From NCBI GenBank assembly GCA_013044175.1, contig JABEUY010000012.1, forward strand, positions 1-40,956: a stretch of DNA of 40,956 nucleotides, in the 5' to 3' direction. Positions 1 to 40,956 of this stretch are shown one piece after another. The notes beneath the pieces are model-generated. The model saw only the letters and a list, made by a program, of their open reading frames with translations, made no database searches and was not told the DNA's origin. The stretch comes from Bacilli bacterium (GTDB lineage: Bacteria; Bacillota; Bacilli; Alicyclobacillales; SLC66). Each line of letters opens with the position of its first letter. The first letter of the stretch is position 1. The position numbers were made by a program, and so were the translations under genes.

Positions 1-408
1 ATGGATCATTTCAGATCGACAAACGTAGACAAGTGGCAATTGGAAACTGCAGTTTTCCGTTGCCTAACCCTGCACTTTTATACTGCCATAAACAATTGGG
101 ATATTTGTGGTATGTCCGTCTATCCCGAAGCGAATGATTATACGTCTATCGTCGCACAAACAAAAGCAACCATAGAAGATATGCAGACGTTATTTCACAA
201 GCCTTCGATGATTGTTGAAACTGGCTTTGAAGCGTCGAACCCTGAAGCAGGTACGTACTTCATGCAGCAACTTTCAGCAGCTACCGTAGAAGCCGGGGGT
301 CTTGGAATTTTCTACTGGGAACCTGAATCCTATCAGTGGAATGGGTATACAAAAGGAGCATGGAATGCAACCACGAAAGAGCCTCTTCCCTTTCTATGGT
401 CATATTGA
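1..408 (+). CDS. GH53-like endo-beta-1,4-galactanase, C-terminal part (partial)
   Basis: The last ~100 residues carry the end of a glycoside hydrolase family 53 barrel: NNWDICGMSVYPE (family pattern WDxIGMSxYP), the strand with the conserved catalytic glutamate in MIVETGF, and GGLGIFYWEPE followed by WNGYTKGAW. GH53 enzymes cut beta-1,4-galactan side chains of pectin and are normally exported proteins of about 350-400 residues, so the gene must begin upstream of the window; the ATG at position 1 is accidental. The first ~25 residues match the family pattern poorly, so a small upstream frameshift cannot be excluded. It ends at a bidirectional terminator facing the xylose genes, which fits a plant-polysaccharide use neighbourhood. 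Confidence 0.75.
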   Translation: MDHFRSTNVDKWQLETAVFRCLTLHFYTAINNWDICGMSVYPEANDYTSIVAQTKATIEDMQTLFHKPSMIVETGFEASNPEAGTYFMQQLSAATVEAGGLGIFYWEPESYQWNGYTKGAWNATTKEPLPFLWSY

Positions 409-416
409 CACAAAAC

Positions 417-455
417 GAAAGGATCTACACGAACCGCGGGTTCGTAGATCCTTTC
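417..455. terminator. Bidirectional hairpin terminator
   Basis: Stem GAAAGGATCTAC (417-428) pairs with GTAGATCCTTTC (444-455), and an inner GAACC/GGTTC extends it across a two-base bulge. It lies between the converging GH53 gene and xylB, with T-rich sequence on both sides. Confidence 0.8.
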
Positions 456-469
456 GGCATTTCTTCTTG

Positions 470-1963
470 TCATCCAAAATGCACAGATATTTGATTGATC
501 CAATTCGCATAAGTCTGATAGTATTCATACTGTTTTTGATAATAATCCTGATTTTGCGCGGGTACAACCTGACTTTCTGTCTGATCAACAAAAAGCAGAT
601 TGAAATTCTCTTGCCACCATCCAACCGCTAAACCAGACAGCATAGCCGCCCCATAAGCAGCTCCTTCGGCTATCTCAGGTATGCGTAATGATTGCCCTAC
701 GAGGTCAGCTAGGATTTGTAACCAAAGCGGGCTATGCACAACGCCACCTGTAACAGCATAACGATCGATCGATCGCACCGTTTTTTTCACGATATCAAGA
801 CTTTCACGTAAGGAATACGCCACACCCTCGATCACACTTCGCGCAAAATCGCCTTGCTGATGACCAGCATGGACGAATAAATACGCGGATCGCAGTTGAT
901 CGTTGTTGTAAGGCGTACGCTCACCGGTAAGAAAAGGGAAATAGAGTAACCCATCCGATCCCGGCTTCACTTTCGATGCTTTTTCCATCAAATCATCATA
1001 AGAAAGTCCTGAGCCTAAGGCTTCTCGAAACCACTTGAGTGAAGCACCTGCCGAAAGTGTCACGCCCATCGCATACCATAGATTCGGCATCGCATGACAA
1101 AAGACATGCAGCGTAGGATTTTGCAAGGCGGCTTCTTCTTTCGTCGGTGGCTGATCTAAACTCGATAAAACAACACCCGAAGTACCGATCGAAAGTAACC
1201 CTTGACCTTTTGAAAAAATGCCTAAACCTACTGCTGCCGCTGCATTATCCGCAGCACCTGCTATGACTTGGCATTGTTGCGACAAGCGCGTTTGTTCGCT
1301 CGCTGTCTTACTGACGGTTCCAATGATGGTAGCGCTCTCATGCACCTCAGGAAAAAGACTATCAGCTAGGCCGATCTCATGGAGCAGATCCTGATGAAAG
1401 CGACGATGTCTAACATCAAACACACCCGTTCCACTGGCATCCGTCACATCACTAGATAGTACGCCTGTCAAACGGTACACGATATAATCTTTCGGCATAA
1501 GAATATGCGCGATTTTCGCATAGATCGCTGGCAAATTCTCTTTGGTCCACAAGATTTTTCCGAGCGTAAAGCCAGGCATCAACGAGTTACACGTTTCTTC
1601 TTGCCATTTCGTATAACCGACTTGTTGCAAGGTTTGATCACAGATCGCCTTCGTCCTCGTGTCATTCCACAAGATACTTTTGGTCAACACTTCTCCTTGA
1701 TCATCGAGAAGTACGGACGAATGCATTTGCCCCGCGACGCCAATACCAACGATACTCTGCGGTTTCGTGCCACGATCCCACAATGTTTGAAAGCAAGATA
1801 GGCAAGCTTGCCACCATACATTTGGATCTTGCTCCGTCCATCCACTTTGCGGTGAATCGAACGAATACGCTTGGTAGGCTTGCCCAACAATCTGCCCTTT
1901 TTCATCAAGCAAAAGGACTTTCGTCCCTTCTGTACCAACATCAATTCCCATCACGACTTGCAC
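470..1963 (-). CDS. xylB: Xylulokinase
   Basis: FGGY-family kinase of 497 residues, the usual xylulokinase length; it phosphorylates D-xylulose to xylulose 5-phosphate in the cytoplasm using ATP. Visible motifs are the N-terminal phosphate-binding GIDVGTEGTKVLLLD, a central GAADNAAAAVGLG, FLTGERTPYNN and the C-terminal AVTGGVVHSPLWLQILADLVGQ signature. The start is GTG at 1963, preceded by AGAAGGATG; an in-frame ATG four codons later would remove the start of the first strand. It follows xylA by 37 bases on the same strand with no terminator between, so the two are co-transcribed from the xylA promoter. Confidence 0.95.
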   Translation of the reverse strand: MQVVMGIDVGTEGTKVLLLDEKGQIVGQAYQAYSFDSPQSGWTEQDPNVWWQACLSCFQTLWDRGTKPQSIVGIGVAGQMHSSVLLDDQGEVLTKSILWNDTRTKAICDQTLQQVGYTKWQEETCNSLMPGFTLGKILWTKENLPAIYAKIAHILMPKDYIVYRLTGVLSSDVTDASGTGVFDVRHRRFHQDLLHEIGLADSLFPEVHESATIIGTVSKTASEQTRLSQQCQVIAGAADNAAAAVGLGIFSKGQGLLSIGTSGVVLSSLDQPPTKEEAALQNPTLHVFCHAMPNLWYAMGVTLSAGASLKWFREALGSGLSYDDLMEKASKVKPGSDGLLYFPFLTGERTPYNNDQLRSAYLFVHAGHQQGDFARSVIEGVAYSLRESLDIVKKTVRSIDRYAVTGGVVHSPLWLQILADLVGQSLRIPEIAEGAAYGAAMLSGLAVGWWQENFNLLFVDQTESQVVPAQNQDYYQKQYEYYQTYANWINQISVHFG

Positions 1964-2000
1964 AGACCATCATCCTTCTTTCTCTTTGCTACCGTTACAA

Positions 2001-3311
2001 TCAATCAACCGACAAGATGTACTGATTGAGTTTCGCTAAAAGACGTTCTTGACCGCCAGAGATTTTTGTCTCAACAGGTTTATCGAGAATATACGTTTCT
2101 AAACTGCTTAACGTTGCTTTACCCTCGACGATTTCTTTACCTATTCCTGCTTGATAAGATGCATATCGTTTTTCGATTTCCTTGTCGAATACTTTGTCTT
2201 CGATCAATTTTGCTGCAACTTTTAACCCTCTTGCAAAGCTGTCGATACCGAGAATATGACCGTAAAAAAGATCGATCGGCGTCATTGAGCCACGGCGCAC
2301 TTTGGCGTCAAAGTTTAATCCGCCGGTATGGAGGCCATCATTTTTCAAAATTTCCATCATCGCTAACGTCGTGCTGTACATATCACTTGGAAACTCATCC
2401 GTATCCCAACCTAGCAAATGATCGCCTTGGTTCGCATCCACCGAACCTAACATGCCGTGAATCCGCGCCAAACGTAATTCATGCTCAAAAGTATGGCCAG
2501 CAAGGATAGCATGGTTGGCTTCAATATTCATTTTGAAGCGATCGAGTAAACCGTGGTTGGCGAAAAACGCGATCGCGGAAGCGACGTCAAAATCATACTG
2601 GTGCTTTGTAGGTTCTTTCGGTTTGGGTTCAATCAAAAATTGCGCTTTAAATCCGATCTCGTTGGCATAATCGCAAGCCATGTGTAACAATCTCGCCATG
2701 TTGTTCAATTCGAGTTCGAGATCCGTGTTTAGTAGTGTCTCATACCCTTCACGGCCACCCCAAAACACATAATTTTGAGCGCCAAGTTCTACGCCAATTT
2801 CAAGGCTTTTTTTAACTTGAGCTGATGAGTAGGCGAAAACATCCGCATAAGGCGACGTGGCTGCACCATGGACAAAACGAGGGTGGGAAAAAAGATTCTG
2901 TGTATTCCATAATAATTTCTTTCCTGAGCTTTTCATGTTGTCCTGAATCCTATGCACAATCACATCGAGATTTCGATTCGTTTCACGAAGGGTATCACCT
3001 TCAGGAGCAATATCCCGATCATGAAAACAAAAATAGTCGACGTCCGTTTTTTCCAGAAACTCAAAACAGGCTTCAACACGTTGCTTGGCAAGATCAAGAT
3101 CCGATCCCGTCCATGGCCGAATCATCGTCGGCATGCCAAAAGGGTCGGCCCCGCTAAGCGTAAAAGTATGCCAGTAACTCACAGCAAAACGGAGATGTTC
3201 TCGCATCGTTTTACCGAGGATTACTTGATCAGGGTTATACTCTTTATAGGAAAGTGGATTATCAGAACCTCTGCCTTCATAACGAATGCGGTCAACTTCA
3301 GGAAAATACAT
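2001..3311 (-). CDS. xylA: Xylose isomerase
   Basis: Class II (long) xylose isomerase of 436 residues that converts D-xylose to D-xylulose. The catalytic histidine is in [13 protein letters not shown], followed by [10 protein letters not shown], the metal and substrate motif [16 protein letters not shown], and the metal ligands in [26 protein letters not shown] and [22 protein letters not shown] closes the site. Start ATG has AGAAAGGATG eight bases upstream. A TATAAT box and a perfect xylO palindrome lie just upstream, so the gene is expected to be repressed by the ROK protein encoded immediately upstream and induced by xylose. Confidence 0.97.
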
Positions 3312-3345
3312 CGTTGATCATCCTTTCTGGCTGGTAGCCACGACG

Positions 3346-3374
3346 AATTAATTTGTTTAACCAACAAATTAATT
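3346..3374. promoter_or_regulatory. xylO operator (XylR binding site)
   Basis: Perfect inverted repeat: AATTAATTTGTT (3346-3357), a 5-base spacer, AACAAATTAATT (3363-3374). The core TTTGTT-N5-AACAAA matches the Bacillus xylO type. It begins inside the -10 box of the xylA promoter and covers the transcription start, which is suited to repression. Confidence 0.9.
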
Positions 3375-3400
3375 ATAGGTGATTTTCTTTCCCCTGCATA
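3372..3400 (-). promoter_or_regulatory. xylAB promoter
   Basis: On the minus strand TATAAT (3372-3377) is a perfect -10 box; the hexamer 17 bases upstream, TATGCA (3395-3400), is a weak -35. The -10 overlaps the edge of the xylO palindrome. I see no clear cre site. Confidence 0.65.
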
Positions 3401-3425
3401 GAATCCTCTTCAACTTTCTTTTCTC

Positions 3426-4589
3426 TTACGTTGGTCTAGCAAAAAATCGTCGAAGAACAAGGTTGGCAGCGCCAATCGCGCAACTATCTTCACCAAGTTT
3501 TGAAAACCGTAGGTCAACGCTTGAATAAGAACCCACAAAACAACGTTGGCGGATCGTCTTTCTGACAATCTCCAGGAACACAACGCCGAATTGCGTCACC
3601 TGATTGCCGAGAATCACATAGGAAGGGTTGTACATATTGATAATATTGGCGACACCAATCCCTAGAAAGTGTCCCATTTCTTCAAGAACTTGCAATGCAA
3701 CCGGGTCCTGTTCATCGAGTCGTTGAACATACTTTTCTACCGTTACCCTTTGGGACACTCGACTTTCATACGCTTGAAGTAAGCGACGTACCGAAGCATA
3801 CATCTCAAGGCATCCATAGCTCCCGCAAGAGCACAGACGACCGTTTTCTTCGATCATCATATGCCCGATTTCCCCCGATAGCCCTTCAGCACCACGAAGC
3901 ACTCGATTATTCATAATCAAACCAGCACCAATGCCATTACCCACGCTGACATAGACCAACGTTTCTTGATCCATCGACTCTTCAGGGTTGACAAGTGTCT
4001 CCCCAAGTGCGGCTGCATTAGCTTCATTATCAACATAGACAGGCGTTACTAAACGTTCTTGCAACATCGCAGCAAAATCGATATGCTCCCATCGTAAATT
4101 TGGCGCATTTAACACTGTTCCTTTTTTATAATTTACAAGCCCTGGTACGCCAACGCCAACGCCAAGTAGCCCAAGCGGTGTAAGATTCGCGTGATTTTGA
4201 GCATGCGAGACTATACGCTCGATCCAAAGCATGTGAGTTTCAGGACGATCATCTTTCGTGAATTCATGCCAACGACCAAGTACGTCACCCGATAAATTCG
4301 TCATTACAGCACGCACTTCACCGATGCCGATTTCACAACCGATCACGACACCAGCATCTGCATGAAAATGCAAGAGGACAGGTCTTCTTCCCACTGAAGA
4401 GGGGCCTGTCCCGACTTCTTCAACTAAGGATGCTTTCAATAAGTCATCGATAATTGAAGTAATCGTCGCTTTATTCAATCCTGATTTTTTGGCGATCTCT
4501 GTTCGAGAAATCGTCGCATGCGTGCGTAATAGATTGAGCACAATTGACGTATTCAATTCTTTAATATAAGTCTGATCACCTGTGCGCAC
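3426..4589 (-). CDS. xylR: ROK-family xylose repressor XylR
   Basis: A 387-residue ROK transcription regulator. An N-terminal winged helix-turn-helix (about residues 15-65, HATISRTEIAKKSGLNKATITSI) is followed by a sugar-kinase-like fold with VGVGVPGLV, YVSVGNGIGAGLI, GLSGEIGHM and the zinc-binding CSCGSYGCLE signature. It is known in Bacillus to repress xylAB and be released by xylose; here it lies directly upstream of xylA, separated by the xylO operator. Start is GTG at 4589 with GTGAGGAA eight bases before it. A TACAAT -10-like box lies about 40 bases upstream of the start. Confidence 0.93.
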   Translation of the reverse strand: MRTGDQTYIKELNTSIVLNLLRTHATISRTEIAKKSGLNKATITSIIDDLLKASLVEEVGTGPSSVGRRPVLLHFHADAGVVIGCEIGIGEVRAVMTNLSGDVLGRWHEFTKDDRPETHMLWIERIVSHAQNHANLTPLGLLGVGVGVPGLVNYKKGTVLNAPNLRWEHIDFAAMLQERLVTPVYVDNEANAAALGETLVNPEESMDQETLVYVSVGNGIGAGLIMNNRVLRGAEGLSGEIGHMMIEENGRLCSCGSYGCLEMYASVRRLLQAYESRVSQRVTVEKYVQRLDEQDPVALQVLEEMGHFLGIGVANIINMYNPSYVILGNQVTQFGVVFLEIVRKTIRQRCFVGSYSSVDLRFSKLGEDSCAIGAANLVLRRFFARPT

Positions 4590-4689
4590 GATTATTTCCT
4601 CACTATGCTTTTCGATGGAGTTAATTGTAGCACAGACGATCGTGTGCTTTGTAGTAGAGCAAAATAACTAAGGATTTCAAACGAACTTC

Positions 4690-4718
4690 TTGACAGAGCT
4701 CATTATTACGTATATATT
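4690..4718 (+). promoter_or_regulatory. Strong sigma-A-type promoter
   Basis: TTGACA (4690-4695), exactly 17 bases, TATATT (4713-4718). It drives the His-rich small protein gene starting at 4763. Confidence 0.8.
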
Positions 4719-4762
4719 TGTATACATAACGTTACTTGCGTATACGAAAGGATGATTTTCAC

Positions 4763-5119
4763 ATGAAACATCATGAGCAGGAAGAAGGACACCATCGTCA
4801 CGATGAAAGACGCGGTCACCCCCATCATGGTCCACATCGTCACGGTGGCGGCGCACAGACTTTTCGTCGCGGTCGAGCGCTTGATTTTCTCAAGCGACTA
4901 GAAGTCAAACGTGCAACGCTCGCGAAGCAATTAGAACAAACCGAACTGCAGGCGATCTATGCGGTCATCAGTGGAGAATTAAAAGCGGTCGAATTAATTC
5001 GCAATGAATTTATCGAACTGTTCGAACTCCACGAATCGCAGGAAGAAAGTCTTGATAAACCGACTGCCAAAACGCAACAAGAAGATCCTCAACCACCCAC
5101 TGAATCACCTAATGAGTAA
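4763..5119 (+). CDS. Histidine-rich small protein, function unknown
   Basis: A 118-residue protein that I cannot assign to a named family. Ten of the first 27 residues are histidine, interspersed with Arg, Asp and Glu, which suggests metal binding. The rest (about residues 35-95) reads as amphipathic helices with RRGRALDFLKRLEVKRATL and an acidic C-terminal end. There is no signal peptide or membrane segment, so it is probably cytoplasmic. The start is ATG at 4763 because GAAAGGATG lies eight bases before it; a longer reading from TTG at 4736 would have no ribosome site. It stands alone between its own promoter and terminator. Metal storage or sensing is inference only. Confidence 0.75.
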   Translation: MKHHEQEEGHHRHDERRGHPHHGPHRHGGGAQTFRRGRALDFLKRLEVKRATLAKQLEQTELQAIYAVISGELKAVELIRNEFIELFELHESQEESLDKPTAKTQQEDPQPPTESPNE

Positions 5120-5129
5120 CCTTGCCTCA

Positions 5130-5160
5130 CTCATCTTACTTACTAGGATGAGCGTTTTTT
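5130..5160 (+). terminator. Rho-independent terminator
   Basis: CTCATC (5130-5135) and GATGAG (5147-5152) form the stem and a run of six T follows. It ends the His-rich protein transcript. Confidence 0.7.
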
Positions 5161-5180
5161 ATCATCGAATTCGACTAATC

Positions 5181-5209
5181 ATGAAACGAATAATCAAATG
5201 TGTTATACT
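5181..5209 (+). promoter_or_regulatory. Promoter of the ABM-domain gene
   Basis: ATGAAA (5181-5186), 17-base spacer, TATACT (5204-5209), about 20 bases before the start codon. Confidence 0.55.
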
Positions 5210-5229
5210 TAATCGCGGAGGTGAAGGGT

Positions 5230-5526
5230 ATGTATATTGCACATAATCGTTTAGCAATCGAGAGCGAAGAACAACAAAAAATGTTTGAAGAACGCTTCGC
5301 TATGGCAGGCGAACATATGAAACGTGTTCCTGGTTTCGTCAGTTTCTCGATGCTTCGTGCCAGCGATAAATCACACTTTATCGTCAGCACAACATGGGAA
5401 AGTGAACAACATTTTCACGACTGGGTAGCGAGTCCGCATTTCGCTAACGCACATGGTGGTCAAGCACGAGCAGCAGGTCAAGCGCAAGTATCGACCTACG
5501 ACGTTGTTCACCACGCGAATGTATAA
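5230..5526 (+). CDS. Antibiotic biosynthesis monooxygenase (ABM) domain protein, HmoA/IsdG-like
   Basis: A 98-residue single-domain ferredoxin-like protein. The pattern FEERFAMAGEHMKRVPGFVSFSML, then HFIVSTTWESEQHFHDWVASPHFANAH, is typical of Bacillus HmoA/HmoB and IsdG-like proteins, some of which open the heme ring to release iron; others of this fold oxidise quinones, so the substrate is not certain. The start is ATG at 5230, seven bases after GGAGGT; a longer reading from 5200 would start inside the promoter. It is monocistronic, bounded by its own promoter and a strong terminator. Confidence 0.8.
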   Translation: MYIAHNRLAIESEEQQKMFEERFAMAGEHMKRVPGFVSFSMLRASDKSHFIVSTTWESEQHFHDWVASPHFANAHGGQARAAGQAQVSTYDVVHHANV

Positions 5527-5548
5527 CCTCATTGGATAAGAGAATCTT

Positions 5549-5583
5549 CCCAAAGCGCACCATTTTACGCTTTGGGTTTTTTT
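5549..5583 (+). terminator. Rho-independent terminator
   Basis: CCCAAAGCG (5549-5557) pairs with CGCTTTGGG (5568-5576), followed by seven T. Confidence 0.9.
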
Positions 5584-5657
5584 ATGTTCCTAAGGGGAAT
5601 CCCTTGAACAAGAATACAATTCATGCTATAGTTACGCCGAATTCCATACCATGATGT

Positions 5658-5747
5658 GCCACTAGGGGAGCATTTGGCTGAGACAAAGGATACACTCCTT
5701 AGGACCCTTAGCACCTGATCTGGATAATACCAGCGTAGGAAAGTGGC
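5658..5747 (+). promoter_or_regulatory. TPP riboswitch (THI box)
   Basis: The conserved thi-box pieces appear in order: ACTAGGGGAGC, GGCTGAGA, AGGACCCTTAGCACCTGATC, TGGATAATACCAGCGTAGGAA. The closing P1 stem is GCCACT (5658-5663) with AGTGGC (5742-5747). It binds thiamine pyrophosphate and lowers expression of the downstream thiD-thiE genes. The region after it has a hairpin GTAAAAT/ATTTTAC (5752-5771) with no T run, while CTCC (5783-5786) can pair with the GGAG of the thiD ribosome site (5804-5807), so control of translation is more likely than termination. Confidence 0.95.
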
Positions 5748-5819
5748 TAGCGTAAAATCCTCGCATTTTACCCTATTCACAGCTCCCTTTAGCGGCCCTT
5801 GTAGGAGGTTGCTACCCCT

Positions 5820-6713
5820 TTGTTCGTACAAAACAACCATATCATACGCGCCTTAACGATTGCTGGATCTGATTGCAGTGGTGGTGCCGGCATACAGGCG
5901 GATCTCAAAACTTTTGCTCGCTTTGAAGTCTATGGTTCATCTGTGATTACCGCACTTACAGCACAAAATACACAAGGTGTCTCGACAATCGCTGATCAAT
6001 GTCCCGATTTCGTCGATGCCCAACTTACGGCCGTACTTTGCGATCTTGGCGCCGATGCCATCAAAGTCGGTATGCTCTCTCATAAAGCGATGATTGAAAC
6101 GGTCGCCTTTCGTCTGCAACAATATAAACCCCGTACCCTCGTGGTCGATCCTGTCATGATCGCCAAAGGTGGCGCCAAACTTTTGCAACCCCAAGCACTT
6201 CCCACCTTCATTCACACCTTACTTCCCCTTACCGACATCGTGACGCCGAACATCGAAGAAGCGGAATTATTATGTGGTTTTCGTATCGCATCACAAGAAG
6301 ACATGCGAAAAGCTGCCAGAAAAATCGCGACGCTAGGACCTTCGATTGTCGTCATTAAAGGTGGGCATGCCTTTTCATTTCACCCAGATGAAGCGATCGA
6401 TTTTCTCTACCAAAAAGACAAGATGGCATACTGGCTACACACACCTCGCATAAACACTGCCAATACGCATGGAACCGGTTGTACTTTTTCCGCCGCGATC
6501 ACAGCGATGGTAGCACGAGGTGCTTCTCCCCTCACAGCGATCACCACCGCAAAAGCGTTTATCACGGATGCGATCGATCAAGCAACTATGTGGGATATCG
6601 GCGCTGGACATGGCCCTGTGGATCATAGTGTGCCGTTTTTTGAAAACGTAACGATCCCAAACGATCATGCTCATCTCTATTATGACCAACACCAGTGGTC
6701 GGCTACAAAGTAG
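5820..6713 (+). CDS. thiD: Hydroxymethylpyrimidine/phosphomethylpyrimidine kinase
   Basis: A ribokinase-fold kinase of 297 residues that phosphorylates hydroxymethylpyrimidine and its monophosphate in thiamin synthesis. Motifs are TIAGSDCSGGAGIQADLKTF at the N-terminus, VVDPVMIAKGG, TPNIEEAELL, VVIKGGH and the catalytic GTGCTFSAAI anion hole. The start is TTG at 5820, 11 bases after AGGAGG, the only start codon in reach before the first conserved strand. The gene is under the TPP riboswitch and is followed by thiE 31 bases later. The C-terminal extension after about residue 265 (FFENVTIPNDHAHLYY) is a little longer than in the shortest homologues. Confidence 0.95.
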   Translation: MFVQNNHIIRALTIAGSDCSGGAGIQADLKTFARFEVYGSSVITALTAQNTQGVSTIADQCPDFVDAQLTAVLCDLGADAIKVGMLSHKAMIETVAFRLQQYKPRTLVVDPVMIAKGGAKLLQPQALPTFIHTLLPLTDIVTPNIEEAELLCGFRIASQEDMRKAARKIATLGPSIVVIKGGHAFSFHPDEAIDFLYQKDKMAYWLHTPRINTANTHGTGCTFSAAITAMVARGASPLTAITTAKAFITDAIDQATMWDIGAGHGPVDHSVPFFENVTIPNDHAHLYYDQHQWSATK

Positions 6714-6744
6714 TCGCGATTATACTATAAAAGGAGTTTTTAGG

Positions 6745-7395
6745 ATGCTGAGATTATCTCATGATACACGACTACGCCAAGCACTTACTCTTTATCTGAT
6801 TACCGATGAACGACTTGATCAGGCATCGATCCTCGACCGTGTCGAACAAGCCTTAGCAGGTGGCGTTACAGCAGTACAACTTCGTCGTAAGCAAGAAGAA
6901 GCCAGACAACAGATTGAACTCGGCCGCCAACTTCGCTCGTTAACGCGACGCTATCAAGCTTTATACATCGTGAACGATCGCATCGATATTGCTCAGATCA
7001 CGGAAGCTGACGGCGTCCATTTGGGCCAAGATGATATCTGTTGTCGAGAAGCTAGACACATTCTCGGCGATTCGATGTTCATTGGCATATCATGCCACTC
7101 TGTAGAAGAAGCTTGGCAGGCAAAAAAAGATGGCGCCGACTATCTTGGTGTCGGATCGGTCAACCCTACCAAGACGAAAGCCAACGCCATCTACACACCG
7201 CTTAAAGAAGTACAGCGAATCGTACAACAAGTTCAACTTCCCACGGTAGCCATCGGTGGCATTCAATCTGCACAAGCTCGATCGATTCGACAAACGGGCG
7301 TGGATGGTATCGCTGTCGTGTCAGCCATCATGCAAGCCGATTCTTCCTATAAGGCAGCGCAAGAATTACTGGTGGGCACACCCTTTATGCCATGA
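6745..7395 (+). CDS. thiE: Thiamine-phosphate synthase
   Basis: TIM-barrel enzyme of 216 residues that joins hydroxymethylpyrimidine diphosphate and the thiazole phosphate to give thiamine phosphate. Family signatures are LYLITDERL, GGVTAVQLRRK (usually QLR.K), YIVNDRIDIA, ADGVHLGQDD, ISCHSVEEAWQA, GADYLGVGSVNPTKTK, VAIGGI and GVDGIAVVSAIM. The start is ATG at 6745 with AAAGGAG eight bases upstream; the longer open frame back into thiD has no ribosome site. Co-transcribed with thiD behind the TPP riboswitch. No thiazole synthesis gene is present here. Confidence 0.95.
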   Translation: MLRLSHDTRLRQALTLYLITDERLDQASILDRVEQALAGGVTAVQLRRKQEEARQQIELGRQLRSLTRRYQALYIVNDRIDIAQITEADGVHLGQDDICCREARHILGDSMFIGISCHSVEEAWQAKKDGADYLGVGSVNPTKTKANAIYTPLKEVQRIVQQVQLPTVAIGGIQSAQARSIRQTGVDGIAVVSAIMQADSSYKAAQELLVGTPFMP

Positions 7396-7510
7396 CGTAC
7401 ACATCGCCGACGAAAGACGGTAACGTTAAAGAAAGTCGACCTTTTCCGATCATCACCGTTACCGTGTCGCCGAGCGTTCCGGGGATGATGTACTATTTGC
7501 AAGAACTGAA

Positions 7511-7696
7511 TTATAAAACGAGAAAACCGATAATCGTATTCGAGACGCCCCATGCTACCCATGTTGCTGTAATCCGTTTTTTTGCTTCTTCATTTTCTTG
7601 CGCCATGATATGAAGATTGATCAACGTCAAAAAAAGCAGAAAGATAACCAACTTTGCACTTAAATGTGCCTGCGTATCCTGCTGATTTCGTTTCAT
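7511..7696 (-). CDS. Small membrane protein, unknown
   Basis: A 61-residue reading frame converging on thiE. It has a charged start (MKRNQQDTQ), a hydrophobic segment at about residues 14-31 (AKLVIFLLFLTLINLHIMA), a polar charged stretch, then a second hydrophobic segment (VAWGVSNTIIGFLVL) at the end. Codon choice and hydrophobicity look real, but the ribosome site (GGAAGAG about ten bases before the ATG) is weak and I recognise no family. The opposite strand also has a frame from 7392 that overlaps the thiE stop as ATGA, which I think is the shadow. Confidence 0.45.
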   Translation of the reverse strand: MKRNQQDTQAHLSAKLVIFLLFLTLINLHIMAQENEEAKKRITATWVAWGVSNTIIGFLVL

Positions 7697-7900
7697 GACG
7701 TGATCATCTCTTCCATCCTATCTTCTCTTTGTTATCGTATCCTCCCCCTACTTATGTTGCGACGACGTTTAACTATCCTTACAAACGGGTATAAGAGACA
7801 GTATCCTCAGCGTTTTTTCAGCCAGAACTTATGGTCCTTTAAAAGTTGCCATGTACGATCATGGCATACCTACTTTTATGAAAGATCGTGAGGAATTCCT
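7697..7900. other. Intergenic region with possible promoters and a hairpin
   Basis: No gene seen. On the plus strand TTTAAC (7768-7773), 16 bases, TATAAG (7790-7795) could be the promoter for the 7901-9779 cassette. An inverted repeat TGCCATG (7847-7853)/CATGGCA (7860-7866) with a six-base loop lies in the putative leader, about 25 bases before the ribosome site. Confidence 0.4.
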
Positions 7901-8179
7901 ATGAATATGAATCGAAAAATCGAACAAGAACGTAAACAACAGCGATTGAAAAATCAATTGGGTAAGATTTCTTTCGCGATTGCACTCGCTTCCGTCTTTG
8001 GTTTTCTCGGCAATTTTGAATTGATGCACCATACGGTCACGTCGCCAAGCACTACGACTTCTTCGGTAACACCAACTACGACAACCACCAATGCTTTTTC
8101 CAACTTCGATTCATCAGGAGGAAGTGTCAGTATCAATAGCAATGCATCCGGGCTCAATGGCTTTTCGGGGGCATCCTAA
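7901..8179 (+). CDS. Small membrane-anchored Ser/Thr-rich protein, candidate flavin acceptor
   Basis: A 92-residue protein with a strongly basic N-terminus (residues 1-22), one hydrophobic segment (about 24-42, ISFAIALASVFGFLGNFELM), then a Thr/Ser-rich low-complexity tail. The positive-inside rule puts the tail outside the cell. The last residues are GLNGFSGAS; SGAS resembles the SGAT core of the D-x-x-S-G-A-T/S motif that ApbE flavinylates, although the acidic residue and anything after the motif are missing. Start ATG has GAGG seven bases upstream. The stop is two bases before the ApbE start, so the genes are translationally linked. Homology to a named family is not recognised. Confidence 0.7.
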   Translation: MNMNRKIEQERKQQRLKNQLGKISFAIALASVFGFLGNFELMHHTVTSPSTTTSSVTPTTTTTNAFSNFDSSGGSVSINSNASGLNGFSGAS

Positions 8180-8181
8180 TC

Positions 8182-9123
8182 ATGTATACCGAGAAATTTA
8201 CTGCGATGGGAACAACCATAACGATCAGTATCGCTACACAATCTCTGAATAAACTGGACGTCGACGCGATTCTTTCGATGGTAAAACGACAAATTGAGCT
8301 GTACGAAGCGATTTTTTCCCGATTTCGAGAGGACAGCGAGCTTAACCGTATCAACCAACATCCAGGAACATGGCAATCCGTATCGTCTTCGCTTGGTCAA
8401 GTGTTACGCCTCGCCAAAGAAGCGCATGCGTTTACCGGTGGCCTATTTAATCCTTGTATGGGATTAACCATGCAAGCGATCGGCTACGATCAATCCTTCG
8501 AACATCTCACTTTCACCAAAGAAGATGATGATCACAATACGAGGCATTCGATTAGGCGTAAAGTATTAGAACCTCAATACGACGGTGAAAATCGCTATCT
8601 ACTAGCCAGTGATGACCGCAGAGTTTATTTATTTCATGATTACCAAATCGATCTCGGAGGTATTGCAAAAGGATTTATCGTGGAGCAAGTCGCAAAACAA
8701 CTTCAACAACAAGGGTTACACCACTTTGTCATCAACGCTGGTGGCGATATGGTTTGCCAAGGTCTAGCCGATGGACAACCCTGGCAGATCGGAATCTCAG
8801 ATCCACAGGCACCGAACCAGTCCATCCTTACGCTAAACGTCGATTCGCATTGTGTTGCAACGAGCGGCTCTTACCGTCGAACATGGTCCCATCAAGGACA
8901 AACGGTGCATCATCTCATTGATCCAAAAAACGGTACATCTTCAACATCTGATATCGTCTCTTGCACAGTGATCGCAACTTCTTTAGTACAAGCTGAAGTT
9001 TTTGCCAAAAACGGCTTATTACTCGGCTCACATCGTGCACCATCTTGGCTAGCGCAACAAAAAATCGCTGGCTGGGTTCTGATTAACCAACAAGGGGAAG
9101 TGAATCATTCGTGGATAAATTAG
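8182..9123 (+). CDS. apbE: FAD:protein FMN transferase (ApbE)
   Basis: A 313-residue ApbE protein that moves FMN from FAD onto a Thr or Ser of a target protein. Signatures are AMGTTITISI at the N-terminus, EAIFSRFREDSELNRIN, GLFNPCMG, the flavin and metal site YQIDLGGIAKGF, FVINAGGDM, VATSGSYRR and HHLIDPKNG. There is no signal peptide or lipobox, unlike many exported Gram-positive ApbE proteins, so it may act inside the cell or its export is not obvious. It is sandwiched between the small SGAS-ending peptide and a cytochrome b with which it overlaps by 13 bases, pointing to one operon. Confidence 0.93.
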   Translation: MYTEKFTAMGTTITISIATQSLNKLDVDAILSMVKRQIELYEAIFSRFREDSELNRINQHPGTWQSVSSSLGQVLRLAKEAHAFTGGLFNPCMGLTMQAIGYDQSFEHLTFTKEDDDHNTRHSIRRKVLEPQYDGENRYLLASDDRRVYLFHDYQIDLGGIAKGFIVEQVAKQLQQQGLHHFVINAGGDMVCQGLADGQPWQIGISDPQAPNQSILTLNVDSHCVATSGSYRRTWSHQGQTVHHLIDPKNGTSSTSDIVSCTVIATSLVQAEVFAKNGLLLGSHRAPSWLAQQKIAGWVLINQQGEVNHSWIN

Positions 9124-9779
9124 AAGAAAATCAACGAAGCGCGTTACTGTTTACGGTTGTGTTTACCGTCATCATTCTTGTCGCCTCCGTCTGGATCACC
9201 CGTGTCATTTCTCCTTCAGTAACACAAGCTAACATGATGTATTGGCTGATCGATCGTTCGGCCGGTCTAATCAGTTATGAACTATTATCGTTAAGCATGA
9301 TTCTCGGTCTATCGATGAGCAGTGGACTTTGGGATCGCTTCGGTCGCCGAAACTTTGCCAAGCAACTTCACCATTTCAGCACGTTGCTAATCCTACCGTT
9401 TCTCGCCCTTCATCTCATCGGTCTACTTGGTGACGCGTCCATTCCTTTCACCATCGCGAACCTTCTGATTCCCGGTTCGGCAACGTACCAACCTTTCTTA
9501 ACCGCACTTGGCTCACTTTCTTTGTATGCGGTGATCGCCCTGATCGCATCGACGTATCTTCGTCAACGCATCGGGCAAAAAACGTGGCGAACGCTGCATT
9601 TCCTCGCCTTTCCGACGTTTCTTTTTGTGACGATTCATGGCTTATGGCTCGGCACGGATAGTCATTCTCTGATCGGGATTTTGCTTTATGTCGTCCCTCT
9701 TGCGATCATCGCTGGTCTTGTTATGGAGAGGATCGATCGCGCGAAAAGCAAACAAAAAGCCAAGACGACAGCTGCTTAA
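9111..9779 (+). CDS. Ferric reductase-like transmembrane cytochrome b
   Basis: A 222-residue integral membrane protein with about six hydrophobic segments. Two histidine pairs have the spacing of the ferric reductase/NOX heme domain: HFSTLLILPFLALH and HFLAFPTFLFVTIH, each H-x12-H, in neighbouring helices, which would hold two b hemes across the membrane. There is no FAD or NAD(P)H domain, so electrons must come from or go to a partner, plausibly a flavinylated protein. Start is GTG at 9111 inside the end of apbE, with AGGGGAAG about ten bases before. It could also be called a YedZ/MsrQ-like heme subunit, but no molybdenum partner gene is nearby. Confidence 0.82.
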   Translation: MDKLEENQRSALLFTVVFTVIILVASVWITRVISPSVTQANMMYWLIDRSAGLISYELLSLSMILGLSMSSGLWDRFGRRNFAKQLHHFSTLLILPFLALHLIGLLGDASIPFTIANLLIPGSATYQPFLTALGSLSLYAVIALIASTYLRQRIGQKTWRTLHFLAFPTFLFVTIHGLWLGTDSHSLIGILLYVVPLAIIAGLVMERIDRAKSKQKAKTTAA

Positions 9780-9800
9780 TCGCTGTGGTCTTGGCTTTTT
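9754..9800. terminator. Bidirectional terminator
   Basis: AAAAAGCCAAGAC (9754-9766) pairs with GTCTTGGCTTTTT (9788-9800), with an inner CAGC/GCTG pair. It overlaps the end of the cytochrome gene and serves the converging TauE gene. Confidence 0.9.
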
Positions 9801-9806
9801 CCTATC

Positions 9807-10601
9807 CTACTTGATCCAACCATAAGCTAGCGCATTTTGAACCATCATGTAGATCGCAACAAGAATGATCACCCCGGCAAAAAGATACTGTAAGGTGCGA
9901 CGACTTTTGCCTAACACCGTACTTACTTTCGTTCCTAGAAATCCACCGAGCACGCCACCTACGATATAAAGCAATACGATAAACCAGTCCACAAGGCCTG
10001 AAGCGGCGTAGGATACGGATGTGGATAGACCAAAGACACCGACAGAAAACAACGACGTGCCAATGGCGTCCGTCATCGCCATACCGGTCGCAAACATCAA
10101 CCCTGGCACGATCAAAAAGCCTCCGCCAATCCCAAAGAAACCCGAAAGAATCCCTGTCCCCAAGCCCACTGGACTGACTTTACGAAAACGCAAGGTCATG
10201 CGCTGCGGCGATTGATCTTGGTTTCGCGTCGGTTTTATCATCAGCACCGCAATGACGATCATGACGATCGCAAACAAAAACAACAACGCTTTGCCATCCA
10301 TCATTTTCCCTAAATACGAGCCGACCAATGTGCCAACCACACCAGGAACGGCAAAGGCCACCGCGGCGAGCCACTTAACATGGCCAGCTCGCCAGTGGGG
10401 AAAAAGATTGATGAACGCATTGATCGCCACCGCAAACGCGGTCGTACCAATTACAAGATGTGCATCCTTGATACCGACGACATACAGCAATAACGGAACA
10501 GCGAGAATAGACCCACCGCCACCGATCAACCCGAGTGCAAAACCGACAATACCACCAGACACCACGGATAAAACGATTTGTTCAATCGTAAGATGCATCA
10601 T
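9807..10601 (-). CDS. TauE/SafE-family membrane permease (sulfite/organosulfonate exporter type)
   Basis: A 264-residue protein with about eight membrane segments arranged as two similar halves, each opening with a glycine-rich loop: GFALGLIGGGGSILAVPLLL and GTGILSGFFGIGGGFLIVPGL. The family exports or imports small sulfur anions such as sulfite, sulfoacetate or thiosulfate. Start is ATG at 10601 after a perfect AAGGAGGTGA; a second ATG follows directly. The promoter carries a TACC-N6-GGTA-type palindrome of the CsoR/CstR class, which suggests induction by reactive sulfur or copper. Substrate is not shown by the sequence. Confidence 0.88.
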   Translation of the reverse strand: MMHLTIEQIVLSVVSGGIVGFALGLIGGGGSILAVPLLLYVVGIKDAHLVIGTTAFAVAINAFINLFPHWRAGHVKWLAAVAFAVPGVVGTLVGSYLGKMMDGKALLFLFAIVMIVIAVLMIKPTRNQDQSPQRMTLRFRKVSPVGLGTGILSGFFGIGGGFLIVPGLMFATGMAMTDAIGTSLFSVGVFGLSTSVSYAASGLVDWFIVLLYIVGGVLGGFLGTKVSTVLGKSRRTLQYLFAGVIILVAIYMMVQNALAYGWIK

Positions 10602-10649
10602 CGTTTCCCCTCACCTCCTTATGACAAAGAGTATGCCCATCACCGTTCG

Positions 10650-10669
10650 ATATACCTTATGGGGTATAT
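10650..10669. promoter_or_regulatory. CsoR/CstR-like operator
   Basis: ATATACC (10650-10656), six bases including extra Gs, GGTATAT (10663-10669). On the minus strand it reads TACCCCATAAGGTA. It directly follows the -10 box of the TauE promoter. Assignment to the CsoR/CstR/FrmR family is inferred from motif form. Confidence 0.55.
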
Positions 10670-10697
10670 TATAGAGAGTGGGTGACCATACTGTCAA
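10668..10697 (-). promoter_or_regulatory. Promoter of the TauE-family gene
   Basis: On the minus strand TTGACA (10692-10697), 18 bases, TATAAT (10668-10673): both boxes match consensus. Such a strong promoter with an overlapping operator suggests repression as the control. Confidence 0.85.
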
Positions 10698-10866
10698 ACG
10701 TCTTTATCTGTCGTTGCTTAAGCGTCTTCGTTGAGTCCGTATACTTGGTGTAAATTCAGAGGACGCACTAGGTTACCTACCATAAAGCGTCATCTCGATT
10801 CTATGGTGTAGAATTGCTGTGACAAGTCGCCTTCGATGCCATACTATGGATAGGAAGAAAGAAGAA
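10698..10866. other. Intergenic region without a recognised gene
   Basis: Only a weak inverted repeat ACCATA (10779-10784)/TATGGT (10802-10807) is visible. Neither strand has a reading frame with a ribosome site. It separates the TauE promoter from the esterase terminator. Confidence 0.5.
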
Positions 10867-10900
10867 GGGCGAGCGTTTCAAAGCATGATTAGCCTCGCCC
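10867..10900 (-). terminator. Terminator of the esterase gene
   Basis: GGGCGAG (10867-10873) and CTCGCCC (10894-10900) pair; on the minus strand a T/C-rich stretch (TTCTTCTTTCTTCC) follows the hairpin just past the esterase stop. Confidence 0.65.
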
Positions 10901-10912
10901 CTACTATCTAAT

Positions 10913-12016
10913 TTACAAACTAAGGAGGGCTCGGCTAATTTCTTCACAAAGGTCTTTGGCTTGCGATAGTGCGCCTAGTTTGTCAAAAAAAGCGTGCGTA
11001 CTACCCTTATATCGAAGTGCCCTCACCGAAACGCCAGCTTGCGCCAGTTTTTGCGCATAAAATTCGCCTTGTAGCCGTAACCCATCAAATTCTGCTGTGA
11101 CGATGAGTGCTTTTGGCAATCCTGACGCATCCGCTAGGATCGGACTAGCATAAGGACTGTTCGCCATCGTTTGATCAGGAAAATACAAATCATGCATACC
11201 AGTTTGTTCTATTTCATCATTAGGGCGAGGTCGTCCAAGTGACAGCATCGGTTCGATGATCGCCTCTTCTTCTTTTGCCATCGTATAGGAAGCCAGATCC
11301 CACTGATACCCGTTCACCGATTCACCCGATAACTGTACGACCGGATAAATCAACATTTGCATGGCGATTTGATGACGTTTCTCATCGCGATCCTTGATCG
11401 ATACGGCAGCAGCGAGATTGCCGCCTGCACTGTCACCAGCTACCGCGATTTTCTTTGGATCGATACCATATTGTTTTGCATTTTTCGCGATATGATGGAC
11501 GACATAGTAGGCATCATCAAAACCTTCGGGAAAAGGATGCTCTGGTGCGAGCGAATAATCGATATTAAAGACGACCGCATCGGCCAATTCAGCGATCAGT
11601 TTACACGGATTTTCTAACGTGTACACAGAACCTCCGATAAACCCGCCACCATGAAAATAGATAAGACAAGGAGCATCGCCTTGCCGTGCAGTCTTACGTG
11701 GAAAGTAATGCCATAATCCGATGACACGATCTTCGAGATAAACTTCCTCAAATTTCGTATGAATTTCGATCGTATTGAGATTGCGATTAGGAAAACCCAT
11801 GCTATCGCGAACCAGTTGAAGTTGTTCTACTGGTGTCAACGTTGCGTTCATACTTGTAGGCTCGGCTCGATATGCTTCAACGATTTTCATTTCACAAGGA
11901 TCCAGATAGCCGGGCCGAGGCTCTTTGGGATTGATCTTCAGGGTAACTAGCTCATTTACGGTTTGCTCAAGTAACGCAACATCTACATCGATCGTTTCTA
12001 CTGAAAATGACTTCAC
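10913..12016 (-). CDS. Alpha/beta hydrolase, hormone-sensitive lipase family (esterase)
   Basis: A 367-residue alpha/beta hydrolase. The oxyanion hole motif YFHGGGFIGG, nucleophile elbow GDSAGGNLAAA, catalytic aspartate in VTAEFDGLR and histidine in GSTHAFF are in the order expected for family IV (HSL) carboxylesterases, with the cap-forming N-terminal region longer than usual (about 130 residues before HGGG). It should act on short or medium acyl esters in the cytoplasm. The start chosen is GTG at 12016, nine bases after GAGGAG; a longer frame to 12109 lacks such a site. It is divergent from the DUF2239 gene. Confidence 0.9.
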   Translation of the reverse strand: MKSFSVETIDVDVALLEQTVNELVTLKINPKEPRPGYLDPCEMKIVEAYRAEPTSMNATLTPVEQLQLVRDSMGFPNRNLNTIEIHTKFEEVYLEDRVIGLWHYFPRKTARQGDAPCLIYFHGGGFIGGSVYTLENPCKLIAELADAVVFNIDYSLAPEHPFPEGFDDAYYVVHHIAKNAKQYGIDPKKIAVAGDSAGGNLAAAVSIKDRDEKRHQIAMQMLIYPVVQLSGESVNGYQWDLASYTMAKEEEAIIEPMLSLGRPRPNDEIEQTGMHDLYFPDQTMANSPYASPILADASGLPKALIVTAEFDGLRLQGEFYAQKLAQAGVSVRALRYKGSTHAFFDKLGALSQAKDLCEEISRALLSL

Positions 12017-12137
12017 AAAACAACACTCCTCGTACGCTATCTTCATGCACAATAACTGCGACTCCCATTGATTGTAGCAAGCGTGTGTTACCTTGCACAA
12101 CAATCGCATATCAAATTTATAATTTTATACGGATAAT

Positions 12138-12166
12138 ATTGATTTATATTTTTACCCTGGTATAAT
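12138..12166 (+). promoter_or_regulatory. Promoter of the DUF2239 gene
   Basis: TTGATT (12139-12144), 16 bases, TGG then TATAAT (12161-12166), an extended -10 element. Confidence 0.7.
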
Positions 12167-12198
12167 TGCTTTGAAGCTACCTTTAAGGAGATGATCTT

Positions 12199-12801
12199 AT
12201 GCATCTGGATACTTCGCCAACGACTTGCACTGTCTTTCTTGGCGTCAAAAAAATGGCACATGGCTCAATCGAAGAAGTGATACCATGGCTTAAGCAGTCA
12301 TACGCTGACGAGGCTCTTACTACCTTTCTTCTATTTGACGATGCGACCGGTAAAACGTTTGATGTTGATTTTCGCGGTACGATCGATGAGGTCCTTGCAC
12401 GTTTTTTCAAAAAAACAGGAATCGATCCATCACAAGAGGAAAGCCCGCTTTCAACAAAGCGAGTCGGTCGTCCAAAACTCGGTGTTGTCTCTGGGGAAGT
12501 CACGCTTTTACCACGACATTGGGAATGGCTAAAGCGCCAACCTGGCGGGGCTTCCGTCACGTTACGCAAACTAGTCGAAGACGCCCGTCGTACAGATACA
12601 CAACACAGTCACGTTCGAATTGCACAAGAAGCCACTTACCATGTCATGACAACGTTAGCTGGAGATTTTCCTAACTACGAAGAAGCATTGCGGTCCCTGT
12701 ACGCAAAAGATGACGTTCGTTTCGATCAGCTTCTCGCCTCGTTTGAACCGGATGTGCGCGACTATATCAAAGCATTAGCGACACCCGTTTTTCAGAAATA
12801 A
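12199..12801 (+). CDS. DUF2239 family protein
   Basis: A 200-residue soluble protein. The layout fits DUF2239: an N-terminal region (GVKKMAHGSIEEVIPWLKQ, LLFDDATGKTFDVDFRGT), a basic linker with VGRPKLGVVSGEVTLLPRHWEWLKRQPGGAS, then a helical C-terminal part with LRKLVEDAR. The middle GEVTLLPRHWEWL and a helix-rich end suggest a binding protein, but the function of the family is unknown. Start ATG at 12199 has AAGGAG eight bases before it, and the gene has its own extended -10 promoter. It stands alone, divergent from the esterase. Confidence 0.8.
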   Translation: MHLDTSPTTCTVFLGVKKMAHGSIEEVIPWLKQSYADEALTTFLLFDDATGKTFDVDFRGTIDEVLARFFKKTGIDPSQEESPLSTKRVGRPKLGVVSGEVTLLPRHWEWLKRQPGGASVTLRKLVEDARRTDTQHSHVRIAQEATYHVMTTLAGDFPNYEEALRSLYAKDDVRFDQLLASFEPDVRDYIKALATPVFQK

Positions 12802-12806
12802 AAATG

Positions 12807-12841
12807 CGCAACGGAATCCTTTCTAAAAAGGCTCCGTTGCG
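12807..12841. terminator. Terminator hairpin between converging genes
   Basis: CGCAACGGA (12807-12815) pairs with TCCGTTGCG (12833-12841), with an inner CCTTT/AAAGG. The T-rich tail is on the minus-strand side, so it chiefly ends the FrnE-like gene; it may also serve the DUF2239 gene. Confidence 0.75.
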
Positions 12842-12869
12842 TTATACCTACGCAGCATCCAATCCTATC

Positions 12870-13601
12870 TTATTGCGTTTCTTTCACCGCACACACACCA
12901 TCGGCACAGCCATCTTCTTTTGCGTCTGCTGACGAAGGCTTCGGTTTAAGCACCGTCAAAGGTTGATGCGTTTCTTTCCACATCGAGTCAAGCGCTTCTA
13001 AAAACGTCCCGGCAGGTTGCGCGCCAGAAATGCCATATTTGCGATCGATCACAAAAAATGGCACACCTGAAATGCCTAGTTCACTGGCAACACGTTCATC
13101 CTCACGAACGGCAGAGGCGTAATCATCCTTCGCTAAAACGGCTTCAACGTCCTCATGCGATAATCCGATCGATGCTGCCAATTCAAGCAATGTAGCGCGA
13201 TCACCAAGATGACGCGAATCGGTAAAGTAGGCTTGAAACAGCGTTTTGGTCATCTCATCCATCTTGCCATTTTGCGTCGCATACTGAGCAAGTCGATGCG
13301 CATCAAACGTGTTGGTGAGAATCATCGAATCCATCGCAAACGTCAAACCTGCTTCTTTCGCCATTTCGACGATGTTATGATTTAACGCCATGGCACGATC
13401 ACGCGTCATGCCATATTTTTTCGCCATCAGCGTATGAATATCTTCCTCAATCGTAAGTGGCGCTTGTGGATCAAGTTCAAAACTTCGATACACGACGTCA
13501 ACTTCATCACGATGTTCAAATTGGGCTAGCGCCGTTTCAAAGTGTACTTTTCCGATATAGCAAAAGGGGCAAGCAAAATCCGACCAAATCTCGACTTTCA
13601 T
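12870..13601 (-). CDS. DsbA-family FrnE-like thiol oxidoreductase
   Basis: A 243-residue cytoplasmic thioredoxin-fold protein: KVEIWSDFACPFCYIGK holds the CPFC redox pair, a helical insertion follows, and GISGVPFFVID carries the cis-proline loop. The C-terminus has a second cysteine pair, CADGVC (C-x4-C), as in Deinococcus FrnE, which is linked to disulfide repair under oxidative stress. No signal peptide. Start is ATG at 13601 with AAAGGAG eight bases before; the seven-codon longer frame lacks a site. A perfect 19-base palindrome covers the likely -10 region upstream, pointing to a dedicated repressor. Confidence 0.9.
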   Translation of the reverse strand: MKVEIWSDFACPFCYIGKVHFETALAQFEHRDEVDVVYRSFELDPQAPLTIEEDIHTLMAKKYGMTRDRAMALNHNIVEMAKEAGLTFAMDSMILTNTFDAHRLAQYATQNGKMDEMTKTLFQAYFTDSRHLGDRATLLELAASIGLSHEDVEAVLAKDDYASAVREDERVASELGISGVPFFVIDRKYGISGAQPAGTFLEALDSMWKETHQPLTVLKPKPSSADAKEDGCADGVCAVKETQ

Positions 13602-13643
13602 CGTCACAACTCCTTTACCCAAGCCGAGTCATTCCTTCGACTC

Positions 13644-13662
13644 ACCTTTATACTATAAAGGT
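13644..13662. promoter_or_regulatory. Palindromic operator candidate upstream of the FrnE-like gene
   Basis: ACCTTTATA (13644-13652), one base, TATAAAGGT (13654-13662): perfect 9-base arms. On the minus strand TTGAAA lies 17-19 bases upstream of the TATA-like centre, so the palindrome covers the -10 box. Regulator unknown. Confidence 0.55.
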
Positions 13663-13689
13663 AGTTACTTGTCTTTTTCAATAGAAAAC

Positions 13690-14712
13690 TCACGATTTTA
13701 CCTTCACAAACGTGTGCGTAGCGGCCGATTCCATCATGGCAAGCACGACCGCCAATGATTTTTGCCCTTCTTCACCAGGAATCGAAGGCGTCCTACCTGC
13801 TTGGATGCTGTCGATAAATTCATCGATCACACCACTGGCCACTTGTTTTTCATTGGTCGACACCGCTCCGACTTGGTACTGTTCGACGGAACCGTCCTGC
13901 AGATGAACGATCACTTGATATGTCGGATCATCGGCAAGACGCATAACGCCATGCTCACAGTACAGTACCGTACTGTTATCCTCTTTCTTATAGGACCAAC
14001 TGGCCGTTAGCGTACCGACCGCGCCTTTGGCCGTTTTGACAAGACATACCGCATTGTCATCGATCGTCGTATCTTCTTTCGCCAAGGTCTCGACGAAAGC
14101 ACCGACTTCTACGATCTCATCATCGAGCAGATAGCGCATCAGATCGGTTTTATGCACGCCAAGGTCACCCATCGCGCCAAGAACAGCTTGCTCTTTTTCA
14201 AAAAACCAACTGTTGCGTCCATCGATACTCCAACCTTCTGGACCACGATGACCAAACGCCGTACGAAACGAAATCACTTTACCCAGATAACCGCGCGCTA
14301 AAATCTCTTTAGCTTTTTGATGCGGTGCCATGAAGCGCTGATTGTGCCCAATCATCAAAAGGACGTTGTTTTCTTTGGCCGCCGCAATCATCGCAAAAGC
14401 TTCCTCATCGGTCGTCGCCATCGGCTTCTCACAAAGCACATGGGCTCCAGCCTTCGCCGCCGCGATCGTCACTTTCGCATGCAAGTAATTGGGCAGACAG
14501 ACGCTGACCACATCCGGTTTTTCTTCTTGTAACATTACTTCATAATCGGTGTACGCTTTCGCTTGATACTTGCTGGCATAACCATCTGCGCGTTCCTTTA
14601 CAAGATCACAAAAAGCGATCAATTCCACATCTTCTCTTGCAGCGTACTCCGGAATATGACGATATTTGGCGATCGATCCACAACCGATCACAGCGACTTT
14701 TATTTTTGACAT
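13690..14712 (-). CDS. Gfo/Idh/MocA-family NAD(P)-dependent sugar dehydrogenase
   Basis: A 340-residue oxidoreductase. The N-terminal Rossmann fold begins KIKVAVIGCGSIAKYRHIPEY, followed by VSVCLPNYLHAKV and the family signature HVLCEKPMATT with the catalytic lysine. The C-terminal domain has GHNQRFMAPHQKAKE, and GDLGVHKTDLMRYLL with the active-site His/Asp region. The family oxidises cyclic polyols or sugars such as inositol or glucosides; the exact substrate is not visible. Start is ATG at 14712, eight bases after AGGAGG. It is the second gene after the isomerase-like gene (28 bases), and the pair probably forms one catabolic step series. Confidence 0.9.
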   Translation of the reverse strand: MSKIKVAVIGCGSIAKYRHIPEYAAREDVELIAFCDLVKERADGYASKYQAKAYTDYEVMLQEEKPDVVSVCLPNYLHAKVTIAAAKAGAHVLCEKPMATTDEEAFAMIAAAKENNVLLMIGHNQRFMAPHQKAKEILARGYLGKVISFRTAFGHRGPEGWSIDGRNSWFFEKEQAVLGAMGDLGVHKTDLMRYLLDDEIVEVGAFVETLAKEDTTIDDNAVCLVKTAKGAVGTLTASWSYKKEDNSTVLYCEHGVMRLADDPTYQVIVHLQDGSVEQYQVGAVSTNEKQVASGVIDEFIDSIQAGRTPSIPGEEGQKSLAVVLAMMESAATHTFVKVKS

Positions 14713-14740
14713 GGATGTATCCTCCTCATGATGAAAAAAC

Positions 14741-15490
14741 TCAAACAAAACCTTTAGACGCAAGATATGCATAACTGCGCGTGATACTTTCGATCGGATC
14801 ATCTTTACACACATCTTGTTCGACAAAAAACCATTTCACACCAGCACGAAGACCCGCCTGGATCGCTTCATCAATCGGAATTTGCCCTGTCCCAACAGGA
14901 GCAAAGGCTCGTTCTGCTGTGTCTTCCATGTCTTTGACATGCATCAGAGGCACTCTTCCTTGATATTGCTCAATATAAGGCAATAAGGGAACGCCCGCAT
15001 ACGTCACCCAATACATATCGAGTTCTAAAGAAAGAAGCGACGCGTCTTGGCGCGCCAAAATCACATCAAGCGCATAGCGATCATCGATTTTGTCGAATTC
15101 AAAGTCATGGTGATGATAACAAAGTGTCAAGCCATGATCTCGACAAGTAGCACCGATCACTTCAAGTTGTTGCCCGAGTTCGGCATAATGGTGACGCGCA
15201 TCTGGCTCAAGCCAAGGACAGACGATATACGTACACCCAAGTTCAAGATGCTCTTCGATCACACGATCGAGATCATGCAATAAGCGATTGATCGGCACGT
15301 GACTCGAAATCGGTTTGAGATCAATTTCTCGCAAAAGTTGCTTGATGGTTTCCACGGATTCGTTACCAAACCCAGCAAACTCGACGCCTGCGTAACCAAT
15401 CTCTTTGACTTTACGCAACGTCCCCAAGAAATCGCTTTCCATTTCACTACGCAACGTATACAATTGCAGACCTAGCGAAAGCTTCGTCAC
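14741..15490 (-). CDS. Sugar phosphate isomerase/epimerase family protein (TIM barrel)
   Basis: A 249-residue xylose-isomerase-like TIM barrel (AP endonuclease family 2 superfamily). It opens with LGLQLYTLRSEM and GYAGVEFAGF; likely metal ligands lie in CYHHHDFEF, LSLELDMYWVTYAG, LMHVKDM and FFVEQD. Relatives include inosose dehydratase IolE and 3-keto-glucoside epimerases, and with the next gene being a Gfo/Idh/MocA dehydrogenase a route for cyclitols or glycosides is likely. Start is GTG at 15490 with GAGG seven bases before. An AraC regulator is divergent and probably controls the pair. Confidence 0.88.
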   Translation of the reverse strand: MTKLSLGLQLYTLRSEMESDFLGTLRKVKEIGYAGVEFAGFGNESVETIKQLLREIDLKPISSHVPINRLLHDLDRVIEEHLELGCTYIVCPWLEPDARHHYAELGQQLEVIGATCRDHGLTLCYHHHDFEFDKIDDRYALDVILARQDASLLSLELDMYWVTYAGVPLLPYIEQYQGRVPLMHVKDMEDTAERAFAPVGTGQIPIDEAIQAGLRAGVKWFFVEQDVCKDDPIESITRSYAYLASKGFV

Positions 15491-15569
15491 ACGATCACCT
15501 CAAAAATTTTCATAAAACGATTTTATTCTAGTGTAAAACGAATAGGGTGCGCTAGAATATAGCGTAAGT

Positions 15570-15584
15570 CGTCATGACATGACG
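15570..15584. promoter_or_regulatory. Inverted repeat in the divergent control region
   Basis: CGTCAT (15570-15575), GAC, ATGACG (15579-15584), between the isomerase gene and the AraC gene. It could be a regulator site; short arms make this uncertain. Confidence 0.35.
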
Positions 15585-15621
15585 GATCTTGCTAACTTTA
15601 ATTGTAATTGAGGTGCACACC

Positions 15622-16395
15622 TTGATCAACATCTATTATTCTGGCTATGCGTATCATGCACATCGTGATTTTTTTCTGAAACAACCCTGTATCCCTACCT
15701 ATCTTTTTCGACTACAAACCAGCGGACAAGCTACCGTGATGATCAATGATGATACGTTAATCGCAACACCAGGCACGTTGATCCTGCTTAAACCAGGTGA
15801 TTATTATGAACTTTTGATCCATGAACATACGACGAGCTGTGATTACTACCTCGCTTGTAGCGGAGACTGGATCGACCATTGGTGGCAAAAAAGCCCCAAG
15901 CCGCAAGCATGCGCTATTGAACTCGATGATAACCTTTTGCATCTTTGGCGACAAATCCTTGTCGAATCGCATCAAGATGATTTTTATCAACAAGATGAAC
16001 TGCGCCATCATCTTTTGATCACCTTATGCCTTTCCCTCGAACGCGCCATGCAGCGAGGTGCCAAACCGTCTTACCATCATCATATCGTTCAAATGACACG
16101 CTTTATCGAAGAGCATGCCACGTCCGATCTTACCCTCGAAGCAGTAGCAAAGGTAGCTCACTTAAGTCCATCTCGCGCTGCGCATCTTTTTAAAGCGCAA
16201 CGGGGCAAAACGATCATCGAATATGCGATCGATGTCCGATTAACTTGTGCGATCGATCAAATGAAGTACACGAACATGACGCTCGAACAAATCGCCATTC
16301 ATTGCGGATTTGGTAGTTATCCACACTTTTATCGCCTTTTTAAAAAACGCTACGCTCGTTCGCCAGGTGATTATCGTACCACCTTAGAATCATGA
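15622..16395 (+). CDS. AraC-family transcriptional regulator
   Basis: A 257-residue regulator with an N-terminal cupin sensor (YAYHAHRDFFLKQ, then the turn TLIATPGTLILLKPGDYYEL) and a C-terminal double helix-turn-helix (about residues 155-255) containing LTLEAVAKVAHLSPSRAAHLFKAQRG and the AraC signature MTLEQIAIHCGFGSYPHFYRLFKKRY, SPGDYR. Start is taken as TTG at 15622, eight bases after GAGG; GTG at 15613 overlaps that site. It is divergent from the isomerase/dehydrogenase pair, its likely target. Its TGA overlaps the TGA of the converging RocR-like gene within TCATGA. Confidence 0.9.
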   Translation: MINIYYSGYAYHAHRDFFLKQPCIPTYLFRLQTSGQATVMINDDTLIATPGTLILLKPGDYYELLIHEHTTSCDYYLACSGDWIDHWWQKSPKPQACAIELDDNLLHLWRQILVESHQDDFYQQDELRHHLLITLCLSLERAMQRGAKPSYHHHIVQMTRFIEEHATSDLTLEAVAKVAHLSPSRAAHLFKAQRGKTIIEYAIDVRLTCAIDQMKYTNMTLEQIAIHCGFGSYPHFYRLFKKRYARSPGDYRTTLES

Positions 16396-17796
16396 CCGAT
16401 CCACCTGCCACTTGCGCAAGCGGTATTGCAGGCTTTGTCGACTGACGCCAAGTGTTCGGGCTGTCGCCGATACATTGCCATCATGATCAGCTAATTGTTG
16501 CAAGACATACGCCTTTTCATAATGCGCTAATTGCTGATGCAAATACGCACCGCCTTTCTCAGACTCCACTTTTGAAGAGAAACTCGCTGGCCAACTTCGT
16601 ACCATCACATCATCTAATTCAGCAAAGCGCTTACGGACATGCATCGGCAAATGGGACACGAGTAATTCTTTTTGATCGGTGGCGAGGTTCATCGCACCTT
16701 CAATCATATTTTCTAATTCCCGGACATTACCATGCCAAGGATACGTCATAAAAAAATGCATGATCTCTTTGGAAACGCTCTGAACTTGCATGCCAAATAA
16801 GTCATTGTATCGGTGAAGAAAAAACGCTGTGAGCGGGGCAATATCTTCCTTATGTTCTCGTAAGGGTGGCAGAAAAAGCGTGACGACGCTCAACCGATAA
16901 TAAAGGTCTTTGCGAAGACGCCCTTGATTCACCGCATCGAGCGGATCTTCATGCATCGTCGCGATTACGCGAACATCGACATGCCGATCAACCGTGTCTC
17001 CGAGTCGCCGAAGCGTTTTTTCCTCAAGGACACGAAGCAATTTTGTTTGCAAAGGAAGGGGTAAAGCACTGAGACCATCGAGTAAAAGCGTCCCACCTTC
17101 TCCTTGTTCAAACCATCCTTGGCGGTCAATCGCGCCTGGAAACGCACCGTGCATCGTACCAAACAGCACACTTTCTACCATATCTTCAGGCAAAGAGGCA
17201 CAATTGAACGTGAGAAATGGCCCCATCTTGCGCGGACTTTCCTGATGAATACTTTGTGCAAACCGTTCTTTCCCTGTCCCCGTCTCACCGACGATCAGCA
17301 CGGACGAATTGGTTCGCGCCGCGCGTTTTGCTTCAAGAATGACCGCTTGCATCACTTCGCTTTTTGCGATTAGCGTAGCAAACGTCGTCGGGTTTTCCTC
17401 ACGCGACCGCAGATTTTCTTGGATACGCTCAATCTGCGTGATATCTCGTGCGATCTCTACAGCGCCAATGATCTCCCCCGCTTGAACAATCGGCATCGTT
17501 TTGTTAAGTGTCGTCACCACTTCGCCTTTACCATTGTAATACGTTTGCTTACGGTACATGGATGTAGCGCCAGTCTGAACTGCATAGAGCAAAGTACTAT
17601 AGCCATCTTTGGGAAAACTAAAAACCTCTTGCACTTTCTTATCGAGGACATCCCCAACGAGCATCGATTCGATCGACGCCATCTTCGCGTTGTAGATCAC
17701 CGTCTTACCACTTGCATCGATCACATGAACCCCTTCATCCAATTGCTCAACAAGAAAGTCATACATCGCGCGTAACGTTTCATCCCAGTTCACCAT
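16390..17796 (-). CDS. rocR: RocR-like AAA+ enhancer-binding regulator with altered GAFTGA and Walker B
   Basis: A 468-residue regulator aligned end to end with Bacillus RocR: N-terminal PAS (about 10-120, VHVIDASGKTVIYNAKMA, PIVQAGEIIGAVEIARDIT), AAA+ domain (about 140-370) and a Fis-type helix-turn-helix at the end (NVSATARTLGVSRQSLQYRL). Walker A GETGTGKE (170-177), the arginine-finger region RLRKDLYYRLSVV and sensor GNVREL are intact. Loop 1, which contacts sigma-54, is GAFPGA (217-222) rather than GAFTGA, and Walker B is LLLDG (D240-G241) where RocR has DE. Both changes are read directly from the codons. The neighbours rocD and rocF are the known targets of RocR. Confidence 0.9.
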   Translation of the reverse strand: MVNWDETLRAMYDFLVEQLDEGVHVIDASGKTVIYNAKMASIESMLVGDVLDKKVQEVFSFPKDGYSTLLYAVQTGATSMYRKQTYYNGKGEVVTTLNKTMPIVQAGEIIGAVEIARDITQIERIQENLRSREENPTTFATLIAKSEVMQAVILEAKRAARTNSSVLIVGETGTGKERFAQSIHQESPRKMGPFLTFNCASLPEDMVESVLFGTMHGAFPGAIDRQGWFEQGEGGTLLLDGLSALPLPLQTKLLRVLEEKTLRRLGDTVDRHVDVRVIATMHEDPLDAVNQGRLRKDLYYRLSVVTLFLPPLREHKEDIAPLTAFFLHRYNDLFGMQVQSVSKEIMHFFMTYPWHGNVRELENMIEGAMNLATDQKELLVSHLPMHVRKRFAELDDVMVRSWPASFSSKVESEKGGAYLHQQLAHYEKAYVLQQLADHDGNVSATARTLGVSRQSLQYRLRKWQVDRS

Positions 17797-17811
17797 TTCA
17801 CAACCACCTTA

Positions 17812-17828
17812 TGCAAAATATCTTTGCA
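17812..17828. promoter_or_regulatory. RocR-type upstream activating site, copy 1
   Basis: TGCAAA, ATATC, TTTGCA: perfect 6-base arms with a 5-base spacer, close to the Bacillus RocR/AhrC-independent UAS pattern TGCAAAA...TTTTGCA. Located just upstream of the rocR start codon. Confidence 0.65.
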
Positions 17829-17856
17829 CCTGCAACTCAGATAGGCAATTGCATTA

Positions 17857-17873
17857 TGCCAATTTTTTTTGCA
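17857..17873. promoter_or_regulatory. RocR-type upstream activating site, copy 2
   Basis: TGCCAA, TTTTT, TTTGCA: same 17-base frame as copy 1 with one mismatch in the left arm; centres are 45 bases apart. The rocD start codon is 57 bases further on. Confidence 0.6.
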
Positions 17874-17930
17874 TGATGAAAGATGAAAACGGTTAAATCG
17901 TGAAATTCTATTGAAAAAGGAGGATGTACC

Positions 17931-19127
17931 ATGTCGACCACAATCCCATCATCGCAAGAACTTGAAGAAAAATACGGCGCACATAACTATCATCCCCTAC
18001 CGATCGTTCTGACGAAAGGCGAACGGATCTACGTGGAAGATGAACAAGGAAAGCGCTACATCGATATGCTCAGTGCTTATTCTGCACTCAATCAAGGTCA
18101 TCGTCATCCTAAAGTCATCGCTGCCTTAAAAGAACAAGCTGATAAAATCACGCTGACTTCACGCGCATTTTATAATGATCAACTCGGAAAACTGTATGAA
18201 AAACTGGTCAAAATCACTGGCAAATCGATGGTCTTACCGATGAATACGGGCGCTGAAGCGGTCGAAACGGCCGTGAAAGCGATCCGCCGCTATGCGTATG
18301 ACGTCAAAAAAGTACCGGATAACCAAGCGGAAATCATCGTCGCCTCAGGCAATTTCCATGGCCGCACGACAACGATCATCTCTTTTTCTTCCGATGAAGC
18401 TTACCAACGCGGATTCGGTCCCTTAACACCAGGCTTTCGTCTCGTTCCTTACGGCGATCTCGACGCATTACAAGCAGCCATCAATGAAAATACTGCCGCC
18501 TTTCTCGTAGAACCGATTCAAGGGGAAGCGGGTATCGTCATGCCGCCAGCCGGTTATCTCAAAGGCGCTTATGATCTTTGCCAAGAGCATAGCGTATTGT
18601 TTGTCGCCGACGAAATTCAAACCGGACTTGGAAGAACAGGCAAAATGTTCGCCTGCGATTGGGAAAATGTCGTTCCTGACATGTATATCATCGGTAAAGC
18701 GCTTGGCGCAGGCGTTATACCCGTATCAGCAGTTGCTGCCGACAAAGAAATTCTTGGCGTCTTTGATCCTGGTTCACACGGTTCCACCTTTGGCGGAAAT
18801 CCCTTAGGCTGCGCTGTCGCCGTCGCGGCACTTAGCGTGATTGAAGAAGAACATCTTCCCGAACGTTCGCAAGAACTCGGCGCTTACTTCTTAGAAAAAC
18901 TGCGTACTATCGATCATCCACTCATCAAAGAAGTGCGCGGCCGTGGTCTTTTTATCGGCATGGAACTGACGGTCAAAGCACGACCTTACTGCGAACGTTT
19001 GATGCAACTTGGTCTTTTATGTAAAGAGACGCATGACAACACGATTCGTTTTGCCCCGCCGTTAATCATTACCAAAGAAGAGATCGACGAAGCGTTCGAT
19101 CGCATTCATCAAGTTTTTTCCGTATAA
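17931..19127 (+). CDS. rocD: Ornithine aminotransferase
   Basis: A class III PLP aminotransferase of 398 residues that converts ornithine and 2-oxoglutarate to glutamate semialdehyde and glutamate. Typical features: [13 protein letters not shown] at the N-terminus, [70 protein letters not shown] and the PLP lysine in [10 protein letters not shown]. Start ATG has AAAGGAGG seven bases before. First gene of the rocD-rocF operon, divergent from the RocR-like regulator. A weak -35/-10 pair (TTGCAT 17870-17875, then TTAAAT about 18 bases on) is visible, and no good -24/-12 element. Confidence 0.96.
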
Positions 19128-19181
19128 CACTTATGATTTATTCTATTTAAAAATCAATCTTCAGATAAGGAAGTGACCTGC

Positions 19182-20081
19182 ATGAAAGAAATCCGCATCC
19201 TTGGTGTACCTTCAGATTTAGGACAAAATCGTCGTGGCGTCGATATGGGACCAAGTGCGATTCGCTATGCTGGCTTAGAAAAAGCGCTTAAAAACCTCGG
19301 GTATCAAGTACAAGATCTTGGCAATATCAATGTTCCCACACCTGAAATGGAAGAACTTCCGCATTCGAGTTCAATGCGTTATCTGCACGAAGTCGTCAGC
19401 GTCTCGGAAAATCTGGCGACGCTTGTCGACCAAGTGATGACCGAAGGTCATCTTCCTATCATCCTCGGTGGCGACCACAGTATTGCGATTGGCAGTCTTG
19501 CTGGTATCGCGAGAACGAGCACCAATTTTGGCGTGATCTGGTTTGATGCGCATGGTGATATGAACACCGATGAAACCACACCTTCTGGCAACATCCACGG
19601 TATGCCACTAGCAGCAAGCCTTGGCTTTGGCCATCACGATCTCACTTCGATCGGTGGCATCACACCGAAAGTAAAATCGCAAAACGTCGTCTTAGTTGGC
19701 ATTCGTTCCATCGACCCCGAAGAAGCGAAGCTGATCGCCAAAGCGGGCATTCGCGTCTTTACCATGTCGGAGATCGACCAACGGGGTATGGCGACCGTCA
19801 TGAAAGAAGCGATCGAAATCGCCTCCAAGGATACGGATGGCATCCACTTGAGCCTCGATCTTGACGCACTCGATCCGATGTTTGCCCCTGGCGTTGGCAC
19901 GCCTGTCAATGGTGGCGTGACCTATCGCGAAGGTCATCTCGCGATGGAAATGTTAGCCGCTTCAAAGAAATTGGTTTCCGTCGATGTTGTTGAAGTCAAC
20001 CCGATTCTTGATGAGCAAAATCGCACGGCACTGATGGCCGTCGAACTCGTCGAATCCCTCTTTGGCAAAACGACACTATAA
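19182..20081 (+). CDS. rocF: Arginase
   Basis: A 299-residue arginase that hydrolyses arginine to ornithine and urea. The manganese ligands are in GGDHSIAIG, WFDAHGDMNT, NIHGMPLA and LSLDLDALDP, in the standard order, with SDLGQNRRGVDMGPSAIRYAGL at the start. Start is taken as ATG at 19182 preceded by AAGGAAGTG; a GTG three codons earlier sits inside that site. It follows rocD by 54 bases and feeds it ornithine, so the two form the cytosolic arginine breakdown route. A strong terminator follows. Confidence 0.96.
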   Translation: MKEIRILGVPSDLGQNRRGVDMGPSAIRYAGLEKALKNLGYQVQDLGNINVPTPEMEELPHSSSMRYLHEVVSVSENLATLVDQVMTEGHLPIILGGDHSIAIGSLAGIARTSTNFGVIWFDAHGDMNTDETTPSGNIHGMPLAASLGFGHHDLTSIGGITPKVKSQNVVLVGIRSIDPEEAKLIAKAGIRVFTMSEIDQRGMATVMKEAIEIASKDTDGIHLSLDLDALDPMFAPGVGTPVNGGVTYREGHLAMEMLAASKKLVSVDVVEVNPILDEQNRTALMAVELVESLFGKTTL

Positions 20082-20100
20082 ACGAAGAGACACGAAAAAA

Positions 20101-20148
20101 CCCACATCATAACGAACTTGCTGCTTATGGTTCGCGATGTGGGTTTTT
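20101..20148. terminator. Bidirectional terminator
   Basis: CCCACATC (20101-20108) pairs with GATGTGGG (20136-20143); T run after it on the plus strand and A run before it. It separates rocF from the converging cyclase-family gene. Confidence 0.85.
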
Positions 20149-20160
20149 GTTGATCTTATT

Positions 20161-20925
20161 TTATGGCAAAATCGCGATCAGGCGAATCGGCGAAGCTGAG
20201 CATCCGACCAAAGGTAAAGGCATTGCCATTACGTGAAATCCTTGTTTGGGGAGGCGATCAAGCCCTACAATTTGTTCGATATGGCAATAGTTTTTTTGCA
20301 GACCAACCCGATGACCTTCCCAAAACAAGTCGCCATTGCCCGTTTCTCTCGCTAATTTTGCCGTCTTAGCAAGCGGTCGATCCCATCCCCATTGATCGAT
20401 ACCCATCACCCGAACACCTTGATCGATCAGCCATGCTGTCGCCTCAGCGCTCATGCCTGTACCTTGTGTCATATAACCTTTTTTGCCCATTCGAGAATCT
20501 CTTCCTGTTCGTATTAACACGATCGTACCAGGTTGAATCGAGAGTTGTTCCTTCTCCACATAAGAAGACACATCGTCTTTCGTAATCAATTCCATATCTT
20601 TTTTATTCGTCATGTCGATAACGACACCGTCGCCATAAAACCAATCGAGTGGAATTTGATCGATCGTCATGGCAGGTTCTCCCGCAACGGACGGTCCATA
20701 ATGCCATGGCGCGTCGATATGTGTCACCGAATGAACACCCATTTTACGAATCGTATCATCTGCAAACCCTATAAAACCGAAAGGAAATCGGGAAAAAGGC
20801 AGACCAAGAAGTCGAATCAGCCACCGAGAAGCTTTATGGGGCTTATGTTTGATTTTCACTTTAAGTACAAAAGGTTCTTCCGGATAGTATTGTATAGGTT
20901 TGGTTAAATCAATAATCGTTGCCAT
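20161..20925 (-). CDS. Cyclase/KynB-like metal-dependent hydrolase
   Basis: A 254-residue protein of the cyclase family (Pfam cyclase; relatives include kynurenine formamidase KynB). The metal site is VHSVTHIDAPWHYG, where most members have HxGTHxDxPxHF; the ST/SV in place of G-T is unusual. Other features are GTIVLIRTGRD, GVRVMGIDQWGWD and a C-terminal FHVMAMPLPLVG. Substrate is unknown. Start ATG at 20925 overlaps the stop of the acetyltransferase gene as TAATG, with GAGGAG six bases before, so translation is coupled. Last gene of a four-gene operon. Confidence 0.85.
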   Translation of the reverse strand: MATIIDLTKPIQYYPEEPFVLKVKIKHKPHKASRWLIRLLGLPFSRFPFGFIGFADDTIRKMGVHSVTHIDAPWHYGPSVAGEPAMTIDQIPLDWFYGDGVVIDMTNKKDMELITKDDVSSYVEKEQLSIQPGTIVLIRTGRDSRMGKKGYMTQGTGMSAEATAWLIDQGVRVMGIDQWGWDRPLAKTAKLARETGNGDLFWEGHRVGLQKNYCHIEQIVGLDRLPKQGFHVMAMPLPLVGCSASPIRLIAILP

Positions 20926-21620
20926 TAATTTCTCCTCGTGGTTGCATCATATATCATAGCATGAAGAAGTTTTTGATCGATGCCATTGATCTTATGGTAT
21001 TTTTCACGATACATTGCCTCGACGATCGCGATCCATTGTTCTAGGTTGATCGGATTTGTTGCACGATTTTTAACCCATAGATATAAGGGAACCTTTTCAT
21101 CACCGACGCGTAAAGGCGGTTGACGATAATCAATCTCCTCACGCCTGACGAATCCCTTGGCTTGAAAAAACCGTTGTCGCCTTTGCCCATCTTCCCGCTC
21201 GGATTCACTTTTCGCTCCATCTTCTCGCTCTGTCTCAAGCACGATCGCCCTTACAGTTTCAAACGAAGCCGCGCAAGCATCTTCTTCAAAGCTTTTTTCT
21301 AGTTGCAAAAGCAACTGCGCCCCAATACCTTGACGCCGATAGGATGGATCAATCGCCAAATACACGATAAAGCCAACATTCACGTCCGCGAAGTAGTGCC
21401 CAGTAACAAAACCGATCACGTTTCCTTGTGCTTCACCGTCAAGAGCAACATGGATGTGATACGCATCAGGGAAAGCACCCATGCCATGCGCCAAACTTTT
21501 CAAAAAAAGCTCTGATGGTTCTCGCACGGCAAGAGCAAAAGTCGCTTCATACAGGGCGATCATTTGGGCGAGGTATTGGGAATCGCACAACGTAATTTCC
21601 CGATAGCACGCACCGTTCAT
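20925..21620 (-). CDS. GNAT-family N-acetyltransferase with C-terminal extension
   Basis: A 231-residue protein whose residues ~1-165 form a GNAT fold; VYLAIDPSYRRQGIGAQLLLQLE is the acetyl-CoA-binding motif A, and RRQRFFQAKGFVRREEIDY the motif B end. A charged insertion (ETEREDGAKSESEREDG) precedes motif B. The last ~60 residues are a helical extension not explained by GNAT. Start ATG overlaps the stop of the DUF2164 gene as ATGA, and the stop overlaps the cyclase start. Target is unknown. Confidence 0.85.
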   Translation of the reverse strand: MNGACYREITLCDSQYLAQMIALYEATFALAVREPSELFLKSLAHGMGAFPDAYHIHVALDGEAQGNVIGFVTGHYFADVNVGFIVYLAIDPSYRRQGIGAQLLLQLEKSFEEDACAASFETVRAIVLETEREDGAKSESEREDGQRRQRFFQAKGFVRREEIDYRQPPLRVGDEKVPLYLWVKNRATNPINLEQWIAIVEAMYREKYHKINGIDQKLLHAMIYDATTRRN

Positions 21621-21865
21621 CGGCGATCAACTGGCTTTTCCAAGGCATAAAGCTCATCTTCAAGTCGCTGCGTCTGCTCCAAAATCACTTTTTGGCAATC
21701 TTTAATGGCCTCATTGTAAATGACAGGAGCGAGCCGCTCGATCATAAACACGAGAAGATGATCGGCGGCTAATTCTCCGATCGATTCGGCGCGTTGTGTT
21801 TCAAAATACGCCTGAATATCCTGAAGTAACGCCTCTTTATGGTTTTTCGCAAGTTTAATTTTCAT
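21617..21865 (-). CDS. DUF2164 family protein
   Basis: An 82-residue protein with the DUF2164 pattern: basic start (KIKLAKNHKEALLQDIQAYFETQRAESIGELAADHLLVFM) and a helical second half (GPxxYN-like APVIYNEAIKDCQKVI). Family function is unknown. ATG has AAAGGAG five bases upstream. It follows the transglutaminase gene by 13 bases and overlaps the acetyltransferase start. Confidence 0.85.
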   Translation of the reverse strand: MKIKLAKNHKEALLQDIQAYFETQRAESIGELAADHLLVFMIERLAPVIYNEAIKDCQKVILEQTQRLEDELYALEKPVDRR

Positions 21866-21878
21866 ACGGACTCCTTTT

Positions 21879-22949
21879 TTACTTTTCTGTCAACACGATG
21901 ATCGAATAGCGTGGATCACGCGGATCTGTTTGATACGAGTAGCGAATCGATCCACGAATATTCAGCATTTGCAATTGGGCAAGATCTTGCGTCTTCATGC
22001 GAAACTGCACGGTCATCGGCAAATTCTTTTGCCACTGATCAAAAGCTCGCTGCAAGTCAGTCAGATTGGAAAAGGTATAAGCGGGCGTCTCTGCTTGCAA
22101 CCCTGGCGCTTGCAATATTGCTCGATCCTGTCGTTTTGAAGCATGCATGAGCGTTGCGATATAATTCGTCGTAGCCATAGGATAGGCGGTTTGTTGCCAA
22201 GAATGATCGGCCTGCATCTGCGCGTTGGTCAAATTAAAATACGCATAGAGTAAGCGGTTCTTTTGAAACGGAACCGGATCATCCCATGTCGTGTCAAGTT
22301 GATACCAATGCCCAGCTAATAGCACCTCATTCCAAGCGTGCGAACCCGTGCTAAACGAATTGTTCGCCGTTCCAACCACGATTCGATTCGTAATACCCGC
22401 TTGCTTGAGCATTTCATACGTCAATAAGGCAAAACCTTGACACGTTGCTTGATGGAGAAAAAGCGCATCATACGCCGTATAATCTTGCAAACTGGTATCA
22501 TACACGACATGGGTGATGATGTAATCATGAATTGCCTTTTCTTTTTGAAACGCGTCCATGCCTTTTTTTAAAATTTGTGTCGCTAATAATTGACCTACCC
22601 GTCGCACGACAGCACGATACTGCGCTGCATTTTCCCGATAACTCACCTGAATGGTCAACGTACCTGGCAAGTAGCTAAAACCATACTGTGCGATCACGTT
22701 GCCTAGATAATCATGCGAATTCAACACATTTTGAAATAGTACGCCAAGTTGATGGTAAGAAACGCTGCCAACAGACAGTGTAAAATCACTTTTTCGCGCT
22801 TCAAGAGCTTGTGTCATTTCCCGTTTAATCGTAGTCTGAGAGACAGATTGCGCTTGTGCCATCATCGGAACGAGATTTGCCATACTACCGACAAGCAAAA
22901 GTCCTGCGAAAAGAAGCTGTATTTTTCGTGGAAAAATACGCATATGCAC
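21879..22949 (-). CDS. Exported transglutaminase-like protein
   Basis: A 356-residue exported protein. Residues 1-33 form a signal peptide (PRKIQLLFAGLLLVGSMANL, then AQAQS). The transglutaminase-like core has the catalytic triad: C170 in HQATCQGFALL, H204 in GSHAWNEV, D219 in YQLDTTWDDP. Bacterial proteins of this sort, often called YrrM/CYK3-type, may be wall peptidases or crosslinkers. The final ~70 residues are less conserved. Start is GTG at 22949, six bases after GGGAG; ATG at 22943 is a possible alternative. First gene of the operon, divergent from the LysR gene. Confidence 0.88.
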   Translation of the reverse strand: MHMRIFPRKIQLLFAGLLLVGSMANLVPMMAQAQSVSQTTIKREMTQALEARKSDFTLSVGSVSYHQLGVLFQNVLNSHDYLGNVIAQYGFSYLPGTLTIQVSYRENAAQYRAVVRRVGQLLATQILKKGMDAFQKEKAIHDYIITHVVYDTSLQDYTAYDALFLHQATCQGFALLTYEMLKQAGITNRIVVGTANNSFSTGSHAWNEVLLAGHWYQLDTTWDDPVPFQKNRLLYAYFNLTNAQMQADHSWQQTAYPMATTNYIATLMHASKRQDRAILQAPGLQAETPAYTFSNLTDLQRAFDQWQKNLPMTVQFRMKTQDLAQLQMLNIRGSIRYSYQTDPRDPRYSIIVLTEK

Positions 22950-23064
22950 TCATCACTCCCATCTTTCAAACTTTGCCAAGCAATCGACTATCTCTTTCTT
23001 CTCCTTACTCTTTTCGATTATGCTAGAAAGAAATCCTTCACGCAGCTAAGAAACGGAGGCTATT

Positions 23065-23952
23065 TTGGAACTTCGTCATTTACGCTACTTCATTACGCTT
23101 GCCGAAGAATTGCACTTTGGTCGAGCCGCAGCGCAACTTCATATCGCACAACCTGCACTTAGTCAACAGATTCGCCAACTCGAAGAGCAACTAGGCTTTG
23201 CGCTCTTCTTGCGCGATAAACACCAAGTAACGTTAACCGATGCCGGAAAAACTTTTTTGGCAGAAGCGCGCATGGTGCTTATTGCGGTAAAGAGGGCGAC
23301 TGAAACCGCGAAACGTGTACACGAAGGCGCCATCGGACGCTTATTGATCGGATTTGTCGGCTCAGCGACTTATCACCTTTTGCCGATGCTGACGACTTAT
23401 CGTGAATCTTTCCCACTGGTTCATGTCGAATTGCAACAAATGAAATCGCTGGAACAACTGCAAGCACTGCATGAGAAAAGAATCGATATCGGTCTGATCC
23501 GACCGACTTCAACTTCCCTTGCGATCACGCAAAAAACCATTTTTCAAGAAGCGTTACTCGTCGCACTGCCGCAAAACCATTCTTTAACTGGTCGTACCTC
23601 CATCGCCATGCACGAGCTTGTTAACGAATCTTTTATCGTCGCACCGATGCGAAGTGGCTCAAGTTACTATGAAGTCGTCATGCAAGCTTGTTTAGAAGCG
23701 AATTTCACGCCACATATCACGCTAGAAGCGCCGGAATTTCACACGGTGATCGCATTTGTGGCCTATGGGTTAGGTATTGCCTTAATTCCAGAATCGTTCG
23801 CTAGGCAAAAACACGCAGGCGTTGTGTATCTTCCGATTCTAAACGTCAAGCCAAGGCTTGAATTAGCCTTGGCTTGGCGAAGTGATGCTATCTCTTCTGT
23901 AGTGCGAACCTTTATCGATCATCAACAGGCGCATCCTGTTGGCCAATCGTAG
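23065..23952 (+). CDS. LysR-family transcriptional regulator
   Basis: A 295-residue LysR regulator: winged helix-turn-helix (residues 1-65, LRHLRYFITLAEELHFGRAA, LSQQIRQLEEQLG) and a periplasmic-binding-like effector domain (LLIGFVGSATYHLLP, VALPQNH). The CbnR/BenM-like FGRAA start is typical for regulators of aromatic or small acid metabolism. Start is TTG at 23065, seven bases after CGGAGG. It is divergent from the transglutaminase operon and converges on prpB, whose last 41 bases overlap its end, so its targets could be either. Confidence 0.93.
   Translation: MELRHLRYFITLAEELHFGRAAAQLHIAQPALSQQIRQLEEQLGFALFLRDKHQVTLTDAGKTFLAEARMVLIAVKRATETAKRVHEGAIGRLLIGFVGSATYHLLPMLTTYRESFPLVHVELQQMKSLEQLQALHEKRIDIGLIRPTSTSLAITQKTIFQEALLVALPQNHSLTGRTSIAMHELVNESFIVAPMRSGSSYYEVVMQACLEANFTPHITLEAPEFHTVIAFVAYGLGIALIPESFARQKHAGVVYLPILNVKPRLELALAWRSDAISSVVRTFIDHQQAHPVGQS
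23847..23876. repeat. Perfect 12-base inverted repeat inside the LysR gene
   Basis: CAAGCCAAGGCT (23847-23858), six bases, AGCCTTGGCTTG (23865-23876). It lies 36 bases beyond the prpB stop on the minus strand and may act as the end of the prp transcript although no T run follows. Confidence 0.75.
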
Positions 23953-24847
23953 GTAAGACCGTCTTGGCCAACTGCTCGTCGAGTTGTTCATACGCATAAT
24001 AATCGATCGCTTCATAAAGCTCTTTACGCGTCTGCATATGATCGACTCGATCCTTTTGCGATCCTGTATCGCGAATGGCGGTAAAAACAAGCTCATACGC
24101 TTTGGCTGCTACACGAAGGCTCGTCACAGGATAGATGACCATTTGAAACCCGAAGTCCTGAAATTCCTGTGCGGAATAATACGGTGTTTTGCCAAACTCG
24201 GTCATGTTGGCAAGCATCGGTATCGTGACGGCAGCACGAAAAGTGAGAAATTCTTCTTTACTCAATAAAGCTTCGGGAAAAATACCATCCGCCCCTGCTT
24301 CTTCATAAGCGCGCGCTCTTGCCATCGCCGCCTCCATGCCTTCGACCGATCGTGCATCCGTGCGTGCGATGATGACGAGCGTTGGGGCAACCTCTTTGAT
24401 CACCCTTATTTTTTGCATCATCTCATCCGTTGTAATCAGTTTCTTGCCATTTAGATGACCACATTTTTTCGGTAATTGTTGATCTTCAATCTGTACGGCC
24501 GCAACGCCAGCTTCTACCATTTCCTTCGCAGTTCTCGCCACGTTAAGTACGCCGCCAAAACCAGTATCGATATCGACAAGCAGCGGAAGATCAGTAGCGC
24601 GAACGATATCGCGCGCGCGTTCAGCCACTTCGTTTGAATACACCAAACCAAGATCAGGCAGTCCACGACTCGCCGTATACGCAGCGCCTGAAAGGTACAA
24701 CGCCGAAAAGCCGACTTGTTTGGCAACAATGCCTGCCATCGCATCATGTGCACCCGGCATGATCAAGATGTCAGGTTGTGTGATCGCTTCACGAAAGCGA
24801 TTGGCGAGTGTTGCTTGTGCAACCTCTTGTTTAATTAACCACGTCAT
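23912..24847 (-). CDS. prpB: 2-methylisocitrate lyase
   Basis: A 311-residue TIM-barrel lyase of the isocitrate lyase/PEP mutase family that splits 2-methylisocitrate into pyruvate and succinate. Signature motifs are PGAHDAMAGIVA, LVDIDTGFGG (metal), VQIEDQQLPKKCGHLNGK with the catalytic KKCGH, and IIARTDARSVEGME. Start ATG at 24847 has GGGAGGT eight bases before. Last gene of prpC-prpD-prpB; its 3' end overlaps the convergent LysR gene by 41 bases. Confidence 0.95.
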   Translation of the reverse strand: MTWLIKQEVAQATLANRFREAITQPDILIMPGAHDAMAGIVAKQVGFSALYLSGAAYTASRGLPDLGLVYSNEVAERARDIVRATDLPLLVDIDTGFGGVLNVARTAKEMVEAGVAAVQIEDQQLPKKCGHLNGKKLITTDEMMQKIRVIKEVAPTLVIIARTDARSVEGMEAAMARARAYEEAGADGIFPEALLSKEEFLTFRAAVTIPMLANMTEFGKTPYYSAQEFQDFGFQMVIYPVTSLRVAAKAYELVFTAIRDTGSQKDRVDHMQTRKELYEAIDYYAYEQLDEQLAKTVLPTIGQQDAPVDDR

Positions 24848-24875
24848 GCTCGTTACCTCCCACGCACCTCACGCC

Positions 24876-26303
24876 TTAGATCATGTGCATTTGCATAAAT
24901 TCTGTCACCTTGAGCGTTGCCAAACGGTCCTGATCCTCAAAAACCGCTAGAATTTTATCTGCCTTATTGCGGGGAAAGCGTGTTGCATAATTCGCTTTTG
25001 CCTTCGTAACGACAAGCGGCAAGCCTTCTTCCCGTCGACGACGATGACCGATCGGATAATGCACGACGATTTTCCCAGACTTTGTCCCATCGTGATAAAT
25101 GATCTGCAATGCATTAGCAATCGATCGCTTTTCCGGATCGAGGTAATCCTGACTATACGAAACATCTTCCACCACGGTCATTTTTTCACGAAGTCGATCG
25201 ATGCGTGGATCGATCGCGATCGCATCCTCATAATGATCCGCAGTCAATTCGCCAAAGATAAGACCGATCGCGATCATATACTGCAGACAGTGATCGCGAT
25301 CGGCAGGATTATGCAACGGACCTTTTTTATCGATGATACGGATCGCCGATTCATGGGTTGTCACGATAATTTCCTTAACCTGATCGAGACGATCTTTCAC
25401 CTGTTCATGGAGGGCAAGCGCACATTCCACCGCTGTTTGCGCATGAAATTCGGCCGGAAAAGAAATTTTTAATAACACATTTTCCATAACATAAGAACCA
25501 AATGGGCGTTGCAAGGAAACCGTCTGACCGCGAAATAACGCGTCTTGAAAACCCCAAACTGGCGCAGTCAAGGCACTTGAATAGCCCATTTCACCAAGAA
25601 CGGCCATCATCGCAAGGCGTACACCCCGACTTGTCGCATCCCCGGCAGCCCATGATTTACGCGAACCGGTATTCGGGGCATGCCGATAGGCACGCAGACT
25701 CGAATTATCGAGAAATGCGTTCGATACCGCATTCTCAATTTCTTCACGAGTTGCGCCAAGCATTCCGGCGGTCACAGCGGTCGTCGCGATTTTAACGAAA
25801 AGAACATGATCCAAGCCGACGCGATTCAGACTGTTTTCAAGCGCGAGTACACCTTGAATCTCATGCGCTTTGATCATCGCCGTCATCACATCTTGCATCG
25901 TCAACGAAGCTTCACCCTGCGCGACGCGTCGTTGACTTATATAATCAGCTACAGCCAATATACCCCCGAGATTATCGGAAGGATGCCCCCATTCCGCAGC
26001 TAACCAAGTATCGTTGTAATCCAGCCATCGAATCATCGTACCGATCGAAAAAGCACCTTGCACAGGGTCAAGTTCAAATTGTGTTCCAGGTACGCGAACA
26101 CCCTGTGGCACGACCGTACCAGGAACGATCGGTCCAAGATGCTTAGCACACTCCGGAAAACGCAAAGCGAGTAAGCCAACGCCGATGGTATCCATCAAGA
26201 CATGGCGTGCAACACGATACGCCTCTTTCGACGCGATCTGCGTATCCACGACATACTTCGCAATCGCTTCGATCACATGATCAACTTTTCTTTCCTGCTC
26301 CAT
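24876..26303 (-). CDS. prpD: 2-methylcitrate dehydratase (MmgE/PrpD)
   Basis: A 475-residue MmgE/PrpD-family dehydratase that removes water from 2-methylcitrate. Family features include [65 protein letters not shown] and the C-terminal [19 protein letters not shown]. Start ATG is eight bases after the prpC stop, with AGGTAGG overlapping that stop, so the two are coupled. PrpD-type rather than IDS-epimerase-type is supported by the neighbouring prpC and prpB. Confidence 0.94.
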
Positions 26304-26311
26304 CGCCCATC

Positions 26312-27442
26312 CTACCTTTCTTCGTTCACCTGCGTTACTTGAAGGCCTCGCGTACCTGTATAGCGCACACGCGGTCGAAACAAACGATTATGTTCATGCT
26401 GCTCCATCACATGCGCACATAGACCAGCTGTTCGTGCCGCAAAAAATATCGGTGTATACAATTCAATCGGTATGCCTAAAAGATAAAAGACAGGTGCCGC
26501 GTAATAATCGAGATTGGGATGGAGATTTTTTTCACGCAACATCACTTTTTCACCGATCTCAAAACGCGCATAAAGTTCTTCCTGCCCTTTCACGGTAACC
26601 AATTGAGCAAGCGCCTCTTTCATCAAAAGCGCACGAGGATCCATTTTATTCATATAAACACGATGGCCGAAGCCCATAATGCGTTCCTTATTCGCCAATT
26701 TTTCTAGCAAATAGGACTCTACGTAATCCGCTTGTTGTGCTTCGAGCATCATCAACATCACCGCTTCATTCGCACCGCCATGCAGCGTTCCTTTCAAAGA
26801 AGCCACCGCACCGGTCAAAGAACCATAAAGATCAGAAAGCGTTGACGCAATCACGCGAGCGGTAAACGTCGAATTCGGCATTTCATGCTCAATGTAAGCG
26901 CTTAATGCTTGATCAAAAATCAACGCTTCTTGATGAGTAGGAACGGCACCGGTTAAACGATAGAGAAATTGCGCACTGTAAGAAAGCTCAGGTCGAGAAG
27001 GAAACGGTTCTTGACCCTCTTTGATGGCGTGACTGGCGGCCACGAGTTGTGGCATATAAGCGAGAAGTCGTATCGTTTTTCGCAAACTCGCTTCCTTACT
27101 TCGATCATCCAGGTCAGGATCAGAACCAGCAAGTGCGGAAATTCCCGTTCGCAAGTAATCCATCAAGTGTGTTGTTTTCGGCAGCGCACGAAGTATATCG
27201 AGGATCGCCGTTGGTATCTCCTTCGCTTGTTGAATTTGCTTAGCAAAAACCTCAAGTTCTGGTGGATTAGGCAATTGACCATACACGACAAGATGAGCGA
27301 TTTCTAGGTAAGATTTCTGCTTGGCAAGAGCGATCAAATCATAACCGCGAATCACGATCTCTTCATGGTCCGTATCGAGATAGGACACCTGTGTTTCACA
27401 AGCAATCACATTTTCTAATCCCGGATGATAGACATCTTCCAT
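26312..27442 (-). CDS. prpC: 2-methylcitrate synthase (citrate synthase family)
   Basis: A 376-residue type II citrate-synthase-family enzyme condensing propionyl-CoA with oxaloacetate. The catalytic residues are in EHEMPNSTF (His), LHGGANEAV (His), [15 protein letters not shown] and [14 protein letters not shown] (Asp). Sequence alone does not exclude citrate synthase activity, but the operon with prpD and prpB fixes the methylcitrate role. Start ATG has GGGGAGGG eight bases before. First gene of the operon. Confidence 0.94.
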
Positions 27443-27537
27443 CGATGAACCCTCCCCGATCTTTCACAACTTTCTGCGTTTTCAACCACTACGTTACGGT
27501 ATCGATCGCTTTTCGTCCAATATCGAATTCCTCTTTG

Positions 27538-27566
27538 GTTATAAGTGACATTGATCACCACGCAAA
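27538..27566 (-). promoter_or_regulatory. Possible prp operon promoter with GTGA-N6-TCAC site
   Basis: On the minus strand TATAAC (27538-27543) with TTGCGT (27560-27565) 16 bases upstream. The spacer holds GTGA (27545-27548) and TCAC (27555-27558), a symmetric element of the Crp/Fnr or GntR kind. The -35 sits against the preceding terminator T run. Confidence 0.45.
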
Positions 27567-27597
27567 AAAAAAAACACAGATCATACGATCTGTGTTT
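27564..27597 (-). terminator. Terminator of the yitJ-like gene
   Basis: AAACACAGATC (27572-27582), loop, GATCTGTGTTT (27587-27597): perfect 11-base arms, followed on the minus strand by a long T run (the A run 27564-27574). Confidence 0.92.
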
Positions 27598-27614
27598 AAG
27601 GCATAAACTTACGC

Positions 27615-29492
27615 TCATCCTCGATGAAGGGCGACTTTTTCTTTGACATAACGCGTTAATTCAACGGTCATCTCATAGCGTAGCATTGGCGTGATCAGAT
27701 AGATGCCATGAAAATAGTCGACAGCAACGTCGATTAATTCTTTGGCAATCGCTACGCCTTCTGCTCGAGCTCGTTCGCCTTCGTAGTTCGCCATGCGTTT
27801 TCTTGCATCCTCCGAAAGCGTAATTCCTGGCACTTCATTATGCAAAAATTCCGCGTTACGGTGTGACAAAAGAGGCATGATACCGACAAAGATCGGTACA
27901 GAAAGATGTGCCGTCGCTTTCGCTAACTTCGCAAAGACGGCAGGATTATAAATGGGTTGCGTCATGATATAATCAGCACCCGTCGCGATTTTTTTCTCAA
28001 GACGCGTAATCGCCTTATCGAATTGCGCGACGTTGGGATTAAACGCAGCGCCGATAGAAAACCGCGTTTTTTGCTTAAGCGTCTGCCCTGAAAAGGCTTT
28101 GCCCTGATTGAGGTCTTTCACCATGCGTATCATATCAAACGAAGATACATCAAACACCGAAGTGGCTCCCGGCAAATCACCAAACCGTGACGGGTCCCCG
28201 GTGATAACGAGAATTTGATGGATATCGAGGGCATGCAAGCCCATCAAATGCGACTGTTGTCCGATCAGATTGCGATCACGACAAGAGATGTGCAAGAGGG
28301 GTTCTATGCCTTCTCGCTTCATCAAGGCGCCAAGTGCCAAATTGCTCATGCGCGTCACCGCGAGTGAGTTATCGGCAAGTGTGACGGCATCAGCACCTGC
28401 ATCGCGAAGCGCTTTTGCTCCAAGTAAAAACTTTGCGACCGAAAGATCTTTAGGTGGATCAAGCTCTACGATCACCGTTGAAGTATGCTTCGCTTTATCG
28501 TGCAGATACGAAGTCGGATAATCCGAGCCAGCCTTTTCGTCCGCGTCAAGCGCAGCATAGGACAAAGCGTGATCGAAAGATTCTGCTTTTGGCATGACGC
28601 GATGAACGATCTCAACGGGTGCCAACCCTTCTAAGGCTTTCGCCATCGCCCGAACGTGATCGGGTGTCGTACCACAACATCCGCCGATGATACGAACGCC
28701 AAGCGCACGAAATTCATCCGCCATTTTGCCAAAGTATTCGGGTCGTGAAGCGTACGTATAATCGCCATCCGTGACACTAAGTAAGCCTGCATTAGGATAA
28801 ACAGAAAGCATCAAGTCAGGATCGATCGGCGTTTTGGCAAACGCTTTGTAAAGATCCGCAGGTCCATAGCGGCAATTCAAGCCGACGACGGTTGCACCGA
28901 CTTGGCGTAGTTGTTGAAAAGCTTGATCAAGTGGCACACCATCGCGCGTGACACCAAGATCGATCAGCGATAGTTGAGCGATTATCGGTATCGTGGTCAG
29001 CGTGCGTGCCAAAGTAACGACGCAAAGCAATTCTTCGAGATCAAGAAAAGTCTCGAATAACAATCCGTCTGGTTGCCCCGCTAACAACGCGTTAAGTTGC
29101 CGTTCATACGCTGACTGGCGATCAAAAGATCCTATTGTCGTTTTTCGTACACCTTGCAGGGAACCGATCGTGGCAACGACATAAGCATCATCACCAACCG
29201 CTTCACGCGCAATGCTGACGCCAGCAAGATTAATTGCTTCGAGCTGGTCTTCGAGTCCATAGCGAGATAGTCCCAATACGTGCGCGGAGAAAGTATTGGT
29301 TTCAATCAGCCGCGCGCCAGCCTCATAATAGGAACGGTGCACCGATCGCACCACATCGGGTCGTGATACGTTGAATTCCTCATAACACACACCGACAGGC
29401 AAGCCCAGTTGGTATAACTGGGTTGCCATTGCACCATCGCCTACCAATAAATGATCTTGTAAATAACTCGCTAGTGCCACCCGATCTCCCAT
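27615..29492 (-). CDS. yitJ: Bifunctional homocysteine S-methyltransferase / methylenetetrahydrofolate reductase (YitJ-like)
   Basis: A 625-residue fusion. The N-terminal half (about 1-290) is a homocysteine methyltransferase with LLVGDGAMATQLYQLG, FNVSRPDVV, the zinc cysteines in GLNCRYGP and GGCCGTTPDHVRAM. The C-terminal half (about 315-600) is a MetF-type reductase: VIVELDPPKDLSVAKFLLGA, ADAVTLADN, LLHISCRDRNLIGQQSHLMGLHAL, ILVITGDPSR, GADYIMTQPIYNP. It makes 5-methyl-THF and can pass one-carbon units toward methionine. Start ATG with GAGG seven bases before. No SAM riboswitch in the 40-base leader, so it probably shares the transcript of the upstream HTH gene. Confidence 0.94.
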   Translation of the reverse strand: MGDRVALASYLQDHLLVGDGAMATQLYQLGLPVGVCYEEFNVSRPDVVRSVHRSYYEAGARLIETNTFSAHVLGLSRYGLEDQLEAINLAGVSIAREAVGDDAYVVATIGSLQGVRKTTIGSFDRQSAYERQLNALLAGQPDGLLFETFLDLEELLCVVTLARTLTTIPIIAQLSLIDLGVTRDGVPLDQAFQQLRQVGATVVGLNCRYGPADLYKAFAKTPIDPDLMLSVYPNAGLLSVTDGDYTYASRPEYFGKMADEFRALGVRIIGGCCGTTPDHVRAMAKALEGLAPVEIVHRVMPKAESFDHALSYAALDADEKAGSDYPTSYLHDKAKHTSTVIVELDPPKDLSVAKFLLGAKALRDAGADAVTLADNSLAVTRMSNLALGALMKREGIEPLLHISCRDRNLIGQQSHLMGLHALDIHQILVITGDPSRFGDLPGATSVFDVSSFDMIRMVKDLNQGKAFSGQTLKQKTRFSIGAAFNPNVAQFDKAITRLEKKIATGADYIMTQPIYNPAVFAKLAKATAHLSVPIFVGIMPLLSHRNAEFLHNEVPGITLSEDARKRMANYEGERARAEGVAIAKELIDVAVDYFHGIYLITPMLRYEMTVELTRYVKEKVALHRG

Positions 29493-29532
29493 GTATCTAC
29501 CTCAATCTCTCTCTCGTGATTTCTTATTCCTT

Positions 29533-30009
29533 CTACTTCGTCGACGTATCGCGAAGTTTCGTCTTGATCTCTTCGAGTTCATGGATTTGCGCTTCAATTT
29601 TAGACGCTTGATCGCGCAAAACGTTAAGATTCTCGCGCAAACTCACCATGCTTTTATCCACTTCATCAATCATACCGGACAATTCATCCGAGCCGACTGT
29701 CTCTAAGCCAGACAGTACTTTATAGAGCTTTAATCCTGACAGTGCTGCTGTCGTGACCATATTCGATGCAGCAAAAGCAACACCAGGCGACGTGGCTCGA
29801 ACGCCAGCTGCACCCATGCTCGCGAGCCAACTCATCGCCTTACCCGCAGGCGTGCCACGTTTTTTCAAAAACTGTTGCAAATCTTCCTCTTGTACAAGGT
29901 ATTTGCCTGTTGCATCATCCGCTTTTAAAAGTCCTGTGCGAATCCATCGGCGCACCGTTTCTTCAGACACATCCAAACGATAAGCAATTTCGTACGTCGT
30001 AAAAGCCAT
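29533..30009 (-). CDS. MerR-like helix-turn-helix protein with coiled-coil tail
   Basis: A 158-residue protein. The first ~55 residues are a MerR/excisionase helix-turn-helix (TTYEIAYRLDVSEETVRRWIRTGLLKA, VQEEDLQQFLKKRG). The middle (about 60-100, SWLASMGAAGVRATSPGVAFAA) is alanine/glycine-rich and mildly hydrophobic, and the tail (about 115-155) is a heptad-like coiled coil with LRENLNVLRDQASKIEAQIHEL. It could be a DNA-binding protein that oligomerises or meets the membrane. Start ATG at 30009 with GGAGGGG six bases before; the longer frame to 30069 crosses the promoter. Confidence 0.8.
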   Translation of the reverse strand: MAFTTYEIAYRLDVSEETVRRWIRTGLLKADDATGKYLVQEEDLQQFLKKRGTPAGKAMSWLASMGAAGVRATSPGVAFAASNMVTTAALSGLKLYKVLSGLETVGSDELSGMIDEVDKSMVSLRENLNVLRDQASKIEAQIHELEEIKTKLRDTSTK

Positions 30010-30042
30010 GCGTATCCCCTCCAAAATGTCGATTCTACGCAC

Positions 30043-30071
30043 AGTATACGCGCACACATCCGCACACACAA
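30043..30071 (-). promoter_or_regulatory. Promoter of the HTH gene
   Basis: On the minus strand TTGTGT (30066-30071), 17 bases, TATACT (30043-30048). Confidence 0.6.
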
Positions 30072-30086
30072 GAGGTATGTGCGGAT
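30058..30086. repeat. Inverted repeat overlapping the HTH gene promoter
   Basis: ATCCGCACA (30058-30066), 11 bases, TGTGCGGAT (30078-30086). It has no T run, lies only 10 bases past the pgcA stop and covers the -35 box, so it may be an operator, perhaps for the HTH protein itself. Confidence 0.55.
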
Positions 30087-30096
30087 ATTGTGTTTA

Positions 30097-31824
30097 TTAC
30101 GTCAGAAAAGGGGCTAAACGTGATCGCACCGCTTCTTCATAGCGCATGGCCAAAGCTTTCGCATCGTCCTCATCGCGCCCTTTCACGCCGATATACACTT
30201 TCAGTTTGGGTTCTGTTCCGGACGGTCTTACTGCAATCCACCCGTCATGAGCATAGCGAAATTGCATCACATCGGAGGAAGGAAGATCGATCGGTGTCAA
30301 CGTTCCCTCCTTGGTTTTGCACGTTTTTGCAAGATAATCCTCCACAGCCACAAGTTCAAGATCCTCCATGAGCAACGGTTGTTCGCGAAGACTTTGCATA
30401 AAACGATTCATCATCTCGATGCCTGACAAACCGGCAAAAGTAAATCCAAGAAGGCGATCCGCAAAAAATCCCACTTTGTTGAATAAATCAGAACGTGCTT
30501 GAACCAAATTACTACCCTGTTCTTTTTGCGCTGCGGCTGCATTGGCGATTAAAATCGCTGCCTGCACACTGTCTTTATCCCGCACGATCGGTAACGCTAG
30601 ATAGCCAATACTCTCCTCATAACCAAACACGAACGTATGCGAGCCTGTCGCTTCATACGCTTTAATTCGATCACCGATAAACTTAAACCCGGTAAGCACA
30701 CGCTCTGTCGACACACCATAGCATTTTGCTACTTCCTCGCCAAACGCCGAAGACACATTCGTCGTTACAACCCTTGCATTGCCTGGCAACGTTCCTTGTG
30801 TTTGTTGATAAGCGAGGTAATCATCGAGCACGAGCGCTCCGACTTCGTTACCTGAAAAAAAGACGTATTTACCGTGCGCATCCTTAGCCATGACGCCGAC
30901 GCGATCAGCATCTGGATCCGTAGCGAGAATCAAATCGGCATCGATTTCTTTAGCTAAGGTAAGAGCAAGATCGTAGGCGACCGCTTCTTCTGGATTCGGA
31001 TTTTTAACGTACGTAAAATTCGGATCGAGCTGTTGTTGTTGCGCCACGACGTGAACTTCGGTAAATCCAGCGTGTGCAAGCGCTTTTGGCACGGCCGCTT
31101 GACCGGTGCCATGTAACGGCGTGTAGACGATTTTCAAACTTTTCTTCACGTCATCGGAAATCGCACGCGACAACGGCAAAAGCGCGTTAAAGTAAGCTTC
31201 CTCGACCTCATGCGCAATCGTATGCAATAAACCTTTCGCGATCGCCTCATCTTTTGCCATCACGGGTACGGAAAACAAATCGGTCACCGCTAAAGTATGA
31301 CGAACGATCACATCCGCTTCATCGGGCAAAACTTGTCCACCATCTTGCCCATATACTTTGTAACCATTATATTCAGGCGGATTATGGCTGGCTGTAAGCA
31401 TGACACCTGCTTGACACGCTAATTCCCGAACGGCATACGAGAGCATCGGTGTGGGGCGTTCTTCCTCATAGACATGTGCCTTTACGCCATGCGCTGCGGC
31501 AACGCGTGCCACTTCAAAAGCAAACTCCTTCGAGTGATGACGGCCATCATAACCGATCGCGATCGCAAGCGGCGCATTCGGAAATCGTTCTTTCATCCAT
31601 GCCACAACACCATACGTCGCTTTTCGCACGGTAAAAACATTTAATCGATTCGTGCCAACACCCATTTTCGCGCGTAAACCGCCCGTTCCAAACTCGAGAT
31701 CTTTGGAAAAACGTTCCCTAAGTTCTTCAGACTTATCTTGATCGATCAATTCTTGTAATTCTGTCTTTAATTCAGCCAAAACGCGCGAATCGTTTAACCA
31801 ATGTTCATAGGTAAAAGTGGTCAT
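30097..31824 (-). CDS. pgcA: Alpha-phosphoglucomutase / phospho-sugar mutase (PgcA type)
   Basis: A 575-residue alpha-D-phosphohexomutase interconverting glucose 1- and 6-phosphate. The phosphoserine loop is LTASHNPPEYNGYKVY, the magnesium loop ATDPDADRVG, the sugar-binding loop GYEESIGYL and the phosphate-binding loop RPSGTEPKLKVYIG. It starts EHWLNDSRV like Firmicute PgcA. ATG has GGGAG about 12 bases before. Divergent from the GH18-type gene across a palindrome that holds -10-like boxes for both strands. Confidence 0.95.
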   Translation of the reverse strand: MTTFTYEHWLNDSRVLAELKTELQELIDQDKSEELRERFSKDLEFGTGGLRAKMGVGTNRLNVFTVRKATYGVVAWMKERFPNAPLAIAIGYDGRHHSKEFAFEVARVAAAHGVKAHVYEEERPTPMLSYAVRELACQAGVMLTASHNPPEYNGYKVYGQDGGQVLPDEADVIVRHTLAVTDLFSVPVMAKDEAIAKGLLHTIAHEVEEAYFNALLPLSRAISDDVKKSLKIVYTPLHGTGQAAVPKALAHAGFTEVHVVAQQQQLDPNFTYVKNPNPEEAVAYDLALTLAKEIDADLILATDPDADRVGVMAKDAHGKYVFFSGNEVGALVLDDYLAYQQTQGTLPGNARVVTTNVSSAFGEEVAKCYGVSTERVLTGFKFIGDRIKAYEATGSHTFVFGYEESIGYLALPIVRDKDSVQAAILIANAAAAQKEQGSNLVQARSDLFNKVGFFADRLLGFTFAGLSGIEMMNRFMQSLREQPLLMEDLELVAVEDYLAKTCKTKEGTLTPIDLPSSDVMQFRYAHDGWIAVRPSGTEPKLKVYIGVKGRDEDDAKALAMRYEEAVRSRLAPFLT

Positions 31825-31847
31825 TATCTTTATACGCTCCCTTTTAT

Positions 31848-31863
31848 TTCATTATATAATGAA
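31848..31863. promoter_or_regulatory. 16-base perfect palindrome with -10 boxes on both strands
   Basis: TTCATTAT then ATAATGAA; TATAAT occurs on each strand inside it (31855-31860 plus, 31851-31856 minus). It lies between pgcA and the exported GH18-type gene. No good -35 box on either side. Confidence 0.5.
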
Positions 31864-31953
31864 CATCCCATCACCTAGTCGAAATAAACCTCTAGGCGAA
31901 GGGGCAATGATCTTGTAAGCTAAAGAGTGAAAAATAAGAAAAGGGGTACCGAA

Positions 31954-34032
31954 ATGGAAAAACAACGTTATCGCACAATTTCACTTCTTACAACCATTTT
32001 CGCCTTAAGTACCCTTTTTGTCCAGAGCGGAAATAGTCTTGCAAAGACAGTGCCTGCAAATGCTGTACACCTTTATCAAGCAGGACTAGCCATCATGCAT
32101 CAAAATGCTACACAAGCTCTTGCTGATTTTACGGAAAGCGAAAAACTTGCGCCGTGGTGGGAACCACCCGTTTATGAACAAGGGCAAATCCTCGCCGTAA
32201 CGGATTTTCAAAAAGCGATTCCGATCCTTATGCACGCAGCACAACTCGCACCGAAAGATGATACTGTATGGAATATTCTCGGTTGGGGTTATTATACGCA
32301 TCAAGAATTCACCCAAGCGATCCAGGCGTTTACCAAGCAACTCACCGTCAATCCCACCCAAGCAAACGCGCATTGGGGCCTTGCCAATCGTTATGATAAT
32401 AGTTCTGTTCGCCAATTTGCTAAAGCTCGTCAGCAACTGCAGTTACTTTTGTCATCTTCAGCATTTCGAGCCATGGCTCAAAAATCGTTAGCCTCTTTAC
32501 CGCCAAACGCCATCGATCTTACCTACCATGATTCGTTACCGATCAGCGAGGAAGATGCTATCGCTGCGCTACTTTCTTACCGTCGCATGGTCTATCCGAC
32601 TTCCAATGTACTCATTAAAGGACGAGATGGTCACTTACCATCCCCTGAAGTAACGAACTACATCGCCTATGCCGACCAAATCGGTCTTTTAAAAGGTCTT
32701 CAGATCTCTTCCTTTCAAGCTTCGGCGACTCGCGTCTTTCTCGCCCAACTATTGGCCAATTTTTATGGCATCAACCAATATGATTATATACGTCCTTTCC
32801 AACTCAACGATATAGCAACACTTCCTGTTGCTACGCAGATGACGATCAACAGCATACTAGCTAATCAACTGATGACGACAGTAACACCGAATGATTTCGC
32901 ACCGTTACGTACGATGACACGTAGCGAATTTGCTTCAACCCTACAAAATGCTAACCGCATCATGAAAAACCCGCCGTCTGGCGATCAACTCGTCTCGCCT
33001 GAACCCCATTTACGCACCTCTCCGCCGTTTATTTATTTTTTTTCAACAAGTCAACCGTCGCTATCCGTGCAAAGCGCTGACCTTACATCCCACCAAAAGC
33101 AAATCAGCGCGATCGGTCTGACTTATTTCCCTTTTATCGCTGATTTCCCTTCGGGCTCTGCCAAAACTCGGCAAGCGATTGATCAAACGCAGTATCTGCT
33201 TACTGTGGCCTCAGCAGGTGGTGGCGCAACGCAGGAATGGCAACAGCTTGAACAAACGTCGATCGCTCCCTTCATGGTGCTGGCCAACTACAATAATGTC
33301 ACCCATCAAGCTGATCCTGCGATCGTCGATCAGATGTTGACGACGCCAGGAAGACCAACTGCGTTGATCAATGAGATCACCGCCATAGCCCGTAAAGAAA
33401 AGTTGCGTGGGGTCACGGTTGACTTTGAAAATATCCTTCCTAAAGATCGTGTGCCCTACGTTAATTTTATGCAAGCCTTGCATGCTCAATTATCCGCCAA
33501 TGGGATCACCACGATGGTCTGCCTACCCGAACGCGATCAAAGTGCCCCACAAAGTCCGTATGATTATGCTGGCCTGTCCAGTCATGCCGATTTGGTCATG
33601 CTCATCACGTATGACGAGCATGTACCTGGCGGCAAACCGGGTACCATCGCTGCGCTTTTTAACGATCAACGTGTCATTCAATATGCCCTCACACAAATTC
33701 CAGCCAACAAACTACTGCTTGGCGTTGCCGACTATGGCTACGATTGGTCAGCAGGAACTGGCGTTGAGGTGAGTATGCAACAAGCCAAGTCGTTAGCATC
33801 CAGCTATCACGCCACCATCACGATCGATCCCTCCTCCCAAACACCGACATTTCAATACACCGACGCTAGTGGCGTCAAGCATACTGTCTGGTTTGAGAAT
33901 GGCCAAAGCCTTACCTACGTCGATCAGTTAGTCAACACTTTCGCATTACGAGGCATTGCTGTCTGGCACCTCGGCGCAGAAGACACTTCCTTTTGGCATG
34001 CTTTAACTACGGCACATCTAAGTACATCATGA
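31954..34032 (+). CDS. Exported TPR + SLH-like + GH18 protein (YaaH/SleL-like)
   Basis: A 692-residue exported protein. Signal peptide: residues ~1-31. TPR-like helices: about 35-170 (AVHLYQAGLAIMHQNATQALADF, VWNILGWGYYTHQEFTQAI). SLH-like segments: about 190-345 (YIAYADQIGLLKGL, ATRVFLAQLLANFYGI, MTRSEFASTL). GH18 barrel: about 360-690, with catalytic D490-x-E492 in GVTVDFENI, MLITYDEH near 551, LLLGVADYGYDW and AVWHLG. This resembles spore-cortex and wall N-acetylglucosaminidases, but LysM is replaced by TPR and SLH-like parts. Start ATG at 31954 with AAGGGG seven bases before. Confidence 0.88.
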   Translation: MEKQRYRTISLLTTIFALSTLFVQSGNSLAKTVPANAVHLYQAGLAIMHQNATQALADFTESEKLAPWWEPPVYEQGQILAVTDFQKAIPILMHAAQLAPKDDTVWNILGWGYYTHQEFTQAIQAFTKQLTVNPTQANAHWGLANRYDNSSVRQFAKARQQLQLLLSSSAFRAMAQKSLASLPPNAIDLTYHDSLPISEEDAIAALLSYRRMVYPTSNVLIKGRDGHLPSPEVTNYIAYADQIGLLKGLQISSFQASATRVFLAQLLANFYGINQYDYIRPFQLNDIATLPVATQMTINSILANQLMTTVTPNDFAPLRTMTRSEFASTLQNANRIMKNPPSGDQLVSPEPHLRTSPPFIYFFSTSQPSLSVQSADLTSHQKQISAIGLTYFPFIADFPSGSAKTRQAIDQTQYLLTVASAGGGATQEWQQLEQTSIAPFMVLANYNNVTHQADPAIVDQMLTTPGRPTALINEITAIARKEKLRGVTVDFENILPKDRVPYVNFMQALHAQLSANGITTMVCLPERDQSAPQSPYDYAGLSSHADLVMLITYDEHVPGGKPGTIAALFNDQRVIQYALTQIPANKLLLGVADYGYDWSAGTGVEVSMQQAKSLASSYHATITIDPSSQTPTFQYTDASGVKHTVWFENGQSLTYVDQLVNTFALRGIAVWHLGAEDTSFWHALTTAHLSTS

Positions 34033-34042
34033 TCACATGATA

Positions 34043-34075
34043 AAAAGGCTGCCGAGGATAACTCGACAGCCTTTT
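34043..34075. terminator. Bidirectional terminator
   Basis: AAAAGGCTG (34043-34051) pairs with CAGCCTTTT (34067-34075) with an inner CGAG/CTCG. It separates the GH18-type gene from the converging aspartate kinase. Confidence 0.85.
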
Positions 34076-34086
34076 AGCCTAACGAT

Positions 34087-35298
34087 TTATTCTTGATCGA
34101 GCAAAAACGAAGCATGAACGCTGTTGATCGCAGCTTCAAGATAACTACTTTCTATCACACACGAAACTTTAATCTCAGACGTACTTACCATTTTCACGCG
34201 AGCGCCAGCCGCTTCTAAGGCTTCGAACATTTGAGCCGCCACACCGGGATTGCTGATCATACCCGCGCCAACGATCGACACCTTACATAGTCCTTTTTCA
34301 TGAACGATCTCGCGATAACCGAGGGATTCTTTCAATGCCTCAAGCAATTCTAACGCACGATCAAGATCCGCTTCCGAAACCGTAAAGGAGACATCGACTT
34401 CTTCTTCGCGCAAAATACTTTGTACAATAACGTCAACATTGACATTTTGTTTTGCCAGCGTGCGAAACATGTTCGTTAAAGGCTTACTCGACGGTGGAAC
34501 GCCAACGATCGCTAGTCTCGCTACTTCCTTTTCTTGTGCTACACCGGTTACGACGCGTAACCCTTCCATCGTTGTCATGTCCTTAACCACCGTTCCTTCC
34601 GCATCCGTGAAACTCGATCGTACAACTAACGCGACTTGATGTCGTTTTGCTGTCTCCACCGCCCGTGGATGGAGTACTTGCGAACCGAGGTTCGCCAATT
34701 CTAACATTTCATCATAGCTCACTTGTTCTAATTTATACGCACCTGTCACTTTTCTCGGATCGGCCGTATACACGCCATCCACATCGGTATAGATTTCACA
34801 CAAATCCGCTTTCAGTGCGGCAGCGATCGCAACTGCCGTCGTATCTGAACCACCACGGCCAAGCGTCGTCACAGCGCCTTTGGCTATACCTTGAAATCCT
34901 GCGACAACGGCGACGCCATTTTCTTTCAAATAGTCAGATAACGGTTGCGGGTCGATCGTCTCGATCCGCGCGGCACCGTGCACAGGTTCTGTTTGAACGG
35001 CAGCTTGCCATCCTGTAAACGACTTCGCTTGGATCCCGCGTTTTTGAAGTGCCATCGACACAAGCGCTGTCGATACCTGCTCCCCTGTCGCGAGTAATGC
35101 ATCCATCTCTCTTTTATCTGGATTTTCTGTCACTTGTGCCGCTAGATCGACAAGTGCATCTGTCGAATGGCCCATCGCAGAAACCACAACGACAACCTGA
35201 TGACCTTTCGCGATCGTTTTGGCAATCCTATCGGCAACTTTTCCGATGCGCTCAGGCGATCCGACGGAAGTGCCTCCGTACTTTTGCACGATCAGCAA
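34087..35298 (-). CDS. lysC: Aspartate kinase
   Basis: A 403-residue aspartokinase, the first step from aspartate to lysine, threonine and methionine. It begins with the IVQKYGGTSVGS signature, has VVVVVSAMGHSTDAL, GRGGSDTTAVAIAAAL and EIYTDVDGVYTADPR, then two ACT domains (LAIVGVPPSSKPLTNMFRTLAKQNVNVDVIVQS; CKVSIVGAGMISNPGVAAQMFEALEAAGARVKMV). Size and order match Bacillus LysC-type alpha subunits, and an internal start could yield a beta subunit of the ACT part. Start is TTG at 35298, nine bases after GGAG; the ten-codon longer frame has no site. Confidence 0.93.
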   Translation of the reverse strand: MLIVQKYGGTSVGSPERIGKVADRIAKTIAKGHQVVVVVSAMGHSTDALVDLAAQVTENPDKREMDALLATGEQVSTALVSMALQKRGIQAKSFTGWQAAVQTEPVHGAARIETIDPQPLSDYLKENGVAVVAGFQGIAKGAVTTLGRGGSDTTAVAIAAALKADLCEIYTDVDGVYTADPRKVTGAYKLEQVSYDEMLELANLGSQVLHPRAVETAKRHQVALVVRSSFTDAEGTVVKDMTTMEGLRVVTGVAQEKEVARLAIVGVPPSSKPLTNMFRTLAKQNVNVDVIVQSILREEEVDVSFTVSEADLDRALELLEALKESLGYREIVHEKGLCKVSIVGAGMISNPGVAAQMFEALEAAGARVKMVSTSEIKVSCVIESSYLEAAINSVHASFLLDQE

Positions 35299-35455
35299 AA
35301 CTATCCACTCCTGTTTTCTCTTACTCAAGTCCTAAAACTATTATGCCTATCCTATCACAAAGTTGCCTAGTTGCTAACCGCGACTTTCCAACTTGCTCGG
35401 TTATTTGTACAATAGAGATAAATCGATCGCATGACGATCTTGCCTAGGAGTGAAT

Positions 35456-37126
35456 ATGAAACCGATACGTCGTCTTATTGGCCTTATGATTCTCAGTCTG
35501 TGTACTGTGTTCATGATGATCTTTCCGCCCGCCAAGCAAGCTTTTAGCGCTGCACCTGTCACGCCCTTAACGCCTCTGAATCAGCCCTATGATGTCGCAC
35601 AACAAGCTACGTATACCGTATCTTCCACCGATAAAACCGACACATTCTACCATCAGATCGAGACGAAAACATACCCGACACCACCGGGTGGTCTCATGTC
35701 CGATGGGCCGAAATGGAATGGATTTTTACGTCAGCTCAATCGCACAGTCGTCGTCAACCTCGGTCAACCTTATACGCTCACCAGTGCTTCCATCGACTTT
35801 CTTGAGGAGACGACGCGCGGCATTTTATTTCCCACGCACGTCCAATTTCTCATCTCGCAAAACGGCACACAGTGGTTTACGGTAAATGATGTCAAATCCA
35901 ATATTCCGCTGTACTATTCGGGGACGTTGACCCAGACATTCTCCACACCAATTCCACATATTACAGCGCAATACGTAAAATTAGTTTTTCCCGTGGACGT
36001 GTGGGTACTCGCCAAAAACCTTCAGGTGTATGGCTCACCTTTACTCACACCGAGCCTAGCTCAATTACCTATTGCGCCGCCAAAACCGTTCGCCCCGGGT
36101 ACGCTCTCGCCATCTTCTAAAATCGCAGATGGTATCAGCAATGCTTTGCTCGTTTATAGTGGCGCAAATGGCCAAGAAGGAACATGGACACCTTCTGACT
36201 TTGATCCGATGGTCGCCTATCATTCAGGAAATAACCAGATAAGTGGTAAAATGTTCGACACTTTTCTTTTCTTACCTTACGGTAGTTCACTTACGACCAT
36301 CTACGGGTGGGAGAATTATATGAACAGCCTTTTTACCCCAAATCAACAACTCGATGCGCTTAATCAAACTGTGGGTGCCGATGAAAGTGGTCTTGCGAGT
36401 ATCGGCGTCAATGAACCAACGGTCAATGTGATTTTAGCCATACCGTATCCGAATGCTTCCATTACGAACTTCGGAAAACTTTGGAGTTCTAGCAGTTTGT
36501 CTTTTAGCAGTAACGGTCAAGGCACATATGTTGCTTACCAAAATCGACTTCGTGCCATTGAATTTTATATCAACAGCGTCTTAGCGAGATTTCGCGAAGC
36601 ACATTATGCGCATCTACGTCTCGTCGGACTGTATTGGGATGCGGAATCGGTGTCCTACGCATCGCCAAATGAAGTCAATCTCATCGAACAAGCGGCGAAT
36701 CTCACGCATAAAAACAAATTGAATTTCTTTTGGATTCCGACTTACAACGCGTCAGGACTCGTATCGGGTTCTTCGTACGGATTTGACGATATCATTTTGC
36801 AATCCAATTATTATGAAACGCCTTCCTTAACGCCACAACGAATGGTTACCGCCGCGAATGAAGCGTTTCAACTCAATCTCGGTCTTGAATTAGAGATGGG
36901 AAATGGCATCTTAACGTCACAGACGGCACGGGATCGCTACTACAATGAACTGGTCGCCGCTTTTAATAGCAACGCGGAAGGCAATACCGTTCATGCCGTC
37001 TATGCAGGTTCCAAGTTACTTGTGCAAGCTGCGCAAAGCACGGATCCTGCTGTAAGAAATGTCTATGTTGAGACGTATGACTTTCTGATCGGTCAATTCA
37101 CGAACTCCACCTACATTAACGGTTAA
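35456..37126 (+). CDS. Exported discoidin-like + DUF4855 protein
   Basis: A 556-residue exported protein. Signal peptide about 1-32 (MKPIRRLIGLMILSLCTVFM). Residues ~50-200 resemble a galactose-binding (F5/8 type C) beta domain: RTVVVNLGQPYTLTSASIDFLE and THVQFLISQNGTQWF. Residues ~225-550 fit DUF4855, with MFDTFLFLPYGSS, LRLVGLYWDAESV, FFWIPTYNASG and DIILQSNYYE, glycosidase-barrel-like with an acidic pair in YWDAES. Start ATG at 35456, five bases after TAGGAG. Probably acts on envelope or environmental polysaccharide; the enzymatic role is not established. Confidence 0.85.
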   Translation: MKPIRRLIGLMILSLCTVFMMIFPPAKQAFSAAPVTPLTPLNQPYDVAQQATYTVSSTDKTDTFYHQIETKTYPTPPGGLMSDGPKWNGFLRQLNRTVVVNLGQPYTLTSASIDFLEETTRGILFPTHVQFLISQNGTQWFTVNDVKSNIPLYYSGTLTQTFSTPIPHITAQYVKLVFPVDVWVLAKNLQVYGSPLLTPSLAQLPIAPPKPFAPGTLSPSSKIADGISNALLVYSGANGQEGTWTPSDFDPMVAYHSGNNQISGKMFDTFLFLPYGSSLTTIYGWENYMNSLFTPNQQLDALNQTVGADESGLASIGVNEPTVNVILAIPYPNASITNFGKLWSSSSLSFSSNGQGTYVAYQNRLRAIEFYINSVLARFREAHYAHLRLVGLYWDAESVSYASPNEVNLIEQAANLTHKNKLNFFWIPTYNASGLVSGSSYGFDDIILQSNYYETPSLTPQRMVTAANEAFQLNLGLELEMGNGILTSQTARDRYYNELVAAFNSNAEGNTVHAVYAGSKLLVQAAQSTDPAVRNVYVETYDFLIGQFTNSTYING

Positions 37127-37131
37127 ATCAA

Positions 37132-37178
37132 GGGGCTGTCCCTAAGTCAATGCACGACCTTTGGGACAGCCCCTTTTT
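37132..37178 (+). terminator. Strong rho-independent terminator
   Basis: GGGGCTGTCCC (37132-37142) pairs with GGGACAGCCCC (37163-37173), then TTTTT. It ends the DUF4855 transcript and also lies past the pspA stop. Confidence 0.9.
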
Positions 37179-37188
37179 AATTTTTCTC

Positions 37189-37800
37189 TTACGGTGCCGA
37201 CTCTTTGGTCGATCGAACGAATGCTTCGAATTCCTCATCAAAGGTCTGGTGCAATGAAACTTGCGCTTGCGCCACGCGCGTCTCTTGGGCTAATGCTTCA
37301 AGCCCGCTGTTTTTCGCTTTATCCATCAAATCCGAGGCCTGCGTCATCCATAATTGCGCCTTCGCCGCTGAGAGATCCGCTTCAAGCTCATCGCGTTGTT
37401 CCATAAAGTCTTTCACTTTTTCTCTCATCGCTTCATAACTCTGTTCCAACATCATAATCTTTTGGGAAAGAAATTCAATCTTCTCCTCAAATCCGATACG
37501 CTTCGCTTGCTTCTCTCTTTTTTTGACCAAGAAATCTCTCGCTGCACTTTCATCCTCTTGCCGTAATGTTTCTTTCGCTTTCTGCTCTAAGGTAGATTCT
37601 TCAGAAAGCAAAAGGGCCACTTGTTCTTCGAGCCTTAGCTTTCTACTTTTAACTTCGGCGATCATCAATTTCGTTTCACCAATGGCAGAGAGCATCGATT
37701 GATAGTGCAATTCTAATTGTTCTTGGACACTCATTGCTTTTTGTTTGCGATCTTGCACTTCAGCTTGCACGATTTTTGCCGCACGATGAAATAACCCCAT
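37189..37800 (-). CDS. pspA: PspA/IM30-family envelope stress protein
   Basis: A 203-residue almost fully helical protein starting GLFHRAAKIVQAEV, with long charged coiled-coil helices (LRLEEQVALLLSEESTLEQKAKETL; IGFEEKIEFLSQKIMMLEQSYEAMREKVKDF). This is the PspA/Vipp1/LiaH ESCRT-III-like fold that coats and stabilises damaged membranes. Its N-terminal helix lacks the longest amphipathic part of E. coli PspA. AAGGAGG lies seven bases before the ATG. Last of a minus-strand run with two YbjQ-like genes; the distance to the previous gene is 12 bases. Confidence 0.92.
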   Translation of the reverse strand: MGLFHRAAKIVQAEVQDRKQKAMSVQEQLELHYQSMLSAIGETKLMIAEVKSRKLRLEEQVALLLSEESTLEQKAKETLRQEDESAARDFLVKKREKQAKRIGFEEKIEFLSQKIMMLEQSYEAMREKVKDFMEQRDELEADLSAAKAQLWMTQASDLMDKAKNSGLEALAQETRVAQAQVSLHQTFDEEFEAFVRSTKESAP

Positions 37801-37812
37801 CAGAAACCCTCC

Positions 37813-38628
37813 TTAATCGTTTAACGAAAGGATCAGTTGCGGACGCTCGATCGAATGGTTATCCGAGATCGGCGTTACTGCCGTACCTACCGCAAAAAAT
37901 TCAATAACATGACTTCCCCAACCATGACTTTTTTCTTGAAGTTGAACACCGACAATTCCTTCGGCCTTAACCTCATGCGCCTCTTTTTGCATACGCTCCA
38001 TCGCAAGTTCACGCGCATCGTAGAGCGCTTGCGTGTAATTTGGCAATTCACAGTTCTGCCCCATCGAACGCATATACTGACGCATCGATTGATGGGCGAC
38101 GTGATATACGCAACTCCCCATCACCATCGAAAGTGGTCGATAACCGGCGCGCATCAATGTCCAAAAATCCTGTCCGGAAAGATCACTGGTAAAAGGCAAC
38201 CCAGTATGCGTGCGAAAGTTTTGACTGCGATCTCGTGATACGACAGCCGTTCCCACAGCGATAAATTCAGCGAGATCTGCTCCCCATTCATATCTTCCCA
38301 CATCAAGACGTACGCCGACAACACCGTCAGCCCCTAATGCTTGCGCCTCTTCTTCCATACGCGACATGGCGAGTTCACGAGCGTGATACATCGCTTGACT
38401 TAAGACTTGCATCTCTTCATTGTTGCGCCAATTCGCTTGTTGATAGCCGATATGATAAATTGAACTGCCGACCACCATGCCGATCGGTTCAAACCCTGCT
38501 TCTCGAACCAACAAAAATTCATTCACCGAAAGATCACTGGTAAAAACGCCTTGAGGATGATTCGCACTGCGAAGTCCTTGCAACCTTTCTAACGCATGCT
38601 GAGGTAAATCGTTGTAATTTTCAGTCAT
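37813..38628 (-). CDS. Tandem YbjQ-like domain protein A
   Basis: A 271-residue protein made of two YbjQ-like (heavy-metal-binding domain) repeats. Repeat 1 about 28-135: FTSDLSVNEFLLVREAGFEPIGMVVGSSIYHI, then ARELAMSRMEEEAQALGADGVVGVRLD and EFIAVGTAV. Repeat 2 about 143-252: FTSDLSGQDFWTLMRAGYRPLSMVMGSCVYHV, ARELAMERMQKEAHEVKAEGIVGVQL and EFFAVGTAV. YbjQ proteins form pentamers; their role is unknown. It sits 12 bases before pspA and 35 bases after protein B, and it ends in SLND like protein B. Confidence 0.85.
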   Translation of the reverse strand: MTENYNDLPQHALERLQGLRSANHPQGVFTSDLSVNEFLLVREAGFEPIGMVVGSSIYHIGYQQANWRNNEEMQVLSQAMYHARELAMSRMEEEAQALGADGVVGVRLDVGRYEWGADLAEFIAVGTAVVSRDRSQNFRTHTGLPFTSDLSGQDFWTLMRAGYRPLSMVMGSCVYHVAHQSMRQYMRSMGQNCELPNYTQALYDARELAMERMQKEAHEVKAEGIVGVQLQEKSHGWGSHVIEFFAVGTAVTPISDNHSIERPQLILSLND

Positions 38629-38663
38629 ATAAGAATTCCTTCCTTTCAGCCATGGGATAAGCT

Positions 38664-39635
38664 TTAATCATTTAACGAGATGGTCGTGATAATATGCGGT
38701 TTAGGTTGTTGCGAACTATGTTCAACCGCCGTACCTAGCGCGACAACATCCAAAATATGATCGGTCACACTTTGATTTTCCGATACTTCTCGCTCTACTT
38801 CTTCAACTGTTAGATGAAAATCAGCGCCGATCACGCCACTTGCCTCCAAAGCATGGGCATCATCGATCATTCTTTTCATGACTTTTGTTCGAACTCGCGC
38901 AACACCTTGTTGAAAGTGTCCCATCTCTTGGTTATACAAACTAAATTGCTGACGAAAATCGCGCCAATCGGTCATCAGGTAATAATAACTGACGCCCATA
39001 GCAAGACCTACTGGCATCGCCCCCGCTTCGATGAGACGCACAAAATCCTGACCAGATACCGTGGCAAGAATCGGTGATTTCGGCGTAGGTTTACCTTCCA
39101 AGCGAATGGCCGTGCCAACAGCGATGAATTCGATGATATTCTCTTCAGGAATCTTCGTCACCTTTTCTAGGCGCACCCCTACGACAGCATGTGCATGCAG
39201 TGCCATCGCTTCTTGTTGCATGCGCCCTAACGCAATTTTTCTCGCCTCCATCATCGCTGAAGTCGGAGCTTCAATCTCGAAGCTTTGTGAAAAATAAAAC
39301 CCTGCATTGGCAAGCCGTGACCAGCCTATATGATAGATCGAACTCCCCATCACTTGACCTAATGGCAAAAACTGAAATTTCCGTAATGCTGCCCATTCCT
39401 TGACTCGAAACGATGATGTAAAAGGTAATTGCCCTTCTCGCATCGCATCAAGACGGTTAGTTACCTGTGCAGGAAGTTGCCCAGCACGAAGTGCTTCCTC
39501 CGTATCCTTCGCCCTTCTCGCCAATTCTTCTTGCGAAAGATAGTTTTGCGTTGGAATTTCCCTGCTCGGCTTTTGTTCCACCGGTTGCTCTACTTGCTTA
39601 TTTTTTGAAAAGCGAAAACCAAACAATCGCCTCAC
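38664..39635 (-). CDS. Tandem YbjQ-like domain protein B with N-terminal extension
   Basis: A 323-residue protein. A basic, polar N-terminal extension (~1-68, with SREIPTQNYLSQEELARRAKDTEEA) is followed by two YbjQ-like repeats: about 72-190 (FTSSFRVKEWAALRKFQFLPLGQVMGSSIYHI ... ALHAHAVVGVRLE ... EFIAVGTAI) and about 197-310 (SGQDFVRLIEAGAMPVGLAMGVSYYYL ... ALEASGVIGADF ... DVVALGTAV). The second repeat is the more diverged. The start is unclear: GTG at 39635 has little spacing to GGGG, while TTG at 39626 follows GGGGTGAGG. The end SLND matches protein A. Confidence 0.8.
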   Translation of the reverse strand: MRRLFGFRFSKNKQVEQPVEQKPSREIPTQNYLSQEELARRAKDTEEALRAGQLPAQVTNRLDAMREGQLPFTSSFRVKEWAALRKFQFLPLGQVMGSSIYHIGWSRLANAGFYFSQSFEIEAPTSAMMEARKIALGRMQQEAMALHAHAVVGVRLEKVTKIPEENIIEFIAVGTAIRLEGKPTPKSPILATVSGQDFVRLIEAGAMPVGLAMGVSYYYLMTDWRDFRQQFSLYNQEMGHFQQGVARVRTKVMKRMIDDAHALEASGVIGADFHLTVEEVEREVSENQSVTDHILDVVALGTAVEHSSQQPKPHIITTISLND

Positions 39636-39653
39636 CCCAATGTCTGTCTGGCT

Positions 39654-40031
39654 TTATAACAAAAAATCTTCCAGCGTTTGTCTCATTTCATGGTGTTCAT
39701 TTACATAGCTACTAAGTGCTTGTGATAATTCTTCAAGCCAAGTATTGAGCGCAATATCTTTCGTGGATAAAACAATACCGCGCACGATTTTTGCTTTTCT
39801 CGCAACAAAACTACCTCGTTCTTTCACAAGTCGAAATCCCTGTTCACCAAACGTCACTTCGATAGCAACGATCGGACGATCCTTTGAAAAAAGTTTATGC
39901 TCGCGGTCGATCTTCGTCAGCCCTGGTAAGGATTTCTCAAGACGTTCGGCTAAAGCGACAATAAAACTCAGTTCATCACGCGCATCATGGCGCCATGATG
40001 CCGACATAAGGTCAAAATCCAGATCGCTCAT
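39654..40031 (-). CDS. Small soluble protein of unknown function in the PspA cluster
   Basis: A 125-residue protein not recognised. It looks alpha/beta with FIVALAERLEKSLPGLTKIDREHKLFSKDRPIVAIEVTFGEQGFRLV, then KIVRGIVLSTKDIALNTWLEELSQALSSYV and an acidic helix at the end. No signal peptide or membrane segment. GGAGGGG is seven to nine bases before the ATG. Eighteen bases separate it from YbjQ-like protein B. A terminator-like hairpin lies only about 30 bases upstream, leaving no clear promoter. Confidence 0.7.
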   Translation of the reverse strand: MSDLDFDLMSASWRHDARDELSFIVALAERLEKSLPGLTKIDREHKLFSKDRPIVAIEVTFGEQGFRLVKERGSFVARKAKIVRGIVLSTKDIALNTWLEELSQALSSYVNEHHEMRQTLEDFLL

Positions 40032-40061
40032 TCTTTTCCCCTCCCTCTTCGTTGTACGCGC

Positions 40062-40098
40062 AAAAAGCCCGCTTTTGCAAGGACAAAAGCGGGTTTTT
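40062..40098. terminator. Bidirectional terminator or attenuator
   Basis: CCCGCTTTTG (40068-40077) pairs with CAAAAGCGGG (40084-40093); T runs on both sides. On the minus strand it lies between the TPR gene and the 125-residue gene. Confidence 0.9.
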
Positions 40099-40100
40099 CA

Positions 40101-40898
40101 TCAAGATTTTTTACTTTGTTCTTTTTTCTTCTCTTCTTTTTGCACGCGTATTTTTTTTTGAGCGCGTAAGAAATCAATGCATCCTTCGACTTCGGTAAAC
40201 GCATCTCCGTAGACGACCGCATACCGCACCGCTTCTGACTCTTGACCTGGTTCAGCTTGTTTCGGCAATTTTTGCGGTAACACCCTAAGACCCAGCAGAT
40301 AATCTAACACAAAAGGATTGATTTTACGCGCTGCCACAAAGAGCGAACGGGCAGGTAGTGAATCGCCATCAAGCGCAAAAGTATAAAGGAGGCGAGTATA
40401 GAGCATCGGTGTGGATTGCTCTGCTTCGTATTGGCTCGCCAGTTTTTGTCCACGTTCATAATCTTTTCGTTCAAGATAAGCTCGAAGTAAAATAAAACGA
40501 ATCCCCTGATGATCGACAGGGTTCAATCGTTGCGTTTCTTCCAAGATGGCAAGCGCTTGATCGTGCTCACCGATCTCCCAGAGCACTTGTCCAAGACCAG
40601 CACGGGCTTGCATATAGGGCCTTGTCTGCGCCACTTGCCAAAAGCGTCCTGTCCACTCCTCTTTCTTATCCGCAAAAAAACGATCACCGGCAGCTACTGC
40701 TTCTGTTAAATACTTCGCGGCTTGTTCAAAATCGGTGGCCGCTTCATTAGCAAGAAAAAGCCATGCTTCAATACAATCGTTTGAGATCGAAACCGCCTCT
40801 TGCGCGATCGCTATGCGCTTCGCTTGATCTGGTTCTTGTGTCGCTTTATTAAGCACATCGATCGCTTGACTTACTTTTTGAAGACTTTCCTCACGCAT
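40101..40898 (-). CDS. Tetratricopeptide (TPR) repeat protein
   Basis: A 265-residue soluble protein built from helical pairs: AIAQEAVSISNDCIEAWLFLANEA, FEQAAKYLTEAVAAG, ARAGLGQVLWEIGEHDQALAILEETQRLNPVD, LLRAYLERKDYERGQKLASQY, and DSLPARSLFVAARKINPF with a basic tail (RVQKEEKKKEQSKKS). It has no enzyme motif; probably a protein-interaction scaffold. Start ATG at 40898 with AAAGGGG about seven bases upstream; the seven-codon longer frame lacks a site. TATAAT (40931-40936, minus strand) and TGACA at the window edge form its likely promoter. Confidence 0.85.
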   Translation of the reverse strand: MREESLQKVSQAIDVLNKATQEPDQAKRIAIAQEAVSISNDCIEAWLFLANEAATDFEQAAKYLTEAVAAGDRFFADKKEEWTGRFWQVAQTRPYMQARAGLGQVLWEIGEHDQALAILEETQRLNPVDHQGIRFILLRAYLERKDYERGQKLASQYEAEQSTPMLYTRLLYTFALDGDSLPARSLFVAARKINPFVLDYLLGLRVLPQKLPKQAEPGQESEAVRYAVVYGDAFTEVEGCIDFLRAQKKIRVQKEEKKKEQSKKS

Positions 40899-40930
40899 GG
40901 TGTTGCCCCTTTCAGACAAAAGCTAGCACC

Positions 40931-40956
40931 ATTATAAGCGAAAAAGTGATTTGTCA
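40931..40956 (-). promoter_or_regulatory. Likely promoter of the TPR gene (cut by the window end)
   Basis: On the minus strand TATAAT (40931-40936); the -35 would be TTGACA of which TGACA is inside the window, with an unusually short spacer of 15. Confidence 0.5.

Follow-up and report, generated by a model that had tools for sequence, protein, structure and literature searches.

A run of three co-oriented genes on the forward strand, at positions 7901-9779 of the window (the whole 40,956-nucleotide stretch of DNA that was analysed), likely encodes a minimal flavin electron relay, in which FMN would be carried on the domain-free tail of a small membrane-anchored protein. Covalent FMN, the direction of electron flow, the donor and the acceptor are inferred. 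Shown are the gene order, the family membership of the proteins, the conserved heme ligands, a conserved C-terminus and a distinct clade of ApbE enzymes, together with the absence of known ApbE substrates, as far as these were searched for, from several genomes that have only the window-type ApbE system.

The first gene (7901..8179, +) encodes a tail protein of 92 aa that ends in LNGFSGAS and belongs to no Pfam family. It is followed after a 2-base gap by apbE (8182..9123, +; 313 aa), a member of the FAD:protein FMN transferase family that falls into a leaderless, Lys-type clade, and then, with a 13-base overlap, by the gene of a ferric-reductase/MsrQ-like membrane cytochrome (9111..9779, +; GTG start; 222 aa), an assignment supported by four invariant His residues, an AlphaFold model and PDB folds. 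A strong terminator-like hairpin (9754..9800, +; -28.4 kcal/mol, z -7.3) lies over the cytochrome stop codon with a U-run directly 3' of it, and the three genes therefore probably end one transcript; a simple terminator scan missed this hairpin because of its 9-base loop. The trio is flanked upstream by thiD/thiE-like genes and downstream by a TauE/SafE gene on the opposite strand. A 61-aa ORF with a hydrophobic stretch (7511-7696, -) is found just upstream of the tail gene. The original prediction, made without database searches, had given the stretch 7901-9779, the gap and the overlap, all of which held exactly. Its description of a one-pass membrane peptide with a Ser/Thr-rich tail, an SGAS end and no FMN-binding domain also held (no Pfam match), as did the identity of the ApbE (PF02424, 1.3e-62) and of a ferric-reductase-like heme b cytochrome without a flavin domain.

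The window tail protein consists of a positively charged N-terminus, one transmembrane helix (approximately residues 19-40) and a Ser/Thr-rich linker. It terminates in N-G-F-S-G-A-S-COOH (codons at 8156..8176, +), a natural end resembling a flavinylation tag, in which Ser92 is predicted from sequence to be the acceptor and carrier of FMN. The published ApbE site motif is D-x-x-[ST]-G-A-[ST] (PMC12052999); its [ST]GA[ST] part is present in the window tail as SGAS, while the Asp six residues ahead of the acceptor is absent and Asn86 is found there. Comparison of the peptide with Pfam gave no match, thus no hidden FMN_bind domain was detected. Direct sequence searches with the peptide revealed weak matches only, since conservation is limited to the anchor and the last residues, and the gene neighbourhood was needed to find its relatives. 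Cytochrome homologues in the order were gathered, and the reading frame preceding apbE or the cytochrome gene was inspected; tail candidates were picked by position, not by their ending. Loci with no such upstream gene in the retrieved stretch (L057, L062, L080, L081, L085, L086, L088) or at contig edges (L065, L089, L105) were left out of the count, some of the excluded loci being distant cytochromes.

Across 39 genomes and 18 genera of the order, [ST]-x-[AG]-S stands at or near the end of all 45 position-matched peptides, as the exact C-terminus in 38/45 and at most 4 residues inside in 7/45. Their linkers are unalignable and mostly Ser, Gly and Thr; the tail proteins of some relatives contain a PG_binding_1 domain and others a charged Gln/Lys-rich spacer. 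Among the 38 exact tails, Ser is invariant at -1 and Ser or Thr is found at -4, position -2 is Ala in 31 and Gly in 7, Ser and Gly predominate at -3, and Asp occupies -7 in 13. Strictly canonical [ST]GA[ST] ends account for 8/45 tails, the remainder being [ST]x[AG]S. That the motif is looser than the canonical site, with Ser most often at -3 and Gly possible at -2, counts as evidence against our reading. The family-mates L077, L078 and L079 of the window genome show the gene order tail protein, cytochrome, ApbE, and their tails have a charged Gln/Lys-rich spacer and no Ser/Thr linker, yet end in TGAS/TSAS. Gene order is also altered in G039 and G015 (tail between cytochrome and ApbE, or tail, cytochrome, ApbE), and G029 has an extra pair of tail protein and cytochrome without ApbE.

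The SGAS end might be a chance feature of a low-complexity Ser/Thr/Gly linker. The linkers are indeed rich in S, T, G and A, and 2.1% of linker positions match [ST]x[AG]S. Against this, 27/33 distinct tails matched the motif, compared with 0.56 expected when each protein's own last 50 residues were shuffled, and the maximum in 20,000 simulations was 5 matches. The tail motif was found in 0/115 cytochrome, ApbE, FMN_bind and RnfD ORFs. Shuffling and conservation thus rule out a chance end, with hardly any room left for it.

The window ApbE matches PF02424 over the whole domain (residues 9-293), and alignments, including ApbE relatives in the PDB, showed that it retains S228, the His of HHLIDP, DLGGIAKG and NAGGD. 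It has E272 and K276 where other ApbEs have the Mg ligands Asp and Thr. In the T. pallidum enzyme, Asp284 and Thr288 are ligands of the second Mg2+ (PMC5655446); the equivalence to these residues was inferred through V. cholerae, T. maritima and family alignments, and both ligands are absent in the window ApbE. Its membership at the level of the fold stands, but canonical chemistry is not assured, and FMN transferase activity is inferred from sequence.

An alignment of the family revealed E/K in all cassette ApbEs of the order and D/T in the ApbEs beside FMN_bind; across the Lys clade the first ligand position is Glu, or keeps Asp, and the second is Lys. Among 181 ApbEs surveyed in several phyla, the Lys was found in 108. 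Of these, 97/108 adjoin a cytochrome of the window family and 0/108 an FMN_bind gene, compared with 16/73 non-Lys ApbEs beside FMN_bind; the FMN_bind profile was built from members of the order and may have overlooked distant FMN_bind proteins. On a tree calculated without the Mg-site columns, the Lys label needs 4 changes as compared with 53 in shuffles, and the cytochrome-linked ApbEs group together with a support of 88-89 (FastTree, local support only). Gammaproteobacterial Lys cases lie elsewhere on this tree, and a few Thr cases lie inside the clade. A hydrophobic leader, judged by a simple hydropathy rule, is lacking in 105/108 Lys-type ApbEs and present in 49/71 of the Thr-type. The cassette ApbEs are thus a distinct clade without a signal peptide, with Lys for the Mg-ligand Thr, located beside a cytochrome and never beside FMN_bind.

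The gammaproteobacterial Lys ApbEs L152, L165 and L176 have a hydrophobic leader and neither cytochrome nor tail nearby, and their Lys is likely of separate origin. Five cytochrome-linked Thr ApbEs in or beside the clade (L120, L125, L128, L263, L266) still adjoin tail-like proteins. The idea that Lys tracks exact C-terminal ends only was not supported, as Lys is also found with motifs lying 2-4 residues inside (L082, L083, L084, L087, L090).

The changed Mg site (D to E, T to K) speaks against our reading in so far as ApbE activity cannot be assumed. A Lys-type ApbE might transfer a group other than FMN, or be an FAD-binding partner or pyrophosphatase without transferase activity, and the tail would then be a partner and not a flavin carrier. 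In favour of this, Glu (or a kept Asp) and Lys occupy the positions of the two second-Mg2+ ligands. However, all remaining core motifs are retained, the tails end in the residue class that ApbE modifies, and Lys could substitute for the cation electrostatically. We consider this explanation very unlikely.

The same trio recurs outside the order, in Paenibacillus, Brevibacillus, Cohnella, Neobacillus and Niallia as well as in Chloroflexota, on a Streptomyces plasmid and on a Psychrobacter plasmid. These were detected by scanning genome contigs with an ApbE alignment; an earlier scan with the cytochrome gave nothing. Here the tail loosens to [ST]-x-x-[ST]-COOH (Bacillota, Chloroflexota, Actinomycetota and the Psychrobacter plasmid), with ends such as RTHAS, RTRAS, RSRHS, RTRRS, RSGGS, RTSGS and RTRSSQ. 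The Bacillaceae-like genomes, with Arg, His or Ser at -2, depart further from the canonical motif and likewise count against our reading. When one-pass proteins were picked by position only, [ST]xx[ST] ends were found in 58/88 picks beside a Lys-type ApbE and cytochrome versus 2/39 beside other ApbEs, and [ST]x[AG]S ends in 43/88 versus 0/39. Several of the non-matching picks are evident errors of the automatic rule, for example at L099, where the true tail protein was identified separately. Charge is higher before than after the helix in 74/88 picks beside a Lys-type ApbE and cytochrome, which fits the expectation for an outside C-terminus.

Some of these loci carry additional genes. On the Psychrobacter plasmid (L265, 1963-5528), a PepSY protein, a tail ending in RTRSSQ, a Lys-type ApbE, the cytochrome and a VIT-family gene lie in a row with a sensor kinase upstream, and the cluster raises the possibility of an iron-related role of the system in a Gram-negative. 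A gene for a Haem_bd (PF14376) protein is located between ApbE and cytochrome in a Chloroflexota locus (L130, 2331-2846). The Streptomyces plasmid (L264, 3640-6468) encodes a tail ending in TRSGGS, a Lys-type ApbE and a cytochrome with fused NAD-binding and 2Fe-2S domains.

A further search addressed other ApbE targets. Contig C126 of the window genome (L001, 506-2953) encodes an FMN_bind protein (motif TGATLS), a leaderless T-type ApbE 29% identical to the window ApbE, and an NQR2/RnfD-like protein. This second trio recurs in other genomes of the order, and the FMN_bind genes adjoin their own T-type ApbE. Thirteen other genomes of the order have PF02424 loci only next to a cytochrome of the window family; twelve of them have a single ApbE locus and one (G046) has two. 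FMN_bind, NQR2/RnfD and DUF2271 are absent from these thirteen genomes, although the assemblies are partly draft and DUF3570, Flavodoxin_4 and FMN_red were outside the search. The tail is therefore the only ApbE substrate candidate seen there.

These genomes bear on the alternative that the conserved tail end acts as a signal by which the cytochrome or the ApbE docks or is assembled, and that ApbE modifies another protein or the cytochrome. For this it can be said that the window genome does encode an FMN_bind protein, that Bacillaceae-like genomes have variable residues at -2 and -3 of the end motif, and that there are no covalent FMN data for the tail. On the other side, the FMN_bind genes of the order have the second, T-type ApbE next to them, and the thirteen genomes without other ApbE loci also lack every known target tested. 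Moreover, the cytochrome alignments contain no conserved [ST]xx[ST] on an exposed tail, and exact [ST]GA[ST] ends (8/45 strict) are the textbook ApbE site. A docking signal is thus unlikely, and we favour the tail as flavin acceptor.

Alignment of the window cytochrome with 20 diverse homologues showed four invariant His residues, H87-x13-H101 and H163-x12-H176. The window cytochrome itself remained below threshold in Pfam and displays no flavin or NAD(P)H domain; five of nine close homologues matched PF01794 (Ferric_reduct). The AlphaFold model is a confident helical bundle (pLDDT 92), and the top Foldseek matches were SpNOX (8qq7), STEAP2 (7tai) and STEAP1 (6y9b), with probabilities of 0.95-1.00 and weak E-values (0.14 or worse). 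Because of these poor E-values, the fold assignment rests on the top-ranked NOX/STEAP matches together with the His spacing and PF01794. The two H-x12-H pairs originally proposed were partly confirmed, as H88, which would yield the second x12 spacing, is not conserved.

The remaining claims of the original prediction concerned the tail. The lack of the usual acidic residue held for the window, which has Asn in place of Asp, although Asp is frequent in relatives (13/38). Conservation of a terminal SGA[ST] in the small neighbours of ApbE/cytochrome pairs had been proposed as a check and was passed far beyond close relatives. Two observations had been named as refuting: loss of the SGAS end in orthologues was not seen, the motif being however [ST]-x-[AG]-S and looser than strict SGAS; another ApbE target in the genome was partly met, as the canonical FMN_bind protein exists but adjoins a second, different ApbE. 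The proposal that the tail is an unusually small flavin acceptor is supported by comparison, with covalent FMN unproved; that it links the cytochrome to an outside electron acceptor likewise remains unproved.

In the mechanism that we propose, ApbE would move FMN from FAD onto the Ser at the C-terminus of the small anchored peptide. The cytochrome would draw electrons, in the window most likely from menaquinol, move them over two b hemes to the outward-facing side of the membrane, and reduce the FMN held on the flexible tail. The flavinylated tail would then swing off and hand its electrons to an acceptor in the cell wall or the medium, for which Fe(III) is plausible. The lack of an NAD(P)H domain in the window cytochrome is the basis for inferring a quinol donor, while the fusion in Streptomyces likely indicates an NAD(P)H donor there. 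The tail is expected to lie outside because of the positive-inside charge and the PG_binding_1 domain of some relatives, and a leaderless ApbE paired with an outside tail counts against our reading. As the ApbE has no signal peptide, we infer that FMN is probably attached to the tail on the cytosolic side, ahead of the tail's passage across the membrane; both this order of events and export of ApbE by an unidentified route are possible, and the leaderless ApbE next to the exported FMN_bind protein of the same genome poses the same topological puzzle. The C-terminal Ser is a plausible acceptor, inferred from conservation and the precedent of an engineered tag, without biochemical evidence. Fe(III) is a reasonable guess and no more, based on the PepSY/VIT-family genes adjoining the Psychrobacter cluster and on published MsrQ-like clusters with VIT1, which suggest iron reduction (PMC8238504).

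A bolder reading, towards which the balance tips only slightly, is that domain-free flavoproteins are natural and widespread in at least four phyla, as disordered membrane- or wall-anchored proteins with FMN on a C-terminal Ser, which serve heme b reductases and are modified by a dedicated cytosolic Lys-type ApbE that recognises the free C-terminus; the Lys may read the terminal carboxylate or stand in for Mg2+. If true, no protein fold is required for a flavin redox centre, extra electron-transfer chains exist in many soil bacteria, acid-tolerant bacteria and Chloroflexota, and natural enzyme-tag pairs become available for protein labelling. The literature that was searched contained no link of flavinylation and ApbE to Alicyclobacillus or to a C-terminal serine. 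Meheust et al. (PMC8238504) described some apbE genomes without a recognisable substrate and rarer substrates still to be found. The trio would have been missed twice over, as a domain-free tail is invisible to domain searches and criteria that demand a signal peptide discard a leaderless ApbE.

The closest described systems are the MsrQ-like flavinylation clusters (Meheust et al. 2021, PMC8238504; Huang et al. 2024, PMC11334425), in which apbE likewise lies beside a six-helix, two-heme PF01794-type membrane protein that should supply electrons to an ApbE-flavinylated partner outside the cytosol. These clusters typically contain a folded FMN_bind (PF04205) acceptor and were collected only where ApbE or a known target had a predicted signal peptide or lipidation site. 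The trio meets the first feature, a PF01794-type two-heme protein beside apbE, but has no folded known acceptor in the cluster (no Pfam match for the peptide; 0/108 Lys loci with FMN_bind) and does not meet the signal-peptide criterion (105/108 Lys-type ApbEs leaderless), the tail protein having an N-terminal transmembrane anchor. With its leaderless ApbE and a domain-free C-terminal tail as putative acceptor, it is therefore called a variant and not a member. The NOX/STEAP reductases of bacteria and animals share the helical bundle of the FRD superfamily and two conserved His pairs, but their FAD/NADPH domain is missing from the window cytochrome. The C126 trio also brings apbE together with an exported acceptor and a membrane protein for electron transfer, but has a T-type ApbE, a folded FMN_bind with an internal TGAT, an NQR2/RnfD-type partner and no cytochrome. 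FMN_red with a C-terminal extension (PMC11334425) similarly carries the ApbE motif on an unstructured C-terminal extension, which sits on a folded flavin-binding domain that the tail protein does not have. In the Flavin-tag (Tong et al. 2021, per PMC12052999), seven residues ending in the flavinylated residue suffice, work best at the terminus, and tolerate a D to A change with minor effect only (PMC12052999). Tag and trio tails share a short D-x-x-[ST]-G-A-[ST]-type terminus ending in the acceptor residue, a predicted one in the trio; the tag is man-made, whereas the natural tails nearly always finish in Ser, accept S, R or H at position -3 and are paired with an ApbE clade of their own. By analogy, and with covalent FMN not shown, the trio tail looks like a natural counterpart of the engineered ApbE tag.
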